From Antrihabitans auranticaus (GTDB lineage: Bacteria; Actinomycetota; Actinomycetes; Mycobacteriales; Mycobacteriaceae), in contig NZ_JAEMNW010000003.1 in the NCBI RefSeq assembly GCF_016481275.1, positions 186,001-250,000 of the forward strand: DNA of 64,000 nt, given 5' to 3'. Each line of letters opens with the position of its first letter. Position 1 is the first letter of the stretch. Shown here in pieces: positions 1-64,000 of the stretch. The translations under genes were made by a program, and so were the position numbers. The notes under the pieces are model-generated. The model ran no database searches, was not told where the DNA came from, and saw only the letters and a list, made by a program, of their open reading frames with translations.

Positions 1-1249
1 GCGGTACGAGCTCGAGCTGCAGTACAAGGTTGCGAGCAACCGCCTGGCCGGCGCAGCGACGATCACGGCGGTGACAACCGCTGTCCGGCAGAAGTTTTCC
101 CTCGACCTCGCCCAGAGCATGTCGGTGTCGAAGGTCTTCGTGAACGGCAGTCGCGCCGCCAAGCACTCCCATCAACACGGGAAGTTGAGCATCACCCCGC
201 AGGACAAGATTCCGGCAGGCGGTGTGCTCTCGATCAGCGTGCAATACGCGGGTACACCCAAGCCGGTCCGCGGCCTGTGGGGCGAGGTCGGCTGGGAAGA
301 GCTGACGTCCGGGTCCATCGTCGCGAGCCAGCCCAACGGGGCATCGTCCTGGTTCCCGTGCGACGACCATCCCAGTTCCAAAGCGAGCTACCGCATTTCG
401 ATCACGACCGACTCGCCGTTCTATGCCGTCGCCAACGGCACACTGGTTCGCAAGCAGGTCAAGTCGAGCCAGACGACCTGGGTCTACGAGCAGCCCGAGC
501 CGATGGCGTCCTACTTGGCGACCGTGCAGATCGGCCAGTACGAGAAGCGTCGGGTCGGGCAGAAGCCGGTCGTGATGAACGCGATCATTCCGCCCCGGCT
601 GCGTGACCGCTTCGATCACGACTTCGGTCGGCAACCGCAGATCATGAGCGCCTTCGTCGAGCTGTTCGGTCCGTACCCGTTCACCGACTACACCGTGGTC
701 GTGACCGACGACGAACTCGAGATCCCTGTTGAAGCGCAAGGCATCTCGATCTTCGGTGCAAATCACTGCGACGGCAGGCGCGGCGCCGAGCGACTCGTTG
801 CGCACGAACTTGCGCATCAGTGGTTCGGCAACAGCCTGACTATCAAGGCGTGGAAGGACATCTGGCTGCACGAGGGTTTCGCGACGTATGCCGAGTGGGT
901 GTGGTCCGAGGAGTCGGGCGGCCCGACGGCCGAGCAGCTCGCAAAAGCAGCGCGGCACAACCTTTCCCGAATGCCACAGGACATCGTCATCGGCGATCCC
1001 GGCCCGGAGTTGATGTTCGACGACCGCGTCTACAAGCGCGGCGCGCTCACCCTGCATGCGTTACGCGCGGTACTCGGGCGTGAGCAGTTCTTCGAACTTC
1101 TCCGGACCTGGACCGCTCGGCACGCCCACTCGTCCGTCACGACCGACGAATTCACCGATCTCGCTTCGCATTTCACGCACATACCGCTGCATCCGCTGTG
1201 GAATGCGTGGCTGAACGAGAAGAACCTGCCGGAGCTTTCGCCGCGCTGA
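1..1249 (+). CDS. M1-family zinc metallopeptidase (aminopeptidase N-like), 5' end outside window
   Basis: The reading frame is open from base 2, so the gene begins upstream of the window. The first residues (YELELQYKVASNRLAGAAT) fit the N-terminal beta domain of M1 aminopeptidases. The zinc site is HELAH at about codons 268-272, followed 18 residues later by the third ligand Glu in WLHEGFATYAEW, which gives the HExxH-x18-E signature. The exopeptidase motif is EAQG-like rather than GAMEN, as in short actinobacterial M1 proteins. The protein lacks the long ERAP1-type C-terminal domain, so it belongs to the compact (about 430-450 aa) M1 class that removes N-terminal residues from peptides. It is convergent with the next gene, with a 4-nt gap. 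Confidence 0.93.
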   Translation, partial: RYELELQYKVASNRLAGAATITAVTTAVRQKFSLDLAQSMSVSKVFVNGSRAAKHSHQHGKLSITPQDKIPAGGVLSISVQYAGTPKPVRGLWGEVGWEELTSGSIVASQPNGASSWFPCDDHPSSKASYRISITTDSPFYAVANGTLVRKQVKSSQTTWVYEQPEPMASYLATVQIGQYEKRRVGQKPVVMNAIIPPRLRDRFDHDFGRQPQIMSAFVELFGPYPFTDYTVVVTDDELEIPVEAQGISIFGANHCDGRRGAERLVAHELAHQWFGNSLTIKAWKDIWLHEGFATYAEWVWSEESGGPTAEQLAKAARHNLSRMPQDIVIGDPGPELMFDDRVYKRGALTLHALRAVLGREQFFELLRTWTARHAHSSVTTDEFTDLASHFTHIPLHPLWNAWLNEKNLPELSPR

Positions 1250-1253
1250 AGCG

Positions 1254-2102
1254 TCAGCCCAAGTAGTCCGGGAATTCCTTGACCAATCGATCGAGCTCGG
1301 CGAGGATCTCGTCGCGCCCACCCTCGGGCAGACCCGCCACCACTTCGCTGATGCCGAGCGACTCGTAGTACTCGAGTTTGCCCGGAGTCGGGACGGTGTT
1401 GAACGGCACGATGTGCAGTCCCGCGCGATCACGTCCCGCGTCGTCGAACGCGCGGTGCAGGTTCGGCAGCGCCTCCCGAATCCCCGAACCGCCGAACGGC
1501 GCCCAGCCGTCGGCGAACTCGGCGATGTGGTCGAACAGCTTGGGACCGGCCGCCCCACCGATCAGAGTGCGCGGCCGGGTTCGGCCGGCCGGTTTCGGCC
1601 ATGCCCAACTAAGCGGGAGGTCGACGAACCTGCCCGCGAAACTCGCCTCGTCCTGGCTCCACAGCGCTGTCATCGCGAGCATGTATTCACGGGTCAGCGC
1701 GCGGCGGGTCGCCGGATCGATGCCGTGGGTCTCCATCTCGTCCTTGTTCCAGCCGTATCCGATGCCGAGGACGAAGCGGCCACCCGAGATGAGGTCCAGC
1801 GTGGCGATCTCCTTTGCGAGCACCACAGGATCGTGCTGCATGACGAGGCTGACACCCGTGCCCAGTAGCAAGCGGTCCGTCACCGAAGCCGCAGCGGCGC
1901 ATGCAATATAGGGGTCGAGCGTGCGCCTGTAGCTCGCGCTGAAATCCCGGCCCTCCGCCGGGTGCGGTGTCTTGCGCGCGACCGGAATGTGGGTGTGTTC
2001 GGGAAAGTAGAGCGACCCGAAGCCGCGCGCTTCGGCTTCCTTGGCCAACGTCACCGGATCGATGACCTGATCGGTCAGGAAAATCGTCAATCCCAGCTTC
2101 AT
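1254..2102 (-). CDS. LLM-class F420-dependent oxidoreductase
   Basis: A 282-aa luciferase-like (TIM-barrel) protein starting MKLGLTIFLTDQVIDP. Typical family motifs are GFGSLYFPEH near the N-terminus, TGVSLVMQHDPVVLAKEIATLD, and SGGRFVLGIGYGWNKDE before residue 130. In Mycobacteriales these subfamily members generally use coenzyme F420 rather than FMN to reduce or oxidise a small molecule. The substrate cannot be deduced. It follows the SDR gene with a 2-nt gap on the same strand, so the two are probably cotranscribed. Confidence 0.85.
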   Translation of the reverse strand: MKLGLTIFLTDQVIDPVTLAKEAEARGFGSLYFPEHTHIPVARKTPHPAEGRDFSASYRRTLDPYIACAAAASVTDRLLLGTGVSLVMQHDPVVLAKEIATLDLISGGRFVLGIGYGWNKDEMETHGIDPATRRALTREYMLAMTALWSQDEASFAGRFVDLPLSWAWPKPAGRTRPRTLIGGAAGPKLFDHIAEFADGWAPFGGSGIREALPNLHRAFDDAGRDRAGLHIVPFNTVPTPGKLEYYESLGISEVVAGLPEGGRDEILAELDRLVKEFPDYLG

Positions 2103-2104
2103 GG

Positions 2105-2908
2105 TCAGCGACTCAGCCCGAACTGCTTGGCTATGACCTTCTCTACGAGCGTCGCAGGCGCGAGCCGCTTCAGCAGGAACACGATGGGCGCTCGACTCCC
2201 CCTCGCGTACAAGGGTTTCGGACGCTCCGATTCGATCGCTTCGACTATCGTCTCCGCTACTTCCGCAGCGGACACGCCTTCCTTTTCGCGGCCGTCCAAC
2301 TTCGCGATCATTGCGGCGAACTCGGCCGCGTAGGGCGAATCCTGCCCGACGTACTTGGTCCGCCGCTCACTGATACCGGTGTTGATGGAGCCGGGCTCGA
2401 CGGTCGTCACCCAGACACCGAACGGCGAAACTTCGAAACGCGCCGCGTCGGAGAACCCCTTGATCGCTGCCTTGGTCGCGACATACGACGACCGGTAGGC
2501 CAGCGGGAAGCTTGCGAGCATCGAGCCGACCATGACGATCCGCCCGTACCCCCGCGCACGCATGCCGGGCAGAACCAATTGCGTCAGCCGTACGGGACCG
2601 AACACGTTGAGCTGGAAAAGTCGCTCGACCGCGTCGATCGGCAGTTCCTCGATGGGGCCCGACTGGCTCTCCCCCGCATTGTTGACGAGGATGTCGACGT
2701 CCCCCAGCACCGCAGCGAAGTTCTCGATGGCCGCTGTGTCCGTCAGGTCGAGCGCACGGTATTCGACGCCGGCGAGGCGTACGTCTGCGGCAATGGTGTC
2801 CGGGTTGCGGCTGGTGCCGATCACGCGGTAACCCTTGGCCAACAGCGCGGCGGCGGTCGCCGCACCGATGCCCGACGACGCACCAGTGACGAGAGCTGTT
2901 CGAGTCAT
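2105..2908 (-). CDS. Short-chain dehydrogenase/reductase (SDR)
   Basis: Classical SDR of 267 aa. It has the Rossmann motif TGASSGIG at residues 8-15, NNAG in strand 4, a catalytic Ser in VGSMLAS and YVATK as the Tyr-x3-Lys pair. I chose the ATG at 2908 because it lies just downstream of the previous stop (2911-2913); an in-frame TTG at 2923 would overlap the upstream gene. The sequence around the cofactor site (GTSRNPD) suggests NADP(H). The substrate is unknown. It sits in a minus-strand run with the F420-type oxidoreductase downstream and small membrane-associated genes upstream. Confidence 0.88.
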   Translation of the reverse strand: MTRTALVTGASSGIGAATAAALLAKGYRVIGTSRNPDTIAADVRLAGVEYRALDLTDTAAIENFAAVLGDVDILVNNAGESQSGPIEELPIDAVERLFQLNVFGPVRLTQLVLPGMRARGYGRIVMVGSMLASFPLAYRSSYVATKAAIKGFSDAARFEVSPFGVWVTTVEPGSINTGISERRTKYVGQDSPYAAEFAAMIAKLDGREKEGVSAAEVAETIVEAIESERPKPLYARGSRAPIVFLLKRLAPATLVEKVIAKQFGLSR

Positions 2909-2910
2909 CT

Positions 2911-3156
2911 TCAGGGCACCCAATACCTCGTCGCCAGGTCTTCGACAACAGGGTCGTCTTCTGCGGCCTCATCCAGGGCAGCGAGATCCGCGGCAAGCGA
3001 GATCAGCCTCGGGTCGTCGGTATCCGCTTCGAAACCGGGGTCGCAGCCGTCCTCGGTGATCTGCCGGAGCAACTTCTCCCGTACCCGCGCCTTGAGCGAT
3101 TCGGTCATCTGTAGAGCATGCCCGTCGACGCTGGCGCTGTCACCTGAGCCCGTCAT
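2911..3156 (-). CDS. Small acidic hypothetical protein
   Basis: An 81-aa protein with no family I recognise. It is rich in Asp/Glu/Ala, predicted largely helical (LKARVREKLLRQITEDG, then LISLAADLAALDEAA) and has no membrane segment. Its ATG overlaps the TGA of the upstream 38-aa microprotein in an ATGA arrangement, and its own stop lies 2 nt before the SDR ATG. Translational coupling in one operon is therefore likely. It may bind or regulate a neighbouring product, but nothing in the sequence assigns a function. Confidence 0.65.
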   Translation of the reverse strand: MTGSGDSASVDGHALQMTESLKARVREKLLRQITEDGCDPGFEADTDDPRLISLAADLAALDEAAEDDPVVEDLATRYWVP

Positions 3157-3269
3157 TCGCCACCCGTGTCACGGTCTTCGTCGGATCGCCGAAAGACTTG
3201 GCGCGCAACCGGGATCATGGCAACGATCGCGCCCGCCACGAGCACGATCGAAAATATCTGAAGCAACAT
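3153..3269 (-). CDS. 38-residue single-pass membrane microprotein
   Basis: Translation from the ATG at 3267-3269 gives 38 residues. A hydrophobic stretch (IFSIVLVAGAIVAMIPVA, residues 5-22) is followed by a charged tail rich in Arg, Asp and Glu. A GGAGG Shine-Dalgarno sits about 9 nt upstream of the ATG. The stop overlaps the next gene's ATG (ATGA) and the DUF2752 gene ends 15 nt upstream. Strong RBS, tight packing and the one clean membrane helix support a real gene. It probably inserts in the cytoplasmic membrane with a cytoplasmic tail; its role is unknown. Confidence 0.6.
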   Translation of the reverse strand: MLLQIFSIVLVAGAIVAMIPVARQVFRRSDEDRDTGGE

Positions 3270-3284
3270 CTACTTCTGCCTCCG

Positions 3285-3713
3285 TCAGGCCGGGGCCAAC
3301 CACGAACCCCAGGGCGTATTTCGCAGAATCGTGAACACGGCGAGGAAGACGAGCACGCCGGTTCCAACTTTGCGGTTCACTACGATCATCCTGCCCTTTT
3401 CACCGCGCCACCGCTTTCGCACCCAGAGCACCCACGAGACACCGAGCAGCACGATCAGCGGCGCAATCAGGACATTGCTCGACAGCGCAGCGCCGACATC
3501 GCCGTACGTCAGATCGTTGACCGCGCGCATCCCGCCGCAACCGGGACACCACAGACCCGTCACGAAATGAAACGGGCACACCCCGTACGAGTACTGCTGG
3601 TGCGGGTCGCGGAAATGCAGGAGCACTGTCGCGCCGATGCCGACGCCCGCGACGAGGGTCGGCGGACCGAGAGCCCGCCAACCGACGCGAGAGTCGACAG
3701 CCTGCGGCGTCAT
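3285..3713 (-). CDS. DUF2752 membrane protein
   Basis: A 142-aa membrane protein with the DUF2752 signature CPFHFVTGLWCPGCGGMRA, in which paired Cys residues (CP...CPGCG) precede a conserved Arg. Predicted helices are near residues 14-32, 72-93 and 115-135. The function of DUF2752 proteins is not established; the cysteines suggest metal or redox chemistry at the membrane. I place the start at the ATG at 3713 because it overlaps the stop of the RDD gene as ATGA; a 15-residue N-terminal extension is possible but would run into that gene. Confidence 0.8.
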   Translation of the reverse strand: MTPQAVDSRVGWRALGPPTLVAGVGIGATVLLHFRDPHQQYSYGVCPFHFVTGLWCPGCGGMRAVNDLTYGDVGAALSSNVLIAPLIVLLGVSWVLWVRKRWRGEKGRMIVVNRKVGTGVLVFLAVFTILRNTPWGSWLAPA

Positions 3714-4408
3714 TGCTGCCTGATCACCACGGAATTGATGATCATGTCGTGCCAGCACTGCTTCTTGTCACTCCACAACGGCCACAGCACGTTGAGAAAG
3801 CACGCGCTCGTCAGGATCGAAGCGAGTAGGTATCGGAGAAAGGACGTGCTGACACCGAGCGGTTGACCGGTCCGCTCGCCAATCGTCGTGATGCCGACCC
3901 ATTTCTTGCCGATCGTCTGACCGGTCCGACCCTGGCGCACGATCACGTTCCAGATAGTGAACGCCAGACCGCCGACGACGCTGAGGACGATCAAGACGAC
4001 CCCCGCCGTCACGCCGCCACTGTTCAGATCTACTTCTTTGATCGACCCGTCCGAGTACTCGGTAACTTCGGCGCCCGCAAAGAGGACGAAGAAACCCGCG
4101 ACCATCAGGATCGTGATGGGTAGCGTCAGCAGACCGTCCAGCAGCGACGCACCGACTCGCGCGCCCCAGGACGCGTAGTCGTAGGTGGGTGGCGCACCGT
4201 ACTGCTGCTGCGCGTACCCGTACGCGCCGTATTGCGGCGGTGGGGCGCCGTGCTGCTGCCCGTACTGCGGCGGTGCGCCGTACTGGGGTGCCGCGTACTG
4301 AGGCGCCTCGTACTGAGGCGCCTCGTACTGTGGCGGAGGGCCGTACTGCGGTGGCGTCTTGTTCAGGTTCGGCTGCTGGGGATCGGACGGCTGTTCAGGA
4401 AATGACAA
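3710..4408 (-). CDS. RDD-family membrane protein with Pro/Gln/Tyr-rich N-terminal tail
   Basis: A 232-aa protein. Residues 1-75 are a low-complexity tail made of repeated PQYEAPQY/PPQYGQ-like units. Residues 78-225 form an RDD domain: ASWGARVGASLLDGLL supplies the Arg and Asp of the first helix, and GRTGQTIGKKWVGI and QCWHDMI are conserved RDD elements. Three hydrophobic helices are visible (about 96-110, 133-153, 195-212). RDD proteins are proposed transporters or membrane adaptors. The tail resembles disordered tails on actinobacterial membrane proteins. It heads the run RDD-DUF2752-microprotein-acidic protein-SDR-F420 oxidoreductase. Confidence 0.85.
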   Translation of the reverse strand: MSFPEQPSDPQQPNLNKTPPQYGPPPQYEAPQYEAPQYAAPQYGAPPQYGQQHGAPPPQYGAYGYAQQQYGAPPTYDYASWGARVGASLLDGLLTLPITILMVAGFFVLFAGAEVTEYSDGSIKEVDLNSGGVTAGVVLIVLSVVGGLAFTIWNVIVRQGRTGQTIGKKWVGITTIGERTGQPLGVSTSFLRYLLASILTSACFLNVLWPLWSDKKQCWHDMIINSVVIRQQ

Positions 4409-4448
4409 GGCGAACTCCCTGGTCGACGACGTTCGCCATCAAGACTAA

Positions 4449-4724
4449 TCAGGTCCGCCGGTGCCGTGCGCCCTTGAGTGGAAGTCCAGGTCGCGCCGGA
4501 TGGAGCGAGGTCTTGATCCGGTGGACCGGCCCGATCGGCTCATCCGCACCGTTCGAGGTCACCACACCGAAGATCGGCGCCGAATCGCCGTCGCTGCGCA
4601 GCTGCACTTCGAGTTCGACTTCGACTTTGCCAAGCTCGAAACCGTTCTGTTCAGCGCGCGCAGCCAACTGCTTCTCGAGCTTGTCGAGCGCGTCGGTGAG
4701 TTCGACCCATTCGCCTTCTGCCAT
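4449..4724 (-). CDS. Trypco2-like small domain protein
   Basis: A 91-aa protein with an N-terminal helix (WVELTDALDKLEKQLAARA), then LGKVEVELEVQLRSDGDS and a closing HRIKTSLHPA strand. This order of helix, F-x-LG-x-VEVELEVQ strand and H-x-(I/V)-x-(L/T)-x-L-x-P matches the trypsin-co-occurring domain 2 (trypco2) family known from actinobacterial conflict and signalling proteins. An in-frame ATG lies at 4745, but GGAGGT sits 6 nt before the ATG at 4724, so that start is preferred. No trypsin-like gene or NTPase is adjacent, so it would be an orphan trypco2 protein. The family call is by eye. Confidence 0.6.
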   Translation of the reverse strand: MAEGEWVELTDALDKLEKQLAARAEQNGFELGKVEVELEVQLRSDGDSAPIFGVVTSNGADEPIGPVHRIKTSLHPARPGLPLKGARHRRT

Positions 4725-4853
4725 CCCGCTACCTCCCGAAAACATACCGTCCCCCGGATTCGTACCATTAAAACGGGCTCAAGGTGCGGTGAGGTGTGCG
4801 CTGCCACAGGGTTGAGGCCACGGATTCGGGCCGGGCAACTAGGTTGTCCAAGC

Positions 4854-6437
4854 ATGAGGCAACTGTCGCGGCGACGACTGCTGCTCGGCGCCGCTGCCCT
4901 CGGCGGCACCGCGATCACCCTCGGGTTCCCGCCGTTCGCGGGCGCTGTGCCGGAGCGCCGAACCGCACTCGCGCTCGGGCCCGCGGACGCAGACTTTCGC
5001 CGCTTGGCGGGCCGCGGCTACAACCCTCGCTTTCGTGGCAGTCCGGAGAAGATCTTCTTGCCAGGAACACCCGCGGAGACAACCGCAGCGGTCCAGCAGT
5101 CGCTGGACGAGGGCCTGCGGTGTGCACCACGGTCCGGCGGGCATTGCTTCGCAAATTTCGTCGACAGCCCGGAAAACAGAGCGATCATCGATCTGTCGCA
5201 GCTGACCGATGTGCGATACGACGAGGGCCTTCGCGCCTACGCGGTCGGTGCCGGAGCGGACCTCGGCACGGTGTACGAGAAGCTCTTTCGCGGCTGGGGT
5301 GTCACGATTCCCGGTGGCACCTGCCTCGGCGTCGGAGTCGGCGGACACGCGACCGGCGGCGGCTTCGGTGCGCTGTCGCGCACGCACGGTGCGGTCGTCG
5401 ATCACCTCTACGGCGTCGAGATCGTCGTCGTCGACAAAGACGGCAACGCGTCCCTCGAACTCGCCACACGGGAGAACAACCCCGAATTGTGGTGGGCCCA
5501 CACCGGCGGTGGCGGCGGAAATTTCGGCGTGATCACCCGATTCCTGCTGCGTTCACACGATACCGACGGCAGCTCTCTCGATGCGCTACTGCCGAAACCG
5601 CCCCGACAGATGCTCAGCGCATCGATCTATCTGCCTGTGGCCGATGAGAATTCGTTCACCAGATTTGTCGGCAACTACCTGAACATCTTCGAGCAGAACA
5701 CCGCGAGCGGTACGCGCTTCGCAGACCTCTTCGCGGCGCTGAATGTCGGCTCGCTGGTCGGTAGCTTCAGCCAGGTGACCACGCAGTTGGCGGCGGACCG
5801 TCCCGACGCGGATGCGCTGCACGCGGAGTTCGTCTCCGCACTCGTCGAGGGAATCTGGCCGCCTCCGATTGTCACGCCGCCCGTTCGCCGTTCGTTCCTC
5901 GATCACATGAATCAGGTGTCGACGCCCCGCGGACCAGCACCGCGCCCCGGCGCATACAAGGCCGCATTCTTGCGAAAGGCGTTGTCACCCGACCAGATTC
6001 GACTGATCTATCGATATCTGATGAGTCCGCAAAGCGGCGGTATGGAGTCGGGAATGGAGTTCGTGCCGATGGGTGGCGCGATCAATTCACGGCCGTCCGA
6101 TGCCACCGCGATGCCTGCGCGCGACTCGTTCATGACGATGGTACTGCTGGGCTCGTGGAGCAACCCCGCAGCCGAAGGTGAACGGGTGCAAGCGATTCGA
6201 AGCTTGTACAGCAATCTCTTCGCCACGACGGGCGGCGTTCCGGTGCCGGGCGGAGCGACCGGCGGCAGCTACATCAACTATCCCGATCCGGACCTTCGCG
6301 ATCCGCGGTACAACGGCTCGGGCGTACCGTGGCACACGCTGTACTACGGCGCGAATTACCAACGCCTACAGCAGGTCAAAGCACGTTGGGACCCGGGGAA
6401 CGTCTTCCGCCACGGGCTGTCGATCGAACTTCCGTAG
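4854..6437 (+). CDS. Tat-exported FAD-linked (berberine-bridge-like) oxidoreductase
   Basis: A 527-aa protein. A twin-arginine signal (LSRRRLLLGAAALGG) at residues 4-18 implies export in folded form with bound flavin. The VAO/PCMH FAD domain follows, with RSGGHCFANF (His expected to carry 8-alpha-linked FAD) and GGTCLGVGVGGHATGGG, whose Cys is positioned for the second, 6-S-cysteinyl bond of bicovalent flavoenzymes. A C-terminal BBE segment (NYQRLQQVKARWDPGNVFRH) closes the protein. The frame is open further upstream, but the ATG at 4854 begins the Tat signal. Substrates of such enzymes are alcohols, sugars or alkaloid-like compounds. Its stop abuts the convergent lysozyme stop. Confidence 0.88.
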   Translation: MRQLSRRRLLLGAAALGGTAITLGFPPFAGAVPERRTALALGPADADFRRLAGRGYNPRFRGSPEKIFLPGTPAETTAAVQQSLDEGLRCAPRSGGHCFANFVDSPENRAIIDLSQLTDVRYDEGLRAYAVGAGADLGTVYEKLFRGWGVTIPGGTCLGVGVGGHATGGGFGALSRTHGAVVDHLYGVEIVVVDKDGNASLELATRENNPELWWAHTGGGGGNFGVITRFLLRSHDTDGSSLDALLPKPPRQMLSASIYLPVADENSFTRFVGNYLNIFEQNTASGTRFADLFAALNVGSLVGSFSQVTTQLAADRPDADALHAEFVSALVEGIWPPPIVTPPVRRSFLDHMNQVSTPRGPAPRPGAYKAAFLRKALSPDQIRLIYRYLMSPQSGGMESGMEFVPMGGAINSRPSDATAMPARDSFMTMVLLGSWSNPAAEGERVQAIRSLYSNLFATTGGVPVPGGATGGSYINYPDPDLRDPRYNGSGVPWHTLYYGANYQRLQQVKARWDPGNVFRHGLSIELP

Positions 6438-7193
6438 CTAGCTGCTGCCCATCGAAATGTAGTACGGGGTATTGGCCCACACCATCAGCGGACCCATGTC
6501 GCCGTTGTAGACGTTGCTGTCGCTCGGCGCGTCGATCCCGGGGATGTTTGCACGATCGGTCTGCTGCCAAAAGACCCAGTTCGGCCAGCCGCCGACCAAC
6601 TCGGGCTGCGGGCTGCCAGTCCAGTCCGCGATCCACAGCGGGTAGCTCGTGAACTGGTTCGAGTTGGCAACTTCGTACTTCCAGAAGCCGGGGCAGGTGT
6701 AGACGATCGGGTTACGTCCGGTCAGCACCTTCACGGTCGTCAGCCAGCGGTGCATCCAGTTGATGATGACGTCGGCAGGCATACCGTTACTACGCTCGAC
6801 GTCGAGGATCGGCGGCAGCGAACCGAGAACGTTCTGCTGGAACACGTTCTGTACGTAGAAGAGTGCCTGCTCCTCGGGATTGTTCTGGTCGAACCGCGGG
6901 AAGTGGTACGCACCGCGCAGTACGCCTGCGGCACGCATGCTCGCGGTGTCCTGCTGGAAATGCGGGTTGACGTAATTGGTGCCTTCGGTTGCCTTCACGA
7001 GAGCGAAGTCGTGGCCCGCACTCTTGACTGCGAACCAGTCGATCGGTGCGCCGCTCGGATGCTGCCAACCCGACACATCCGGGCCGCTCGGGCGGGGATC
7101 GGCGGAACCCGGCGACGCCGCGATCAGCATGGCTACGACCGCAAGCGGCAATGCAGCCAGGAGCTTTCGACGAAGACCGGAACGCGCCATCAT
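6438..7193 (-). CDS. Secreted GH25-family lysozyme-like muramidase
   Basis: A 251-aa protein with an N-terminal Sec signal (hydrophobic residues about 11-27, AxA-like site near GSADP) and a GH25 barrel. Recognisable elements are PDVSGWQHP, FALVKATEGTNYVNPHF, GAYHFPRF, PPILDVERSNG and LWIADW; Asp and Glu in LDVE and the first DVS Asp match GH25 catalytic positions. GH25 enzymes cleave the beta-1,4 bond between MurNAc and GlcNAc in peptidoglycan. A housekeeping or remodelling role is more likely than a phage origin, because no phage genes are nearby and base use matches the neighbours. Confidence 0.87.
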   Translation of the reverse strand: MMARSGLRRKLLAALPLAVVAMLIAASPGSADPRPSGPDVSGWQHPSGAPIDWFAVKSAGHDFALVKATEGTNYVNPHFQQDTASMRAAGVLRGAYHFPRFDQNNPEEQALFYVQNVFQQNVLGSLPPILDVERSNGMPADVIINWMHRWLTTVKVLTGRNPIVYTCPGFWKYEVANSNQFTSYPLWIADWTGSPQPELVGGWPNWVFWQQTDRANIPGIDAPSDSNVYNGDMGPLMVWANTPYYISMGSS

Positions 7194-7238
7194 GGCCAGG
7201 ACCGTAGCGCGGCCCGGTCGCCGAAGGCAACTTGCGAA

Positions 7239-8147
7239 CTAGGCCGTACTGGACGTGTACGGAAGCCCGTTCGGGTACGGTGCGCGGATCTTTTCCGCCG
7301 CGAAGGCGTCGAGAACAGCGCGGTGAATCGACCGCTGGACCGCCCACTGGCGCGATGCCTTGACCTTCACCGTCAGGCGCAAGGTGACGCCGTCGGCAGT
7401 CACCTTCTGCACGCCGAGGAACTCGGGCGGCTCCAGCACGTCGGACTCGATGTTCGAAGCAGTCACTGTTTCTTCCGCGGTCTGCTGTGCGACGTCGCAA
7501 GCCCGGTCGATGTCGGACGCGTGCGCGACGGGCAGGTCGACGACGGCGACCGCGTAACCCTGGGACATGTTGCCGACCCGGATGATTTCGCCGTTGCGGC
7601 AGTACCAGAGGGTGCCGTTGACGTCTCGGAGCGTCGTCACGCGCAGACCCACGGATTCGATCGTGCCGACAGCTTCGCCGAGATCGACGACGTCACCGAC
7701 GCCGTACTGGTCCTCGAGCAACATGAAGATCCCCGACAGGAAGTCGCGAACCAAGTTCTGCGCACCGAACCCGATCGCGAGTCCGAGGATGCCGGCCGAC
7801 GCGAGGAACGGTCTGACGTCCAGCCCGACCGCCGAGAGAATCTGCAGCACACACCAGACGAGCACCGCGATCGACGCAGTCGACTTGAGCACCGAGCCGA
7901 TAGTGGTTGCCCTGTGGGCCCGGCGTTCGCTCAGCCTCGACCCACGAGCCTCGGCGGACGCTCGCTCCCGCAATGGGCGCAGCAGCGACGGACCGCCACC
8001 CGACCGTGGCTTCGTCAACCGGTCGATCCCGCGATGCGCGAGAAAACGGATCAGCAGGGCGAGAGCTATGTACGCAACGATCTCGATCGGACGCTGGATA
8101 AGCCAGACTCGGCCTGCCTCGGTCAGTTCGATTGCTAGTTGTGACAT
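7239..8147 (-). CDS. Small-conductance mechanosensitive channel family protein (MscS)
   Basis: A 302-aa protein with hydrophobic helices near 18-38, 93-112 and 118-150. The last contains the Gly/Ala-rich pore helix FLASAGILGLAIGFGAQNLVRDFLSGIFMLLEDQYGVGD typical of MscS TM3 (quoted in parts: AGILGLAIGFGAQNLVRDF). A beta domain follows (GTIESVGLRVTTLRDVNGTL, RNGEIIRVGN) and an alpha/beta C-terminal domain. Such channels release ions and small solutes on hypo-osmotic shock; some actinobacterial members export amino acids. It starts at the ATG at 8147. No partner gene is obvious. Confidence 0.9.
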   Translation of the reverse strand: MSQLAIELTEAGRVWLIQRPIEIVAYIALALLIRFLAHRGIDRLTKPRSGGGPSLLRPLRERASAEARGSRLSERRAHRATTIGSVLKSTASIAVLVWCVLQILSAVGLDVRPFLASAGILGLAIGFGAQNLVRDFLSGIFMLLEDQYGVGDVVDLGEAVGTIESVGLRVTTLRDVNGTLWYCRNGEIIRVGNMSQGYAVAVVDLPVAHASDIDRACDVAQQTAEETVTASNIESDVLEPPEFLGVQKVTADGVTLRLTVKVKASRQWAVQRSIHRAVLDAFAAEKIRAPYPNGLPYTSSTA

Positions 8148-8261
8148 CCCGAAAGCCTACGGAAGTCAACGCAGCCGTCCCACCGCCGCTGACCAGCGAT
8201 TCTGTCGAAACATCCACGCTGAGCAGGGATTTCACCGGAGGGTCAGACGAGTCACATTTCG

Positions 8262-8957
8262 CTACTCGGCAGCTTGGACCTTCTTGACAGCCGCGACGAA
8301 GAGCTGGTCGAAGGCTGCCTGATCCGGCTTCTCGCCGCGAACTCCGACGTTGACGGTCAACCCGCGAATTACGGCGATGCCCTGCATCGTCGTCGATTCG
8401 ACGGGTCCGATTCCGCCGGTCGTCGAGGTCGATTTGGTGCTGTAGGCAATGGCGTCGATGTCCCCGAGCTCCGCCGGCACCGTCAGCTTCACGTTCTCGA
8501 CCGCGCCTTCGGAACTTTGCCCCTCGACGCTGAACTTCATGGTGATGTTGGTGCACGTGCCACCCATGGCCGAGTCGATCCGGCCGAGGTCCATCTCGCT
8601 GTTCATGACGCTCTCGAGGAAAAGCTCACCGTTGGCGCCGGACGCGGCCACGAGGGAACCGTTCTGCAGCAACTCGTGCGAGAACTCGGACAGGTCCTTC
8701 TGGCTCGTCGCACACTCCGGCGGGTTCACCTCCGCCGAGCCCATGATTTCAATGAGTTGCTCGGCCTGAGCTGCGAGCTGCTCTTGCGGCACCGGCTGAA
8801 TCTTCGCCCCCGCTGGCAGCTCCGGCTCGGTCAGCAGCAGTTCCGCGAGCGACGTACTCGGCTTGTCGCCTCCGCCCGAAGAGCTGTCGTCGGAGCCGCA
8901 GCCCGAGACCAGCAACCCCGCAATAGCGACAACGGCAAACAAGGACGATCGGCGCAT
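8262..8957 (-). CDS. Putative lipoprotein
   Basis: A 231-aa protein with a lipoprotein signal: MRRSSLFAVVAIAGLLVSGC places the lipobox LVSGC with the acylated Cys at residue 20, followed by a Ser/Gly-rich linker. The mature part is about 200 residues with scattered Cys (PPECAT, GGTCTNITMKF) and alternating beta strands. It resembles actinobacterial lipoproteins of the LpqN-like or sensor-domain type, but I cannot name the family with confidence. Predicted location is the outer face of the cytoplasmic membrane. A monocistronic minus-strand gene. Confidence 0.75.
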   Translation of the reverse strand: MRRSSLFAVVAIAGLLVSGCGSDDSSSGGGDKPSTSLAELLLTEPELPAGAKIQPVPQEQLAAQAEQLIEIMGSAEVNPPECATSQKDLSEFSHELLQNGSLVAASGANGELFLESVMNSEMDLGRIDSAMGGTCTNITMKFSVEGQSSEGAVENVKLTVPAELGDIDAIAYSTKSTSTTGGIGPVESTTMQGIAVIRGLTVNVGVRGEKPDQAAFDQLFVAAVKKVQAAE

Positions 8958-9124
8958 GTTCCCTCTTATCTCTCAAGTCCCCCGACGAACCATCAGCTCA
9001 GTGCCGCAGCGTACCCGAGTCACCTACGGGGGAGTTCTGCCCATCGACAATCCGTGGGGCAGAACGGGAATATTTTATTCGCAAGCAGGACCACGGGAAG
9101 ACCCATTCAGGAGATCGAAACATC

Positions 9125-9298
9125 ATGTTCAAGAACAGAATTCGCGCATCTGCCGCCGTTGTCGGCATCGCCGCGGCCGTCGCCATCGGCGCCGGACCCG
9201 CAGTCGCCGCCGCAGCGTCCACCACCGAACCGGTCAGCTCGTCGTACTGCTATTACGAGTACGACGTCTACGGCAACTGGGTCGTGGTCTGCTTTTGA
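9125..9298 (+). CDS. 57-residue secreted Tyr/Cys peptide
   Basis: The ORF from the ATG at 9125 encodes a basic start (MFKNRIR), a hydrophobic core (AAVVGIAAAVAIGAG) and an AxA site (AVAAAAS near residue 31), which looks like a Sec signal peptide. The mature part would be only about 26 residues, with two Cys (positions 42 and 56) that could form a disulfide and a Tyr-rich middle (YCYYEYDVYGNW). AGGAG lies about 11 nt upstream, and a strong terminator begins 22 nt after the stop. These features support a real, separately transcribed gene. No family is recognised. Confidence 0.62.
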   Translation: MFKNRIRASAAVVGIAAAVAIGAGPAVAAAASTTEPVSSSYCYYEYDVYGNWVVVCF

Positions 9299-9320
9299 CC
9301 GACTACGAGCCTGACAGACG

Positions 9321-9361
9321 AGAAAGGCCCCGACCCGCTTGCGCTGGGTTGGGGCCTTTCT
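9321..9361. terminator. Bidirectional intrinsic terminator
   Basis: A 16-bp stem (one G-U pair) from 9321-9336 to 9346-9361 with a 9-nt loop; each arm ends in an A-rich or T-rich flank (AGAAAGG.../...CCTTTCT). It lies 22 nt downstream of the 57-residue peptide gene on the plus strand and 2 nt beyond the tRNA-Thr 3' end on the minus strand, so it can end both converging transcripts. Confidence 0.85.
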
Positions 9362-9363
9362 GC

Positions 9364-9439
9364 TGGAGCCGCCTAAGAGAATCGAACTCTTGACCTTTTC
9401 ATTACGAGTGAAATGCTCTACCGACTGAGCTAAGGCGGC
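9364..9439 (-). tRNA. tRNA-Thr (anticodon CGU)
   Basis: Read on the minus strand this is a 76-nt cloverleaf including an encoded CCA. The acceptor stem GCCGCCT pairs with AGGCGGC, the D arm contains AGCTCAGTCGGTAGAGC, the anticodon loop CTCGTAA gives anticodon CGT, which reads ACG threonine codons, and the T arm has GTTCGATT. The same tRNA species sits next to the holB homolog in M. tuberculosis as I recall, which supports conserved synteny. Confidence 0.95.
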
Positions 9440-9504
9440 GTGCCTTGCGGCGCAGGCGAGTCTATCGTGTCTCCTGGGCTAGACGAAAATTGGCTGCTCA
9501 AACG

Positions 9505-10695
9505 CTACTTTGCGGCGCTCAAAGTGGCCACCATGGCCGCGACGGCGAACTTCGGTTTCACATTCAGGTCGATGGCCTCGCGACATTCCAGAATCGCCTC
9601 GACCGAACGGAGCAAACCCTCTGGCGAGGCCCGGTTCGCCAGCTTGGCAACGTCGTTCGCCATGTCGGGATGCGTCGGCGCCACGCTTGCTCCCATCCGA
9701 ACCGCCAGTGCATCGCGATACAGCCCGGCCAGGTCGATCAGGGCACGGTCCAGCGAATCGCGGCTCGACCTCGTCCGCCGCGACTTCTGCTTGCGTTCCA
9801 GGTCTTTCAGGGCGCCGACCGACCCGCGCAGCGCGCCGGCAGCGCCCTTGCCCGTCCCGCCGCCACCCAACGCGGTACGCAGCTCTTCGGTCTCACGTTC
9901 GTCACGCTCGGCGCTCATCGAAACCGCATCGGCTTCCGCGGCCTTCACGAGCTCTTCCGCCGCCTCGTAGCCACGGCCCGCACGGGCGGCCGCATCGGCC
10001 AAGCCGAGTGCCTGGAGACGGCGATCGCGCGCACCGACGTCGGTCGCAAGGCGCCGCGCCCGGCCCACGTGACCACCACAGATCGATGCGGCCCACTCGG
10101 CGACATCGGGCGCCAGCCCGTCCCGCTCGCGAAGGACCTGCGCGATCGCCTCCACGCCCGGTGTGACGAGGTGGATATGCCGGCAGCGAGAGCGGATGGT
10201 CACCGAGACGTCTTCTGGATCGGTCGACGGCGCACACAGCAGGAACACCGTCTTCGCTGGCGGTTCCTCGACCGCCTTCAGCAGCGCGTTGGACGCACGC
10301 TCGCCGAGACGGTCGGCGTCCTCGATCAGCACGACCTGCCACTCGCCCGTGCTCGGCCGCCTGGCCGCAGTCTGGACGATCGCCCGCATCTCGTCGACGC
10401 TGATGCTCAAGCCTTCGGGAATGACACGCCGCACATCGCCATGTGTACCGGCCATAGTGGTCGTGCAGGCCCGGCAATGACCACACCCGGGAGTTCCCGG
10501 ATCGGTGCACTGCAGCGCGGCGGCAAAGGCGAGTGCGGCGACGGACCGCCCCGACCCCGGCGGACCGGTGAACAGCCACGAGTGGCTCATGGACGATCCC
10601 GCCGCTGCCGCGCCACGCCGCGCGGCGACGGCAGCAGCCGTCAACTCTGCCTCGACGGCTTGCTGCCCCACCAGACGATCGAATACCCCGGCCAC
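9505..10695 (-). CDS. holB: DNA polymerase III subunit delta' (clamp-loader)
   Basis: A 396-aa clamp-loader AAA protein that helps load the beta sliding clamp onto primed DNA. It starts at a GTG (VAGVFDRLVGQ) typical of actinobacterial delta'. The P-loop region is GPPGSGRSVA, with Arg where Walker A has Lys, compatible with the non-hydrolysing delta' role. A four-Cys zinc module follows (C-x8-C-x2-C-x2-C in CTDPGTPGCGHCRAC). The sensor region VLIEDADRLGERASNALLK and SRCRHIHL (SRC Arg finger) are present. The frame is open 285 nt further upstream, but that would overlap the DinB-like gene, so the GTG at 10695 is chosen. Confidence 0.92.
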   Translation of the reverse strand: MAGVFDRLVGQQAVEAELTAAAVAARRGAAAAGSSMSHSWLFTGPPGSGRSVAALAFAAALQCTDPGTPGCGHCRACTTTMAGTHGDVRRVIPEGLSISVDEMRAIVQTAARRPSTGEWQVVLIEDADRLGERASNALLKAVEEPPAKTVFLLCAPSTDPEDVSVTIRSRCRHIHLVTPGVEAIAQVLRERDGLAPDVAEWAASICGGHVGRARRLATDVGARDRRLQALGLADAAARAGRGYEAAEELVKAAEADAVSMSAERDERETEELRTALGGGGTGKGAAGALRGSVGALKDLERKQKSRRTRSSRDSLDRALIDLAGLYRDALAVRMGASVAPTHPDMANDVAKLANRASPEGLLRSVEAILECREAIDLNVKPKFAVAAMVATLSAAK

Positions 10696-10726
10696 CGCTA
10701 CACAGTAGCGGCGCCCACCGACAGCG

Positions 10727-11272
10727 TCAGTTCCACTCCGCAGCCCAGCTCGCGGCGGTCTCGGGGTCGATGCCCGCGCGTTTGAACGTCGTGTTCGAGC
10801 CGTCGATGCTTTCGCGGATGATGTCCGCGTGCCCGCTGTGGTGCGCGATCTCGCGGAACACGTGGAGCAGGATCCGCCGCACCGTCCACCATTCGCGCTC
10901 CGGCGCCCACGGCGCGGTCGGAAGCGGAACCACATCGTCCAGACTCGCGACGCCCCGGACGACCTCTTCGGTCCGCGCAACGATCTTGTCCCACTCAGCG
11001 AGCAGTCCGTCGACTGTCTGGTGATCGCCGATCACATACTCTTCGGCGGCCTTGGACATATCCATCTCGGCGTTTTCGTCGCGCTCGACGACGACCTCCA
11101 GCCAGTGCTTTTCGCAGTTCGACACGTGATGGAGCAGGCCGCCGAGCGTGAACTCGCTCACGGTCGACCGCAGCCGAGCCTGGGTCTCGTCGAGTCCACT
11201 GACGGCGATGCGGAACTGCTCGCGCTGGTCGGCAAGCATCGTGATGAGGTCTTCGCGTTCGGTGTTTGTCAT
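10727..11272 (-). CDS. DinB-family protein (DUF664)
   Basis: A 181-aa four-helix protein with DinB-type motifs: an early helix with TLGGLLHHVSNCEKHWLEVV (first His) and the later VRRILLHVFREIAHHSGHAD, supplying the conserved His triad that binds a divalent metal. Members act as thiol-dependent S-transferases or have unknown roles. I place the start at the ATG at 11272; a GTG three codons upstream is also in frame. It lies between topA and holB on the same strand and is probably cotranscribed with holB (31-nt gap). Confidence 0.85.
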   Translation of the reverse strand: MTNTEREDLITMLADQREQFRIAVSGLDETQARLRSTVSEFTLGGLLHHVSNCEKHWLEVVVERDENAEMDMSKAAEEYVIGDHQTVDGLLAEWDKIVARTEEVVRGVASLDDVVPLPTAPWAPEREWWTVRRILLHVFREIAHHSGHADIIRESIDGSNTTFKRAGIDPETAASWAAEWN

Positions 11273-11319
11273 GAACCACACGTTAGAGGCAATTGCGGAC
11301 AGCGTCTGTCCTTAATTGC

Positions 11320-14202
11320 TCAGCTCTTTTTTGCGGCTGCCGTTCGCTTCGCGGGTGCCTTCTTCGCAGCGGTGGTCGTCTTTTTCGCAGCCGCCTTCTT
11401 CGCGGCTGTCGTTGCGGACTTCTTCGCCGGCGCCTTTTTGGCGGGTGCCTTCTTGCGAGTCACCGGGCCGCGTGCACGACGATCGGCGAGCAGCTCGGAC
11501 GCCCTCGCATCGGTGATCGACTCGACCTCGTCGCCCTTGCGCAGGCTGGCATTGGTCTCACCGTCGGTGACGTACGGGCCGAACCGGCCGTCCTTGATCA
11601 CCATCGGCTTGTCCGTCGCGGAGTCGTTGCCGAGCTCCCGCAGCGGTGCCGCCGCAGATGCCTGCCGACCGCGCTGCTTCGGCTGCGCGTAGATCGCAAC
11701 CGCTTCGTCCAGCGTGACCGTGAACATCTGCTCTTCGTTCGCGAGCGAACGAGAGTCGGTGCCACGCTTGAGGTACGGACCGTAGCGGCCGTTCTGCGCG
11801 GTGATCTCCTCGCCCGTACCCGGATCGGTGCCGACAACTCGCGGCAGCGACAGCAGCCGCAGCGCATCTTCGAGTGTGATCGTCTCGAGGTCCATCGACT
11901 TCAGCAGCGAGCCGGTCCGCGGCTTGGGAGCAGCAGCCTTTTTCGCAGCCTTCTTTGCGGGCGGCTTGGTCGTATCTTCCACCGGCGCAGCCGGTTCGGG
12001 GATGATCTCGGTGACGTACGGACCGAATCTGCCTTCCTTGGCAACGATTTCGTGTCCGGTGGCCGGATCGGAGCCGAGTTTGCGGCCCTCCTGCGGTGTA
12101 GCGAACAGCTTTTCGGCGAGCTCGACGGTCAACTCGTCGGGCGGCAGATCATCTGGCAGATTCGCGCGCTGCGAGATGGCATCGCCGTCGGGGTCATCCG
12201 GATTGCGCACGGACCGTTCGAGATACGGACCGAAACGGCCGACCCGGACGAAGACGTCTCGACCCTCGGAATCTTCGAACATCTTGATGGAGTTGACTTC
12301 TCGGGCATCGATCTCTTCGAGCCGCTCGCCGACCATCCGCTTCAGGCCACCGGAGCGAGCAACCGATCCATCGACGCCCTTGTCGCCACCGAAATAGAAG
12401 TTGGTCAGCCAGTTTCCGCGTTGTTCGAGGCCACCGGCGATCTGGTCGAGGTCGTCTTCCATCGCGGCAGTGAAGTCGTAGTCGACCAGCCGGCCGAAAT
12501 GTGCTTCGAGCAAGCCGATTACAGCGAACGCGACCCAGGCCGGCACCAGCGCGCTGCCACGTTTGTAGACGTAGCCGCGGTCGAGGATGGTCTTGATGAT
12601 CGAGGCATACGTCGACGGCCGACCGATCCCCATCTCTTCGAGTACCTTGATGAGGGAGGCTTCGGTGTAGCGCGCGGGCGGGTTGGTCGTGTGGCCGTCC
12701 GGATTCAGCTCGGTCGCCGTGACCGCTTGGCCCTCTTCGAGGACCGGCAGCCGTGACTCGGCGTCGTCGGTTTGACCGCCGGCTTCTTCGTCGACGCTCT
12801 CGACGTATGCCTTCAAGAAGCCCGCGAAGGTGATCGTGCGGCCGGACGCGGAGAACGTACATTCCTCGCCGGTACCTGCGACGCCGGTGATGCGCAGCGT
12901 CAGCGTGGTGCCGCGAGCGTCGGCCATCTGGGACGCGACCGTGCGCTGCCAGATCAGCTCGTAGAGCCGGAACTCGTCCTGATCGAGCGACGAATGCAAC
13001 TGGCCCGGGGTTGCGAAGACGTCACCGGCAGGACGGATCGCCTCGTGTGCCTCTTGCGCGTTCTTGACCTTCCGCGTGAACTGCCGCGGAGTCGGGTGCA
13101 CGTACTCGGGACCGTACAGCTGGGTCGCCTGAGCACGCGCCGCGTTGATCGCGGACTCGGACAGCGTGGTCGAGTCGGTACGCATGTAGGTGATGTAGCC
13201 GTTTTCGTACAGTCGCTGCGCTATGCGCATCGTGCGCTCGGAGGTGAACCGCAACTTGCGGCCCGCTTCCTGCTGCAGCGTCGACGTCATGAACGGCGGG
13301 TAGGGCTTACGGGTGTACGGCTTCGACTCGGCCGAGGACACCGTGAGATCGACGCCGTTCAGCGCTTCGGCCAACCGGCGCGCGTACGGCTCGTCGATCA
13401 CCGTGACGGTGCTGGCTTTCAGCTTGCCGTCCGGCCCGAAATCGCGACCGGACGCGACACGCGAGCCGTCGACACTGACCAGCCTGGCACCGAACGTCCG
13501 CGGGCTTGCTTCCGCGCCGGCGTCCAGTTTGGCCAGAATGTCCCAGTACTCAGCGGAGCGGAACGCCATCCGTTCGCGCTCGCGCTGCACGATCACACGC
13601 GTCGCAACCGACTGCACGCGGCCGGCCGACAGCCGCGGCATGACCTTCTTCCACAGCACCGGGCTTACTTCGTAGCCGTAGAGCCGGTCGAGGATGCGCC
13701 TGGTTTCCTGCGCGTCGACCAGGTCGTTGTCCAGCTCACGAGTGTCTTGGGCGGCAGCGCGGATCGCGGACTCGGTGATCTCGTGGAACACCATTCGACG
13801 GACCGGAATCTTCGGTTTCAGCGTCTCGAGCAGGTGCCAGGCGATTGCCTCGCCCTCGCGGTCAGGGTCGGTGGCGAGATAGAGCTCGTCGGCGTCCTTC
13901 AGCAGGCCCTTGAGTTCGGTGACCTTCGCGCGCTTGTCCGGGCTGACGACGTACAGGGCCTCGAAATCGTGGTCGACGTTCACGCCGAGTCGCGCCCACG
14001 ACTCGCCCTTGTATTTCGCCGGCACATCGGCGGCACCGCGCGGGAGGTCTCTAATGTGACCGACCGAGGCTTCCACCGTGTATCCGCGGCCCAGGTACGG
14101 CGCGATTTTGCGCGCCTTTGTGGGTGACTCGACGATGACGAGGCGACGTATAGTTCGTCCCGCAACCGGCGCGCTCGTCGCCGGTTTGTCTCGTGTTGCC
14201 AC
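11320..14202 (-). CDS. topA: DNA topoisomerase I
   Basis: About 960 aa, type IA topoisomerase that relaxes negative supercoils. The Toprim domain is at about residues 20-140 (LVIVESPTKARKIAPYLG; DPDREGEAIAWHL gives the acidic metal-binding triad). The active-site Tyr is in GYITYMRTDSTTLS. Instead of zinc fingers, the C-terminal part has repeated topo-C domains (RVGRFGPYLE, KEGRFGPYVTE, QNGRYGPYLK, KDGRFGPYVTD) and a Lys/Ala-rich tail (KKAPAKKAPAKK type), the actinobacterial pattern used for processivity. The GTG at 14202 is preferred because AAAGG lies about 10 nt upstream; a GTG at 14220 is the alternative. Confidence 0.97.
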   Translation of the reverse strand: MATRDKPATSAPVAGRTIRRLVIVESPTKARKIAPYLGRGYTVEASVGHIRDLPRGAADVPAKYKGESWARLGVNVDHDFEALYVVSPDKRAKVTELKGLLKDADELYLATDPDREGEAIAWHLLETLKPKIPVRRMVFHEITESAIRAAAQDTRELDNDLVDAQETRRILDRLYGYEVSPVLWKKVMPRLSAGRVQSVATRVIVQRERERMAFRSAEYWDILAKLDAGAEASPRTFGARLVSVDGSRVASGRDFGPDGKLKASTVTVIDEPYARRLAEALNGVDLTVSSAESKPYTRKPYPPFMTSTLQQEAGRKLRFTSERTMRIAQRLYENGYITYMRTDSTTLSESAINAARAQATQLYGPEYVHPTPRQFTRKVKNAQEAHEAIRPAGDVFATPGQLHSSLDQDEFRLYELIWQRTVASQMADARGTTLTLRITGVAGTGEECTFSASGRTITFAGFLKAYVESVDEEAGGQTDDAESRLPVLEEGQAVTATELNPDGHTTNPPARYTEASLIKVLEEMGIGRPSTYASIIKTILDRGYVYKRGSALVPAWVAFAVIGLLEAHFGRLVDYDFTAAMEDDLDQIAGGLEQRGNWLTNFYFGGDKGVDGSVARSGGLKRMVGERLEEIDAREVNSIKMFEDSEGRDVFVRVGRFGPYLERSVRNPDDPDGDAISQRANLPDDLPPDELTVELAEKLFATPQEGRKLGSDPATGHEIVAKEGRFGPYVTEIIPEPAAPVEDTTKPPAKKAAKKAAAPKPRTGSLLKSMDLETITLEDALRLLSLPRVVGTDPGTGEEITAQNGRYGPYLKRGTDSRSLANEEQMFTVTLDEAVAIYAQPKQRGRQASAAAPLRELGNDSATDKPMVIKDGRFGPYVTDGETNASLRKGDEVESITDARASELLADRRARGPVTRKKAPAKKAPAKKSATTAAKKAAAKKTTTAAKKAPAKRTAAAKKS

Positions 14203-14343
14203 CTGTGCCGTACCTTTCACATCGCTTGCATCGTGTGCGGACCGCCCCGATGCGCTACACCGTTCCCCGTAAATAACGGGTCCCAGGCCCTCCAGAATTA
14301 CACACAGTACGCGCGTAGCTGCAGTTCAGTCCTCACAAGGCTG

Positions 14344-14997
14344 TCAGAAGCGGGGCCAGCCGAGGTCGGGATCTGCGGCAGCGGGCGGCGAACCGATGTT
14401 TTCCGCGAGCCTAGTCAGACGCCTTCGTCCGGTAATTCTGAGTCCGGGACTGGAGCCTCTCGTGCCGATCAGCGTCGGCGCGATACCTGCTCGAATCAGT
14501 GCCAGAGACAGTGGCGTGTGAGTCTCGGGTGCATGCGGATCGAGGCCGAGCACGAACCGCTCACCGTCGTTCTCCCCATATCCGTCGGCCAGCGCCCAGA
14601 TACGCAACTCGCGCGGGCCGGGAACCCAGCCGTGCGGCACCGACTTCACTGCACCCTTTGTCCACTGCGACGCCAGCGGCGCAAGGTCGAGGACCGTCTC
14701 GGTCCGTACCAGCGGGTGCCCTTCCTGCGATTGCACAATTTCCGCAGCCAGGCCGCACTCTTCGACGAACCCCGCAATCGCACGGGCTCGCCACGATTGC
14801 GCGACGACGACCGAAACCCGCGCTGCCGAGTTCGCCGTCACGACCTGACCTGTCCCCGCAAGCAGCCCGCTGAGATCGGTGACCGCAGGCGGCACCGATT
14901 CGGCAGAGAAGAAGGACAGCTGACCCACAGAAGGGACAGTAAGACACTTAGGCTCGGTCACGAGTGCGGACACGAAAGATTTCCGGCATCGCAACAT
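14344..14997 (-). CDS. Conserved actinobacterial hypothetical protein (Rv3647c-like)
   Basis: A 217-aa protein in the position of Rv3647c, between topA and cspA. No catalytic motif is evident; it has a mixed alpha/beta composition, with an N-terminal stretch SVGQLSFFSAESVPPAVTDLSGLLAG and a basic C-terminus. There is no signal or membrane helix. The start is uncertain: the ATG at 14997 gives the length listed, while an in-frame GTG at 14961 would match the shorter mycobacterial form more closely. A conserved place next to topA is the only clue to its role. Confidence 0.72.
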   Translation of the reverse strand: MLRCRKSFVSALVTEPKCLTVPSVGQLSFFSAESVPPAVTDLSGLLAGTGQVVTANSAARVSVVVAQSWRARAIAGFVEECGLAAEIVQSQEGHPLVRTETVLDLAPLASQWTKGAVKSVPHGWVPGPRELRIWALADGYGENDGERFVLGLDPHAPETHTPLSLALIRAGIAPTLIGTRGSSPGLRITGRRRLTRLAENIGSPPAAADPDLGWPRF

Positions 14998-15246
14998 TGC
15001 CGGCCGGCTGGGCGAATCTTTGACAGTGCAGGTTTCGACGAATTGAGACCTGCCGAATCAAGCTGCACTGCTGCACAAGTCGAGCCGAGAAACCGGACTG
15101 TCATTGCCACAGTTCACATCCGGGCTGGGCTTACCTGAAAACCGACCCGTCCCCCGCCACCCGTAGGTGACGAGGGACGAGCTGAGCACGTCTGGCCGAC
15201 CGCGCCCATGCGGATTTTCTCGTTCGAAACGAACGAAATATTTCTC

Positions 15247-15450
15247 TTAGACTGCGCGAACTCCGGTGGCCTGCGGGCCCTTCGTGCCCTGGCCCACCTC
15301 GAACTCCACGCGCTGGTTCTCCTCGAGGGTGCGGAAGCCGCTGCCCTGGATCTCGGAGTAGTGAACGAAGACGTCAGCCGAACCGTCTTCCGGAGCAATG
15401 AAGCCGAAGCCCTTCTCCGCGTTGAACCACTTCACAGTTCCCTGTGCCAT
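15247..15450 (-). CDS. cspA: Cold-shock protein (RNA chaperone)
   Basis: A 67-aa CSD protein with RNP1 ([11 protein letters not shown]) and RNP2 (DVFVHYSEI). It binds single-stranded RNA or DNA and melts secondary structure. The start [17 protein letters not shown] is the usual one. It is preceded by a 400-nt gene-free region, consistent with the long structured 5' leader of cold-shock genes. Position between the Rv3647c-like gene and the SftH helicase matches the mycobacterial cspA locus. Confidence 0.96.
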
Positions 15451-15853
15451 GCTTTTCCTTCTCTTTCATACCGGAATCGACGAACAGCACGTCCAGTTCG
15501 CCGGGCCCGTTCCGACCGCTGTACTTCTGACCCCCTCAGGAAGCACAAAGCACACCGCTCGCAACAAAAGATCCTGCGAGCGCTTGCACATCGAAGAGCG
15601 TACGAACACAGAAGCTGCGACCAGGAATCAGTCAACCACGGTTTGGTGCAGTGCGACAGTCGAGTTGACGACAATTCGTGAAAGTGTTGATCATGCGAAA
15701 GCGCAGGTGAGTGGTAGTGCCGACAAATCTGGACAAGGAGTCGGTTTGCTATACGATAACCGGTTCGCGGTCGGTTAGATCGGCACTCGACCGACGTCCG
15801 TATAGCATCGAAACCGCTGGTCTCGCGGACATCGCGAGACTGTATCGCCGGAA
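15451..15853. other. Divergent cspA / helicase intergenic region
   Basis: A 403-nt region without a credible gene. It holds a perfect 8-bp hairpin (CGCTCGCA at 15556-15563 with TGCGAGCG at 15575-15582) that would lie in the cspA leader, and a 9-bp inverted repeat TGCTATACG (15747-15755) / CGTATAGCA (15799-15807). Each arm looks like a -10 element facing the other, so two promoters may point toward each other across about 45 bp before transcripts diverge into cspA and the helicase gene. Confidence 0.5.
15730..15757 (+). promoter_or_regulatory. Candidate promoter for the SftH-type helicase gene
   Basis: A -35-like TGGACA at 15730-15735 and a -10-like TACGAT at 15752-15757, separated by 16 nt, about 96 nt before the helicase ATG. 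The -10 overlaps the left arm of the inverted repeat whose mirror copy faces cspA. This is a prediction from spacing and hexamers only. Confidence 0.4.
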
Positions 15854-18223
15854 ATGGCGGAGTTTCGATTGACCGACCTGTCCAAAGCCGCAACCATCGA
15901 CGACATCGCAGAACTCAGTTACGGGCGATCGTTGTTGAATCGTGTCCTCGTGGGCACACCCGCTCGCGACGATCCGCTGACGCACGTCGTCGACCTTCCC
16001 GCACGCATCGCCCAGTTCTCCGGCTGGCCGGTCTGGGCCGCGCCGGCCGCGATCGACGCGTTGCGCGAGGTCGGAATCGCCATGCCCTGGTCTCATCAGG
16101 TCGAGGCAGCCACGCTCGCCGCAAAGGGCAGGCATGTCGTCGTGTCCACCGGTACTGCGTCCGGGAAATCGGTGGCCTACCAGTTGCCGATCCTCACCGA
16201 GCTCAGCCAGAACCCGTTGGCGACCGCCCTCTATCTGGCACCCACGAAAGCCCTTGGCGCAGATCAACTCCGCGCAACCCACGACCTCATCGACGCCGAT
16301 GACCGCCTCGCGGACATCGCGGCGATCGCCTACGACGGCGATACCCCCGGCGAGGTCCGCAAGTGGGCGCGCGACAACGCTCGCTGGGTCTTCACGAACC
16401 CCGACATGTTGCACATCGGCATTTTGTGCGGCCATGCCAGGTGGTCACGCTTCTTCCGGAATCTGCGTTACGTGGTCGTCGACGAATGCCACTACTACCG
16501 TGGTGTTTTCGGCTCCAACGTGGCGTTGGTACTGCGTCGGTTGCGCCGTCTTGCGGCGCGCTACGGTGCCGACCCGGTTTTCGTCCTGGCCAGCGCGACG
16601 ACCGCGGACCCGGGTGCTGCCGCATCTCTTCTGATCGGGGCCGAGTGCGCGGAAGTGACCCACGACGGGTCGCCGCACGGTCCGCGCACGATCGCGCTGT
16701 GGGAACCGCCGCTGCTGACCGAGGTCACCGGCGAGAACGGTGCACCCGTCCGGCGGGCGCCGTCCAGCGAAGCCGCGCGAATCATGGCCGACCTTCTCGT
16801 CGAAGGCGCGCGGACGCTCACCTTCGTGAGATCCCGTCGGGGAGCAGAACTCACGGCGCTGGGTACTGCCAGATTGCTGGCGGAAGTCGACCCCGACCTG
16901 GTGTCCCGCGTCGCCGCGTATCGCGCCGGTTACCTCCCCGAGGACCGTCGCAGGCTCGAAGCGAATCTGGCCGACGGCACCCTGCTCGGCGCGGCAACCA
17001 CGAATGCGCTCGAACTCGGCGTCGACATTGCAGGCCTCGACGCCGTTGTGGTGGCGGGCTTCCCCGGCACGGTCGCGTCGTTCTGGCAGCAGGCCGGCCG
17101 ATCCGGCAGGCGGGGCGAGGGATCGCTCGTCATCCTGATCGCGCGCGACGATCCACTCGACACCTACCTGGTGCACCATCCGGCAGCACTGCTGGACAAG
17201 CCGGTGGAAGCGACCGTCACCGACCCGACGAACCCGTACGTCCTAGGGCCGCAACTACTCTGCGCTGCTCTGGAATTGCCGCTCACCGATGACGAGGTCC
17301 GCGAGTACGGCGGGTGGGACGTGCTGAGCGAACTCGCGGAACAGGGGCTGATCAGGCGTCGCGGCCACGGCTGGTTCGTTGCGGCCGAGACGAAACCGCA
17401 CGCCGAGATCAACATTCGCGGCGGCGCCGGAATGCAGGTCGCAATCGTGGAAAGCGAATCGGGCCGCATGCTCGGCACGTCGGATGCCGGCCGCGCGCAC
17501 GCAACGCTGCACGCCGGTGCCGTATATCTGCACCAGGGTGAGACTTTCGTCGTCGACGAACTCGATCTCGAGGACGGCGTCGCGCTGGTGCGCGCGGCTG
17601 AACCCGAATGGACGACCATGGCCCGCGAGATCACGGACATCACGATCGAAGACGTCCTCGCGGACCGCTCGTACGGCAAGGTCCGAGTTGCGCTTGCCCA
17701 CGTCGAAGTCACCCATCAAGTGGTCGGCTACCTGCGAAAGTTGTTGTCCGGCGAGGTCCTCGACGCCGTCGAACTCGATATGCCGGTGCAGCAACTCAAT
17801 ACCCGTGCGGTGCTGTACACGGTGACCCCGGAACTCCTCGAACATGCTGGCATCAGCGAAGATCGGTGGCCCGGCTCGTTGCACGCCGCAGAACATGCTG
17901 CGATCGGTCTACTTCCGCTGGTCGCGACGTGCGACCGCTGGGACGTCGGTGGTGTGTCGACCGCGCTGCATCGCGACACGGGTCTGCCGACGATTTTCGT
18001 CTACGACGGGCAGCCCGGCGGCGCCGGCTTCGCCGACCGCGGCCATGCCGAGATCGTGACGTGGCTCGGTGCGACTCGCGACGCTATCGCCGACTGCGCA
18101 TGCTTCGCGGGGTGCCCGTCGTGCATCCAGTCGCCGAAGTGCGGAAACGGTAACCACCCCCTCGACAAAGCGGGGGCTGTCGCGCTGCTCGACGCGGTGC
18201 TCGGCGAACTCCGGACCGGGTAG
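15854..18223 (+). CDS. sftH: Superfamily 2 DEAD/H helicase with C-terminal DUF1998 (SftH/MrfA type)
   Basis: A 789-aa SF2 DNA helicase. Motif I is STGTASGKSVAYQLP near residue 95, motif II DECHYYRG, motif III LASATTADP, and the helicase C core has NALELGVDIAGLDAVVV and QQAGRSGRRGEGSL. The C-terminal DUF1998 module carries a Cys cluster (CACFAGCPSCIQSPKCGNG) for metal binding. Mycobacterial SftH is a 3'-to-5' translocase-helicase and Bacillus MrfA works in mitomycin-lesion repair, so a DNA-repair role is likely. The position next to divergent cspA is conserved with M. tuberculosis (Rv3649). Confidence 0.92.
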   Translation: MAEFRLTDLSKAATIDDIAELSYGRSLLNRVLVGTPARDDPLTHVVDLPARIAQFSGWPVWAAPAAIDALREVGIAMPWSHQVEAATLAAKGRHVVVSTGTASGKSVAYQLPILTELSQNPLATALYLAPTKALGADQLRATHDLIDADDRLADIAAIAYDGDTPGEVRKWARDNARWVFTNPDMLHIGILCGHARWSRFFRNLRYVVVDECHYYRGVFGSNVALVLRRLRRLAARYGADPVFVLASATTADPGAAASLLIGAECAEVTHDGSPHGPRTIALWEPPLLTEVTGENGAPVRRAPSSEAARIMADLLVEGARTLTFVRSRRGAELTALGTARLLAEVDPDLVSRVAAYRAGYLPEDRRRLEANLADGTLLGAATTNALELGVDIAGLDAVVVAGFPGTVASFWQQAGRSGRRGEGSLVILIARDDPLDTYLVHHPAALLDKPVEATVTDPTNPYVLGPQLLCAALELPLTDDEVREYGGWDVLSELAEQGLIRRRGHGWFVAAETKPHAEINIRGGAGMQVAIVESESGRMLGTSDAGRAHATLHAGAVYLHQGETFVVDELDLEDGVALVRAAEPEWTTMAREITDITIEDVLADRSYGKVRVALAHVEVTHQVVGYLRKLLSGEVLDAVELDMPVQQLNTRAVLYTVTPELLEHAGISEDRWPGSLHAAEHAAIGLLPLVATCDRWDVGGVSTALHRDTGLPTIFVYDGQPGGAGFADRGHAEIVTWLGATRDAIADCACFAGCPSCIQSPKCGNGNHPLDKAGAVALLDAVLGELRTG

Positions 18224-18228
18224 CCGGG

Positions 18229-18606
18229 TCAGCCGATCCGCTCGACCGCCTCGACGAGGGTCGCGTAGAGCGACAGCGCCTCGTCCAGACCGGTCAGCTT
18301 GAGCGGCCGGGCTGTGGCAGGTCCGTCGGCAACCACCGCGAACGCCTTGTCGGCCACACGCTGGCGAGCATCGACCAGGATCGTCATTCCTGCCGAGGCA
18401 AGGAAGTCGACACCGGACAGGTCGATGATCAATCCCGTGCGGGCTTTGCCGATCGCGACGTCCACCGCGTCTCGTAGTGTTGCCGCCGTCGCCAGGTCGA
18501 TCGTTCCGGACACCGTCAGGACCGTCAGATCACTCTGCTCGGAGAGCGCGGTCGTCAGCGTGTCGGGTGATCGCAACTGATCGGCGGGGTCGGTGCTCAT
18601 GTCCAT
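18229..18606 (-). CDS. STAS-domain anti-sigma factor antagonist
   Basis: A 125-aa protein of the SpoIIAA/RsbV class. The central motif IDLSGVDFLASAGMTIL puts the phosphorylatable Ser at residue 71. In the unphosphorylated form such antagonists bind an anti-sigma kinase and free a sigma factor; PP2C phosphatases reactivate them. It is the last gene of the minus-strand signalling block, 70 nt downstream of the SpoIIE-type phosphatase, which is a natural activating enzyme. Its cognate kinase could be the HATPase domain of that phosphatase or the separate HATPase protein at 23294. A second in-frame ATG is at 18600. Confidence 0.88.
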   Translation of the reverse strand: MDMSTDPADQLRSPDTLTTALSEQSDLTVLTVSGTIDLATAATLRDAVDVAIGKARTGLIIDLSGVDFLASAGMTILVDARQRVADKAFAVVADGPATARPLKLTGLDEALSLYATLVEAVERIG

Positions 18607-18676
18607 AATCTTTCACGAAAGGCGCGGGAGCGCATAAATCGGTCCAATAGTCGCAGGTCTTGGCCTGTGTCGATTT

Positions 18677-20908
18677 TCACGCTGTCGGTCTTTCCGGCAC
18701 CGCAAGTCGGTGTGGCGTGAGAACAGTGCGCATCGTGACGGCGGTGCCGCGTTCCATGTGCTCTATCTGCACATCATCGGTCAAAGCACGCGCCATGGGA
18801 AGGCCCCGCCCTCGCAGACCAGGATCGGCAGCGGGCGGGATCCACGTCCCCGTGTCCGCGACGGTGACGATGAGTTCACCCGGGTCCGCTCGCGCCGACA
18901 GGATCACTCGTTCGGGAGTTTGATTTCGGTACGCATGCTCGACACTGTTCGTGCAGATTTCGTTGGCGGCCGAGATTACGTCGTCAGCGAGCAGGGGCGG
19001 GATCGAGGCGGCCGACAGCCAGCGCTGCAGGGCACGGCGGATCACCGCGAGCTGAGTCGGCTGGGCATCGACGTCCAGGACCAGCAGCGCCGGCGGCTGC
19101 CGGTACACGACCATCGCGACGTCGTCGTCGTACCCCTCTGCCGGCTGCAGCCCCGCGAGGACCATGTCCGCAACCTCGTCCGCCGTCCGCTCGGCCGCTT
19201 CGGACAGGAGCCCGGCAACCGCGTCGAAGCCGGCATCGATCGGCATGGTCCGCCGCTCGACGAGTCCATCGGTGAAGACAACGATTGTCGACCCTGGCGG
19301 CAGGTCCGCGGTCGCTTCGGGACGTGGGGCGCAATCGAAGGTTGCCAGTGGCACCGCGCGAGCCTCGTTCAGCGGAGTCGCGACAGCGCCCGGCGCCGCA
19401 AGCATCGCGGGCATATGGCCCGCGCTGCTGTACCGCAGTACGCCGGTGTCAGGATCCAGGATCGCGGCGCAGACGGTTGTGCAGACCGCGCCGGGAATTC
19501 GATGCGCCACGGCGTCGAGCTCGTCGAGAAGCTGGCCCGGACCAGCGCCACGCAGGAGCAACGCACGGCCCGACGTCCGGAGTTGACCCATGACGGCGGC
19601 GGCCGACAGACCGCGGCCGACACAGTCGCCGACGATGATTCCAATCCTGTTCTCCGGCAACGGCACAACGTCGTACCAGTCGCCGCCGATCTCCAGCGGC
19701 GGTACCGCAGGCTCGTAGCGGACCGCGAAGCGCGGCGGCAGTTCGAGCGGTCCGAGCATCGCGCGCTGCAGCGTCAACGACGTGGTGCGAGCCTGGTCGA
19801 AATTGCGTGCGCGCTGCAAGGCGAGGCTGAGTTGGCCGACGAGCGGAAACAGCAGGCCGCGGTCGCTCGTCGTGAGCGTCCGCGTCGGAGGCAACTCGAT
19901 CATCATGGTCGCGTCATGGCCTTCGCCGAGGGTCGCGGCGAATCCGCGCGGCGTCTCCGACATGGATTCCAGCGAGCTGGTGACAGTCAGCGCCGGTAGG
20001 TGCCGGGCGTGATCGAGGATCGTCCGCGTGCGTTCGGCGAGGTCGGTCCAGGCGATCGGCGGCCGTTGCGCAACCGAGAACACGACCGGGTCGCCTGAAC
20101 CCTCCGGCCAGACCGCCGCGTAGGCCTGTTCGGAATCGACGGCGGCGCAGCACTCTCGCAAGCCGACTCCGAGCACTTCTGCCACGCTCGTCGCCGACAC
20201 GAGAGCGGTCGCGAGGGCAGCAGCCGCTCGCTCCCGTGTCGCGACTTCGCGTTCCGCGGTGACGTTGCGAATCGTGCCGACATACATGGGAACGGCCGCC
20301 TCTGGACCAGTCACCGAACTCGAACTCAGCCCGAGCCAGATCCGCCGGCCGTCCCTGTGCCGAATGGCGACTTCGAACCGGCCACCCCGCCCGTGCAGAT
20401 AAGCGGCGAAGCGATCTCGGTGCCCGGGATCGTCGGGCGGCAACCACGGGTGTGGCCACTCGTACGGGACTCCCTCGGGTCCGTAGCCGGTCATCTCCCC
20501 GAACGCACCGTTGACCTCGACGATCGTGCCGTCTCCGTCTGCGACGAAGAAACCGTCCTGCAGCGAGTCGACGAGCGCGCGACGGAAGGCGTCCCGTTCG
20601 GCCAGGTCCTCCGCACGCGTCCGCTGCTGTTCGTACCGTCGTGTTCCATCCAGGAAACCGCGCGTCGCGATGTCGAGCGCGGTGAACGTCTGCAACAGGA
20701 ACTGCAGTGCCGCACCGTCTTCGGTCGCGCCGAGTTCGGTGGCCGTTCGAAAATGATTCTCGGTGATGTCGAGCAGGCTGACCCGATTCGACAGCGCCCA
20801 ACGGCCCAGTTCGTGTCCCGCCTCGAGAGTCGAATCGCTGCGTGCGGCGAGATGACGGCGAAGGGCGGCCGCGTACGCACCGCGAAACGAGTCTGCCGAG
20901 TCCGTCAC
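18677..20908 (-). CDS. PAS-GAF-SpoIIE phosphatase with C-terminal anti-sigma-type HATPase domain
   Basis: A 743-aa fusion. Residues 1-110 form a helical region like RsbU/RsbR N-domains. A PAS domain spans about 115-225 (SLQDGFFVADGDGTIVEVN) and a GAF domain about 235-370. A PP2C-type SpoIIE phosphatase spans about 390-600, with metal-binding Asp in IGGDWYDVV, VGDCVGRGLSAA, FTDGLVERR and YDDDVAMVVY. A HATPase_c_2 domain fills 610-735 (SAANEICTNSVEHAY as N box, VADTGTW and GRGLPMA as G boxes). It combines a signal sensor, an antagonist phosphatase and an antagonist kinase in one chain. Its start overlaps the RsbX-like gene by 4 nt. Confidence 0.9.
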   Translation of the reverse strand: MTDSADSFRGAYAAALRRHLAARSDSTLEAGHELGRWALSNRVSLLDITENHFRTATELGATEDGAALQFLLQTFTALDIATRGFLDGTRRYEQQRTRAEDLAERDAFRRALVDSLQDGFFVADGDGTIVEVNGAFGEMTGYGPEGVPYEWPHPWLPPDDPGHRDRFAAYLHGRGGRFEVAIRHRDGRRIWLGLSSSSVTGPEAAVPMYVGTIRNVTAEREVATRERAAAALATALVSATSVAEVLGVGLRECCAAVDSEQAYAAVWPEGSGDPVVFSVAQRPPIAWTDLAERTRTILDHARHLPALTVTSSLESMSETPRGFAATLGEGHDATMMIELPPTRTLTTSDRGLLFPLVGQLSLALQRARNFDQARTTSLTLQRAMLGPLELPPRFAVRYEPAVPPLEIGGDWYDVVPLPENRIGIIVGDCVGRGLSAAAVMGQLRTSGRALLLRGAGPGQLLDELDAVAHRIPGAVCTTVCAAILDPDTGVLRYSSAGHMPAMLAAPGAVATPLNEARAVPLATFDCAPRPEATADLPPGSTIVVFTDGLVERRTMPIDAGFDAVAGLLSEAAERTADEVADMVLAGLQPAEGYDDDVAMVVYRQPPALLVLDVDAQPTQLAVIRRALQRWLSAASIPPLLADDVISAANEICTNSVEHAYRNQTPERVILSARADPGELIVTVADTGTWIPPAADPGLRGRGLPMARALTDDVQIEHMERGTAVTMRTVLTPHRLAVPERPTA

Positions 20909-21531
20909 TGCTTCGTGCCACGATGCCGGGCGGCGAGCACGAACGCGTCATCGATCTCCTTGGCGTATCCGCTGAGGATGTCGTCGGCGATGACGTGTGC
21001 CGGCTTCGACAGGTCGATCGCGTCGCCGTGGTCGGCGAGAATGCCGTCGCTGACCATCAACAGCAGATCGCCCGGCCGCATTTTCGTGGTTTGCGACGGC
21101 AGTGTCGCCGGCAACCGATACCCGACGATTCCACCGAGCAGCAAAGCGGTGTCACGCGCAGCCGGACCGGTCGGCGTCGCCTCGATCAGGCAGGTGCTCA
21201 CATTTCCGACGCCCAGCCACGACAGTTCACTCGTGCCGAAGTACAGCATCGCGAGCGTCATCGCCGCACCACGAGTGTCCGCGAGCGCGTGGTCGGACAG
21301 GACCATCAAGACGTCGAGCGGCTCTGCCCGATTCTCCGCGAGCACCGCGACCGCCCGCTCTGCGGCGGCAGCGGCTGCCAGGCCGTGCCCGAGCCCGTCG
21401 ATAAGCCCGAAGAGCGCGCCGCTGTCGCCGAGATCGAGCACGATCCCATGGTCACCGGAGACTTCCTCGCCGGGTAGCGGACGCCCGGCGAGAGCCCATT
21501 CGATCGGTCCGGACCGCCCGTGTTCACGCAA
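20905..21531 (-). CDS. RsbX-like PP2C/SpoIIE serine phosphatase
   Basis: A 208-aa single-domain phosphatase. SGDHGIVLDLGDSGALFGLIDGLGHG gives the first metal-binding Asp residues (quoted pieces LIDGLGHG and GDHG), then ASDHALADTRGAAMT-like, WLGVGNVS and LLMVSDGILAD. This matches RsbX, which dephosphorylates RsbR and RsbS and resets the stressosome. It overlaps rsbT by 8 nt upstream and the large phosphatase by 4 nt downstream. With rsbR, rsbS and rsbT immediately upstream, an RsbX-type role is the best inference; it could also act on the STAS antagonist. Confidence 0.82.
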   Translation of the reverse strand: MREHGRSGPIEWALAGRPLPGEEVSGDHGIVLDLGDSGALFGLIDGLGHGLAAAAAAERAVAVLAENRAEPLDVLMVLSDHALADTRGAAMTLAMLYFGTSELSWLGVGNVSTCLIEATPTGPAARDTALLLGGIVGYRLPATLPSQTTKMRPGDLLLMVSDGILADHGDAIDLSKPAHVIADDILSGYAKEIDDAFVLAARHRGTKQ

Positions 21532-21919
21532 CCTGAGGCACCAATTTCCACATCTCGACCACCGTCCCGTGGCCGACTTCGGAGCGGACCTCGAGGTGAT
21601 CCATCAGCCGACGCGCACCGGGCAGTCCGAGCCCGAGACCCATGCCACTCGAGTAGCCGTCCTCGAGTGCCCGCGGTATGTCGGCGATACCCGGTCCGTC
21701 GTCGATCGCCTCCACGATGAGCGCCTTCCGCCCCTCGCGGTCGGCGACGGCGAGCCGGATTTCGCCTGTACCCGCGTAGCTCGTGATGTTGCGCGCGATC
21801 TCCGAGATCGCGGTCGCGATCATCGTGACGTCGGTGAGCGAGAAACCCAGATCCGTCGCCAGTTCACGCCCGGCCTGTCGGGCGGCAACGATGTCGTCCG
21901 AGATGTTGACTGCAACCAC
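21524..21919 (-). CDS. rsbT: Serine/threonine kinase RsbT (stressosome switch kinase)
   Basis: A 131-aa GHKL ATPase. The N box is IATAISEIARNITSYA, G1 is IDDGPGI and G2 GLGLGLPGARRLMD. RsbT phosphorylates RsbS and RsbR in the stressosome and, once released, activates a PP2C phosphatase. The frame is open up to an ATG at 21967, but a perfect GGAGGTGATC Shine-Dalgarno lies 7 nt before the GTG at 21919 (VVAVNISDDIV), and the resulting length matches known RsbT. It follows rsbS with a 4-nt gap. Confidence 0.9.
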   Translation of the reverse strand: MVAVNISDDIVAARQAGRELATDLGFSLTDVTMIATAISEIARNITSYAGTGEIRLAVADREGRKALIVEAIDDGPGIADIPRALEDGYSSGMGLGLGLPGARRLMDHLEVRSEVGHGTVVEMWKLVPQVA

Positions 21920-21923
21920 GAGA

Positions 21924-22313
21924 TCACCTCCCACCATCGCGTCCATTCGTGCTTCGTCGCTGCGCAATTCGGCCGTTGAGCAACGCCATGCCCTCTTCGA
22001 GATCGAGCGAGGTGTACATGTCGTCGAAGGTCAAGCCCAACTGCACCATGGCGAAGGCAACTTCGGGCTGGAATCCCACGATCACGGTCTCGGCACCACG
22101 CAGGCGGGTCATGTGCGCGATCGTGCGCAGTGCGCGCGCCGCGAACGAATCCATGACGTCGATCGCGGTGACGTCGACGATGATTCCCTGCGAGCGAAAT
22201 CTGCTCACGCGCTCCATCAGGTCGTCCTGCAGCCGCTGCGCGTCGGCGTCGGTGAGAGCCGCCTGCACTGTCGCGATCAGGTACGTACCCTGCTTCAGAA
22301 TCGGAACCGGCAT
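21924..22313 (-). CDS. rsbS: STAS antagonist RsbS (stressosome scaffold)
   Basis: A 129-aa STAS protein starting MPVPILKQGTYLIATVQAAL, very typical of RsbS. The phosphorylation site is in VTAIDVMDSFAAR, Ser56. RsbS and RsbR build the pseudo-icosahedral stressosome that sequesters RsbT; RsbT phosphorylation of this Ser releases the kinase. It lies between rsbR (15-nt gap) and rsbT (4-nt gap) in the canonical R-S-T order. Confidence 0.92.
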   Translation of the reverse strand: MPVPILKQGTYLIATVQAALTDADAQRLQDDLMERVSRFRSQGIIVDVTAIDVMDSFAARALRTIAHMTRLRGAETVIVGFQPEVAFAMVQLGLTFDDMYTSLDLEEGMALLNGRIAQRRSTNGRDGGR

Positions 22314-22328
22314 CGGTCGCTTGATCCT

Positions 22329-23228
22329 TTAACGCGCGTCGCGGAGGGAATCGCCCTGGCGGGTGACCTCGTAGCCGAGCAAGCGCTCCGCCTCTTCGAT
22401 ACCGCCCTGCAGGTCGCCGACCGCGTTCATCTTCGAGAGGTCGAGACCGATTGTCACGAGCGTCAGGGCGATCTCCGACGACAGGCCGGTGATGATGACG
22501 TTCGCGCCCATCAGACCGGAAGCGTCGACGGTCTGGACCAGGTGGTTTGCCACAGTGGAGTCGATCGTCGGTACACCGGTGATGTCGATGACGACGACCT
22601 TCGCGCGGTTCGCGCGAATCGCGCGGAGCAACTGCTCGGTGAGCTGACGCGCACGCTGGCCGTCGAGCACACCGATGATCGGCAGAATCAGCAGCTGCTC
22701 GCGCACTTGGAGCACCGGCGTCGAGAGTTCGCGGATGGCTTCCTGCTGCTGGCGGATGATGCGCTCACGCTCTTGGACGAAGCTGACGCCCACGGTGTTG
22801 GCGATGCGGTTCGCAGCGGGCTCGTACGCGTCGAGAACCCTGTTCAACAGGGTGAAGTCGGATTGGTACTTCTCGAAAAGCGACCGCGCGAGCACGTCGC
22901 GCAGCAGCAGGACGATGCCGAGGACCTCGTCGGTCTCGACGCCTCGCGGAATGATGCGCTCGGACAGGTCGCGCGCGTACGCCTGCAACGCCTCGACGCT
23001 ACCGGTCTCGAGCACCTCGACGTAGTTGTCGTAGACCGAGGTTGCTTCGGAGAAGATCTCCTCCGAGGTCATCGCTGTCAGCAACTGAGCGTCCGTGATT
23101 CGGCGCGCCCACTCTTCGCGCAGCACGGTCCGGTTCTGCCGGAGGTGCGCCACGAGTTGTGGCAGCAACCCCTCGCTGGAAACCCCCTGCATCACCGAGA
23201 CTGCCGACTCGATGGACGTCTCTGACAT
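22329..23228 (-). CDS. rsbR: RsbR-type stressosome sensor/co-antagonist
   Basis: A 299-aa protein. Residues 20-165 form a helical sensory domain (VAHLRQNRTVLREEWARRI at the start, and YEPAANRIANTVGVSFVQER joining the J-helix). The C-terminal STAS domain spans 170-290. The phospho-acceptor equivalents are in GVPTIDSTVANH (Ser224/Thr225) and ITGLSSEIALTL (Thr256), corresponding to Thr171 and Thr205 of Bacillus RsbR. The N-domain is a non-haem RsbR type with no PAS or globin fold recognisable, so the stimulus is unknown. It starts the R-S-T-X run. Confidence 0.9.
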   Translation of the reverse strand: MSETSIESAVSVMQGVSSEGLLPQLVAHLRQNRTVLREEWARRITDAQLLTAMTSEEIFSEATSVYDNYVEVLETGSVEALQAYARDLSERIIPRGVETDEVLGIVLLLRDVLARSLFEKYQSDFTLLNRVLDAYEPAANRIANTVGVSFVQERERIIRQQQEAIRELSTPVLQVREQLLILPIIGVLDGQRARQLTEQLLRAIRANRAKVVVIDITGVPTIDSTVANHLVQTVDASGLMGANVIITGLSSEIALTLVTIGLDLSKMNAVGDLQGGIEEAERLLGYEVTRQGDSLRDAR

Positions 23229-23293
23229 GGAACCTCCTGCTCAACGGACCGACCATGACAGAGCCTAGTCACCCATCGAGCAGCCGGACATTA

Positions 23294-23755
23294 CTACCGC
23301 ACCGGATTCGGCAAATCCCACGCCAATTCGATTGTCGTACCCTCGCGTTCGGCATGAATATCGGCCTTGTCGCACAGGGCCGACAGCAACAGGAGACCGC
23401 GACCACGGCCCGCGGAATCAGTCGGCGGAATGCGCCACGACCCGTGATCGGTAATCGTCACGACAAGAACGCAGTTCGCACGGTGCCTGCTCGCGCGAAG
23501 TTCGAACGATGCGGGCTCGTCCCCCGCGTATGCGTGCTCGACGACGTTCGCCATCGCCTCGTAACAGGCCAGCAGCACGTCGCACGCGCGGTCCTCCGAA
23601 ATCGGAGCGTCCGCCAGCCACTTCGCGAGCGACCGACGGATGGCGCCTATCGTCTGGGCATCTCCCGCGGCGACTGCCACGACGAAATCCGCGACCGTGT
23701 CTCCCACTCGATCGCTTGTGTGCACCACGGGACGTCGCCCCTTGCGAACCTCCAC
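23294..23755 (-). CDS. Anti-sigma-factor-type ATP-binding protein (RsbW/SpoIIAB-like)
   Basis: A HATPase_c_2 protein of about 153 aa. The N box is CYEAMANVVEHAYAGDEP, the G1 box ITDHGSWRIPP and the G2 box GRGRGLLLLSALCD. Proteins of this type bind a sigma factor and phosphorylate a STAS antagonist. The frame extends to 23839, overlapping the divergent AAA gene start; I prefer the GTG at 23755 (VEVRKGRRPVVHTSD), with moderate certainty. It is 65 nt upstream of rsbR on the same strand. No sigma-factor gene is in the window, so its target lies elsewhere or is not a sigma factor. Confidence 0.78.
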   Translation of the reverse strand: MEVRKGRRPVVHTSDRVGDTVADFVVAVAAGDAQTIGAIRRSLAKWLADAPISEDRACDVLLACYEAMANVVEHAYAGDEPASFELRASRHRANCVLVVTITDHGSWRIPPTDSAGRGRGLLLLSALCDKADIHAEREGTTIELAWDLPNPVR

Positions 23756-23810
23756 GAGCGCCGGATACCCACTACGCAAAATTTCACACGAACGGCTTAA
23801 CGTGGTCGCC

Positions 23811-25367
23811 GTGCGCACAGCATCGTCGTTTCGCCACACGCTGACTCAGCTGCTTCAAGCCCGGTTTCCGCTGATCTATGTCGAATCGCACGAGGAACAA
23901 CGCGTGCTCGCGGAGATCGACGCCGTGCGGTCCGCGCTGAAGACCCCGCGGTCGATGTGGCTGTGGTCCGCGACGCAGGGCTTGCGGCGTCCGGGCGAGG
24001 CGACCGAACGCGGCACCCTCGAACCCGCTGCGGCACTGAGCGCGGCCGGCCGGATTCACGAGCGGGCAGTGTTCGTCTTCTGCGACCTGCATGCGTTCTT
24101 CGGCGACGGCACGCGACCACCGGACCCGGTCGTCGTGCGGTGGTTGCGCGACGCGGTCCGCGACTTCCGCGCGGGCGAGGCGGCTCGCACGCTTGTCCTC
24201 GTCGGGCCCGTACTGCGAATTCCTGCCGAGTTGGAGAAGGACACAACGGTTGTCGACTTCCCGCTGCCGCGCGAGGACGAAATCCGGGAGCTGCTCGACG
24301 GAATGATCGTCGAGAACACCGGGTCCGTGGCGATCATGATCGACGACCAGGGCCGCGACCGCCTGACCAAGGCCGCGCAGGGACTCACGCTCGCCGAGGC
24401 CGAGAATGCGTTCGCCCGAGCCATGGTCGCCGACGGCCGCCTGACCGCGGACGACGTCGAGCTCGTGCTCGCCGAGAAAGCCCAGACGATCAGAAAGTCC
24501 GGACTGCTCGAGATCGTCCGCACGCCGGTCGCTCTCGCCGACGTCGGCGGCCTGGACACGTTGAAAGCCTGGCTGGTGAAGCGGCAGGACTCATGGCTCG
24601 AAGAAGCCGCGCGCTACGGCCTGCCTGCACCCAAGGGCGTCCTGATCACCGGCGTACCCGGGTGCGGAAAGTCCATGACGGCCAAGGCGGTTGCCTCCGC
24701 CTGGGGCCTACCGCTGATCCGGATGGATATCGGAAAGGTGTTCGCCGGTTTGGTGGGTGCGAGCGAGCACAACATGCGCGCAAGCATCGCCACGGCCGAG
24801 GCGTCGGCACCCTGCATCATGTGGATCGACGAGATCGAAAAGGGCTTCGCCGGTGCGGGATCCGCGGGTGACACCGGGACCAGCGCACGCGTCTTCGGCA
24901 CCTTCCTCACCTGGATGCAGGAGAAGACCGCGCCGGTGTTCGTCATCGCGACGGCGAACAATATCGACCGGTTGCCGCCGGAATTCTTGCGCAAGGGACG
25001 CTTCGACGAGATCTTCTTCGTCGACCTGCCGACTCCTGCCGAGCGCGAGGAGATCTGGCGACTACACCTGGACAGACGCGTCCGCAGCGGACCCGCCGCC
25101 GGGCTGAAGGTGACCGAGGTCCTCCTCGAAGACCTCGCCACCGCATCCAGCGAGTTCTCCGGCGCGGAGATCGAGCAAGCCGTCATCGCGGGCCTGTTCG
25201 ATGCATATTCCGACCGGCGGCCATTGGACGCAGCCGACCTGTTCCATGCGCTGGAGAACACAGTTCCGCTGTCGACGACACAACACGACCAAATTGCCGA
25301 CCTGCGCGAATGGGCCAGCGTGCGAGCCGTATCCGCAACGGGTGTGACGTTTCCCTTACAGCCCTGA
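23811..25367 (+). CDS. Ycf46-type AAA+ ATPase
   Basis: About 518 aa. The N-terminal part begins FRHTLTQLLQARFPLIYVESHEEQR, typical in spacing of cyanobacterial and plastid Ycf46 proteins (pieces FPLIYVESHEEQR). An inactive RecA-like domain follows to about residue 230, then an active AAA domain with Walker A GVPGCGKSMT (about 281-290), Walker B IMWIDEIEKG, sensor 1 ATANNIDRLPPEF and Arg-finger region RKGRFDEIFFV. Ycf46 AAA proteins are poorly characterised and linked to photosynthesis regulation in cyanobacteria. The GTG at 23811 or 23802 is the likely start. It heads a five-gene operon and is divergent from the stressosome block. Confidence 0.85.
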   Translation: MRTASSFRHTLTQLLQARFPLIYVESHEEQRVLAEIDAVRSALKTPRSMWLWSATQGLRRPGEATERGTLEPAAALSAAGRIHERAVFVFCDLHAFFGDGTRPPDPVVVRWLRDAVRDFRAGEAARTLVLVGPVLRIPAELEKDTTVVDFPLPREDEIRELLDGMIVENTGSVAIMIDDQGRDRLTKAAQGLTLAEAENAFARAMVADGRLTADDVELVLAEKAQTIRKSGLLEIVRTPVALADVGGLDTLKAWLVKRQDSWLEEAARYGLPAPKGVLITGVPGCGKSMTAKAVASAWGLPLIRMDIGKVFAGLVGASEHNMRASIATAEASAPCIMWIDEIEKGFAGAGSAGDTGTSARVFGTFLTWMQEKTAPVFVIATANNIDRLPPEFLRKGRFDEIFFVDLPTPAEREEIWRLHLDRRVRSGPAAGLKVTEVLLEDLATASSEFSGAEIEQAVIAGLFDAYSDRRPLDAADLFHALENTVPLSTTQHDQIADLREWASVRAVSATGVTFPLQP

Positions 25368-25399
25368 CGACCGGTCCGATTCGGGTGAATAATCGCGGC

Positions 25400-25843
25400 G
25401 TGAGCATTTCGATCATTCTCGTGCCATTAGCGGTTGCCGCGGCCACGAAGGCGGCGTCGATGCGCAGCGGTGCCGGGAACGCGTGCACGGTGTCGACGCG
25501 AATGCGCGATCCGAACCTGCTGCGAACCGCTCTGCCGGACACCGGCGCCAGGACTACGCTCCAGTCTCCGGATTCGATCGATGCCGAATGGGAAGGCCTC
25601 GCAGCCCAGTTGCGCCGCGATCCCGACGGCGTGTGGTCGGCCCACTTCACCGGTACGAAAGACGCTGCACGCTGCACCGAGGTCGTGCAAGCCATCGATA
25701 GGGCGTACGGCCTCCGGGTGCAGGAAGAAGTGATCGCGAAGTTGAAAGATCGTGCGCCCGCGGCGGGGATGACACTGCTTTCGGAGACCGCGAATTCCGA
25801 CGCATCGGTGACGATGGTGCTCGAAGTGCGGGGTGATCGGTGA
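25400..25843 (+). CDS. Ycf35/DUF1257-like protein
   Basis: A 147-aa protein. Segment by segment it resembles the Ycf35 (DUF1257) pattern: an early (R/D)-x-NLLRTAL(P)DTGA segment, a middle part, and a C-terminal helix-strand unit AIDRAYGLRVQEEVIAKLKD then TLLSETANSDASVTMVLEV, which parallels the closing region of DUF1257 proteins. The match is divergent and made by eye, strengthened by its place between a Ycf46 AAA gene and a DUF2997 gene, partners known to co-occur with DUF1257. The GTG at 25400 is chosen because it begins the conserved VSISIIL strand. Confidence 0.6.
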   Translation: MSISIILVPLAVAAATKAASMRSGAGNACTVSTRMRDPNLLRTALPDTGARTTLQSPDSIDAEWEGLAAQLRRDPDGVWSAHFTGTKDAARCTEVVQAIDRAYGLRVQEEVIAKLKDRAPAAGMTLLSETANSDASVTMVLEVRGDR

Positions 25844-26076
25844 TGGCTACCGAACGCGTCCGCATCGAAGTCGTGATCGGACCCGATGGGTCCGTGACTG
25901 CCGAAACCCACCGGGCAGTCGGCGAAGAGTGCCTGCCGTACATCCAGGTCCTGGAGGACCTGCTCGACGCAACAACGGTCGACAGCTCGTACACCGACGA
26001 TTGGTGGAAGTCGGCGCCGGTACAGGTTCGAACCGACGAGTCGGCGCACATCACGGCTCGCGACGGGCTCGGCTAG
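25843..26076 (+). CDS. DUF2997-family protein
   Basis: A 77-aa protein. IEVVIGPDGSVTAETHRAVGEECLPYIQVLE fits the DUF2997 pattern of I-x-(I/V)-x-PDG-V-x-E, G-x-x-C and L-E-x-LG (pieces IGPDGSVTAE and GEECLPYIQVLEDLL), followed by the YTDDWW end. The single Cys is the conserved one. Its ATG overlaps the stop of the Ycf35-like gene (TGATG), so the two are translationally coupled. Function is unknown; families of this type accompany Ycf46 and DUF1257 in cyanobacteria and some other bacteria. Confidence 0.7.
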   Translation: MATERVRIEVVIGPDGSVTAETHRAVGEECLPYIQVLEDLLDATTVDSSYTDDWWKSAPVQVRTDESAHITARDGLG

Positions 26077-26081
26077 CGGGA

Positions 26082-26879
26082 ATGTACTACCAGGCGCGAC
26101 CGACACCACAGATGCTGCTCGCAGACTCCTCGTGGCGTCTGCGGAACAGCCTGTGGATGCTCGCCGTCATCCTCGGTTGCGGAATGCTGACGTGGGCAGC
26201 GTTCCTCTACATCGGGATGCGCGCGCGAAACAAGATCTGGCTCGGCGCGGCTGCCGTCTACGCGGTGTTGTTCATCGGCTTCATCGTCTGCATCGAGCTC
26301 GCCGGACCGTCTTCCGACGAGATCGTCGCAGGCGCCACCCGGACGCCTACCGAAGAAACCATCAACTCATGGGCGTCCGGTTTGCTGGTCGCAACCTGGA
26401 TCGGCGGGATCGTCCACGCCGGAATCGTGCGACGGCAGTACCTGCAGTGGCGTGCGCAGAACGCCGCGCCATGGTGGGAAGGTTCGCCGGCGACCAACCC
26501 CGTTTATCCGCCACCGCTGTATTACCAACCCGTCCAACATAATTCGACGCACGCCGCGCCACTGTTCGACAACCGGCACTATTGGGGGCCGCCGCAGCCG
26601 GCCCCCGCGGTGAACCTCGGCAAGCCCGCTGTCCGCGTCGACGTCAACCGCGCGGGGCACGCCGAACTCGCGGGACTGGGCCTCGACGAAACTGTCGTCA
26701 CAGAACTGCTTGCTGCCCGCGAGCGTCGTGGCGGGTTCACGTCCATGCAGGAGTTCGCGGCTGCTGCCGGGCTGAAACCCCATGAGCTGAGCGCGGTCTC
26801 GGCGCGTATCACCCTCACACCACCACCACCCGTTCAGCAGCACGGCTTTCAAGCGCGCGGTCGGCGGCTGGACCTGTGA
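26082..26879 (+). CDS. Membrane protein with C-terminal helix-hairpin-helix domain
   Basis: A 265-aa protein. Hydrophobic helices are near residues 26-47 and 55-76, a third possible one near 103-120, then a Pro/Tyr/His-rich linker (NPVYPPPLYYQPVQ). A ComEA-type helix-hairpin-helix follows (VDVNRAGHAELAGLGLDET, then RRGGFTSMQEFAAAAGL). HhH domains usually bind nucleic acid without sequence preference, or mediate protein contacts. It is 6 nt after the DUF2997 stop and overlaps the radical SAM start as GTGA, so it is part of the same operon. Confidence 0.78.
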   Translation: MYYQARPTPQMLLADSSWRLRNSLWMLAVILGCGMLTWAAFLYIGMRARNKIWLGAAAVYAVLFIGFIVCIELAGPSSDEIVAGATRTPTEETINSWASGLLVATWIGGIVHAGIVRRQYLQWRAQNAAPWWEGSPATNPVYPPPLYYQPVQHNSTHAAPLFDNRHYWGPPQPAPAVNLGKPAVRVDVNRAGHAELAGLGLDETVVTELLAARERRGGFTSMQEFAAAAGLKPHELSAVSARITLTPPPPVQQHGFQARGRRLDL

Positions 26880-27526
26880 CCGCGCCCGCCCTTGGCGAAC
26901 CCGGCACGCTCCGGATAGCCCGCACCTTGACCTCGACGGTATCGGAAGGGCCGGGTCGGCGGTCGGCGGTGTGGGTGCAGGGCTGCACGATTCGCTGCCC
27001 AGGTTGTTTCAATCCGCAGCTCTGGACCAGCCGCGGTGGCGTCGTCGTCGACACCGTCGAATTCTCCGAGACCACGCTGCGCGAGGCGCTTGCTGCCGGC
27101 GTCGAAGGCGTGACGCTGTTGGGCGGCGAACCTTTCGAGCAAGCCGCACCGCTTGCGCTACTCGGAGAGCGATTTCGCGCCGAAGGTTTGTCGGTGATGA
27201 CGTTCACCGGCTACGAGTACGCCGACCTCCTGACGTGGTCCGCCGAGCGCGCCGACATCGCGGCGTTGCTCGACGCGACCGACCTCCTCGCGGACGGGCC
27301 TTTCCTTGCCGATCGATTGGATTCGACGCGGCCGTGGATCGGCTCGACGAATCAGTCGCTGCGCCCACTGACCGAGCGCTACCGGAACGAGCTTGCGCAC
27401 GACCTGCCTCCCGATCGTGTCGAGGTCACAATCGACCCCGCCGGGCGAATTGCCGTGAACGGCTGGGCGGACCTGGATGCACTCGACGGTTTGCTCGACG
27501 GACTCGGCACGCGGGCACGAATGTAG
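26876..27526 (+). CDS. Radical SAM activase-like enzyme (4Fe-4S single-cluster)
   Basis: A 216-aa radical SAM protein with the CX3CX2C cluster motif at Cys37-Cys41-Cys44 (QGCTIRCPGCFN), which ligates a 4Fe-4S cluster and cleaves S-adenosylmethionine to a 5'-deoxyadenosyl radical. TLLGGEPFEQAA is the GGE SAM-binding motif. Size and motif order resemble glycyl-radical-enzyme activases such as NrdG and PflA, but no glycyl-radical enzyme gene is nearby. Translational overlap with the HhH protein gene suggests it acts on, or with, a product of this operon. Confidence 0.85.
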   Translation: MTAPALGEPGTLRIARTLTSTVSEGPGRRSAVWVQGCTIRCPGCFNPQLWTSRGGVVVDTVEFSETTLREALAAGVEGVTLLGGEPFEQAAPLALLGERFRAEGLSVMTFTGYEYADLLTWSAERADIAALLDATDLLADGPFLADRLDSTRPWIGSTNQSLRPLTERYRNELAHDLPPDRVEVTIDPAGRIAVNGWADLDALDGLLDGLGTRARM

Positions 27527-27598
27527 TCCGCTCATTCTCAGAGAGTTCTCACAACCGCCCCACGGCCCGGTCATAGTTTCGATCTACTCTCGAGCGTT

Positions 27599-28933
27599 AT
27601 GCGCTCATTGAACTCAAGCAGTCTCGCAGTGCGCGTCGCGGTTGGCGCCCTCGTCCTACTTCTGGCCGCGGGCGCGGGGTTCTACTACTGGACCGTGCGG
27701 TCGGACCGGGATTCCGCACGTACCGTCGCGATCGTCAACGAAGATGAAGGATCACCCGGTTCACCAGTCAAGATCGGTGATCAGGTCGTCGACCTGCTGA
27801 AGCAGGAGTCGAAATTCGACTGGGAGGTCGTAGCCCCCGATGTCGCCGACAACAGTAAGTACCTGGCAGCCGTGAAGATCCCGACAGACTTCTCCGACGC
27901 GGTCTCGTCGCTCGGCACACCGACGCCGCGCCAAGCCGTACTCACCGTCAGCTACAACGGCAGCGGTTCCGTCCGGGACAAGCGTCAGGTGGACAGCCTG
28001 ATCACCGCGGTATCGGACCAGACGGGTGCAGCAGGTGTTCGCGACTACCTGCTCACGATTTCCCAGGCTCGCCAGAAACTGCAACAGACCCAGACCATCG
28101 CCAATCTGCTCTCCTCAGGTGTGGCCGCGGCCGACGAACAGGCCCAGACGATGCTGTCGGGTGCGGACCAGATCCTCCCCTACCTGGAGACAGCTCGCGC
28201 CGGTGCGAACCAGTTGGTCGACGTCGCAGGTCAGGTGTCGGGAGCCGTGAACGGTGCCGACGGCTCAGTCACCGAACTGGCCGATCGACTTTCGGCGCTC
28301 GGCGTCACGATCGGTGACCTGAACCGGGGCAACGAACGCGCCCGGACCGGCCTCGATCAGGCTGCGAACCTGCTGGAAGCAAGTGGACTCCCGACCGGTG
28401 ACGTGGTCCGTGATCTGCGTCAGACGCGGTCCGACCTCGAACTCGCGTCGAACCAACTCAATTCGGTGACCGGGCTCGTCGGCTCGGACGTCGGACCCGA
28501 CACCGAGCTGGGCGAAGTCTTGCGCAGCGGTTTCGGCCAACTGCAGTCGGTATCGGCCCAGTTGAGCGATGCCGGAGCGCTTCTGCAGGAAGGCATCGGG
28601 CCGATCGCCGACCAGGCGCCCGAACTGCTCGGCGGCAGCAAGGACCAGATTCTCGGTGCGATCACACAGCTCAAGAACGTGTCCAAATCGCTTGCCGACC
28701 AGCTCAACACCGGTGTATCGACGATCCCCGCGGGAAATCCGCAGCAGGCGTCGGCAGTGCTCAGTGCGCCGATCTCCGTCGTCGATCAGAACAGGCCGGC
28801 CGGATTCGAGCTCTTCACAGCCCGCAATCTGGCCATCCTGTTCGGGATCACGACAGCACTGCTGGCGGCAGCGCTGGTATGGAGCACGCGCCGGCCGAAA
28901 GCGTCAGCTGTCGACGTGAACGTGCGGTCGTAG
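27599..28933 (+). CDS. YhgE/Pip-like membrane protein
   Basis: A 444-aa protein with a TM helix near residues 9-29, a long extracytoplasmic region and a C-terminal TM helix near 408-428. The N-terminal segment [26 protein letters not shown] and the FDWEVV and IPTDFSDAV elements match the YhgE/Pip N-terminal domain (related to EsaA and phage-infection proteins); the middle is Ala/Gln/Leu-rich and probably coiled coil. YhgE proteins relate to export machinery. It differs from full-length members in having only one C-terminal helix. A TACTCT -10-like element at 27585-27590 lies 8 nt before the ATG. Confidence 0.72.
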
Positions 28934-30853
28934 CGCGGGGTCGGGCTCGGCGCGGCGGAGCACTTCTCGCGTCACCGGCGCCACCTCGCCCTGCCCGATG
29001 AACAGGAAGCGGAGCAGGTTCTCGACCGGGTTCCCTTCGGTCCAATCGAAGTAGATGTGTGGATTGAGGCCTGTCTCCGCTCTGATCTGGAGAAGGATCG
29101 CGGCGATCGAGTTCGGGATTGCCGCACTCGACACGGACAGCACGCGGTAGCCGAACCGATCGGTGCCTGTGACATGGAGGTCGGTTTTGAACTCCGAGGG
29201 GTCCTTGATCTGCACTTCGAGGAAGAGGATCCGATCACCGGACGGGATATGACACTTGGTGCGCTGCTCGGCTTCCTTCGCCCGATACTCCTCGGCGTCG
29301 ACGCTGTCGGCGTCGTGGCTCACGATCCGGATCGCGCCGCTCGCGGCAGCGTCCGCGATCATCGCCGCGGCCTCGTCGTCGAAGGTCACTTCGATTGCGC
29401 GCAACTCGAATGCCCGGCCAACGCGTGACGCGAAGGAGACGGTCACGATCGCGAGGATGAACAGCGACGCGACCTGGACACCTTCGGGACGTTCGAAGAC
29501 GTTCGCGATCGTCGTGTACAGGAAGATCGCTGCGACGACGCCGAAGCCGACTGCCCGTCCCCTCTGGCCACTGCGCACTGCCGACAACGTCACCGCCACA
29601 GCCGCGGACGTGATCAGCACCAGGACGCCGGTGGCGTATGCCGAACCCTGCTTGTCGACGCTGGCATCGAAGTACCAGGTGATTGCGAACGCGGCGAGCG
29701 CAAACACAACGACCAGGGGACGGACCGCACGCGCCCATTCAGGCGCCATGCCGAAGCGCGGCAAGTAGCGCGGCACCAGGTTCAACAGACCCGCCATCGC
29801 CGACGCACCCGCGAACCACAGAATCGCGATCGTGCTGACGTCGTAGACGGTTCCGAAGATCTCGCCGAGGTGTTCGTGGGCCAAGTACGCGAGGGCGCGA
29901 CCGTTGGCGGGTCCGCCGGCTTCGAAATCGTCCTCCGGGATGAGGACGGTCGTGATGAAGCTCGTGGTGATGAGGAACCCACTCATGATGAGCGCCGACG
30001 TGGTCAGCAACCGCTTCGCGCCCCTGATCCGGCCGTCGAGGTGGTCGATGTCGTCCGTCGGATCGCCCTTGATCTGCGGCATCACCGCGACCCCGGTCTC
30101 GAAACCCGAAAGTCCCAGTGCCAGCTTGGGAAAGACGAGCAGCGAGATACCGATCATCATCCAGATGCTGCCGTGTTCAGCGGTCATCGCATGGGTCCAG
30201 TCGGTGACCAGGTGATCGGCCGAGGCGATCTCCCACAGACCTACCCCGACGACGACCAGGTTTAGCGCGAGAAATATCGCAACCAGCGTCACCGCGATCC
30301 CGATGGCTTCGGTGAATCCCTTCAGGAATATCGCCGCCAGCAAGGCCAGCAGACCGAGGGTGATGAGCATGTTCTCGTCGTGCAGAAACTCAGGCGCAAA
30401 AGGGTTTTCGACGACGTGCGCAGCGCCGTCCGCCGCGGACAACGTCATCGTGATGATGAAGTCGGTCGCTGCGAACCCGAGCAGAACGAGGATGAAAACC
30501 TTTCCGCCCCAGCTCGGAATGAGGTTTGCAAGCATCGAAATCGAACCTTCGCCGCGCGGACTCTCGCGCGCCACCCGGCGATAGACGGGCAGGGCGCCGA
30601 ACAACGTCAGCGCGACCAGGACCAGTGTCGCCAGCGGCGACAACACGCCTGCGGCGAGCGCCGCGATCCCCGGCTGGTAGCCCAGCGTCGAGAAGTAATC
30701 GACGCCGGTCAGGCACATGACCTTCCACCAGCCGTGCTTCTTCTCGCCCTTCACGGGCTTCCGGTACGGACCCTGGTGACCGGCGGGCTGTTCGGTGATG
30801 TCCGCAAGGAACCAGGCACGAAGCCGAGACGGCGATCGCGGTGCGGTTGTCAC
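28904..30853 (-). CDS. APC-superfamily amino-acid/cation permease
   Basis: About 649 aa with roughly 12 TM helices. [22 protein letters not shown] is the first helix signature, followed by a long soluble C-terminal tail of about 170 residues after the last helix, containing [13 protein letters not shown]. The family moves amino acids, polyamines or similar cations. Upstream, AGGAGG lies 4 nt before the GTG at 30853 ([12 protein letters not shown]), so this start is preferred over a longer frame reaching 30916. Its 3' end overlaps the convergent YhgE-like gene by 30 nt. Confidence 0.85.
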
Positions 30854-30955
30854 GTCGCCTCCTGCGCACACGAGCATGAGCCAAACTTGGATCGCATCCT
30901 GCCACGCCTGCCGCAAGCACGTGGGTGGCGTGCGGTCCGGGCGGTGCGATCCCGC

Positions 30956-31396
30956 CTAAATGGTCGGCGTCAGCACCGCGATCGGGATCGTCCGGCCCGA
31001 CTTTTTCTCGTAGTCGGCGAAGAACGCGGCACGCGGAAGCACGAGACCGTCCCAAAGCTGCTTCAGCTCTGCACCTTCGGCGATTCGAACAGACACGTCC
31101 CTCGTCACCTCGCCGATCAGGACACGCGCGCGGTCGGTGGCCGCGAGGTTCTGGAACCATTGCGGGGTTTCCTTCGAACCACCCCCGGACCCCACAACCA
31201 CGTACGCCCCGTCTTTGTCGAAGTACGCAACGGGCGCCTTCCGCTCGGCCCCGGACTTGCGCCCGCGGACCGTCAGCACCAGCACCGGCAAACCTTTGAC
31301 CTTCCCACCGATGCGGCCGTTCGACTTCGCGTAGAGACGCGACATCGTCCTGTTGCCGAACGCCATGACCTTGTTCAGAACCGAATTTCCGGGCAC
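30956..31396 (-). CDS. Nitroreductase/deazaflavin-dependent (Ddn-type) oxidoreductase
   Basis: A 146-aa protein of the deazaflavin (F420)-dependent split-barrel family related to mycobacterial Ddn. Motifs are LTVRGRKSGAERKAPVAYF, VVVGSGGGSKETPQWFQNL and ARVLIGE near the middle, where the GSGGG and Pro-x-W residues contribute to the F420 site. Ddn-type enzymes use reduced F420 to reduce quinones or nitroaromatics; the substrate here is unknown. It lies just upstream of the tad-like locus on the same strand, with a 10-nt gap. Confidence 0.83.
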   Translation of the reverse strand: MPGNSVLNKVMAFGNRTMSRLYAKSNGRIGGKVKGLPVLVLTVRGRKSGAERKAPVAYFDKDGAYVVVGSGGGSKETPQWFQNLAATDRARVLIGEVTRDVSVRIAEGAELKQLWDGLVLPRAAFFADYEKKSGRTIPIAVLTPTI

Positions 31397-31405
31397 GTAA
31401 CGAGG

Positions 31406-31771
31406 CTAATCGGATTCGACCGGTCCCGCGCGAGCAATCGCTTCCACTTCCTTGACCCCGAAGTTCGACAGTTCGACGCGTGCACGCACCGTGACGGTCG
31501 CGTCCCAATCCTCGATGGCACAGGACCCGACCGATACGGACATCCGCCCGGCAACGTCTTGCGCTGCGGCGCAAGCTGACTCGCTACCGCGATCCAGCGC
31601 ACCAGCCGCCGCCAGGGCCGCGAGGTCTGCCGCTGACTGCGCCCGGTGCCGGGCGCTGACGACCGCACCGACTTGGAGGATCATCGCCGCGACAACGACA
31701 AGAGCCAGAATTGCGAAGCTGGCGAGGATGGTTGCGCCACCACGATCGTCGCCGATTCGTTTCTCGGTCAT
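31406..31771 (-). CDS. TadE/TadG-like pseudopilin-type membrane protein (Rv3654c-like)
   Basis: A 121-aa protein with an N-terminal membrane helix (TILASFAILALVVVAAMILQVGA) after a short basic stretch, a pattern of TadE/G-like minor pilins (DRGGATILASFA). The rest is soluble and contains paired Cys (ESACAAAQ, VGSCAIED). The ATG at 31771 overlaps the stop of the upstream gene (ATGA). It is the last gene of the tad-like operon and is expected in the periplasmic or cell-wall space. Confidence 0.75.
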   Translation of the reverse strand: MTEKRIGDDRGGATILASFAILALVVVAAMILQVGAVVSARHRAQSAADLAALAAAGALDRGSESACAAAQDVAGRMSVSVGSCAIEDWDATVTVRARVELSNFGVKEVEAIARAGPVESD

Positions 31772-32097
31772 TCCGGCTCCGGCTCGACCGCTGCGACCGC
31801 CTGTGTCTCGATGTCGATCGGCAGCAATCCCGCCGCTGCGGTCACCGTCGCCACGATGTGCTCGCCGTCGACCCGAATGCTGACCTGAGCGCCGTCGGGC
31901 GCTATCCGCTCCGCGACGGTCACCGCGTTCGCCGAGTCGCCGCGAGCCGCAAGACGAGCCGCTTCCCTCGCCGCGTCGATACAGCGAATCTGAATCGACG
32001 CGGCGAGAGCGGCACCGAGGCACAGAACGACCACGAACACTATCGACGCGAGGGCGATCGCAGCCTCGACGGTCACTGCTCCACGATCGCCGCGCAC
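31768..32097 (-). CDS. TadE-family pseudopilin-like protein (Rv3655c-like)
   Basis: A 109-aa protein. RGAVTVEAAIALASIVFVVVLCLGAALAASIQ is the TadE N-terminal signature, with Glu in VEAAIA five residues into the hydrophobic segment (pieces RGAVTVEAAIALA), as in minor Flp-type pilins. The rest is a small soluble domain. The GTG at 32097 is chosen because RGDRGAVTVEAA sits right after it. The stop overlaps the ATG of the next gene (ATGA). It probably forms part of a secreted surface filament or assembly complex. Confidence 0.78.
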   Translation of the reverse strand: MRGDRGAVTVEAAIALASIVFVVVLCLGAALAASIQIRCIDAAREAARLAARGDSANAVTVAERIAPDGAQVSIRVDGEHIVATVTAAAGLLPIDIETQAVAAVEPEPE

Positions 32098-32105
32098 CAA
32101 CCCGG

Positions 32106-32309
32106 TTACACGGTTGTGTTCAACGCCTTGTCGATTATCCGGGTCAGCGCATTCACAATGCTGTCGCCGGTGACAACCGTATAGAGCACCGCGCCGAACG
32201 CTGCCGCGGCAATCGTGCCGATCGCATATTCGGCGGTACTCATTCCGTCGTCGGCTGTCGCCGCCAGCACGAGTCGAGCCTGCAATTCCCGATAAGCCGA
32301 TGTAAGCAT
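32106..32309 (-). CDS. Flp-pilin-like / DUF4244 protein (Rv3656c-like)
   Basis: A 67-aa protein with a prepilin-type processing site: DDGMSTAEYAIGTIAAAAFGAVLYTVV has Gly before Met, then Glu at +5 and Tyr at +6 of the cleaved product, followed by a hydrophobic stretch (pieces GMSTAEYAIGTIAAAAFG). This is the Flp/Tad major pilin arrangement in the compact DUF4244 form. It lies between TadE-like and TadC-like genes in the operon, so it is the likely filament subunit. No prepilin peptidase gene is in the window. Confidence 0.83.
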   Translation of the reverse strand: MLTSAYRELQARLVLAATADDGMSTAEYAIGTIAAAAFGAVLYTVVTGDSIVNALTRIIDKALNTTV

Positions 32310-32372
32310 CGGTGTCCCCTCCTTCGTCTCTCGACACGGCCGATCCGTGCCGAAGTTCTCGAGTCCCAGCGC

Positions 32373-32951
32373 TCATAGCAACCCACCGCCGAGCGTCCGG
32401 CTCGCAAGTCCGATGACCACGGGAACGATCCCGAGGCAGATGAATGCGGGGAGAAAGCACAGCCCGAGCGGTCCGCTCATCAGGACGCCTGCTCGCTCCG
32501 CCCTGGCAGCCGCCGTGTCCTCGGCCGAAACTCGTTGCGCAGCTGCAAGTTCAGCCATTGCTGCTGCGACAGGCGCGCCGGACCGCGCTGACCGCCGGGC
32601 CGTCCTCGCGAGTGACTCCGTTTCGGTGTTCGCCGCCGCGTCGTCCCAAGCTGTCGACGGATCGGCACCCAGTGCAAGGAGGTCCGACGCCCGCCGCAAC
32701 GACCCCGCAAGAGGGGGTGGCGCCGAAACTGATACTGCCGCTGCGGCTGTGGACATCGGAAGTCCGGCCCGCAAACATGCCGCCAGGAGGTCGTAGGCGG
32801 CCGCGAGCGCGAGGGGATCCGAGGCAATCGCTTCAGGTACCACCGCGACGGGTTCATTCACCCTCAGCCCGCGCAACCGAACACCTGCCGTCGCCGACCG
32901 CGGCAGCGTCAGAATAGCGGCCGCCGCAAGGACAAGTTCGAGGCTCGTCAT
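32373..32951 (-). CDS. tadC: TadC-like type II/IV secretion system F protein (Rv3657c-like)
   Basis: A 192-aa membrane protein of the TadC/GspF family, with an N-terminal hydrophobic segment (LVLAAAAILTL), a middle soluble domain rich in Ala (RRASDLLALGADPSTAWDD) and a C-terminal helix GLCFLPAFICLGIVPVVIGL. These platform proteins anchor the secretion ATPase in the membrane. The ATG at 32951 overlaps the upstream gene's stop (ATGA). It is half the size of full GspF, as usual for actinobacterial split TadB/TadC. Confidence 0.8.
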   Translation of the reverse strand: MTSLELVLAAAAILTLPRSATAGVRLRGLRVNEPVAVVPEAIASDPLALAAAYDLLAACLRAGLPMSTAAAAVSVSAPPPLAGSLRRASDLLALGADPSTAWDDAAANTETESLARTARRSARSGAPVAAAMAELAAAQRVSAEDTAAARAERAGVLMSGPLGLCFLPAFICLGIVPVVIGLASRTLGGGLL

Positions 32952-33733
32952 CGGAGTACCCGTGCGGTGATGGCATCGGTCCACAACAGACCGGCAGCCA
33001 CGAACGCTGTGCCGAGCACCAGCAACACCCCGCCTGCGCCGCCGCCGAGCAGCACCCGCAGCGGCCCGGCACCCATCAGCTGCCCCAAGCCGATCCCGAG
33101 CAGCGGCAAGCCCGCAAGGACCGCACCCGTTGCCCGTGCGCCGGCCAAACCGGATTCGGTCCTGCCTCGAAAGCGCATGCGCCCCTGCAGATCCGACCGC
33201 ACGGCCACCAGCAATTCGGCAAGTGCCAACCCGTGCTCTTCGGCAACTCGCCATGCGTGCGCGATGCGCTCCAGTTCGGCGCTGACCGGAGTGCCGGCCT
33301 TGCGGAGGCCATCCGCCGCCGACCCGCCCAGGCGGCTGCGCGCCGCAGCAACTGCGAATGCCCGCGAACCCACGCCTGAACACTCGACCGCTGCTGTGTC
33401 ACAGGCCGCCGACGGATGCGCACCCACCCGCAGTTCACCGATGACAATCTCGATGCCGTCCAGCAGTTTTCGCCGCTCGTCCTGCGTTGCTCCGTCCGCG
33501 CCGGAACGCCGTCGCCGATGCTGCACGAGGCTCACCAGCAATACCGTGGCGATCAGCGCGCTCGGTCCACCGACGAGAAAGGCTGGGATACATAGCAACC
33601 CGGCGAGAAGCAGCGGATCTGGCAGGCCACGTTGCACCCTTGCGACCACGAACAGCCGCCCCAAACGCCGCCGCGAATCGTGTACCGGCGCAACCAGCAG
33701 AGCGAGTGCCACGCACAGAATCGCCAGGGTCAT
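32948..33733 (-). CDS. tadB: TadB-like type II/IV secretion system F protein (Rv3658c-like)
   Basis: A 261-aa membrane protein with N-terminal helices (MTLAILCVALALLVAP, LLAGLLCIPAFLVGG), a cytoplasmic T2SF domain (VIGELRVGAHPSAA, GTPVSAELERIAHAWRVAEEHG), and C-terminal helices near GAVLAGLPLLGIGLGQLMGA (about 205-250). It pairs with TadC as the inner-membrane platform. The ATG at 33733 overlaps the TadA stop (ATGA). The conserved order and overlaps with tadA and tadC indicate one operon. Confidence 0.84.
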   Translation of the reverse strand: MTLAILCVALALLVAPVHDSRRRLGRLFVVARVQRGLPDPLLLAGLLCIPAFLVGGPSALIATVLLVSLVQHRRRRSGADGATQDERRKLLDGIEIVIGELRVGAHPSAACDTAAVECSGVGSRAFAVAAARSRLGGSAADGLRKAGTPVSAELERIAHAWRVAEEHGLALAELLVAVRSDLQGRMRFRGRTESGLAGARATGAVLAGLPLLGIGLGQLMGAGPLRVLLGGGAGGVLLVLGTAFVAAGLLWTDAITARVLR

Positions 33734-34908
33734 CGCGCAGACCGCCTGTGCAACAGTGAGTTCAACGCAGCTCGACCGGGCATGTCGGCACAGTCGGCCG
33801 ACCACGCCGGAAGGATCGAAACCCACCCGTCGTTGTCGCGCTCCAGGATTCCGATCGTGACCAGTCGGCGCGCGCCATCGGCACGCCGCTCCACGTGAAA
33901 CACGACCTGGACCGCTGCCGCCAGCTGACTGTGCAATGCGGCACGGTCCATGCCGCCCAATGCGGCGAGCGCTTCCAAACGCGCAGGCACCTCCTCGGGC
34001 GCGTTCGCGTGAACCGTTCCGGCTCCCCCGTCGTGGCCGGTGTTCAACGCGGTGAGGAGGTCTATAACCTCGGCGCCGCGGACCTCGCCGACCACGATCC
34101 GGTCCGGTCGCATGCGCAGCGCCTGCCGGACCAGATCCCGAACCGTCACCTCGCCGACCCCCTCGACGTTCGGTGCCCGTGCAACCAGCCGGACGACGTG
34201 CGGATGCTGCGGTGCGAGTTCGGCGGCGTCCTCGACACACACGATGCGCTCGGCCGGGTCGACCTGCGCAAGCAGCGCGGCGAGTAGTGTCGTTTTGCCG
34301 GCACCGGTCCCGCCGATGACGAGAAAAGCCAAGCGGGCAGCGGTGATTCGCAACAACAGAGCACGAGCGTCGGCCGATACTGCACCCGACTCCGTCAGCG
34401 CATCCAAGCCCTGGGTTGCGGGTCGCAGTACCCGCAACGACAGACACGTGCCGCCCTGCGCGATCGGTGCCAGCACAGCATGCAATCGAACACCGAATGC
34501 CGAGTTCCCCACGCCGGGTAATCGTCCGTCAACCCAAGGCTGCGCATCGTCGAGCCTGCGCCCCGCGGCGAGCGCCAGCCGTTGCGCAAGGCGTCGCACC
34601 GCTGCATCGTCGGCAAAGGTGATCGGCACGCGTTGCAGTCCGCGGCCGCGATCGACCCACACCTCGTCCGGTGCGGTCACAAGTACATCGGCCACTGCCG
34701 GATCTGCGAGCAGTGGATCCAGCGGACCCACGCCGGTCAGTTCGGTCTGCAGCAGGCGCAACGCTCGCAGTAGATCCGTATCGCCCAGCACTCCGCCCGA
34801 CTCCGCGCGTATTGCTGCCGCGACCGTCGCGGGAGTGGGTTCGGCAGCGGTCTGCGACAGCCGATCCCGAACCCGATCGAGGAGATCGGTGGACTCGAGC
34901 GCGGTCAC
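33730..34908 (-). CDS. tadA: TadA-like secretion ATPase (Rv3659c-like)
   Basis: A 392-aa type II/IV secretion (VirB11/CpaF) ATPase. Walker A is IGGTGAGKTTLLAALLA near residue 193, the Asp box CVEDAAEL, Walker B RPDRIVVGEVRGAEV, and the His box GTVHANAPEE. It powers assembly of the Tad-like filament or secretion complex. The GTG at 34908 overlaps the ssd stop (GTGA), which fixes the start. Immediate downstream genes encode TadB/TadC platforms and pilins. Confidence 0.9.
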   Translation of the reverse strand: MTALESTDLLDRVRDRLSQTAAEPTPATVAAAIRAESGGVLGDTDLLRALRLLQTELTGVGPLDPLLADPAVADVLVTAPDEVWVDRGRGLQRVPITFADDAAVRRLAQRLALAAGRRLDDAQPWVDGRLPGVGNSAFGVRLHAVLAPIAQGGTCLSLRVLRPATQGLDALTESGAVSADARALLLRITAARLAFLVIGGTGAGKTTLLAALLAQVDPAERIVCVEDAAELAPQHPHVVRLVARAPNVEGVGEVTVRDLVRQALRMRPDRIVVGEVRGAEVIDLLTALNTGHDGGAGTVHANAPEEVPARLEALAALGGMDRAALHSQLAAAVQVVFHVERRADGARRLVTIGILERDNDGWVSILPAWSADCADMPGRAALNSLLHRRSAR

Positions 34909-36002
34909 GCAACCCACCTCCGGACGCCGGACCGCTCAGCGACCGCATCGAGCACAGACTCTGCCGCGGTCCGCAAGGGACCACGCTTACGCAATCGAAG
35001 ACCACCACGCTCGAGTCGATCGGATAGGCGCGGCTCGGGTCTCATCGCGGCCAGCAGCGGAAGCCCGAGCGCTTTCGCGATGTCGGCAGCCTGCAGACCA
35101 CCCGGCGCAGGCCCTCTGACTACGAGCCCGCATTGCGAATTGCGTGACTGCGCATACCGCGCGACCACCTCTGCCGCAGCACTCGCACGAAGCTCGGCAG
35201 GTACCACCAATACGACAAGGTCCGCGGATTCCACGAGCGCCTCGGCGACATCGCACCCCCTGCGCGGGATGTCGCCGATCACGAGGTCCCCAACATTTCG
35301 GCCCGCCTCCACGACAGCTCGGACCGCAGCTGCGCTCGGCTCTCCCGCCGAATCACCCCGACCGCAGGCCAACACCGAAACGCCTTGCTGCACGGCCGGA
35401 AGCGCGGCGTGCAATGCGGCCGCCGATACCCGGCCGCCCTCGAGAACGAGAGCCGGCCAACGCAGGCCCGGCGTGTGTTCCGCACCGAGGAGCAAGTCGA
35501 TTCCGCCGCCGTGACCGTCACCGTCGACAAGTAGGCAGTGCTCGCGGAACTGCGTCGCATTCGCGGTCAACGCAAGTGCGCCCGCAAACGTCGATGCGCC
35601 CGCGCCCCCACGCCCACCGAGTACCGCAATCACCGCGCCGCGCCCGGAGCCCGCTTCTGGTCGCTCGCCCAGCAGCGCCACCAGTACCGATTCGTCACCG
35701 GGCAAACCGAGCACATTGTCGGCGCCGATCGCCGCCGCACTCTGCCAGTCCTCCAGTGCCGGAACGCCATCCGCGATCACGACAACTCCGGGTCGGCGCG
35801 GCAACAATTCCTGCGCAGCCATTCGCGCAGTTTCGGCGTCCAATAGAACCACCGTCGCGCGCGTCCAGGCCGGACGCCCGACCGGCCACGCGGATTCGAT
35901 CAGGAAGCATTCCGCTGCCGCCGCGATCCGCGCCGATTCCTGCCGCGCGGCGGCGTCCCCCATGATCACCAGTGCATGCCTTCGTGGTGTCCCGTCATCC
36001 AT
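34905..36002 (-). CDS. ssd: Septum-site-determining-like / CpaE-type ATPase protein
   Basis: A 365-aa protein of the Ssd/MinD-CpaE group. An N-terminal receiver-like region spans 1-115. The ATPase core has a deviant P-loop GGRGGAGASTFAGALA near 128-143, and the closing pair SRNSQCGLVVRG and LPLLAAMRPEPRLS of MinD/ParA folds. In M. tuberculosis ssd (Rv3660c) affects septation and stands upstream of the tad genes, as here. It may localise the pilus machinery or septum. The ATG at 36002 lies just after a GTG; the frame is open further upstream, but that overlaps the 6C RNA. Confidence 0.83.
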   Translation of the reverse strand: MDDGTPRRHALVIMGDAAARQESARIAAAAECFLIESAWPVGRPAWTRATVVLLDAETARMAAQELLPRRPGVVVIADGVPALEDWQSAAAIGADNVLGLPGDESVLVALLGERPEAGSGRGAVIAVLGGRGGAGASTFAGALALTANATQFREHCLLVDGDGHGGGIDLLLGAEHTPGLRWPALVLEGGRVSAAALHAALPAVQQGVSVLACGRGDSAGEPSAAAVRAVVEAGRNVGDLVIGDIPRRGCDVAEALVESADLVVLVVPAELRASAAAEVVARYAQSRNSQCGLVVRGPAPGGLQAADIAKALGLPLLAAMRPEPRLSDRLERGGLRLRKRGPLRTAAESVLDAVAERSGVRRWVA

Positions 36003-36053
36003 GGACACAGCGTGCGGGACGACCGAGCACTGCGAAAGGGGCTGCAGCCCAAC

Positions 36054-36080
36054 TGTGGATAACTCGACCCCTGTGGATAA
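36054..36080. promoter_or_regulatory. Two perfect DnaA boxes in direct repeat
   Basis: TGTGGATAA occurs at 36054-36062 and again at 36072-36080, both exact complements of the consensus TTATCCACA, in the same orientation and 18 bp apart, within a 12-bp repeat CTGTGGATAACT. They lie just upstream of ssd, between it and the 6C RNA. They could bind DnaA-ATP and couple the ssd-tad operon or the RNA to replication status; the function is an inference. Confidence 0.7.
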
Positions 36081-36121
36081 CTTCTTGGACGGTCGTACAG
36101 GAATGAACGGGATCCTGGCCC

Positions 36122-36219
36122 AAAATAGAGGACGGCCCTCGCCAGGGGGGGAGGAGGCGAGGGCCGTCGGGTTCAGCCCCGGGGGGTCGGGCTGAACGCG
36201 CCTGGAACTAGTCCAGGTG
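36122..36219 (-). ncRNA. 6C RNA (B11-like small RNA)
   Basis: Read on the minus strand the RNA starts near 36219. It has a 6-bp hairpin (CCTGGA/TCCAGG), a 9-bp hairpin GTTCAGCCC/GGGCTGAAC whose loop is GACCCCCCG, a 13-bp hairpin GACGGCCCTCGCC/GGCGAGGGCCGTC whose loop holds seven Cs, and then a CTCTATTTT tail, an intrinsic terminator. Two stem-loops with six or more Cs in their loops define the actinobacterial 6C RNA. The location between ssd and the HAD-IB gene matches B11 of M. tuberculosis (Rv3660c-Rv3661 gap). It acts as a trans sRNA through its C-rich loops. Confidence 0.88.
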
Positions 36220-36225
36220 TTGGCA

Positions 36226-36256
36226 ATACTACACCCGGACCCGCCCCCGTTTGCAA
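36226..36256 (-). promoter_or_regulatory. Candidate promoter of the 6C RNA
   Basis: On the minus strand a TAGTAT -10 (36226-36231) lies 7 nt before the expected RNA 5' end. TTGCAA at 36251-36256 serves as a -35-like hexamer at a long 19-nt spacing. A TG immediately before the -10 may compensate. Placement agrees with an RNA of about 95-100 nt. Confidence 0.6.
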
Positions 36257-36321
36257 GTCCATATGCCCATGTCATCCACCGTCGTTCCGACGTGGCCAAA
36301 CCGATTCCGGCACCGCGTGCC

Positions 36322-36327
36322 TATCCT
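36322..36327 (+). promoter_or_regulatory. -10 element giving a leaderless HAD-IB mRNA
   Basis: TATCCT at 36322-36327 is followed 6 nt later by the GTG start codon at 36334. A transcript starting at the expected distance would begin at the GTG itself, with no leader. No Shine-Dalgarno is present, which fits leaderless translation common in this order. Confidence 0.55.
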
Positions 36328-36333
36328 GTAACC

Positions 36334-37152
36334 GTGACGGCACAGAGCAACCCAGGCATCGCAGCAACCCGCATCGCGGCGTTCTTCGACCTCGATAAAA
36401 CGATCATTGCGAAGTCGAGCACGCTCGCCTTCAGCAAGCCGTTCTTCGATCAAGGACTGCTCAACCGCCGAGCGGTACTGAAGAGCAGTTACGCCCAATT
36501 CCTTTTTCTGCTCTCGGGGGCCGACCACGATCAGGTCGAGCGCATGCGCGCCCACTTGGCAGACATGTGCACGGGTTGGGATGTGGCACAGGTCAAAGCA
36601 ATCGTGGCAGAAACTTTGCACGACATCGTAGATCCGCTCATCTTCGCCGAAGCTGCGGACCTCATCGCCGATCACCGCATCCGCGGCCACGACATCGTCG
36701 TCGTCTCTGCGTCGGGCGAAGAAGTCGTCGCGCCGATCGCAGAAGCCCTGGGTGCGACGCACACGGCGGCCACCCAACTCGCTGTCGAAGACGGCAAGTA
36801 CACGGGCGAACTCGAGTTCTATTGCTACGGGCCCGGCAAAGTCGAGGCAATCAACTTGCTCGCCGAGCGAGAGGGCTACGACCTCGCCCGGTGCTTTGCC
36901 TACTCGGACTCGATCACGGACCTGCCGATGCTGCAGGTCGTCGGCCATCCCACGGCCGTGAACCCCGATCGGGGGCTCCGCAAGGAAGCCGCCGCGCGCG
37001 GCTGGCCCATCCTGACGTTCTCCAATCCGGTCTCGCTTCGTGCCCGAATCCAGGCACCCTCGTCGACCACCGTGGCAGCCACCGCAGCGGTCGGGTTGAG
37101 CGCCCTGGCGGCCGGCGCATTGACATACGGTCTCCTACGTCGAAAACGTTGA
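36334..37152 (+). CDS. HAD-IB family phosphatase (SerB-like), membrane-anchored
   Basis: A 272-aa HAD-superfamily phosphatase. AAFFDLDKTIIAKSS holds motif I (DLDKT; nucleophile Asp and acid-base Asp), VVVSASGEE motif II Ser, and AYSDSITDLPML motif IV Asp pair. A C-terminal hydrophobic helix (ATAAVGLSALAAGALTYGLL) with a basic end suggests membrane anchoring. This is the Rv3661-type HAD-IB protein, related to phosphoserine phosphatases; the true substrate is unknown. It sits between two small RNA genes, 6C upstream and Ms1-like downstream. The GTG at 36334 is the only start after the -10 element. Confidence 0.87.
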   Translation: MTAQSNPGIAATRIAAFFDLDKTIIAKSSTLAFSKPFFDQGLLNRRAVLKSSYAQFLFLLSGADHDQVERMRAHLADMCTGWDVAQVKAIVAETLHDIVDPLIFAEAADLIADHRIRGHDIVVVSASGEEVVAPIAEALGATHTAATQLAVEDGKYTGELEFYCYGPGKVEAINLLAEREGYDLARCFAYSDSITDLPMLQVVGHPTAVNPDRGLRKEAAARGWPILTFSNPVSLRARIQAPSSTTVAATAAVGLSALAAGALTYGLLRRKR

Positions 37153-37176
37153 ACTGTTCTGATCTGGCGGTTCCCC

Positions 37177-37205
37177 TTGATGTGACGGTGGTCACGGGGT
37201 ACAAA
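37177..37205 (+). promoter_or_regulatory. Ms1-like RNA promoter
   Basis: TTGATG at 37177-37182 as -35, a 17-nt spacer, and TACAAA at 37200-37205 as -10: ideal sigma-A spacing. The expected start is near 37212. It lies just after the HAD-IB stop, so transcription of the RNA is independent of that gene. Confidence 0.65.
37181..37196. promoter_or_regulatory. CRP-type palindrome inside the Ms1-like promoter
   Basis: TGTGACGGTGGTCACG matches the CRP consensus TGTGA-N6-TCACA at 9 of 10 fixed positions, with a perfect GTGAC/GTCAC inverted repeat. It fills the spacer between the -35 and -10 hexamers, so a bound CRP would be expected to block RNA polymerase. The crp gene is in this window. Confidence 0.6.
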
Positions 37206-37211
37206 TGACTT

Positions 37212-37513
37212 AAGGAAGAACGGAAGGCCAAGGTCGATCCGGAAGAGAAGGAACGATCCCCCGACCGTCATTCCGAGCACGGGCACCAGGCACCCACGCG
37301 GAGCGCGCCGCGACAAGGGCAGAAGTGTTGTGGGCCTGCGTAATTCGAAGATTCGTTGGCGAGGACCTCGCACAAGTTGCGGGGATGAACCAGCGGGATT
37401 CGGATCGACGCCGAGGCCAGTCACACAACCCACCTAGCACGCTTGGTAACCGGGCAGTCCGTGCTAGCGGGCGGCGAAGTCGATTTATCGGCAGCGCCGC
37501 CCGCTTTTATTTT
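37212..37513 (+). ncRNA. Ms1-like RNA (6S-RNA analogue; MTS2823 position)
   Basis: About 300 nt between the HAD-IB gene and the Rv3662c-like gene, the same place as the M. tuberculosis MTS2823/Ms1 RNA. It has its own promoter upstream, no open reading frame of note, and ends in a strong terminator. Long-range complementarity is visible, such as CTAGCACG (37434-37441) with CGTGCTAG (37460-37467) and the GTGTTGTGGGCCT segment near 37325-37340 with a bulged AGGCC...CACAAC near 37415-37430. Ms1 binds RNA polymerase core without sigma factor in stationary phase. Identity is from position and architecture, not an alignment. Confidence 0.8.
37467..37513 (+). terminator. Intrinsic terminator of the Ms1-like RNA
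   Basis: A 10-bp perfect GC-rich stem, GCGGGCGGCG (37467-37476) with CGCCGCCCGC (37495-37504), followed by TTTTATTTT at 37505-37513. This is the most canonical plus-strand terminator in the window. It ends 13 nt before the convergent Rv3662c-like stop. Confidence 0.92.
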
Positions 37514-37525
37514 GTCCGAAAGTCT

Positions 37526-38296
37526 TTATCCGCCAACCGCATCGGCGATCGACTTCGCTTCGCGCGCGCCGGCCTCGAACGCGTTGCAGCACGAAATCAC
37601 CCAGGCACCAACGGCTTCGGCCGATCCCGAGGCGAATCCCGCGGCGTCGGCTCGGTACTTCTCGCCGAATCGCATCCACGTCACCTCCGGTACCCCGAGG
37701 TTGTGCGGGTCGAGGCCACTGGCCACAGCCACCAAACGCGATGCGCCCCTGGCGACGACGCCGTCGGCCGAACCGAACGGCCGCAACGCAAGTATTTCGC
37801 CGTGTACGACGGCAGCGACTACGGGCGCCGGTGCCGAACTGGTCACGACGACATCTGCCAACAGCGACAGCCGTTCGCCGATCCCGCGCCCCTGCTGTGG
37901 CCTACCGAGCCGTTCGTTGTCGTCGTCGACGAGGTCGGCCGCAGCCAAAAGATGCAAGCGCGCGATGGCCTGAAGCGGAGCCTTGTTCCATACACCGACC
38001 ATGATCTTGAGCGAATCGCCGTCCAACGCCTGCCCGACACGCAACGCTCCGGCGAGCACCGGATCTTCGACGGGCCCTTCGGCAGGGAGGTCGACGGAGC
38101 CGCCGTCCGCCGAGGCCGATGCGCGCGCAGCACGGATTGCGGCCTCTGCGGCGGTCGTGGGCCAGCCGCGACGGTTCGCTTTGTGGCGGTGGACCTCTGC
38201 CAACGCGTCGCGCGCGGCGTCGGCTGCCGCCCGCACACCTGGCAGTTCGACCAACGGCTGTAATGGATCGGACACGTCGTCAAACGCTACCGGCAT
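37526..38296 (-). CDS. Conserved actinobacterial protein (Rv3662c-like)
   Basis: A 256-aa protein. Its N-terminal half is helical (PLVELPGVRAAADAARDALA, then VHRHKANRRGWPTTAAEA) and its C-terminal half has DDNERLGRPQQGRGIGERL and a CC pair near the end (WVISCCNAFEAGA). It is annotated as an oxidoreductase in some genomes, but no dinucleotide-binding motif is visible to me. Some residues look like a Fic/DOC-associated helical region, which I cannot confirm. The ATG at 38296 shares a base with the stop of the VOC gene (TGATG), so the two are coupled. Confidence 0.72.
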   Translation of the reverse strand: MPVAFDDVSDPLQPLVELPGVRAAADAARDALAEVHRHKANRRGWPTTAAEAAIRAARASASADGGSVDLPAEGPVEDPVLAGALRVGQALDGDSLKIMVGVWNKAPLQAIARLHLLAAADLVDDDNERLGRPQQGRGIGERLSLLADVVVTSSAPAPVVAAVVHGEILALRPFGSADGVVARGASRLVAVASGLDPHNLGVPEVTWMRFGEKYRADAAGFASGSAEAVGAWVISCCNAFEAGAREAKSIADAVGG

Positions 38297-38733
38297 CAAC
38301 CGATGCGCACTCGGCCGCTCTCGTCGACGACGAATCCCGGGTTGTGAGCTATTTCCCAGCGATAGCCATCGGGGTCCGAAAAATAGCCGCTGTAGCCGCC
38401 CCACGGCCGCCGCTCACCGGGTATCACTCGTGGGCTTCCTGCCTTTGCGGCGAGGTCGAGCACGTCGTCGACACCCTTCTCGTCCGCTGTCAGATGACCG
38501 AGCGTGATGGGAGGTGCGCCGTCGCCGCCACGCGCATCGACGATCGGTCCGGCCTCCGCGATCATGGCCTCCGAGTTCCACAGTGAGAGCAGGACGCCGT
38601 GCCCTATCTGAATGAAGATGACGTCGTCGGGGACGACGAGGGTCGGGGTCCAACCGAGGCCGTCCACGTAGAAGGAATGGGTAACGGTGAGGTCAGCAAC
38701 ACCGAGCGTGATCAAGCTGAGTGACTGTTCCAT
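38296..38733 (-). CDS. VOC-superfamily (glyoxalase-like) protein
   Basis: A 145-aa protein. SLSLITLGVADLTVTHSFYVDGLGW is the beta-alpha-beta start of a VOC module (pieces ITLGVADLTVTHSFY), and SGYFSDPDGYRWEIAHNP is the usual closing strand with its metal-binding Glu. VOC proteins include isomerases, dioxygenases and resistance proteins; the role here is unknown. I choose the ATG at 38733 (MEQSLSLITLG), because the preceding in-frame stretch lacks domain features. It is cotranscribed with the Rv3662c-like gene. Confidence 0.85.
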   Translation of the reverse strand: MEQSLSLITLGVADLTVTHSFYVDGLGWTPTLVVPDDVIFIQIGHGVLLSLWNSEAMIAEAGPIVDARGGDGAPPITLGHLTADEKGVDDVLDLAAKAGSPRVIPGERRPWGGYSGYFSDPDGYRWEIAHNPGFVVDESGRVRIG

Positions 38734-38917
38734 GCCGTCCAGACAACCACCGGAGTCGTCCGAGCGCACGTCACACGGCATCTGCACCGACCTCGCACAT
38801 GTGACGCCTGTCTCGATGGACTAGCCTCGCGCGTGGGTAGAACTTGCCACGGCGGGTACTCGGCAAGTCCTCGCACAAGCGCAGTCCAACGGATGCGAAC
38901 AGGAAGAGGCAGGGACC

Positions 38918-40879
38918 ATGTCAACGACCGAAACCGGCCACGCGCAACAGGATTCGTACGAACCGAGCGAAGAGTTCGTGGCGCAGGCGAATGCTGGCAA
39001 GGAATTGTTCGACGCTGCCGACGCCGACCGCGACGCATTCTGGGCCGAACAGGCCAACCGCCTGCACTGGCACGAACCGTTCACCCAGGTGCTCGACTGG
39101 TCCGACGCTCCGGTCGCGAAATGGTTCGTCGGCGGCAAACTCAACGTCGCCTACAACTGCGTCGACCGCCACGTCCTCGACGGCCACGGCGACCAGGTCG
39201 CGATCCACTGGGAAGGCGACCCGGGCGACTCCCGCGACCTCACCTACAACGACCTGCTCGCCGAGGTCTCCCGCGCCGCGAACACCTTCACCGACCTCGG
39301 TCTCGAAGCCGGTGACCGCGTCGCCATCTACATGCCGATGGTCCCCGAAGCCATCATCGCGATGCTCGCGTGTGCTCGCCTCGGTCTCACCCACTCAGTC
39401 GTATTCGCCGGCTTCTCCCCGACCGCCCTGCGGTCGCGCGTCGACGATGCCGAAGCGCGCTTGGTCATCACGACCGACGGCCAGTGGCGTCGCGGCAAAT
39501 CCGCGCCCCTGAAAGAAGCTGTCGACGAAGCCCTGTACGCGAACGGCGACGTCCCGCACAGCGTGGAACACGTGCTGGTTGTGCGCCGCACCGAGATCGA
39601 GATCCCCTGGACGGAAGGTCGCGACCTGTGGTGGCACGACACCGTCGCCAAGGCCTCGCCGGAACACGCCTGCACTGCCTTTGATGCCGAGCACCCCCTG
39701 TTCATCCTCTACACCTCCGGCACCACCGGAAAACCCAAAGGCATCATCCACACCACCGGCGGCTACCTCACCCAAACCGCCTACACCCACCACTACGTCT
39801 TCGACCACAAACCCGGCAAAGACGTCTACTGGTGCACCGCCGACATCGGCTGGGTCACCGGCCACTCCTACATCGTCTACGGACCCCTCGCCAACCGCGC
39901 CACCCAAGTCGTCTACGAGGGCACCCCCAACTCCCCCGACGAACACCGCCACTGGAACATCGTCGAAAAATACAAAGTCTCCATCTACTACACCGCCCCC
40001 ACCCTCGTGCGCACCTTCATGAAATGGGGACACACCATCCCCGGCGCCCACGACCTGTCCTCGATCCGCCTCCTCGGCTCGGTCGGCGAACCGATCAACC
40101 CCGAAGCCTGGCGCTGGTACCGCAAATACATCGGCGCCGACAAGGCACCGATCGTCGACACCTGGTGGCAAACCGAAACCGGCGCCATCATGATGTCCCC
40201 GCTGCCCGGAGTGACCGCGACCAAACCCGGCGCAGCCATGGGACCCCTACCCGGGATCAGCGCCAAAGTCGTCGACGAAAACGGCAAAGACGTGACGCGC
40301 GGCGATACCGAGGCCAACGGCTACCTGGTCCTCGATCAGCCGTGGCCGTCGATGTTGCGCGGCATCTGGGGCGACTCGGAGCGCTACAAGGCCACCTACT
40401 GGGAGAAGTACGCCGAGCAGGGCTGGTACTTCGCGGGTGACGGCGCCAAGATCGACACCGACGGCGCTTACTGGGTCCTCGGCCGAGTCGACGACGTCAT
40501 GAACGTGTCCGGTCACCGGATCTCGACCGCCGAGGTCGAATCTGCACTCGTCGGGCATCGCAAAGTCGCGGAAGCTGCCGTGGTCGGTGCAACCGACGAC
40601 ACCACCGGTCAGGGCATCGTCGCCTTCGTGATCCTGAAAGGTAGTGCGGGAGAAGTCGATTCGGATGCCCTGGTCAAGGAGTTGAAGGCCGAGGTCGCAC
40701 GGGAAATCAGTCCGATAGCCCGGCCACGCGAGATCCACGTCGTCCCGGAGCTTCCCAAGACCCGCAGCGGCAAGATCATGCGACGCCTCCTGCGCGACGT
40801 CGCCGAAGGCCGCGAACTCGGCGACACCTCGACCCTGGTCGACCCGAGTGTGTTCGAGGCGATCCGCGCAAGCAAGTGA
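38918..40879 (+). CDS. acs: Acetyl-CoA synthetase
   Basis: A 653-aa AMP-forming acetate:CoA ligase. The N-terminal ACAS_N region spans 20-80. P-loop-like core YTSGTTGKPKGIIHTTGGYL, the Trp-containing acetate pocket VDTWWQTETGAIMMSP, GRVDDVMNVSGHRIST, and the C-terminal PKTRSGKIMRRLLRD, with the Lys that is acetylated to switch the enzyme off. It converts acetate, ATP and CoA to acetyl-CoA and AMP, and is required when acetate is the carbon source. The ATG at 38918 is the natural start. An IR GTCACA/TGTGAC (38770-38775, 38800-38805) lies upstream. Confidence 0.97.
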   Translation: MSTTETGHAQQDSYEPSEEFVAQANAGKELFDAADADRDAFWAEQANRLHWHEPFTQVLDWSDAPVAKWFVGGKLNVAYNCVDRHVLDGHGDQVAIHWEGDPGDSRDLTYNDLLAEVSRAANTFTDLGLEAGDRVAIYMPMVPEAIIAMLACARLGLTHSVVFAGFSPTALRSRVDDAEARLVITTDGQWRRGKSAPLKEAVDEALYANGDVPHSVEHVLVVRRTEIEIPWTEGRDLWWHDTVAKASPEHACTAFDAEHPLFILYTSGTTGKPKGIIHTTGGYLTQTAYTHHYVFDHKPGKDVYWCTADIGWVTGHSYIVYGPLANRATQVVYEGTPNSPDEHRHWNIVEKYKVSIYYTAPTLVRTFMKWGHTIPGAHDLSSIRLLGSVGEPINPEAWRWYRKYIGADKAPIVDTWWQTETGAIMMSPLPGVTATKPGAAMGPLPGISAKVVDENGKDVTRGDTEANGYLVLDQPWPSMLRGIWGDSERYKATYWEKYAEQGWYFAGDGAKIDTDGAYWVLGRVDDVMNVSGHRISTAEVESALVGHRKVAEAAVVGATDDTTGQGIVAFVILKGSAGEVDSDALVKELKAEVAREISPIARPREIHVVPELPKTRSGKIMRRLLRDVAEGRELGDTSTLVDPSVFEAIRASK

Positions 40880-40915
40880 CGCGTGAACGAGCGCCTATAA
40901 CACCGCGGACAGGGT

Positions 40916-41002
40916 TCAGGCGGCGAGCGGACTCGACTCGGCTTCGCCCTCTTCCTCGAGGGCTAAGTCGATGAAGTACTGGGTGAACTGTTCGACAGTC
41001 AT
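40916..41002 (-). CDS. 28-residue acidic mini-ORF
   Basis: From the ATG at 41000-41002 the minus strand encodes MTVEQFTQYFIDLALEEEGE followed by a short Ser/Ala tail, 28 residues, amphipathic and acidic, with an AAGGGAGGGG Shine-Dalgarno about 6-10 nt upstream. It lies in the 311-nt acs-nhaA gap, where nothing else is visible on either strand. Small size means chance cannot be excluded; the RBS and codon choice argue for translation. It could be a leader peptide or a regulator acting on another protein. Confidence 0.45.
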   Translation of the reverse strand: MTVEQFTQYFIDLALEEEGEAESSPLAA

Positions 41003-41190
41003 GTGAACCCCTCCCTTCCGGAGGTCCGACGGCCGGGTCAGCCGCTGCTTATCTCACACAGTGCGCTTTTTCGGCACCCGGAACTACGCCCCCAAGGACT
41101 CGAGAACACCACCCTCGCCACGTAAGATCGCTTGCGGAGCGCCGGGAAGTCTGGTCGGCATCGATTTGGAGACCCCTTCGAGAGGCCGCC

Positions 41191-42399
41191 GTGACCGCAC
41201 CGTTTCGCTCGGAACTATCCCGTTACCTACGCACCGAGACCGTCGGTGGCGCGATCTTGCTCGCCGCCGCAGCGATCGCCCTGATCTGGGTGAACTCCCC
41301 GGTGTCGGATTCCTACATCGACTTGCGTGATGCCGTGATCGGCTGGTCTGCGGTGCACCTGGAACTGACCGTCGGCACCTGGGTACAGGACGGACTTCTT
41401 GCGGTGTTCTTCTTCGTCGCGGGACTGGAGCTCAAACGCGAACTCGTCGTCGGAGAGCTTTCGGATCGCAAGAAGGCACTGCTGCCGGTGATCGCGGCCT
41501 GCGGCGGCGTGCTGGCGCCCGCGATAATCGCCGCGGTGGTCGGGTTCGGCGCTCCCGGCATGGATCGCGGCTGGGCCATTCCGGTGGCAACCGACATTGC
41601 GTTCGCGCTTGCTGTGCTGGCGATGACGGGGTCGCGTGTTCCGGCCGGTGCGCGCGTGTTCCTGCTCAGCCTGGCCGTCGTCGACGACCTGCTGGCCATC
41701 GCCTTGATCGCAATCCTGTTCACGGCGTCGATCGCAATGCTGTGGATCGCCGCGTCCCTGGCGTGTCTCGCCGTATACGCGTTCGCCCAGCACAAGCGAA
41801 TCACGACGCCGTTCCTCTACGTTCCACTTGCGCTCTTCACCTGGTACGCCGTGCACGCATCCGGCGTCCACGCGACGCTTGCGGGCGTGGCGCTCGGCCT
41901 ACTCACGCGTGTCCGACGCGATCCCAACGAGGACGAGGCCCCCGCCGCACGGTTGGAGCACCGCATTCAACCGATCTCCGCCGGTCTCTGCGTTCCGTTG
42001 TTCGCCCTGTTCGCGTCGGGTGTCGTGATCGACCGCGGCTTGCTCGGCGAGCTGTTCACCAACCAGATCTCGCTGGCGATAATCGCTGGTCTGCTACTTG
42101 GGAAGACGATCGGGATCTTCGGGGTCAGTTGGCTCGCGGTGCGATTCCGGATCGCCTCGCGACCTGAGAATGTGGGCTGGCGCGACGTTTTTGCGCTGTC
42201 GGTTCTCGGCGCGATCGGGTTCACGGTTAGCCTTCTAGTGGCAGAACTCGCGATGGCCGGTGTAGACGACCAGGCGAGTACGGATATTGCGAAAGCCGCT
42301 GTTCTGATCACGTCATTGGCCGCATCACTGGCAGGATCAGCGCTACTGTTGCGACGCGGGCGCGTCCACCAGGCGCGGCGTGATTCACTGCTGGAGTGA
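41191..42399 (+). CDS. nhaA: Na+/H+ antiporter NhaA
   Basis: A 402-aa membrane protein of the NhaA family with about 12 helices. DGLLAVFFFVAGLELKRELVVGEL holds the GLELKREL signature, VATDIAFALAVLAMTG the first discontinuous helix with the transport Asp, and LAVVDDLLAIALIAILF the two adjacent Asp of the ion-binding site. It expels Na+ in exchange for protons to hold pH and Na+ homeostasis. The GTG at 41191 is used because the frame carries the family start TAPFRSELSRYLRTE right after it. M. tuberculosis lacks this gene at the locus, as I recall. Confidence 0.94.
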   Translation: MTAPFRSELSRYLRTETVGGAILLAAAAIALIWVNSPVSDSYIDLRDAVIGWSAVHLELTVGTWVQDGLLAVFFFVAGLELKRELVVGELSDRKKALLPVIAACGGVLAPAIIAAVVGFGAPGMDRGWAIPVATDIAFALAVLAMTGSRVPAGARVFLLSLAVVDDLLAIALIAILFTASIAMLWIAASLACLAVYAFAQHKRITTPFLYVPLALFTWYAVHASGVHATLAGVALGLLTRVRRDPNEDEAPAARLEHRIQPISAGLCVPLFALFASGVVIDRGLLGELFTNQISLAIIAGLLLGKTIGIFGVSWLAVRFRIASRPENVGWRDVFALSVLGAIGFTVSLLVAELAMAGVDDQASTDIAKAAVLITSLAASLAGSALLLRRGRVHQARRDSLLE

Positions 42400-42475
42400 G
42401 AGAACACCGCGGGACGGCGACACCGAGTGCGCCCACCCGTGACGCGACGGACGAGAGCACCGGAGGGGTCGACAA

Positions 42476-43000
42476 GTGAGCTTCACCAACCGCATCAACG
42501 GCCGAGACAAGACCGGCGGCCGGCACGCTGCGCCGGAGGCGGGTGCGCCTTCGACGATTACGGCCATACCGCTTACGGACGTCGATGTGATGAGTTCGGC
42601 AACGGTGGGCAGCCTGGTCAAAGACGCCACGGCCCAGGTCTCGACGCTTGTCCGCGCCGAGGTCGAGCTGGCCAAAGCCGAGGTCACCGGTGAAATCAAG
42701 AAGGGTCTGCAGGGCAGCGTCCTGTTCATCCTCGCCCTCACTGTTCTTCTCTTCAGCTCGTTTTTCTTCTTCTTCTTCCTCGCGGAACTGCTCGATGTCT
42801 GGATGTCGCGTTGGCTCGCGTTCCTGATCGTCTTCCTCGCGATGGTGGTGTTCGCGTTCTTCCTCGCCTTCCTCGGCTACCTGCGGGTCCGCAAGATCCG
42901 GGCGCCGGAGAAGACGATCAACTCGTTGAAAGAGGCCAAGACGGTGCTCCCGTCTTCGGTCGGCGAGCAGACCGCGATCGACGGTCGACACGCCGGTTAG
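42476..43000 (+). CDS. Actinobacterial holin-X family membrane protein (Rv3669-like)
   Basis: A 174-aa protein with a soluble N-terminus, an amphipathic segment (VGSLVKDATAQVSTLVRAEVELAKAEV) and two TM helices near residues 82-105 and 112-137 (the first contains a run of Phe, LLFSSFFFFFFLAELL). This is the PF07332-type phage_holin_3_6 pattern, widespread in chromosomes and not itself evidence for a phage. Start at the GTG at 42476. It lies in the conserved block just ahead of ephE and the marP operon. Confidence 0.8.
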   Translation: MSFTNRINGRDKTGGRHAAPEAGAPSTITAIPLTDVDVMSSATVGSLVKDATAQVSTLVRAEVELAKAEVTGEIKKGLQGSVLFILALTVLLFSSFFFFFFLAELLDVWMSRWLAFLIVFLAMVVFAFFLAFLGYLRVRKIRAPEKTINSLKEAKTVLPSSVGEQTAIDGRHAG

Positions 43001-43076
43001 GCACATCGGCAGTGCCCGCGCTTCGAGGCAGTGGCTAGTGATGGGCAGTGGTTTCGTGATGGGCAGTGGATACTGA

Positions 43077-44057
43077 ATGGCCAGGCTGAGCCAACCCGAT
43101 CCGTCCACAGTCCGCATCGACGGTCCGTGGGTGCATCGTGACATTCACGCAAACGGCATCCGTTTCCACATCGTCGAAGGCACGCGCTCCGACGCGGAAG
43201 CGTCCCGTAACAGCAGCGATGTTCCCCTCGTGCTGCTCCTGCACGGTTTTGCCGACTTCTGGTGGTCCTGGCGGCATCAGCTGACGGGCCTGACCGACGC
43301 CGGATTTCGCGCGGTCGCCGTAGACCTTCGCGGCTACGGGGATTCCGACAAACCGCCCCGCGGCTACGACGGCTGGACGCTCGCGGGCGACATAGCGGGT
43401 CTGATCAGGGCGCTCGGGCACACCGACGCGATGATCGTCGGGCACGCCGACGGCGGCCTCGTCTGCTGGGCTACAGCCGTGCTGCATCCGCGTTTGGTGC
43501 GGTCGATCGCACTCGTCAGCTCGCCGCATCCGATCGCCCTGAAACGCGGTGTGCTGCGCGACAAGCCGCAGCGATCGGCGTGGTTGCCGAGCTTCCTGCA
43601 CCATCAGATCCCGCGATGGCCGGAGCGCCGCCTGACCCGCGACGGCGGCTTCGAAGTCGAGCGGCTGTTACGTCTACGAGCGGGCCCGGCATTTGCGCGC
43701 ACCACCGAGTTCACGGCGGCGGCACAGCGAATGCGCTCGGCGATCAGGATCGCAGGCGTTGCGCACAGCGCGCTGGAGTATCAGCGCTGGTCGTTCCGTA
43801 GCCAATGGCGACCTGACGGCCGCAGATTCATGGCGATCATGAATCGGCCCATCCAAGTGCCCGTCTTGCAGATCCATGGCGACCTGGATCCCTACATTCT
43901 CGTCGGAACACTCGGCCGCTGCCGGCAGTGGGCACCGCACCGTGAGCTCCTCACCGTGCCGTCGGCCGGCCATTTCGCACACCAGGAACGGCCTGACGTG
44001 GTGACAGCCGAACTCGTCCGATTCGCCGAAGTCCCGGCCGGCCGACCGACCGGCTAG
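43077..44057 (+). CDS. ephE: Alpha/beta hydrolase of the epoxide-hydrolase group (EphE-like)
   Basis: A 326-aa alpha/beta hydrolase. The oxyanion loop is LLHGFADFWWSWRHQ, FRAVAVDLRGYGDSDKP follows strand 4, and the catalytic-His region lies in LLTVPSAGHFAHQERPDVV. The nucleophile elbow reads VGHADGGLVCW (residues 121-131), so the canonical nucleophile position (third residue of GxNxG) is Ala124, with Asp at 125. Epoxide hydrolases normally have GHDWG with Asp at that place. The activity may therefore be altered, or the elbow may be shifted by one residue. Position matches Rv3670, upstream of the convergent marP. Confidence 0.85.
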   Translation: MARLSQPDPSTVRIDGPWVHRDIHANGIRFHIVEGTRSDAEASRNSSDVPLVLLLHGFADFWWSWRHQLTGLTDAGFRAVAVDLRGYGDSDKPPRGYDGWTLAGDIAGLIRALGHTDAMIVGHADGGLVCWATAVLHPRLVRSIALVSSPHPIALKRGVLRDKPQRSAWLPSFLHHQIPRWPERRLTRDGGFEVERLLRLRAGPAFARTTEFTAAAQRMRSAIRIAGVAHSALEYQRWSFRSQWRPDGRRFMAIMNRPIQVPVLQIHGDLDPYILVGTLGRCRQWAPHRELLTVPSAGHFAHQERPDVVTAELVRFAEVPAGRPTG

Positions 44058-45247
44058 AGGATGCAGCTGCCGGTTTCCACCGGCGCCGAGAGCTGGGTTG
44101 CGCTGGCCAACTGGTCCGCAACTTCGGTTTTGGTCAGCACGAACCCGGTGTCGCTGTTGTCGACCGCAGCGCCGAATACGACGCCGAGCACCTTCTCGTC
44201 TTCGGCCACCAGCGGACCGCCCGAGTTGCCTTGGCGAATCGATCCACGCACCGTGTAGACCTCGCGCTCGACCGTTCCCGACCGATAGATGTTGGGGCCC
44301 TTGAGGTCGAGGGTCTCGCGTACGCGCGCCGCGCTGGCGGTGTACGGGCCGCCGCCCGGATAGCCGAGCACGATGGAGTTGTCGCCGGTCTGCGCGGGTT
44401 GGTCTGCGAACTCCAGCACCCGACCTGTCAGGCCGGGCACTTCGAGAATTGCGATGTCGACCGATGGATCGAAGAGGACGACCTTCGCTTCCAGCGGTTC
44501 CTTACCCTCGGTGTCGACGGTGACGCCCGTGGTTCCGGCGACGACGTGCGCGTTGGTCATCACGCGCTCAGGCGCGACGATGAAGCCGGACCCCTCCAGC
44601 GCACGCTGGCAACTCGGCGCGACTCCGCGAATGCGCAGCACGCTCTGCTCGAGGTTCCGCGCGATCGGACTTTCGAGCACGCTTGCGTCCGGCGGATCGA
44701 CGCGTGTGATCGGTGTGCGCCCGAAGGGCCCGATCACGTCGGGCAACCCGGATGTGTCGAGCAGCGCCGAGAATTCGCTCGGCAGCTCGCGCATCCATTC
44801 GGGTGCGACTGCGTTGACCTTGGCCAGGACCTTCGAGCCACGAACTGCCGCAGCGATTTCCGGTTGCGAGGACGCCGTCAGAGGAACTGCGAGCAGCCAA
44901 GCCGCGGCCAGCACGGCGACCATCTGCAGGACTGCTCCGACCGAACTGTCCACGCCCCGCGCCGTGGGACTGTGCATTCCGCTACGGGCTGCGCGGCCCA
45001 GGACCATCCCCGCGACCTCGCCGATGATCACCAGCGTCACGATCAGCAGGACGCCGACCAGAACTCGGCCGCGCCCCTCGTTCACGTGCACCAGGACGTG
45101 CGGAGCGATAAGGATCCCCGCGACAGCGCCCAGCACGACGCCCAGGAATGCGAGCGCCGACGCGACCGCGCCCTGCCGCCAACCCGACGTCGCGGCGAGC
45201 AGCGCAACGAGCAGGACAGCGATGTCGAGCCATGTGGAGGATGTCAT
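44054..45247 (-). CDS. marP: Membrane-anchored periplasmic serine protease MarP
   Basis: A 397-aa protein: an N-terminal CvpA-like domain with four hydrophobic helices (about residues 8-120), then a chymotrypsin-like periplasmic protease. The catalytic triad is His234 in TNAHVV, Asp264 in SVDIAIL and Ser342 in QGNSGGPL. Cys213 and Cys395 correspond to the redox disulfide pair of mycobacterial MarP. MarP protects against acid and oxidative stress by processing peptidoglycan hydrolase RipA. Its ATG overlaps the nudix stop (ATGA) within the operon nth-tlpA-nudix-marP. Confidence 0.93.
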   Translation of the reverse strand: MTSSTWLDIAVLLVALLAATSGWRQGAVASALAFLGVVLGAVAGILIAPHVLVHVNEGRGRVLVGVLLIVTLVIIGEVAGMVLGRAARSGMHSPTARGVDSSVGAVLQMVAVLAAAWLLAVPLTASSQPEIAAAVRGSKVLAKVNAVAPEWMRELPSEFSALLDTSGLPDVIGPFGRTPITRVDPPDASVLESPIARNLEQSVLRIRGVAPSCQRALEGSGFIVAPERVMTNAHVVAGTTGVTVDTEGKEPLEAKVVLFDPSVDIAILEVPGLTGRVLEFADQPAQTGDNSIVLGYPGGGPYTASAARVRETLDLKGPNIYRSGTVEREVYTVRGSIRQGNSGGPLVAEDEKVLGVVFGAAVDNSDTGFVLTKTEVADQLASATQLSAPVETGSCIL

Positions 45248-46050
45248 CGACGCGTTCCCCGATCCTTCGCTGTGCCCGAGCGGTCCCCGCGCAACGACGG
45301 CGAATCCAGTTCGGGAGGTACGACCAGCGAATCGGCCATACCCGCGGCTTCGAGCGCAGTTTCGAGGTCACGAACGTCGTGGTGATCCCACTCCGTCTCC
45401 CAGCCGCAAATCGCCAGTAGACCTGCCAAGATACCGCCTGTGAAGCCCCAGACCAGCATTCCGTCGACCATGAATGCCGGACCCCGGTACCCGAGGGGAT
45501 GGCGCACGACGAAGCGGTTGCCGGGGTCGATCAGTGTCCGAACCGGCACGCGGACAACGCGTTCGGCCTCGGCCGGATCGACGACGCTGACAGGGCTCGG
45601 CGAGCGCCAGTAGGCGACGACCGGCGTGACGTCGAAACGCGACGGCGGCACGTAGATCCCCGGCCAGATCGCGATCGGTTCGACACCGGCCGGATCGAGC
45701 CCGGTTTCCTCTTCGGCCTCGCGCAACGCGGTCGCGACCGGGCTGCCGTCCTCGGGGTCTGCGCCACCGCCTGGGAAGGCGACCTGGCCCCGATGCTGGC
45801 GCATTGTGGACGCCCGCTGGGTCAGGAGCACGTCGGCGTCGAGAGGCAGCCCACCCGGCCCATCGGGTGCCGACTGCAAATCGCCGCCCACGAGTACCAG
45901 AACAGCGGCCTTGCGCGCGTTCGGGTCCGCGCTCGCATAGCGCGCGAGAATCGGGTTGGTGCCCGTCGAATCGGTGGGCTCGGATGCCGCGACGCGGCGC
46001 AGCCATTCCGGAATGCGGTCGGGCTCGACGAGATTTGGCTGACCACTCAT
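45244..46050 (-). CDS. NUDIX hydrolase, CoA pyrophosphatase type (Rv3672c-like)
   Basis: A 268-aa protein. LLTQRASTMRQHRGQVAFPGG is the UPF0035/CoA-pyrophosphatase motif (quoted parts QHRGQVAFPGGGADPEDG), followed by the NUDIX box with REAEEETGL. It likely cleaves CoA and related dinucleoside compounds. A C-terminal hydrophobic region (VWGFTGGILAGLLAICGW) follows. It overlaps the next gene (marP) and the stop of the thioredoxin-like gene upstream, so it is translationally coupled with both. Confidence 0.88.
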   Translation of the reverse strand: MSGQPNLVEPDRIPEWLRRVAASEPTDSTGTNPILARYASADPNARKAAVLVLVGGDLQSAPDGPGGLPLDADVLLTQRASTMRQHRGQVAFPGGGADPEDGSPVATALREAEEETGLDPAGVEPIAIWPGIYVPPSRFDVTPVVAYWRSPSPVSVVDPAEAERVVRVPVRTLIDPGNRFVVRHPLGYRGPAFMVDGMLVWGFTGGILAGLLAICGWETEWDHHDVRDLETALEAAGMADSLVVPPELDSPSLRGDRSGTAKDRGTRR

Positions 46051-46706
46051 AGCGCCACGCCGAGGTTCTCTGCGACGGTCGCTCGGATCTCCTCGACGCT
46101 GTCGAACGGTTTGGCAACCACCTTGGCGATTGTGCCGTCTGCCCGCACCAGAACGGTGACCGGTAGCACCGCGGGCGCGCCGACCGCCGCCCGCACCCGT
46201 GCGGAACCATCCAGCACCGCGGGCAGGGTCACGTTCAGGTCCCGCAACCGCGAGACGGCCTGCTCACGGCCCGGGTCGGAATGCACGGTGACCACGTTGA
46301 TCGACTTGTCGGCCTCGGCAGCGAACTCCTGCAGGATCGGCAACTCGGTCGCGCACGGACCGCACCAATAGGCCCACAGATTGAGCAGCGCGGGCGTCCC
46401 GGCGAGCGACTGCGCCAGATCGATGACGGCACCGCTACCCAGACATTCCAGCGTGATCCCGACGAGCGGACCCGCGGCCGTCAGCGCGGCGTCCGCATTT
46501 TCGCTGCGCGGACAATCCGACAGGCCCGCCACCGGCTCACCCGGCAAGGCCTGCGCCGACGGATTCGTGCTGCTCGCGCGGGAAGACGCAATGTCGCTGC
46601 CGTCTGCGTCGCCGGAGCCACCCGCCCGCGGCCACAACGCGACGATCAGCGCGATGACAGCAACGAGGGCAGCAAGGCTCCACCGGGCACTGTTGGACAG
46701 TTTCAT
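46047..46706 (-). CDS. Membrane-anchored thioredoxin-like (TlpA/ResA) protein (Rv3673c-like)
   Basis: A 219-aa protein with an N-terminal signal-anchor helix (LAALVAVIALIVALW) and a periplasmic thioredoxin fold. WAYWCGPCATELPIL carries the WCxPC redox motif, and cis-Pro lies in PAVLPVTVLV. TlpA/ResA proteins reduce or form disulfides on extracytoplasmic targets. Extra Cys pairs (SDCPRSEN and LECLGSG) lie before the fold. It is adjacent to nth and overlaps the nudix gene; it could set the redox state of the MarP disulfide, an inference from operon context. The ATG at 46706 begins the anchor. Confidence 0.88.
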   Translation of the reverse strand: MKLSNSARWSLAALVAVIALIVALWPRAGGSGDADGSDIASSRASSTNPSAQALPGEPVAGLSDCPRSENADAALTAAGPLVGITLECLGSGAVIDLAQSLAGTPALLNLWAYWCGPCATELPILQEFAAEADKSINVVTVHSDPGREQAVSRLRDLNVTLPAVLDGSARVRAAVGAPAVLPVTVLVRADGTIAKVVAKPFDSVEEIRATVAENLGVAL

Positions 46707-46707
46707 G

Positions 46708-47445
46708 TCAGAGGCCGGCCAAGTGGAGCAGGTGCTCGGTCTCGGGACCCTTGACGAGTTTGGCTGCGGTCTCTTTGTCGGTTGGACCGAGCCCGTAGGA
46801 CGGGCAGTCCTTGGCGAGCACGCAGACGCCGCACGCCGGCTTCCGGGCATGGCAGACCCGGCGCCCGTGGAAGATGACGCGGTGTGACAACAGCGTCCAC
46901 TCCTTGCGCTCGATCAGCTCGCCGATTTGATGCTCGACTTTGACGGGGTCCTCATCGGTCGTCCAACCCCAGCGGCGCACTAGCCTGCCGAAATGGGTGT
47001 CGACGGTGATGCCCGGAATGTCGAACGCGTTGCCCAGGATCACGTTGGCGGTCTTGCGCCCGATGCCCGGAAGCTTGACGAGTTCGACCAGCGTGTGCGG
47101 AACCTCACCGTCGTGCTTCTCGAGCAGCGCCTGGCCTAGGTTGATCAGCGACGTTGTCTTGTTCCGGTAGAAGCCGGTCGGGCGAATGAGCTCCTCGAGC
47201 TCTAGCCGGTCGGCTGCCGCGTAATCCTGTGCGGTGCGGTACCTCGCGAAGACCGCGGGCGTCGTCTCGTTGACCCGCTTGTCCGTGCACTGCGCGGAAA
47301 GGATTGTGGCAACAGCCAATTCGAGCGGATTGGTGAAATCCAGCTCGCAGTAGACGTGGGGAAACGCCACTGCGAGGGCGCGATTCATCCGTCGGGCACG
47401 CCGGACCAGGCCCAGCTTCGTCTCGTCACGAACAGGCGCAGACAC
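46708..47445 (-). CDS. nth: Endonuclease III (DNA glycosylase/AP lyase)
   Basis: A 245-aa base-excision repair enzyme that removes oxidised pyrimidines. The catalytic Lys lies in [12 protein letters not shown], the helix-hairpin-helix is [17 protein letters not shown] and the catalytic Asp is in [13 protein letters not shown]. The C-terminal 4Fe-4S loop is [17 protein letters not shown], which fits C-x6-C-x2-C-x5-C. It starts at the codon at 47445. First gene of the minus-strand operon nth-tlpA-nudix-marP, with a 1-nt gap to the thioredoxin-like ATG. Divergent from the Rv3675-like gene. Confidence 0.96.
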
Positions 47446-47558
47446 CGCGGCAACCTCGGATTGTCAGTGGGTAAGGCACCTCACAACTGTACGGATATGA
47501 CTGACAACAAATTCCTTACCGTGTTCCTTCTGAGACCTTCGCCGTGTTTACTCACCGT

Positions 47559-47825
47559 ATGCAAGGACTCGCTGTGGTGCTCTTCCCGGTGCTGCTCATG
47601 CTGTTTGCGCTCGCTATGGAACGTGTGGAGTTCCGGTTGAGTCGGCTCACGGTGCGTGAGCAGGAGGTACAAGAGTTCCTCGAAGAAGCCAACAACGCAG
47701 AAGTTGCAGCACTCGCAAAACAGACGATGCCCGAAGCTCTTGCCCGCTTCCAACGGCGTCGCACTCGTGGTGTCGGGCAGCGTCGCAGCTCACGCGGACC
47801 CCTCAGCGCACGCAAGGCAAGCTGA
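47559..47825 (+). CDS. Small membrane protein (Rv3675-like)
   Basis: An 88-aa protein with one N-terminal helix (LAVVLFPVLLMLFALAMERV) followed by a charged helical segment rich in Glu (LTVREQEVQEFLEEANNAEV) and a basic Arg-rich tail. This arrangement, an anchored coiled region with a basic end, matches the small membrane protein between nth and crp in mycobacteria. No domain is recognised. The ATG at 47559 is preferred; a GTG at 47544 is in frame. Possible promoter sequence lies in the AT-richer nth-divergent gap. Confidence 0.6.
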   Translation: MQGLAVVLFPVLLMLFALAMERVEFRLSRLTVREQEVQEFLEEANNAEVAALAKQTMPEALARFQRRRTRGVGQRRSSRGPLSARKAS

Positions 47826-47992
47826 CCCGAATCTCGCCCACCGCCCTCTATCTGCGGCAATTGCTCATTATCTCCTGAACGAATCTCATAGCGTCGAGTG
47901 GCCTCTGTCACTACGGTTGGACAGGTGCGAAGTAGACTGCACATTCGTTAGCATCGCGCGCTTGATCAACTTCTTCCTGAAAAGGAGCACAC

Positions 47993-48667
47993 GTGGACGA
48001 GGCCCTGGCCAGAGCCGGCATCTTCCAAGGCGTCGAGCCATCAGCCGTAGCGGCGCTGAGCCAGCAGCTGCATCCGGTCGATTTCCCGCGCGGGCACGTC
48101 ATCTTCAACGAAGGCGAGCCAGGCGACCGCCTGTACATCATTGTCACCGGCAAGGTGAAGCTCGGCCGGCGCTCGCCGGACGGACGCGAAAACTTGCTGT
48201 ACATCATGGGTCCGTCGGACATGTTCGGCGAGCTGTCGATCTTCGATCCCGGCCCCCGCACCTCGACGGCGACGACCGTCACCGAGGTTCGCGCGGTCAG
48301 CATGGACCGGATCGCCCTCAAGGAATGGATCGACCAGCGGCCCGAGATCGCTGAGCAGCTGCTCCGCGTCCTCGCTCGCCGGTTGCGCCGGACCAACAAC
48401 AACCTGGCAGATCTGATCTTCACCGACGTCCCCGGACGTGTCGCGAAGGCGCTGCTGCAACTCGCTCAGCGCTTCGGTACGCAAGAGGCCGGATCGCTGC
48501 GAGTGACGCACGACCTCACACAGGAAGAGATCGCCCAGCTGGTCGGCGCTTCCCGCGAAACCGTCAACAAAGCGCTCGCCGACTTCGCACACCGCGGCTG
48601 GCTGCGGCTCGAAGGCAAGAGCGTCTTGATTCTCGACTCCGAGCGGTTGGCACGCCGGGCACGCTAG
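47993..48667 (+). CDS. crp: CRP/FNR-family transcription regulator
   Basis: A 224-aa cAMP receptor protein. The N-terminal cyclic-nucleotide-binding barrel (about 1-120) includes [20 protein letters not shown] and the phosphate-binding [20 protein letters not shown] long dimer helix follows, then a C-terminal winged HTH with recognition helix in [18 protein letters not shown]. It is the Rv3676-type global regulator that binds TGTGA-N6-TCACA sites. GTG start with AAAGGAG 6 nt upstream. A consensus-type site occurs in the Ms1-like promoter (37181) and a weaker one upstream of whiB4 (53799). Confidence 0.97.
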
Positions 48668-48677
48668 CCCGGCATCA

Positions 48678-49571
48678 TCAACCGCGTTCGCGAGCGACGG
48701 CCTCGGCGACAGCCGGCGCAACTTCAGCAGCCCAGCGCCGGTGCTGCGCCGGGTCGTCGTTCTCTGCACCGAACACGAATGTGTCCATTCCGGTCTCGAC
48801 AACGAGCCGGGTGAGGTCGTCGACCCACTGGTCTGTCGGTCCGTTGAGGAACCCATTCGAGGCTCCGTCGGTTATCTCGCCGAATACGTTGTAGACGCGC
48901 TGAATGTCTGCGGGCTCGCGGCCGGCCTCGCGCGCAGACTCGTCGATACGCGCGTGCATGTCAGGCAGTTTCGCAGGCGGGAAGAAGCTGCTCGACGGAA
49001 TCCAGCCGTTCGCAGAGCGGCCGAGCACGGCCAGCATCCGTGGACCGCCTACACCGAGCCAAACTCCGATGTCGTGTGCGGGCGGCGGCCCGGGATGCAT
49101 TCCGGACAGCCGATACGCCGAACCGTCGTACGACACCGACCGCTCACCTGACCACACCAGCCGGATGACATCGATCGCCTCGATGAGCGCACCGGCAGCT
49201 TCGCCAGGCGCTCGCTCCGGACCGCCCATACCGCCGATTGCGGGCCAGAATGCACCGGCACCGAGACCCAGTTCGAGTCGTCCACCCGACAGAATGTCCA
49301 GGCTTGCAGCCGCTTTCGCGAGCATCGCGGGCGGACGCAGCGGCAGGCTCGCGACGTCGGGAAACACTCGTACCCGCTGCGTTCGAGCAAGCACCACAGC
49401 CATCAGCGACCAGGCGTCGAGAAAGCGCTTCTGGTACGGATGGTCTTGGATGCCAATGAAATCCAGCCCTTCGGCGTCCGCCATCTCGCACAGCTGCAGG
49501 ATCTCGGGAACGCGATCGGCATCGGGAGTCGGGAACAGCCCGAACTGAACCGAGCGGCCGTAATCAGGCAT
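48678..49571 (-). CDS. LLM-class F420-dependent oxidoreductase
   Basis: A 297-aa luciferase-like monooxygenase-fold protein starting MPDYGRSVQFGLFPTPDADR. Landmarks are ADAEGLDFIGIQDHPYQKRF, SLPLRPPAMLAKAAASLD and SGGRLELGLGAGAFWPAI. This is the F420-using LLM type; the substrate is unknown. Compared with M. tuberculosis it is an extra gene between crp and the MBL gene. Its ATG overlaps the MBL stop by 8 nt, so the two are cotranscribed on the minus strand. Confidence 0.86.
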   Translation of the reverse strand: MPDYGRSVQFGLFPTPDADRVPEILQLCEMADAEGLDFIGIQDHPYQKRFLDAWSLMAVVLARTQRVRVFPDVASLPLRPPAMLAKAAASLDILSGGRLELGLGAGAFWPAIGGMGGPERAPGEAAGALIEAIDVIRLVWSGERSVSYDGSAYRLSGMHPGPPPAHDIGVWLGVGGPRMLAVLGRSANGWIPSSSFFPPAKLPDMHARIDESAREAGREPADIQRVYNVFGEITDGASNGFLNGPTDQWVDDLTRLVVETGMDTFVFGAENDDPAQHRRWAAEVAPAVAEAVARERG

Positions 49572-50361
49572 GCGGACCTCGCAGGTACTCGAGTTGCGCC
49601 TTTACCGAACTCCGCGCAGCGGGCCACAGTTTCTTGTCGACATCGGCGTAGACATGCCGGACGACCTGCATGGGCTTCGCCTCCGGCCCCAGAACCGCGA
49701 GCGCAGCGCGCACTTGATCGAGGCGTTGCTGGCGGTGGGCAAGGTATTCCCGCGCAATGTCGGCCGTGTCGGGTCTGTCCGGTCCGTGGGCAGGCAGCAG
49801 GGCCTTGCCCGCGCCTTCCGCGGCAAGCAACTCCAGCGAGCTGAGATAGTCGGACAGGGTGCCGTCCCGTGTGTCGATGACCGTCGTTCCCCGGCCCAGG
49901 ATCGTGTCGCCGGTCAGGACCGCGTCGTCGAGCACGAAACTCACCGAATCTGCGGTGTGCCCGGGCGTCGCCCGGACCCGTATCCGCAACCCGGCCGCCT
50001 CGATGATCTCGCCGTCACGCAGCGGTTCCGACGAGTCATCGAGAAATTTCGGATCGACCGATCGCACAGGGCTCTTCGTCAGCTTCACATGCCGCTTGAG
50101 CCCGGCCGTGTGGTCGAAATGGCGGTGGGTGACCAACGTGAGCTCGACCGGTCCCACCGCTGCGATCCGCTCTGCATGCTTGCGGTCGCGCGGACCCGGG
50201 TCGATCACCACACACGACTCCGACTCCGGGCCACGCAGAATCCACGTGTTTGTGCCTTCGAGCGTCATCTTGCCGGGGTTGTCCGCGAGCAGCACTGCTG
50301 CCGTCGACGTGACCTGCCGGACCTGGCCATACGCGGGATGATCAGCCACGACACCCACCAT
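49564..50361 (-). CDS. MBL-fold metallo-hydrolase (Rv3677c-like)
   Basis: A 265-aa metallo-beta-lactamase-fold protein. LTLVTHRHFDHTAGLK is the HxHxDH motif, ATPGHTADSVSFVLDDAVLTGDTIL gives the third His and bridging Asp (pieces ATPGHTADSVSF), and LLPAHGPDR the last His. The fold binds two metals and hydrolyses varied esters and thioesters; the LACTB2-like size suggests nucleic acid or thioester substrates. It lies in the conserved series RidA-MBL on the minus strand, 9 nt after the RidA stop. Confidence 0.88.
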   Translation of the reverse strand: MVGVVADHPAYGQVRQVTSTAAVLLADNPGKMTLEGTNTWILRGPESESCVVIDPGPRDRKHAERIAAVGPVELTLVTHRHFDHTAGLKRHVKLTKSPVRSVDPKFLDDSSEPLRDGEIIEAAGLRIRVRATPGHTADSVSFVLDDAVLTGDTILGRGTTVIDTRDGTLSDYLSSLELLAAEGAGKALLPAHGPDRPDTADIAREYLAHRQQRLDQVRAALAVLGPEAKPMQVVRHVYADVDKKLWPAARSSVKAQLEYLRGPHA

Positions 50362-50370
50362 AGGCGCTTG

Positions 50371-50829
50371 TTACTCGACCTCGACGATCAGTTCCACCTC
50401 GACGGGCGCGCCGAGTGGAAGCTCCGACACACCGACCGCGGACCGGGCATGGACACCCGCGTCGCCGAAGACCTCACCGAAGAACTCCGACGCGCCGTTG
50501 ATGACACCGGGCTGTCCGGTGAACCCCTCCGCAGACGCAACGAATCCGACGACCTTCACGATCCGAGCAACCGCGTCCAGCCCGACAAGACCGTCGACGG
50601 CGGCGAGAGCGTTCAGTGCACAAATGCGAGCAGCGGCCTTGGCGTCGTCCGCAGAAACAGCCGCGCCGACCTTGCCGCTAACTGTCAGCGTCCCGTCCAC
50701 GAAGGGCAGTTGACCCGACGTGTAGACGAGCGAGCCGGTCTGCACCGCAGGCACGTACGCCGCGACCGGTTTCGCGACCGGCGGAAGTTCGATTCCGAGC
50801 TCGGCAAGGCGAGCCAGCCAGTCCGCCAT
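50371..50829 (-). CDS. RidA-family protein (Rv3678c-like)
   Basis: A 152-aa protein of the YjgF/YER057c/UK114 family. SLVYTSGQLPFVDGTL, ICALNALAAVDGLVGLDAVARIVKVVGFV and VHARSAVGVSELPLGAPVEVE are the conserved core, including the Arg needed by imine/enamine hydrolases. RidA removes reactive enamine/imine intermediates. It is followed upstream by a 54-aa DUF4177-like gene whose stop lies 1 nt before the RidA ATG, so the two form one unit on the minus strand. Confidence 0.88.
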   Translation of the reverse strand: MADWLARLAELGIELPPVAKPVAAYVPAVQTGSLVYTSGQLPFVDGTLTVSGKVGAAVSADDAKAAARICALNALAAVDGLVGLDAVARIVKVVGFVASAEGFTGQPGVINGASEFFGEVFGDAGVHARSAVGVSELPLGAPVEVELIVEVE

Positions 50830-50830
50830 G

Positions 50831-50995
50831 TCAGCCCTTGGGCCGCTTGAGGTACGCGACGTGCTGTTCGCCCGTCGGTCCGGGGAGGACGGTAACCAAT
50901 TCCCATCCGTCAGTTCCCCATTGATCGAGAATCTGCTTTGTGACGTGCGTCAGCAGCGGAACGGTTGCGTACTCCCACTTGGTCAATTCGCTCAT
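50831..50995 (-). CDS. DUF4177-like small protein (Rv3678A-like)
   Basis: A 54-aa ORF on the minus strand: it begins MSELTKWEYATVPLLTHVT, has QILDQWGTDGWELVTVLPGP and ends HVAYLKRPKG. The WEY...GWELV...KRP pattern is that of DUF4177, a small beta-rich family of unknown function. The ATG at 50995 is only 1 nt short of head-to-tail with RidA (TGA-C-ATG), which supports expression. It lies in the divergent gap with the Get3-like pair. Confidence 0.82.
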   Translation of the reverse strand: MSELTKWEYATVPLLTHVTKQILDQWGTDGWELVTVLPGPTGEQHVAYLKRPKG

Positions 50996-51094
50996 GTCGC
51001 TGAGGGTAGACGCCCTGGTAATCCTTTAGTGGTCCGGTCGGCGATTTCTGACACATGTGTCCGCACTGGATGACGTGGCGGTTAAGCTCCCAGC

Positions 51095-52129
51095 GTGGCA
51101 TCAACAGAGGAACCCCTGGAGGCCGACAACCCACTGGAAGACAAGTGGCCGTCGAAAGCCGAAAAGGCCCGACTGCATTTTGTTTCCGGCAAGGGCGGCA
51201 CGGGCAAATCCACCATCGCTGCAGCGCTGGCGCTGGCGCTGGCTGCCGGCGGTCGACGCGTTCTGCTCGTCGAGGTCGAGGGCCGGCAAGGAATAGCCCA
51301 GCTATTCGACGTGCCACCGCTTCCGCCGACCGAGACCAAGATCGCGACCGCTGATCGCGGCGGCGAGGTCTACGCGCTGCCGATCGAAACCGAGCACGCG
51401 TTTCTCGAATACCTCGACATGTTCTACAACCTGGGCTTTGCCGGTCGCGCCATGAAGCGCTTCGGTGCGATCGAGTTCGTCACGACTCTCGCGCCGGGCC
51501 TCAAGGACGTCATCCTCACCGGCAAGATCAAAGAATGCGTCATCCGCGTCGATGACACGGGCCAGCGGGTGTACGACGAGATCGTCGTGGACGCGCCGCC
51601 TACGGGCCGCATTGCCACCTTCCTCGATGTCACGAAGGCAATGGCAGAACTCGCCAAGGGCGGTCCCGTTGCATCGCAGAGCGAGGGCGTCGTCAAATTG
51701 CTGCACTCGCCTGACACGGTCATTCACCTCGTGACGCTGCTCGAGGCGCTGCCCGTCCAGGAAACGGCCGACGCGGTCGCCGATCTGAAGGAAGCCGAGT
51801 TGACGGTCGGCACTGTAATCGTCAACCGTGCGCACAAAGGCATTCTGGCCAAGGAGATTCGCGCGAAGGCGGCCAAGGGTGACATCGATGCCGATGCGGT
51901 CCGAAGCGGGCTCGAGTCCGCCGGAATCAATCTGCCCGACAAGGACTTCGACGGACTGCTTCTGGAAACCGTCGAGCACTCGGCGACTTTGCAGGGCCAG
52001 GACGAAAGTGCGGCGCAACTCGACGGGGTCGACGTTGCGCGTCTGCACGTTCCTGCTCTCCCCGACGGGGTAGACCTCGGCGGGCTGTACGAAATTGCGG
52101 CGATCTTGAGCGAACAGGGTGTGCGATGA
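51095..52129 (+). CDS. ArsA/Get3-like ATPase, first subunit (Rv3679-like)
   Basis: A 344-aa SIMIBI-type ATPase. The deviant Walker A is [20 protein letters not shown], switch region [13 protein letters not shown], and the adenine-binding end [15 protein letters not shown]. In mycobacteria the Rv3679-Rv3680 pair forms a Get3-like anion-transporting ATPase complex needed for glycerol use and tolerance to toxic metabolites. It starts at the GTG at 51095 and overlaps the second subunit by 4 nt. Confidence 0.9.
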
Positions 52130-53253
52130 CAACGACGGCCAACACGCTCGAGCTCGATCGCATCATCCAGGACCCGAAGACCAGGCTCATAGTCTGCTGC
52201 GGCGCAGGCGGTGTCGGAAAGACGACCACTGCCGCGGCGCTCGCATTGCGCGCCGCCGAGCACGGTCGCAAGACGGTTGTGCTCACCATCGACCCCGCAC
52301 GCCGTTTGGCGCAGGCCCTCGGCGTCGAGAACCTCGACAACGATCCGCAGCCGGTCAACCTCGGTCCGGAGGTCAAGGGTGAGCTGCAGGCCATGATGCT
52401 CAACATGAAGCGGACGTTCGACGACATGGTCATCGAACATGCCCCTGACAAAGCAGAAGCCATCTTCGCTAACCCCGTGTACCAAACTGCGGCATCGTCG
52501 TTCGGCGGCACGCAGGAGTACATGGCGATGGAGAAGCTGGGGCAGTTGTCGGACAAGGGGATCTGGGACCTGATCGTCGTCGACACACCGCCGTCCAGGA
52601 ATGCACTGGACTTCCTCGACGCCCCCAAGCGGCTCGGCGCATTTCTCGACGGCCGAATGATCCGCATCTTCACGGCTCCGGGCCGTGGTTTCGGTCGATT
52701 GGTTTCGGGCGCAATGGGTCTCGCGCTCAAGGGCGTTTCGACCATCGTCGGCGGCCAAATGCTCTCCAACATCTCGATTTTCGTGCAGTCACTGGACTCC
52801 ATGTTCGGCGGGTTCCGGGCGAGGTCGCAACGCACTTTCGAACTGCTTTCCCGCCCGGGCACGTACTTCCTCGTCGTGGCTGCCGCAGAGCCGGACGCGT
52901 TGCGCGAAGCATCGTTCTTCGTCGACAGGTTGAGCAGTGAGAGCATGCCGCTGGCCGGACTCGTCCTGAACCGGACGCATCCGACACTGTCGGGACTGCC
53001 GGTCGACCACGCCCTCAGTGCAGCGGACCGCCTCGAAGCAAGCGGGGCGACGCCGGAAAATGCGCTCGCCGCCGGAGTTTTGCGGGTTCACGCCCAGCGC
53101 GCGGCATTGTCGAAGCGTGAAGATCGTCTGCTGCAGCGGTTTACAGGCGCGCATCCCCGTGTCGAAATTGTTACCGTTCCGGCATTTCCGTTCGAAGTTG
53201 TAGACCTCGAAGCACTTCGCTCCGTCGCCGATCAACTCACGCGGCACGGATAA
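52126..53253 (+). CDS. ArsA/Get3-like ATPase, second subunit (Rv3680-like)
   Basis: A 375-aa partner of the preceding ATPase. Walker A is [20 protein letters not shown], the A-loop [13 protein letters not shown], and [19 protein letters not shown] the switch with the DTPP motif. It differs from its partner in having the fully conserved Gly-x-Gly-Gly-x-Gly-Lys-Thr loop. The ATG at 52126 overlaps the previous stop (ATGA). An intrinsic terminator follows at 53333. Confidence 0.9.
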
Positions 53254-53332
53254 CTTTTCAGCAACGAATCCTAACCATGTAATTTATAAATGGGTCGTTG
53301 TGAAATGCAAATGTTTCACGGCTGAATAACAA

Positions 53333-53377
53333 AGCGGCGCGGGTGTGCACCCGCGCCGCTTGTTTTTGAGTTTTTTT
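53333..53377. terminator. Bidirectional terminator between the Get3-like pair and whiB4
   Basis: AGCGGCGCGGGTG (53333-53345) pairs with CACCCGCGCCGCT (53348-53360) in a perfect long stem with a very tight apex, followed by TTGTTTTTGAGTTTTTTT on the plus strand. It ends the Get3-like operon on the plus strand; the whiB4 stop codon lies in the T run at 53376-53378. Confidence 0.88.
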
Positions 53378-53699
53378 ACATCGCAGGCTGATGGTGCCGC
53401 TGCGCCTCGAAGAAGTCGCCCCACGACTCGACCTCGGGGTGCTGCTTGAGCAGCGCACGACGCTGCCGCTCGGTCATGCCGCCCCACACTCCAAATTCCA
53501 CGCGATTGTCCAGCGCATCTGCGCCACACTGCATCAATACCGGGCAGTGCCTGCAGATCGTTGCTGCCTTGCGTTGTGCTGCACCACGTACGAACAATTG
53601 ATCGGGGTCCACCTCGCGACATCTGGCTCGAGAAACCCAGGCGATCCGAGCCTCTGCCTGCTCTACATCTAGTCGGGCGATCGGGGTGGTCATGTGCAT
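53376..53699 (-). CDS. whiB4: WhiB-family iron-sulfur regulator WhiB4
   Basis: A 107-aa WhiB protein. Four Cys ligate a 4Fe-4S cluster: RARC, then CRHCPVLMQC (C-x2-C-x5-C). The G(I/V)WGG turn is FGVWGGMTERQRRAL. It sits where whiB4 does in M. tuberculosis, divergent from ponA2. WhiB4 senses O2 and NO and regulates redox homeostasis. The ATG at 53699 (or the second Met two residues later) starts translation. Upstream, a CRP-like site lies about 100 nt away. Confidence 0.92.
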   Translation of the reverse strand: MHMTTPIARLDVEQAEARIAWVSRARCREVDPDQLFVRGAAQRKAATICRHCPVLMQCGADALDNRVEFGVWGGMTERQRRALLKQHPEVESWGDFFEAQRHHQPAM

Positions 53700-54133
53700 T
53701 CGGTATGCCCCTTTGCAGTCCGAACACCGAGTTAACGGCGCTCAAGAAAGTGCGTAGCCACGTATCCCCGCGTTAACTACACCACATTCAGTTATCGGTG
53801 TTAGCTGTATCACACTGGGAGATAATCTAGGTAAAGAGAACCCTTCTGCGCAAGTGTTAGCAACCAAATTTTTGGTACGGGCGTCCACACACGGCGAAAG
53901 TCGCAGCAGATTTGTGGCAAACACCGGAACCGGAAGAATGTCGGACGATCGTCCAGGTCGGGAATCGTTCGTTCTACGTTCTATTTTTCGTTCGAATAAT
54001 TTGCGCAGCAACAAGCCTGCAACGAAGCGCGGCGGACCGCTCGGGAGGGCACTCGGCTACGCCGACACCACGGTTGCGCAACCGCCCGGCTTCGAAATCG
54101 TTCTCGTCGGCCCGGCCACGTAGTCTGTCTAGC
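53700..54133. other. whiB4-ponA2 divergent intergenic region
   Basis: A 434-nt region, more AT-rich than the surroundings, with no credible gene. It contains the CRP-like site at 53799-53814 and a TAGTCT -10-like element at 54121-54126, 7 nt before the ponA2 GTG, which would give a leaderless mRNA. The stretch 53850-53900 has clusters of A and T runs of unknown purpose. Confidence 0.6.
53799..53814. promoter_or_regulatory. Candidate CRP-binding site upstream of whiB4
   Basis: TGTTAGCTGTATCACA matches TGTGA-N6-TCACA with one mismatch (T for G at position 4). It lies about 100 nt upstream of whiB4 and over 300 nt upstream of ponA2. CRP control of WhiB genes is known in mycobacteria (whiB1), so regulation of whiB4 is plausible here. 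Confidence 0.4.
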
Positions 54134-56506
54134 GTGCCGGTTACAAACACCATCGCCAAGCTGATCGGTAGCTGCCTGCTCGCTGCCGTATTGGTAGCGG
54201 GTCTGCTGTTCCCCATCGCGGGCGGCTTCGGATTCCTGTCCAACCGCGCTGCGGATACGGTCGACAACGTCGCGGCGGAGCTGGTCGACGGAACCGTCCC
54301 GGCCGTGACGACGATGTACGACGTCACCGGCCAGCCGTTCGCCTGGCTCTACGATCAGCGTCGCTTCGAGGTTCGCAGCGACCAGATCGCGGCCAACATG
54401 AAGTTGGCGATCGTGTCGATCGAAGACAAGCGCTTCCTGGAGCACCAGGGCGTCGACTGGCAGGGCACCCTGCGCGCGTTCCTGACGAACACGACGAGCG
54501 GTGAAGTCCAGCAGGGCGCCTCGACGATCGACCAGCAATATGTGAAGAACTACCAGCTGCTCGTTCTCGCGAAGACGGACGCGGAGCGGCGCGCGGCGAT
54601 CGAGACGACCCCGGCACGCAAGATCCGTGAGATCCGGATGGCACTGACGCTCGACAAGAAGCTGCAGAAGGACGAGATCCTCACTCGCTATCTGAACCTC
54701 GTCCCGTTCGGCAACTCGTCGTACGGAATTCAGGACGCAGCGCAGACCTACTTCGGCGTGGACGCGATAAATCTGACAGTCCCGCAGTCCGCGATGCTCG
54801 CGGGCATGGTGCAGTCGAGCTCGCGACTCAACCCGTACACCAACCCCGAAGGTGTCCTGGAGCGCCGTAACACGGTGCTGGACACAATGATCGACAACTA
54901 CCCCGAGCGCGCCGCCGAATTCCGCTCTGCAAAGACGCTGCCGCTGGGCGTCCTGCCCGAGCCGAAGAGCTTGCCACGCGGGTGTATTGCCGCTGGCGAC
55001 CGCGGGTTCTTCTGCGACTACGCGATGCAGTACCTGGTGAACAACGGCATCAGCCGCGAACAGATCGACAAGGGCGGGTACCGAATCAACACGACCCTCG
55101 ACCCTGCGGTCCAGGATTCGACCAAGAGCGCCGTCACCGCTGCGGCACGGCCCGACCTCGACGACATCGCCGAGGTGATGAACGTCATCCAGCCGGGGCA
55201 GGACAGTCACCGCGTTCTCGCGATGGTCAGTAGCCGCACCTACGGCCTGAACGGCGAGGCGAACGAGACCGTCCAGCCGCAGCCTTTCTCGATGGTCGGC
55301 GACGGTGCAGGATCGATCTTCAAGATCTTCACCACAGCAGCTGCGATGGAGCGTGGCCTCGGTATCAACGCCTCGCTCGACGTTCCCCGGCGCTATGACG
55401 CTCGCGGACTCGGCAACGGCGGAGCAAGGGGTTGCCCGGCCGCCACCTACTGCGTCGAGAACGCGGGCAACTACAAGTCGCCGATGTCGGTGACGGAGGC
55501 GCTGGCAACCTCCCCCAACACCGCGTTCGTGAAGCTGATTCAGGCTGTCGGTGTCACACCGACGGTCGATATGGCAGTCCGCCTCGGGTTGCGCTCCTAC
55601 ACGTTGCCGAACACGTCCGGCTTCACCGAGCAGAGCCTCGCGGACATGGTCAAGGAGCAGAACCTCGGTTCGTTCACGCTCGGCCCCACGGCGGTCAACC
55701 CCCTCGAGCTCGCGAACGTTGCGGCGACGCTCGCATCGTCGGGCAAGTGGTGCCCGCCCTCGCCGATCGACTCGATCTTCGACCGGGACGGCAAGCAAGT
55801 CGCGCTTACGCAGCAGCCGTGCGAGCAGGTCGTCGAGCCCGGTCTGGCAGACACGCTGGCCAACGCGCTCAGCAAGGACGACATCGGTGCGGGTACCTCG
55901 GCCGGAGCCGCTCAGTCCGCGGGCTGGTCCTACCCCGTGTCCGGCAAGACCGGCACGACGGAATCGCACCGCTCCTCCGGGTTCCTCGGCTTCACGAACT
56001 CGCTGGCGGGTGCCGCCTACGTGTACGGCGACACACCAACACCCGGCGAGATCTGCTCGTTCCCGTTGCGCAACTGTGGTGACGGAACGCTGTTCGGTGG
56101 TAACGAACCAGCTCGGACCTGGTACAACGCGATCAAGCCTGTCATCGGCAACTTCCCGCCGCCCGCGCTGCCGCCGGTCGATCAGAAGTACGTCCGCGGC
56201 TCGCAGAACGCGCAGGTTCCCGACGTAACCGGCATGAGCCAGGGTTCGGCAACGTCGACACTCGTGACGGCGGGTTTCCAGGTCACCGCAGTCACCGTGC
56301 CGGGTACGCCGAGCCGGGGCACAGTCACGGGCACGTCGCCGTCAGGATCGGCGATCCCCGGTTCGTCGGTCACGATGTACGTCAGCGACGGCAGCCAGCG
56401 GAACACGCCGGCACGGCCGACCCCCGGACCCGTGCCGCCGCCTATCCCGATTCCCAACATCCCGCCGGGCATACCGATACCGATACCGATCCCGCTGCCC
56501 AGATAG
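54134..56506 (+). CDS. ponA2: Bifunctional class A penicillin-binding protein PonA2
   Basis: A 790-aa class A PBP. An N-terminal TM helix (LIGSCLLAAVLVAGLLFPIAGG) is followed by a GT51 transglycosylase domain (IEDKRFLEHQGVDW, GASTIDQQYVKN, EILTRYLNLVPFGNSSYGI). The transpeptidase domain has SxxK in GAGSIFKIFTTAA, SxN in TSPNTAFVKL and KTG in VSGKTGTTE. A single PASTA domain (VPDVTGMSQGSATSTLV) and a Pro-rich tail end it. It polymerises and cross-links peptidoglycan outside the membrane. The frame extends farther upstream, but the GTG at 54134 follows the -10-like element and gives the expected length. Confidence 0.94.
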   Translation: MPVTNTIAKLIGSCLLAAVLVAGLLFPIAGGFGFLSNRAADTVDNVAAELVDGTVPAVTTMYDVTGQPFAWLYDQRRFEVRSDQIAANMKLAIVSIEDKRFLEHQGVDWQGTLRAFLTNTTSGEVQQGASTIDQQYVKNYQLLVLAKTDAERRAAIETTPARKIREIRMALTLDKKLQKDEILTRYLNLVPFGNSSYGIQDAAQTYFGVDAINLTVPQSAMLAGMVQSSSRLNPYTNPEGVLERRNTVLDTMIDNYPERAAEFRSAKTLPLGVLPEPKSLPRGCIAAGDRGFFCDYAMQYLVNNGISREQIDKGGYRINTTLDPAVQDSTKSAVTAAARPDLDDIAEVMNVIQPGQDSHRVLAMVSSRTYGLNGEANETVQPQPFSMVGDGAGSIFKIFTTAAAMERGLGINASLDVPRRYDARGLGNGGARGCPAATYCVENAGNYKSPMSVTEALATSPNTAFVKLIQAVGVTPTVDMAVRLGLRSYTLPNTSGFTEQSLADMVKEQNLGSFTLGPTAVNPLELANVAATLASSGKWCPPSPIDSIFDRDGKQVALTQQPCEQVVEPGLADTLANALSKDDIGAGTSAGAAQSAGWSYPVSGKTGTTESHRSSGFLGFTNSLAGAAYVYGDTPTPGEICSFPLRNCGDGTLFGGNEPARTWYNAIKPVIGNFPPPALPPVDQKYVRGSQNAQVPDVTGMSQGSATSTLVTAGFQVTAVTVPGTPSRGTVTGTSPSGSAIPGSSVTMYVSDGSQRNTPARPTPGPVPPPIPIPNIPPGIPIPIPIPLPR

Positions 56507-56521
56507 CAGCAGGCCGACCCA

Positions 56522-56554
56522 AAAGGGACCGTCGCGCGATGCGACGGTCCCTTT
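56522..56554. terminator. Terminator between ponA2 and the YqeY gene
   Basis: AAAGGGACCGTCGC (56522-56535) pairs perfectly with GCGACGGTCCCTTT (56541-56554), a 14-bp stem with a GCGAT loop. It is flanked by A and T runs on both sides, so it can end the convergent ponA2 and YqeY transcripts. Confidence 0.92.
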
Positions 56555-56574
56555 CTTTCAGGGCATGTTTTGGT

Positions 56575-57039
56575 TCACAGCCTGTTCTTGACCGCCTTGG
56601 AAATTCGGGTGCCGTCGGCCTTTCCAGCAGCAAGCGCGCTGGCTGCCTTCATGACCTGACCCATCTGCCGCATCGACGGCCGCTCGCCGATTTCTTCGGC
56701 AACCTGGGCAATCGCAGTGTCGACCACGTCGGCGAGCTCGGCATCCGTGTACTGCGAGGGGAGGTACTCGTCGATGATCTGAGCTTCGGCGCGCTCCTTC
56801 GCAGCCAGCTCGCCCCGCCCGTTCTCGGTGTAGATCTCGGCGGACTCACCGCGCTTCTTGGACTCCTTGCCGAGGATCTTCAAGATCTCGTCGTCACTGA
56901 GTTCGCGCGCCTCTTTGCCGGAAACTTCGGCACTCTGTACAGCGGCGAGCAGCATTCGCAGCGTCTCGCGCCGGAGCGCATCCTTTGCCTTCATTGCCTC
57001 TGTGAGGTCGCTTCGCAGTTGTGCTTTCAGTTCCGCCAT
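56575..57039 (-). CDS. GatB/YqeY domain protein
   Basis: A 154-aa protein. The N-terminal helical part (LKAQLRSDLTEAMKAKDALRRETLRMLLAAV) and the C-terminal YqeY pattern (YLPSQYTDAELADVV; RPSMRQMGQVMKAASALA) are typical (quoted parts RETLRMLLAAVQSAE). YqeY proteins have a domain shared with the GatB amidotransferase subunit and may bind tRNA; the exact function is unknown. The ATG at 57039 is used; a GTG three codons earlier is in frame. Convergent with ponA2, divergent from the metallophosphoesterase. Confidence 0.88.
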   Translation of the reverse strand: MAELKAQLRSDLTEAMKAKDALRRETLRMLLAAVQSAEVSGKEARELSDDEILKILGKESKKRGESAEIYTENGRGELAAKERAEAQIIDEYLPSQYTDAELADVVDTAIAQVAEEIGERPSMRQMGQVMKAASALAAGKADGTRISKAVKNRL

Positions 57040-57107
57040 GACGGTCACGGTACGCGCAGGCTGACGACAATTGCTCCAGGATTTCCCTGGTCAACTATTC
57101 TGGGCCA

Positions 57108-58073
57108 ATGGCTGCAACCCGTAGTGTCCTCAAGCGCGTGGTCGGGGGTGCAGCCGGTGCTGCCGCGCTCGGCATCGGTTATGCGTCGATTATCGAGCGC
57201 AACGCATTCACGCTCCGCGAAGCGACGCTGCCTGTCCTCGAGCCGGGTGCATCCACGCTTCGCGTGTTGCACATCAGCGACCTCCACATGACTCCGCCGC
57301 AGCGCATGAAACAGAACTGGCTGCGCGAACTGGACCGACTCGACCCGGACCTCGTCGTCAACACCGGCGACAACCTCTCGCACCCAAGAGCCGTCCCCGC
57401 CGTCGTGCAGGCACTCGATGGATTGCTCGCTCGCCCAGGCCTTTTCGTCTTCGGCAGCAACGACTACTTCGCGCCGATCCCGAAGAACCCGCTCAAGTAC
57501 TTCGACAAGGGTCACAAGCGCCAGCTCGGCGATCCGCTGCCATGGCGGGACCTGCGCGCGGCGTTCACCGAACGTGGCTGGCACGATCTCACCCACGTGC
57601 GCAAGGAGCTCGAGGTCGCCGGCGTGCGGATCGCGAGCGCGGGCGTCGACGATCCGCACCTGAAGCGCGACCGGTACGACACGATCGCGGGCGTGCCGAA
57701 TCCACTCGCAGATCTGCGGCTCGGACTGACGCATTCTCCCGAGCCACGCGTGCTCGACCAGTTCGCCGACGATGGGTACGACCTCGTTCTCGCCGGGCAC
57801 ACACACGGTGGTCAGCTATGCCTACCGTTCTACGGCGCGCTCGTCACGAACTGTGAAATCGATCGCTCCCGAGTCAAGGGCCCGTCCAAGTGGGGCGCCC
57901 ACATGCGTCTGCACGTATCCGCCGGAATCGGCACGTCACCGTGGGCACCGGCGCGGTTCTGCTGCCGCCCCGAGGCCACCCTGCTTACCCTGATCGCAGC
58001 CCCACCACGAAAGATCGATGCCGCGTCCGATCATGGCGCGTCCACGATCCCCGCGAGCGCCCCGCCCGTTTAG
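57108..58073 (+). CDS. Metallophosphoesterase (Rv3683-like)
   Basis: A 321-aa calcineurin-like phosphoesterase. Metal-binding motifs are LHISDLHM, VNTGDNLSHP, FGSNDYFAPI (Asn in the GNHD-like position) and LVLAGHTHGGQLCLP. An N-terminal hydrophobic segment (VVGGAAGAAALGIGYASII) probably anchors it in the membrane. Such YkuE/YpbG-like enzymes can act on membrane-associated phosphoesters such as UDP-diacylglucosamine. Position next to YqeY and ponA2 is conserved. A tRNA-Pro gene follows 43 nt downstream. Confidence 0.9.
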   Translation: MAATRSVLKRVVGGAAGAAALGIGYASIIERNAFTLREATLPVLEPGASTLRVLHISDLHMTPPQRMKQNWLRELDRLDPDLVVNTGDNLSHPRAVPAVVQALDGLLARPGLFVFGSNDYFAPIPKNPLKYFDKGHKRQLGDPLPWRDLRAAFTERGWHDLTHVRKELEVAGVRIASAGVDDPHLKRDRYDTIAGVPNPLADLRLGLTHSPEPRVLDQFADDGYDLVLAGHTHGGQLCLPFYGALVTNCEIDRSRVKGPSKWGAHMRLHVSAGIGTSPWAPARFCCRPEATLLTLIAAPPRKIDAASDHGASTIPASAPPV

Positions 58074-58116
58074 GACTCGCACGAGAGCTGTTGTAAGCTA
58101 CGTCAGGTCGCAAACA

Positions 58117-58190
<74 letters not shown>

Positions 58191-58207
58191 CGTGTTGGTT
58201 GAGACAC

Positions 58208-58247
58208 AAAACGGCTCCTGATCTGTTCGCAGATCGGGAGCTGTTTT
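58208..58247 (+). terminator. tRNA-Pro terminator with UUCG tetraloop
   Basis: An 18-bp stem, 58208-58225 with 58230-58247, closed by a TTCG loop (cUUCGg-type tetraloop variant G-TTCG-C), with two G-U pairs. The arms begin AAAA and end TTTT, so the transcript ends in a U run. It lies 18 nt after the tRNA-Pro gene. No other use is apparent. Confidence 0.88.
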
Positions 58248-58421
58248 CGTTGCGGCGGCCTGCATTGCAAGTCGTCGTCCGATGGCGGACAATTCAGAGT
58301 GGTCGGGACCCGCTGCCAGCCGAATCGCAGGCATCCCGTATGAGTGCGCGTAGCCCACGCCCCATCCGAATTATCAGACTGCACAGTCGAATTCAGTTCT
58401 GCCCGTCGTAGGAGCATTGCC

Positions 58422-58784
58422 ATGACCACATTGACTTCACGTAGCTTCGATTCGCCCGACGAGAGCCGGACACCCGACAAAACCAAGGTCGACGTCGTCG
58501 ATCTGAACGGCGCGAAGGCCGCTCGCCTGACGATTCAACCCGGCTGGAAATGGTCGGAATGCATCAAGCCTGTCGCCGGCACCGACAGCTGCGAGGCACG
58601 ACACCTGGGCGTAGTTGTTTCAGGACGCATCCACGTAGTCCACGACGACGGCACCGAGGGCGAGGTCGGCGTCGGTGAGGCGTACGCGATCGAACCGGGA
58701 CACGACGCGTGGGTCGTCGGCGACGAGGCGTTCGTTGCCTACGAGTTCGACACCTCGACGGCGGCCAACTACGCGAAGGGCTAG
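58422..58784 (+). CDS. Cupin-domain protein
   Basis: A 120-aa single-domain cupin. RLTIQPGWKWSECIKPVAG begins the first cupin motif, CEARHLGVVVSGRIHVVHDDG continues it, and IEPGHDAWVVGDEAFVAYEF is the second. Metal ligands are reduced (one His per motif), so metal binding is uncertain. Cupins of this type act as small enzymes or ligand sensors. AGGAG lies 7 nt before the ATG at 58422. Its stop shares the palindrome CTAG with the convergent ligase stop. Confidence 0.83.
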   Translation: MTTLTSRSFDSPDESRTPDKTKVDVVDLNGAKAARLTIQPGWKWSECIKPVAGTDSCEARHLGVVVSGRIHVVHDDGTEGEVGVGEAYAIEPGHDAWVVGDEAFVAYEFDTSTAANYAKG

Positions 58785-60307
58785 CTCGTCAGCTGACCTT
58801 TGATTTCGTTCTTCAGCACCTTGCCGACCTTGGAGCGCGGCAGGTCCGGCCAGACGACGATCTCTTTCGGCGCCTTCACGCTGCCGATGCGTGACTTCAC
58901 GAATCGGATGATCTCGTCGGCGTCGACAGTGCGGCCTGCGTGTGGCTGAACAACGGCCACGACCCGTTCGCCCCATTTGTCGTCGGGCATCCCGATCACA
59001 CCGCAGTCCTGGATGTCGGGGTGCTCGAGCAACGCCTGCTCGACCTCGACGGAGTAGACGTTGAACCCGCCCGTGATGATCATGTCCTTTGCCCGGTCGA
59101 CGATGAAGAGGTAGTTGTCAGCGTCGAGATAGCCGATGTCGCCGGTGTGATGCCAACCGAACTTCGACGCCTCTGCTGTCGCGGCTTCGTTCTTGTAGTA
59201 GCCGGTCATCACGAGCGAACTGCGGACGACCACTTCCCCGCGTTCGCCGCTCGGCTGCAGGTTTCCCTGCGCGTCCATGATCCCGACGATCACGAGCGGT
59301 CCCGGCCTACCGGCCGATGCCAGTCGTGCTCGGGCAACGGTCCCGTCGGCGTTGAAATGCTCCTTGGGCGGGAGCATCGACACCATCATCGGCGCCTCGC
59401 TCTGCCCGAATAGTTGCGCCATGACGGGCCCGATTCGCGTCAGAGCGTCTTCGAGTCGCGCGGGCGAAATCGGCGCGGCGCCGTACCAGAAACATTGCAA
59501 CGAACCGAGGTCCGTGGTGGCGAGGTCGGCATGCTCGAGCAGCATGTAGATAAGCGTCGGCGGCAAGAACGTATGTGTGACGCGTTTCGACTCGATCAGC
59601 GAAAGAAACTGAGTGAGATCGGGTTTCGGCATGATGACCACCTGACCGCCCAACGCGAGAATCGGGAAGCACAAGACTCCCGCGGCATGCGTGAGCGGCG
59701 CCAGGGCGAGATAGACCGGCCTACCTTCGAATGGGTAACCCATCAGCGTCAGAGCGGTCATGGTCTCGATGTTTCGACCGGTCAGCATCACACCCTTCGG
59801 CCGCCCGGTCGTGCCCCCGGTGCCGACCAGCAACGCCACGTCGTCCACCGGCGCAATATCAACCGGGTCCGACTCACCACCCAGCCAGATGCCGAAGGAC
59901 GGCACCTCGTCCGTCTCGCCGTCGAGGCAGACCAGCGAAATCAGGTTCGGCAGGTCCGGCCTGATCCGCTCGACCAAACCCTCGAACGCCTTCTGGTAGA
60001 TGAGTGCGCGGCAGTCGAAAAGATCTAGGAGATCACGGTTTTCGGCTGCTTCGTTGCGCGGGTTGACCGGGCACCAGACTGCGCCCGCCCGACTGATTCC
60101 GAAGACACAGGAGAATGCCACCGGATCGTTCGCCGACAGAATAGCTACCTTGTCCCCCGGCTGAATTCCGGAGCGTTGGAGCGCCCAGGCAATTCGGTGG
60201 CTGGACCGTTGCACATCCCCGTACGTGACGGTCTCCGCACCCATTGTCAGGCAGGGGTTTTCGGGGCCCAGCGATGCACCCTTGTCCAGATAGTCGACCA
60301 ACCGCAT
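58781..60307 (-). CDS. AMP-forming acyl-CoA ligase (FadD/fatty-acid-CoA ligase type)
   Basis: A 508-aa ANL-superfamily enzyme. VGTGGTTGRPKGVMLTGRN is the A3 P-loop motif (T-rich GTGGTTGRPKG), YGAAPIS and FGQSEAPMM lie around the substrate site, WHHTGDIGYLDADNYLFIVDRAKDMI follows (TGDIG), and PRSKVGKVLKNEI carries the catalytic Lys. It activates a carboxylic acid to its acyl-CoA. In this operon with an SDR and a saccharopine-dehydrogenase-like protein it probably serves degradation of a lipid, terpenoid or aromatic acid. A 16-bp hairpin lies before its ATG. Confidence 0.9.
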   Translation of the reverse strand: MRLVDYLDKGASLGPENPCLTMGAETVTYGDVQRSSHRIAWALQRSGIQPGDKVAILSANDPVAFSCVFGISRAGAVWCPVNPRNEAAENRDLLDLFDCRALIYQKAFEGLVERIRPDLPNLISLVCLDGETDEVPSFGIWLGGESDPVDIAPVDDVALLVGTGGTTGRPKGVMLTGRNIETMTALTLMGYPFEGRPVYLALAPLTHAAGVLCFPILALGGQVVIMPKPDLTQFLSLIESKRVTHTFLPPTLIYMLLEHADLATTDLGSLQCFWYGAAPISPARLEDALTRIGPVMAQLFGQSEAPMMVSMLPPKEHFNADGTVARARLASAGRPGPLVIVGIMDAQGNLQPSGERGEVVVRSSLVMTGYYKNEAATAEASKFGWHHTGDIGYLDADNYLFIVDRAKDMIITGGFNVYSVEVEQALLEHPDIQDCGVIGMPDDKWGERVVAVVQPHAGRTVDADEIIRFVKSRIGSVKAPKEIVVWPDLPRSKVGKVLKNEIKGQLTS

Positions 60308-60323
60308 GATCAGTTCCCTTCAG

Positions 60324-60369
60324 CGCGTGTGTGTTCCGGCCCCCGACGGCGGTCCGGAACACACACGCG
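60324..60369. repeat. Perfect 16-bp inverted repeat between the ligase and the upstream gene
   Basis: CGCGTGTGTGTTCCGG (60324-60339) and CCGGAACACACACGCG (60354-60369) form a perfect 16-bp stem with a 14-nt loop. It lies in the 70-nt gap of the minus-strand operon, 17 nt before the ligase ATG. No U tract follows on either strand, so it is more likely an RNA processing or stabilising element, or a protein-binding site, than a terminator. Confidence 0.75.
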
Positions 60370-60377
60370 ACTGTTCG

Positions 60378-61502
60378 TCAGCTGTGGACTGTCAGCACCG
60401 GCTCGAGCACCAACCCGAAGCTGCGGAGCACACCGAGTAACTCACGATGCCCGAATGCCTGGCAGCCCGAGGCGAATCCGACGCGCTTCGGCGCCTGCTG
60501 CAACAGGGAGTACGCCGCGTACGCCTGCAGCAGGCCGGTCTGCTTGTAGTTCTGGTTGCCGTAGATGACGCAGTGCGCACGCCCCAGCGGACCCGACGCG
60601 TAGACCGAGTCGAGCGAGATGTTCACCCGCGGGTTTTCGCGCGGCGGCATGCCTGCCTGTACGGAGCCGGCGATTTCAGCGAGGGCCGCTTCCTGCTCTT
60701 CGACCGTCGGGAGCGTCTTGATCTGCTCTTCGACCATCTTCGCGGTCTGGACGACGCCTTCCATCACGGCCCGGTTGAACACGCCGCCCATAGCCTTGCA
60801 ATTGGCCACGCGCGGATCGTCTTTGAACCACACAGGGTGGCAGGTACCGCCCCACGGCAACGCGAGCGCAGTCTCGTGCTGGCCGGGCACTACCACCTCG
60901 GCCGACGCACTCGGCTCCCACTTCATGTACTGGTTCTGTTCGAGGTAGAACCAATCGGCTTTGAGGATCGTGAAGATCGTCTGAGTCGAGGCGTACGTCG
61001 GGAAGCCCTTCCACAGCACCAGAATGTCGAGCGTATCGAGGCCCGGCTTCTCGAGGCAGATGTTCGCGGCGATCTCGCCGGTCGTGTACATCTGCGCGAT
61101 GCTGGGTGCGATTACCAGCCCCTTTTCGGCAAAGCGATCGTCGAAGGACGCCTTCACTTCGAGCAGCCAGTCCTGCTCGCCGGTGGTATCGAGATAATGA
61201 CAGCCAGCCGCGAGCGCTGCTTCGGCGACGATCGGTCCGTGCTTGATGAACGGGCCGACCATATTGCTGACAACCTTTGCACCCGTGAACAACTCGGTGA
61301 GAGCCTCCACCGAATGATCCACCTCGACGACCTCATGGTCGACGGTGTCGATTCCCGGAACACGATCGATGACTTCTTGAATTCGCGCCTTGTCACGGCC
61401 GGCAGCGATGAAGGGAACGTTGAATTCTCGCAGGTACTCGCACACCAACCGGCCGGTGTAGCCGGACATTCCGTAGACGACGACGGGCTTGGTCGAACTC
61501 AT
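60378..61502 (-). CDS. Saccharopine-dehydrogenase-like oxidoreductase
   Basis: A 374-aa protein with an N-terminal Rossmann-type NAD(P)-binding fold: VVVYGMSGYTGRLVCEYLRE (G-x-x-G-x-x-G) and AAGRDKARIQEVI. KVVSNMVGPFIKHG and AAGCHYLDTTGEQDW are typical of the saccharopine-dehydrogenase-like group that includes trans-acting enoyl reductases. The C-terminal half is specific to actinobacterial members with a KWEPSASAEVVVP region. It is expected to reduce or oxidise a lipid or small-molecule substrate. Gene order SDR, this gene, ligase on the minus strand. Confidence 0.85.
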   Translation of the reverse strand: MSSTKPVVVYGMSGYTGRLVCEYLREFNVPFIAAGRDKARIQEVIDRVPGIDTVDHEVVEVDHSVEALTELFTGAKVVSNMVGPFIKHGPIVAEAALAAGCHYLDTTGEQDWLLEVKASFDDRFAEKGLVIAPSIAQMYTTGEIAANICLEKPGLDTLDILVLWKGFPTYASTQTIFTILKADWFYLEQNQYMKWEPSASAEVVVPGQHETALALPWGGTCHPVWFKDDPRVANCKAMGGVFNRAVMEGVVQTAKMVEEQIKTLPTVEEQEAALAEIAGSVQAGMPPRENPRVNISLDSVYASGPLGRAHCVIYGNQNYKQTGLLQAYAAYSLLQQAPKRVGFASGCQAFGHRELLGVLRSFGLVLEPVLTVHS

Positions 61503-61554
61503 GACGATGCAGCCTTTCAGCAGGTTTCGAATTCAGAACAGTTGGAGGTAGTTC

Positions 61555-62358
61555 TCACATGCCCATGCCGCCGTCGACCGGCAATCCGATGCCGGTGATG
61601 AAGCGGGCAGCGTCCGAGGAGAGGAAGACGACGGCGTCGGCCATATCGCCGATCTCGCCGAGCCGGCCGAGGGGGGTCAGGCCGATCACGTCGCCGACCG
61701 CTGCTTCGGGTGACGGCCACAGGCCGAGTCTGGCCATGTCGGATGCGAGCCCGAGGCCCATATCGGTCGCGACGAGGCCGGGATAAATACAGTTCACGCG
61801 GATGCCGTAGCCGAGCTTGCCCGATTCTTGCGCGGCGACGCGGGTCAGGCGGTCGACCGCGGACTTGGTCGCCGAGTAGCCGGCGATCGCCGGGAACGCG
61901 ATCGTGGCGGCGACCGACGACACGTTGATGATCGCGCCACCCTTACCCGCGGCCCCCTCTGGTCGCATGGCGCGCATGCCGTGCTTTACGCCCAGGATCG
62001 TGCCGAGGATGTTGACCTCGCACATTCGTCGTACATCGTTCGGATCGATATCGACCAACAGCGACGAAATCTCGATGCCCGCGTTGTTGACCACGATGTC
62101 CAGACCGCCGAGCTCCTGCACCGTTGCCGCGACGGCCGACTCCCAGTCGCCTTCGTTCGTCACGTCGAGCTTCACGAAACCTGTTGTTGCTCCCGCGCTT
62201 CCAATCCTGTCCGCGGTCGCTTTGCCTTCGGCCTCGAGCAGATCGCCGATCATCACGGCCGCCCCGGCATTCGCGAGAGCTTCCGCCATGCCCGCACCGA
62301 GCCCGCGCGCTCCGCCGGTAATCAATGCCTTCCGCCCGCTGAGATCAAAGACGCTCAT
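61555..62358 (-). CDS. Short-chain dehydrogenase/reductase (SDR)
   Basis: A 267-aa classical SDR. ITGGARGLGAGMAEAL is the TGxxxGxG motif, LDIVVNNAGIEI the NNAG, INVSSVAA the catalytic Ser, and GYSATKSAVDRLT the YxxxK pair. GLPVDGGMGM is the usual C-terminal loop. It resembles 3-alpha/3-beta hydroxy dehydrogenases, which use NAD. It is the first gene of the minus-strand operon, divergent from the TetR gene, and its promoter overlaps a repeated operator. Confidence 0.9.
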   Translation of the reverse strand: MSVFDLSGRKALITGGARGLGAGMAEALANAGAAVMIGDLLEAEGKATADRIGSAGATTGFVKLDVTNEGDWESAVAATVQELGGLDIVVNNAGIEISSLLVDIDPNDVRRMCEVNILGTILGVKHGMRAMRPEGAAGKGGAIINVSSVAATIAFPAIAGYSATKSAVDRLTRVAAQESGKLGYGIRVNCIYPGLVATDMGLGLASDMARLGLWPSPEAAVGDVIGLTPLGRLGEIGDMADAVVFLSSDAARFITGIGLPVDGGMGM

Positions 62359-62437
62359 CCGACCTGCCTCCAGTTCGTGGGTCCGATCGCGGATTCGCTG
62401 CCGGGTCGACAGCGGCGTCGGAGGTGATGTAGCTCAC

Positions 62438-62465
62438 AGCGTATTCAACTTTGGACGACTGTCAA
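62438..62465 (-). promoter_or_regulatory. Promoter of the SDR operon
   Basis: On the minus strand a consensus TTGACA (62460-62465) is followed, after 16 nt, by TACGCT (62438-62443). The -35 hexamer is one half of the first operator repeat, so occupation of the operator would block the promoter. Confidence 0.7.
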
Positions 62466-62509
62466 GATTTTTCTGGACGATCGTCAAGAATTTGTTGGAC
62501 AGATGTCAA
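62451..62509. promoter_or_regulatory. Three-copy operator for the TetR regulator
   Basis: TGGAC-N4-GTCAA occurs at 62452-62465, 62474-62487 and 62496-62509, starting exactly 22 bp apart. Each copy is an imperfect palindrome (TTG-GAC-N4-GTC-AA). The regular spacing places all copies on nearly the same helix face. The array lies between the divergent TetR and SDR genes and overlaps the SDR -35. It is the likely binding array of the TetR protein encoded next to it. Confidence 0.8.
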
Positions 62510-62562
62510 ACCTTTGGCTGTACACTTACTCGCACGTCACCCATACCGCAGGAGAAATTGCA

Positions 62563-63195
62563 GTGTCAGCCGTCGCCGACAAGAGTGTCGACAGAATTTC
62601 GCGCCGCCAGATCGACAAGTTCACCGAGCGGCGAGATCAGCTTGCCGAGGCTGCGCTGCACACCCTGTCCGAACTCGGCTACGCCAGGACCAGTCTCCGC
62701 GAGATCGCGCAGAACTCGGAGTTCTCGCACGGCGTTCTGCACTATTACTTTCGCGACAAGGTAGACCTGATCACGCATTGCGTGAAGTTCTACAAGGCAC
62801 GTTGCGTGACGCGGTACGACGACGTCGTGGCTACGGCTCAGACCCCCGAGGAACTCGAGGCCGGCTTCGGCGCAGCTATGACCGCAACCTTGCGCGAAGA
62901 GGGCACGATGCACCGACTGTGGTACGACCTCCGGGTGCAGTCGATGTTCGAAGAGTCGTTCCGCGCCGACGTCGCCGAGATCGACAAAAGCCTCGAGAAC
63001 ATGATCTGGCGCATCGTCACGAGGTACGCGGAGCTACAGGGATCGGAGCCGACGGTTTCGTCGAGCGTCATGTATGCGCTGTTCGACGGGCTGTTCCAGC
63101 AGAGTCTGCTCGCCTACCTGTCGGGTGACGAGGACGCGGCGAACACGCTCGCGCTGAAGGTCAAGACCGTTCTGCTGCGCGTAATACCAGCCTGA
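62563..63195 (+). CDS. TetR-family transcriptional regulator
   Basis: A 210-aa TetR protein. The N-terminal HTH spans about residues 15-60 (LAEAALHTLSELGYARTSLREIAQNSEFSHGVLHYYFRDKVDLI), given in parts: YARTSLREIAQNSEFSHG and LHYYFRDKVDLI. The ligand domain follows with Trp/Met/Phe pockets (HRLWYDLRVQSMFEE). The GTG at 62563 is preferred over an upstream start because GGAG lies 8 nt before it. It is divergent from the SDR operon and presumably represses it and itself through the 22-bp repeats. Confidence 0.9.
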   Translation: MSAVADKSVDRISRRQIDKFTERRDQLAEAALHTLSELGYARTSLREIAQNSEFSHGVLHYYFRDKVDLITHCVKFYKARCVTRYDDVVATAQTPEELEAGFGAAMTATLREEGTMHRLWYDLRVQSMFEESFRADVAEIDKSLENMIWRIVTRYAELQGSEPTVSSSVMYALFDGLFQQSLLAYLSGDEDAANTLALKVKTVLLRVIPA

Positions 63196-63312
63196 CGCCT
63201 ACGCCGAGCACGATTGCGAGACAACGGATATCGGTTCGACCACAAACGTTGCGAAACCGGCACTTCCGACGATTATGGAAGTACGGCTCGCGAACGGAGG
63301 TGGTGAGAAGCC

Positions 63313-63372
63313 GTGGAAACCGTGATCGTCTTCATCCTGGCAGCGCTGGTCTACTGGTTCGGATTGCTCTGA
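63313..63372 (+). CDS. Possible 19-residue membrane micro-ORF
   Basis: From the GTG at 63313 the plus strand encodes a 19-residue hydrophobic peptide (ETVIVFILAALVYWFGLL after the first residue), a single helix, ending at TGA 63370-63372. GGAGGTG lies about 10-15 nt upstream, although its optimal spacing is slightly exceeded. It overlaps the 3' end of the convergent NUDIX gene. Its size is at the limit of what a sequence can support; no family is recognised. Confidence 0.3.
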   Translation: METVIVFILAALVYWFGLL

Positions 63373-63842
63373 GTTCGTCCGCCGACAAACGCTTGCAGGC
63401 GGTCCACGATCGGTACCTGACCCTTGACCAACTTGAGTTTGGCCGTCGCGCAATCGAACCACGCAGCCCGATCCACTTCGGGAAACAGTTGCGTGCGCCC
63501 AGATCGCGGCGGCCATTCCATTTCGAACTCGTTGCTGACGATCGACTCCGCGTCGAAATCGGCTTCCAGCGCATAGGCGGTGACCGACTTCGCGCTGGAT
63601 TGCTTGAACACGCCCAAATCGGTTAGATCGCCGGCCGGCAGCGGGCGACCCATCTCTTCGTGAAACTCCCGCCGCGCAGCGCTTTCCGGATCTTCGGTCT
63701 CGCCGTATTCGCCCTTCGGGATCGACCACGCACGCTCGTCTTTACGGGCCCAGAACGGTCCACCCATGTGCGCTATCAGCACCTGCAGGGCGCCGTTTTC
63801 GTCGAACCGGTACAGCAGCACCCCTGCACTGAACTTCACCAC
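63351..63842 (-). CDS. NUDIX hydrolase
   Basis: A 163-aa NUDIX protein. The N-terminal strand FSAGVLLYRFDENGALQVLIAH precedes the NUDIX box GEYGETEDPESAARREFHEEMG, in which RExxEExG follows GX5EX7 (pieces GEYGETEDPESAARREF, HEEMG). It is similar to the diadenosine tetraphosphate or phosphohydrolase group, often annotated as a NUDIX domain protein in Mycobacteriales. The substrate is a nucleoside diphosphate linked to another moiety. The ATG at 63842 is used; the Fur-like gene ends 4 nt upstream. Confidence 0.85.
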   Translation of the reverse strand: MVKFSAGVLLYRFDENGALQVLIAHMGGPFWARKDERAWSIPKGEYGETEDPESAARREFHEEMGRPLPAGDLTDLGVFKQSSAKSVTAYALEADFDAESIVSNEFEMEWPPRSGRTQLFPEVDRAAWFDCATAKLKLVKGQVPIVDRLQAFVGGRTQSNPNQ

Positions 63843-63846
63843 GGGT

Positions 63847-64000
63847 TCAGCTTTGACATGGCGGGCAGAGACCCCAGAACACGACCTCTGCCTCGTCGAC
63901 AGCGAAGCCCTGATCGTCGCACGGTTGCAAGCACGGACTCTGGCCGACCACGCAGTCGACGTCGGCTACCGCGCCACACTTCCGGCAGACCAGGTGGTGA
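63847..64000 (-). CDS. Fur-family metalloregulator (C-terminal part; 5' end outside window)
   Basis: The minus strand is open through the window end and stops at 63847-63849. The visible residues begin [16 protein letters not shown] and end [10 protein letters not shown], with PCLQP between. The pair CxxC in CRKCG and the later LCPPC form the structural zinc site, and HHLVC contributes the metal ligand His, as in FurA/PerR-type regulators. The gene therefore belongs to the Fur superfamily, probably the peroxide-responsive FurA type that neighbours katG in Mycobacteriales. The N-terminal DNA-binding domain lies outside the window. Confidence 0.85.

Follow-up and report, generated by a model that had tools for sequence, protein, structure and literature searches.

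A conserved five-gene cluster joining a Ycf46-type AAA ATPase and DUF1257-like and DUF2997 proteins to a radical SAM enzyme and a tailed helix-hairpin-helix protein

Ycf46, Ycf35 and DUF2997 proteins range from plastids to phages, and in the literature we searched no molecular function was found for any of them. In a 64,000-nucleotide stretch of the Antrihabitans auranticaus genome (the window), genes of these three kinds stand next to genes for a helix-hairpin-helix (HhH) protein and a radical SAM (rSAM) enzyme. Do these genes belong together, and what might they do?

A compact locus and its products

Direct reading of the window showed that the plus-strand cluster of five genes (AAA, DUF1257-like, DUF2997, HhH and rSAM, 23811-27526) is real and tightly packed. 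The AAA and DUF1257-like genes are 32 nt apart, the DUF1257-like and DUF2997 genes overlap in TGATG, and the HhH and rSAM genes overlap in GTGA. A sequence-only reading of this DNA had described the overlaps and the 32-nt gap correctly, whereas the gap it put at 6 nt, between the DUF2997 and HhH genes, is 5 nt. The scripts took each reading frame from the earliest start codon following a stop; N-termini are therefore possibly too long, and C-termini are unaffected.

The first product has a single Walker A motif, located in its C-terminal half, and resembles over nearly its full length the AAA proteins encoded beside ycf35 at 12 cyanobacterial loci (44-47% identity, best segment). This similarity, the position of the Walker A and the Pfam AAA match bear out the earlier assignment to the Ycf46 type, and we take the AAA proteins of these loci to be Ycf46. 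A tree of 84 AAA proteins places the window AAA within one supported clade of 36 (SH-aLRT 100; hereafter the clade); the window AAA is 69% identical to the protein of locus L036 and 34% identical to that of L037. All 82 AAA proteins scanned carry a Walker A in the C-terminal half and none has one in the N part. A degenerate AAA domain in the N-terminal half, sought by hhalign of N against C part, gained no profile support (0.5%) and was set aside.

The second product matched no Pfam or NCBIfam model. PF06868 was reached neither by the window protein nor by any of 17 non-actinobacterial clade members tested; in a wider DUF1257 set, 43 of 82 members matched it at E<=0.01. A profile-profile comparison (hhalign) of 34 sequences from loci with a strong rSAM match against 67 others gave 98.6%, E 8.4e-15 and a score of 80.2, with 20 permuted controls at 7.7 or below, both sets having been recruited by one iterated profile; the actinobacterial and cyanobacterial sets alone compared weakly (10%). 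The Ycf35 call thus stood on iterated profiles and failed in direct Pfam search, and on the former we class the protein as a remote DUF1257/Ycf35 homologue. Its N-terminal hydrophobic segment is absent from 9 of the 30 clade homologues with a readable start. A fold assignment of the model by Foldseek was discarded, the best E being 3.7e-3 (KA1-like domains and others) with nothing at 1e-3 or better.

The DUF2997 and HhH calls were both confirmed by Pfam matches above cut-off (Table 1), the latter together with hydrophobic segments. The HhH protein has a hydrophobic segment and HHH_3 in common with ComEA-type proteins, but differs from them in its conserved C-terminal tail and does not reach the comE model (E 0.077, 13 bits). 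The fifth product was likewise upheld as a radical SAM protein with CX3CX2C: the motif can be read directly, the Fer4_12 model is matched, and the Radical_SAM model scores 24.9 bits, under its cut-off of 29.5. CX3CX2C and GGEP occur in all 34 clade rSAM proteins. On motif and fold we assign the protein to the radical SAM superfamily as a putative enzyme. Its nearest NCBIfam model is NrdG, at 88.1 bits under a cut-off of 126.1, and it shares CX3CX2C, GGEP, the Fer4_12 fold and its size with NrdG and pyruvate formate-lyase activating enzyme. It differs from both in its C-terminal extension and in that a glycyl radical partner was not found.

Table 1. Features of the cluster, with positions in the window
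Feature	Position	Strand	Evidence
Ycf46-type AAA ATPase, 518 aa	23811..25367	+	Pfam AAA 108.8 bits
DUF1257/Ycf35-like protein, 147 aa, N-terminal hydrophobic segment (MSISIILVPLAVAAA)	25400..25843	+	profile-profile comparison; AlphaFold2 pLDDT 86.7
DUF2997 protein, 77 aa, predicted beta-beta-alpha	25843..26076	+	PF11211 46.9 bits (cut-off 24.1); model pLDDT 71.4
Codon of Cys30 of DUF2997 (G-x-x-C)	25930..25932	+	kept in 82/84 homologues
HhH protein, 265 aa, HhH domain C-terminal, hydrophobic segments	26082..26879	+	HHH_3 32.6 bits (cut-off 27)
Helix-hairpin-helix domain, residues 183-242	26628..26807	+	Pfam
C-terminal tail GRRLDL of HhH protein, R-x-x-[DE]-hydrophobic-COOH	26859..26876	+	shared motif
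NrdG-like radical SAM enzyme (putative), 216 aa	26876..27526	+	Fer4_12 103.2 bits; TIGR02491 88.1 bits, below cut-off
CX3CX2C of radical SAM enzyme, residues 37-44	26984..27007	+	direct reading
C-terminal extension of rSAM, N-G motif, weakly DUF2997-like	27413..27523	+	N-G in 33/34 clade members

Conservation and spread of the five genes

A strong rSAM match was found at 34 of the 36 clade loci and at 2 of 48 others, in a sample that deliberately over-represents the rSAM clade because its 80 genome loci were the best by similarity to the window AAA and two relatives. All five genes are present at 30 of the 36 clade loci, in six gene orders, and all but one of the six incomplete loci are close to a contig end. 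Complete loci come from Actinomycetota, Bacillota, Melainabacteria, Planctomycetota and Bacteroidota, the Planctomycetota, Bacteroidota and Melainabacteria members being MAG or uncultured contigs with the phylum as binned. Sources include soil bacteria, gut bacteria and plasmids, and five actinobacterial plasmid records carry the same layout. Given the 30 complete loci and these plasmid records, the clustering goes beyond chance; the distances of all ten protein pairs also correlate (r 0.62-0.82, permutation maximum 0.24). That the five genes form one co-inherited unit is well supported, in keeping with the earlier reading. Its further suggestion, that a Ycf46/Ycf35/DUF2997 module joined to rSAM and HhH proteins appears undescribed, agrees with a literature search lying mostly outside subscription journals, which found no description of the five-gene system and nothing joining Ycf46 with radical SAM, or radical SAM with an AAA ATPase, helix-hairpin-helix and NrdG.

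The first three genes also occur by themselves. The AAA-DUF1257-DUF2997 triad is present at 36 of 80 viral loci, and at most viral and most non-clade genome loci it stands without a strong rSAM match; the core can therefore do without the rSAM. DUF1257 is fused to DUF2997 in three ORFs of phage contigs, of which two are identical. The cluster resembles the cyanobacterial and plastid Ycf46-Ycf35 (DUF1257)-DUF2997 genes in its AAA family and in its homologous DUF1257. At the 12 cyanobacterial loci DUF1257 lies directly downstream of AAA in every case, and these loci hold only that pair, with no strong rSAM, HhH or DUF2997 match. Unlike the cyanobacterial version, the tested DUF1257-like proteins of the clade do not reach PF06868, and most have a hydrophobic N-terminus.

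A C-terminal tail on HhH and AAA proteins

A C-terminal tail, R-x-x-[DE]-hydrophobic-COOH, is common to the HhH proteins and to the majority of AAA proteins in the clade; this is a new observation. The tail ends 42/44 clade HhH and 28/36 clade AAA proteins, and none of the 34 DUF1257, 32 DUF2997 and 34 rSAM proteins of the clade. Of the five window products the HhH protein alone bears it; the AAA protein, unlike the 28, is tail-free. The codons of the tail vary. The pattern was written after the HhH alignment had been inspected, and the only held-out test, on four plasmid sets of which two (L229 and L230) are close relatives, found it in 4/4 HhH and 4/4 AAA proteins. Among the 12 cyanobacterial AAA proteins none has the strict tail, and most end in a QRMEF-like variant.

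Where HhH and rSAM genes are both present, the former lies directly upstream of the latter at 27 of 32 loci. A hydrophobic 19-mer occurs in 37 of the 44 clade HhH proteins and is lacking from seven. At locus L060 the rSAM gene is preceded by a tandem run of seven HhH genes, each with the tail; at L077 the rSAM is present and no HhH gene was found in range. A role for DUF1257 as tail receptor, sought by correlation, was rejected because genomic and viral loci were inconsistent. In non-clade genomes AAA proteins with and without DUF1257 had the tail in 19/24 versus 3/23 cases by a widened regular expression set after the data were seen, and in 7/24 versus 2/23 by the strict one (p 0.14); in viral loci the direction was reversed (widened, 2/44 versus 15/36; strict, 1/44 versus 9/36).

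Possible functions and alternatives

The reading we prefer, with confidence a little short of even, is that the products of the five genes work together as one membrane-associated AAA+ machine, through tail docking and rSAM modification of a protein of the complex. The sequence-only reading had proposed that the AAA motor and the small proteins present a substrate to the rSAM, a role that we treat as conjecture. Membrane-type hydrophobic segments are present in most HhH and many DUF1257-like proteins. The AAA motor and the DUF1257-like and DUF2997 proteins would form the core. The tail-free partners would offer one shared docking site to the tails of HhH and, where present, AAA proteins, and ATP hydrolysis would serve to load the tailed client, to release it or to pull on it. 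The variable N-terminal domains of the HhH proteins would act as inputs. With one [4Fe-4S] cluster and SAM, the rSAM may modify one of the proteins of the complex by radical chemistry, most likely the tailed HhH protein encoded just upstream, instead of activating a glycyl radical enzyme.

The rSAM could instead act on DUF2997, in which case G-x-x-C would be modified or carry the radical, and the HhH protein would serve only as an anchor. DUF2997 is small and encoded within the operon; its first Gly, the G-x-x-C Gly and the Cys are each conserved in 82 of 84 homologues; and the C-terminal extension of the rSAM is similar to the DUF2997 hairpin (score 30, with 20 permuted controls at 6.5 or below, but a probability of only 60%). 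However, G-x-x-C is also kept in phage-contig DUF2997 proteins without rSAM in range and so is not rSAM-specific, and we think this target rather unlikely.

Somewhat improbable, too, is a mobile-DNA conflict system in which AAA and rSAM would form the trigger and membrane HhH or Mrr-nuclease proteins would act on a competing plasmid or on DNA that enters the cell. The spread is patchy, with 2 of 201 genomes of the family encoding the DUF2997 protein and 1 of 4 in the genus encoding the AAA; some of the cluster-bearing plasmids are typed conjugative, and at L057 the tail ends a protein that has an Mrr endonuclease domain. However, PADLOC models gave no convincing match to the components, the AAA being similar to IetA, TRIP13 and mad8 and the rSAM marginally to pVip (E 0.041). 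A defence-island test on the flanks of 20/34 clade loci (121/165 proteins; loci with a GC of 58% or less) gave scattered PADLOC hits and no clear signal, and among the first 25 of 181 flank Pfam families most are housekeeping or general. Excerpts of a report on FtsH ternary conflict systems (eLife 2020, PMC7159879) define these by a MoxR-vWA pair and likewise describe a classical AAA with a standalone rSAM whose presumed target is the small product of a neighbouring gene. The window cluster differs in that pair: on the contig the nearest MoxR (AAA_3) match over cut-off is at 78 kb, about 130 kb away from the cluster at 210-213 kb, and none of its five genes encodes a vWA protein. A further trait of those systems is an inactive N-terminal AAA domain ahead of the active one; here the N part of the AAA has no Walker A, and its hhalign comparison with the C part gave 0.5%.

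We consider it quite unlikely that the tail marks proteins for entry into the AAA pore, with the AAA tail as an autoinhibitory pseudo-substrate and the HhH protein being pulled or remodelled. AAA+ unfoldases commonly engage C-terminal tags, and the clade HhH tail closes a variable stretch of 12-33 residues beyond the HhH profile match; yet most clade AAA proteins bear the tail themselves, as do some AAA proteins from triads that have no HhH match. A stress or redox-maintenance module as in cyanobacteria, with rSAM replacing ferredoxin as the Fe-S partner, appears quite unlikely as well. In the portions of two reports consulted, cyanobacterial ycf46 is placed in a stress operon and DUF2997 and ycf35 form a gene cluster with fed7, for the Fe-S ferredoxin Fed7 (PMC4284462, PMC7496141; the gene cluster from PMC4284462), but rSAM and ferredoxin are different protein families and the distribution of the cluster is sporadic. 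An ordinary NrdG beside unrelated genes is barely credible: although NrdG is the best NCBIfam model and one plasmid copy is annotated nrdG, NrdD (PF13597) was found in neither of two genomes (positive in 6 of 14 controls), the window's own genome holds no Gly_radical family match, the score is below the NrdG cut-off and the unit is conserved over phyla. A regular expression for the NrdD glycyl site was uninformative, with 0 matches anywhere, NrdG-like gene surroundings included.

On a bolder reading the cluster would stand for a distinct class of mobile membrane machine: one C-terminal tag would be common to the AAA+ motor and to exchangeable membrane sensors or effectors (HhH, TPR-HhH, Mrr nuclease), and an rSAM without glycyl-radical partner would modify the tagged proteins, the tag being both docking and modification address; we find this reading doubtful. 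The five-gene version offers handles: a tag to mutate, an enzyme product to weigh, and tandem and plasmid copies to compare. It would also add an rSAM lineage whose host genomes have no known glycyl radical enzyme. The shared tail, the spread over several phyla and plasmids, the absence of NrdD and the tandem HhH copies had no place in the sequence-only reading.

That reading had also set the operon divergent from a stressosome. The divergent genes upstream encode a STAS/RsbR-like protein (Pfam STAS, 55.4 bits) and an HATPase_c_2 protein (77.8 bits), so the label is plausible for these neighbours. We do not take them as part of the system, because the genes flanking the other loci inspected and the plasmid copies differ. 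No empty site was delimited in the genus, since the right-hand neighbour of the cluster has only 31-35% relatives, in two of the three sister genomes.

A five-gene unit inherited as a whole

The cluster lies on the plus strand throughout (23811-27526), and its successive junctions are a 32-nt gap, a TGATG overlap, a 5-nt gap and a GTGA overlap. HMM searches bore out three calls of the sequence-only reading, the AAA ATPase, the DUF2997 protein (PF11211) and the HhH protein. The second gene did not match PF06868, the DUF1257 or Ycf35 family, and the radical SAM protein fell below the cut-off of Pfam Radical_SAM (24.9 against 29.5 bits).

Genes of the cluster in the window, with the evidence for each assignment
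Gene	Position	Strand	Evidence
AAA ATPase	23811-25367	+	Pfam AAA, 108.8 bits
DUF1257-like	25400-25843	+	Remote homology, profile-profile
DUF2997	25843-26076	+	Pfam, 46.9 bits
Helix-hairpin-helix (HhH) protein	26082-26879	+	Pfam HHH_3, 32.6 bits
Radical SAM	26876-27526	+	Pfam Fer4_12, 103.2 bits

The window's DUF2997 protein found a match in 2 of 201 genomes of its taxonomic family; DUF2997 exceeded the cut-off in 2 of 296 genomes of a phylum sample, the window's own counted, and one of four genomes in the genus carried the AAA gene. In the other family genome with a match, G422, locus L036 holds counterparts of all five genes at 46 to 69% protein identity. A scan with the AAA alignment, taking one genome per species, gave at least 587 stretches; relatives are encoded by 537 of these, from which the 80 best entered the analysis. 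These loci (one with two AAA proteins), together with the window, L036 and L037, supplied the 84 proteins of an AAA tree, in which 36, including the window's, fell on a single branch (SH-aLRT 100), here called the clade.

A strong radical SAM match was present at 34 of the 36 clade loci versus 2 of the 48 others (L082 and L089); the two clade loci without one are L070, with a cluster that begins at a contig edge, and L063, where the AAA gene adjoins a contig end. A DUF1257-like gene occurred at 34 clade loci, DUF2997 at 32 and a same-strand HhH gene at 33. Contig ends are close by at the incomplete loci L061, L063, L065, L070 and L072; L063 has a tailed HhH gene on the opposite strand, and L077 is the sole clade locus away from a contig end with no HhH gene in range. 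Across the clade, the five families show correlated pairwise distances (r 0.62 to 0.82; permuted maximum 0.24), and outside it the HhH profile gave one match in 163 loci. The cluster spans Actinomycetota, Bacillota, Melainabacteria, Planctomycetota and Bacteroidota, the last three represented by MAGs or uncultured records. All five genes are present at 30 of the 36 clade loci, in six orders, which upholds the earlier proposal of one conserved unit; we hold it established, with very little doubt, that the cluster is inherited as one.

Five actinobacterial records (∼54 to 56% identity) emerged from a tblastn search of 72,556 plasmids. Four keep the window's order, annotated as AAA, hypothetical, DUF2997, HhH or hypothetical, and 4Fe-4S protein; in the fifth, genes two to four are annotated hypothetical and the last nrdG, and their correspondence to the genes of the other records was judged by eye from size, order and sequence. 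Three of the five, the nrdG-annotated record among them, are typed as conjugative. Separately, 613 of 676 plasmid records matching a query from L064 have a distant AAA relative that covers 80% or more of that query; the matching records are mostly enterobacterial and conjugative.

Partners of the AAA protein

The second protein of the window matched nothing in Pfam or NCBIfam. PF06868 was matched by 43 of 82 scanned homologues and by none of the 17 non-actinobacterial clade homologues tested. Iterated HMMs seeded with the window and L036 proteins recruited 102 of 16,202 ORFs, all on the same strand as a Ycf46-type AAA gene and 101 of them less than 3 kb from it. Separate alignments of the 34 sequences from strong radical SAM loci and the 67 others, both sets recruited by the same iterated profile, matched with 98.6% probability (E 8.4e-15) and a score of 80.2, where 20 column-permuted controls did not exceed 7.7. 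Actinobacterial and cyanobacterial sets reached only 10% when compared directly; other clade members gave 99.4% with the actinobacterial set and 83% with the cyanobacterial one. Because profile comparisons link the sets and the Pfam search does not, the kinship with DUF1257/Ycf35 is, judged from sequence profiles, real but remote; the original Ycf35 call therefore stands by profile comparison and fails by direct PF06868 search. An AlphaFold2 model of the protein is confident (predicted; pLDDT 86.7), and its best match among solved structures is weak (E 3.7e-3, KA1-like). A hydrophobic start was seen in 21 of 30 clade DUF1257-like proteins with a readable start (elsewhere in DUF1257, 0 of 12 cyanobacterial, 7 of 9 other genomic and 3 of 40 viral) and a hydrophobic 19-mer in 37 of 44 clade HhH proteins, counts that over-long ORF starts may inflate. 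Most HhH proteins show membrane-type segments, and their N-terminal part varies (TPR in L057, GYF_2 in L064).

DUF2997, with a predicted beta-beta-alpha fold, keeps its first glycine, the glycine of G-x-x-C and its cysteine each in 82 of 84 homologues (exceptions L177/L179, L199/L077 and L139/L140), both with and without a radical SAM gene nearby; two of these residues are invariant in alignment A4, which holds 61 of the 84.

All 34 clade radical SAM proteins carry CX3CX2C, GGEP and GSxNQ motifs, and in 33 the C terminus is extended by a stretch bearing N/S-G-hydrophobic. Of 28 NrdG-like rows compared by eye (L009 left out), 24 show no such stretch; the other four, L015, L016, L019 and L029, have one that looks related. 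We offer as a lead, rather than a claim, that the clade extension is similar to the DUF2997 hairpin (score 30, 20 permuted controls at most 6.5, probability only 60%). In the radical SAM tree, where several rows are long branches, labels change twice for 36 cluster rows and three times for 28 NrdG-like rows. Among NCBIfam models the window's enzyme comes nearest to NrdG, at 88.1 bits where the cut-off is 126.1. No Gly_radical family member was found in the window's genome, and NrdD, the glycyl radical partner of NrdG, was found neither there nor in G422. Since score and missing partner both speak against it, we rejected NrdG as the enzyme's identity; the radical SAM protein has no known glycyl radical partner.

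A C-terminal tail common to AAA and HhH proteins

Clade HhH proteins end in the HhH domain, a variable linker and a consensus [G/E]-R-x-hydrophobic-D-hydrophobic-COOH. With R-x-x-[DE]-[LIFVMWY] required at the very end, the tail was present on 42 of 44 (35 in the tighter form [GE]R..D), and the two exceptions, in L067 and L069, differ by a single added or missing residue. Of the 36 clade AAA proteins, 28 finish with it too, RGGRTLDF being a frequent form, so that motor and HhH protein have it in common; it was found on none of the clade's 34 DUF1257-like, 32 DUF2997 and 34 radical SAM proteins. The window's HhH protein ends GRRLDL, and the AAA proteins of the window and L036 are without the tail. 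The 16,157 other ORFs in the 163 loci included 70 with the tail, 48 of them, by subtraction, AAA proteins. Outside the clade the strict tail occurs on 9 of 35 AAA proteins from non-cyanobacterial genomes, 10 of 80 from viral loci and that of L037, and on 0 of 12 from cyanobacteria, most of which have QRMEF-like endings. One other tailed protein, in L048, has no HhH match.

Across 71 tailed genes, six kinds of Arg codon and four of Asp/Glu codon are used and the downstream sequence varies; the tail is therefore conserved as protein, not DNA. The held-out plasmids comprised four distinct sets, because the HhH proteins of two records share one accession, and here the tail was present on 4 of 4 HhH and 4 of 4 AAA proteins. 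From these sequence patterns, the tail probably serves as an interaction signal.

Several further endings were observed. Beside the cluster in L057 (5015-8549) are a TPR-HhH protein ending GRAVEW and a tailed Mrr endonuclease-domain protein ending GRRLDV. L060 has seven consecutive HhH genes (2305-7347), all tailed, upstream of its radical SAM gene; the DUF2997 protein of L077 (2390-2620) has a tail-like ARMLDL shortly before its C terminus. In L118, a tailed rhomboid-like protein before the radical SAM gene ends RIRRLEL, resembling the AAA end.

A tentative mechanism, and related loci

The tail-free trio of radical SAM, DUF1257-like and DUF2997 proteins would hold the tail receptor. The HhH protein may be a client or adaptor, since its gene lies directly before the radical SAM gene (27 of 32 loci) and can be multiplied in tandem, and the protein varies N-terminally, and the radical SAM enzyme would modify a protein of the complex. 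As a whole, this model is a possibility to which we give slightly less than even odds. Its purpose may be stress tolerance, to which two papers tie cyanobacterial ycf46 and fed7 (PMC7496141, PMC4284462), or conflict on mobile DNA.

Cyanobacterial DUF2997-ycf35-fed7 clusters are already published (PMC4284462). Nearest in print comes the FtsH ternary conflict system of MoxR, vWA, AAA protein and radical SAM enzyme (PMC7159879), which likewise pairs the last two but requires MoxR; the window's contig gave no above-cut-off MoxR match closer than about 130 kb to the five-gene cluster. The literature searched on DUF1257/DUF2997, on Ycf46 with radical SAM and on radical SAM-AAA-HhH-NrdG combinations yielded no description of the five-gene unit, in agreement with the sequence-only reading that joining a plastid-type module to radical SAM and HhH proteins appeared undescribed. 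We group the unit with the Ycf46 module, although a separate class may be warranted.

At 46 other genome loci, DUF1257 was in range at 23, DUF2997 at 12, both at 11 and a strong radical SAM match at 2; the corresponding counts for 80 viral loci were 44, 39, 36 and 5. Cyanobacterial loci (n=12) have AAA followed by DUF1257, and three phage-contig ORFs (L128, L177 and L179, two identical) fuse DUF1257 to DUF2997. In L073, L074, L082 and L121, a gene for a 221- to 264-aa protein lies between or beside AAA, DUF1257 and DUF2997; these proteins have a common N-terminal motif by eye and, in some, a hydrophobic C-terminal end, and are perhaps another membrane partner. Planctomycete and verrucomicrobial Ycf46-type loci (L091, L097, L116 and L118) have a larger, different radical SAM gene upstream of AAA. 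Other actinobacteria (L039, L040 and L041) have a different NrdG-like radical SAM gene with a Hanks-type kinase and, varying by locus, FHA, PP2C or ClpB-like AAA genes. Tail-sheath, tube or baseplate genes neighbor two further loci: in a Treponema MAG (L089:3144-9785), radical SAM, Ycf46-type AAA and DUF2997 genes adjoin a contractile injection system, and on a Treponema succinifaciens plasmid (L232:4348-8572), radical SAM and Ycf46-type AAA genes adjoin a baseplate V gene.
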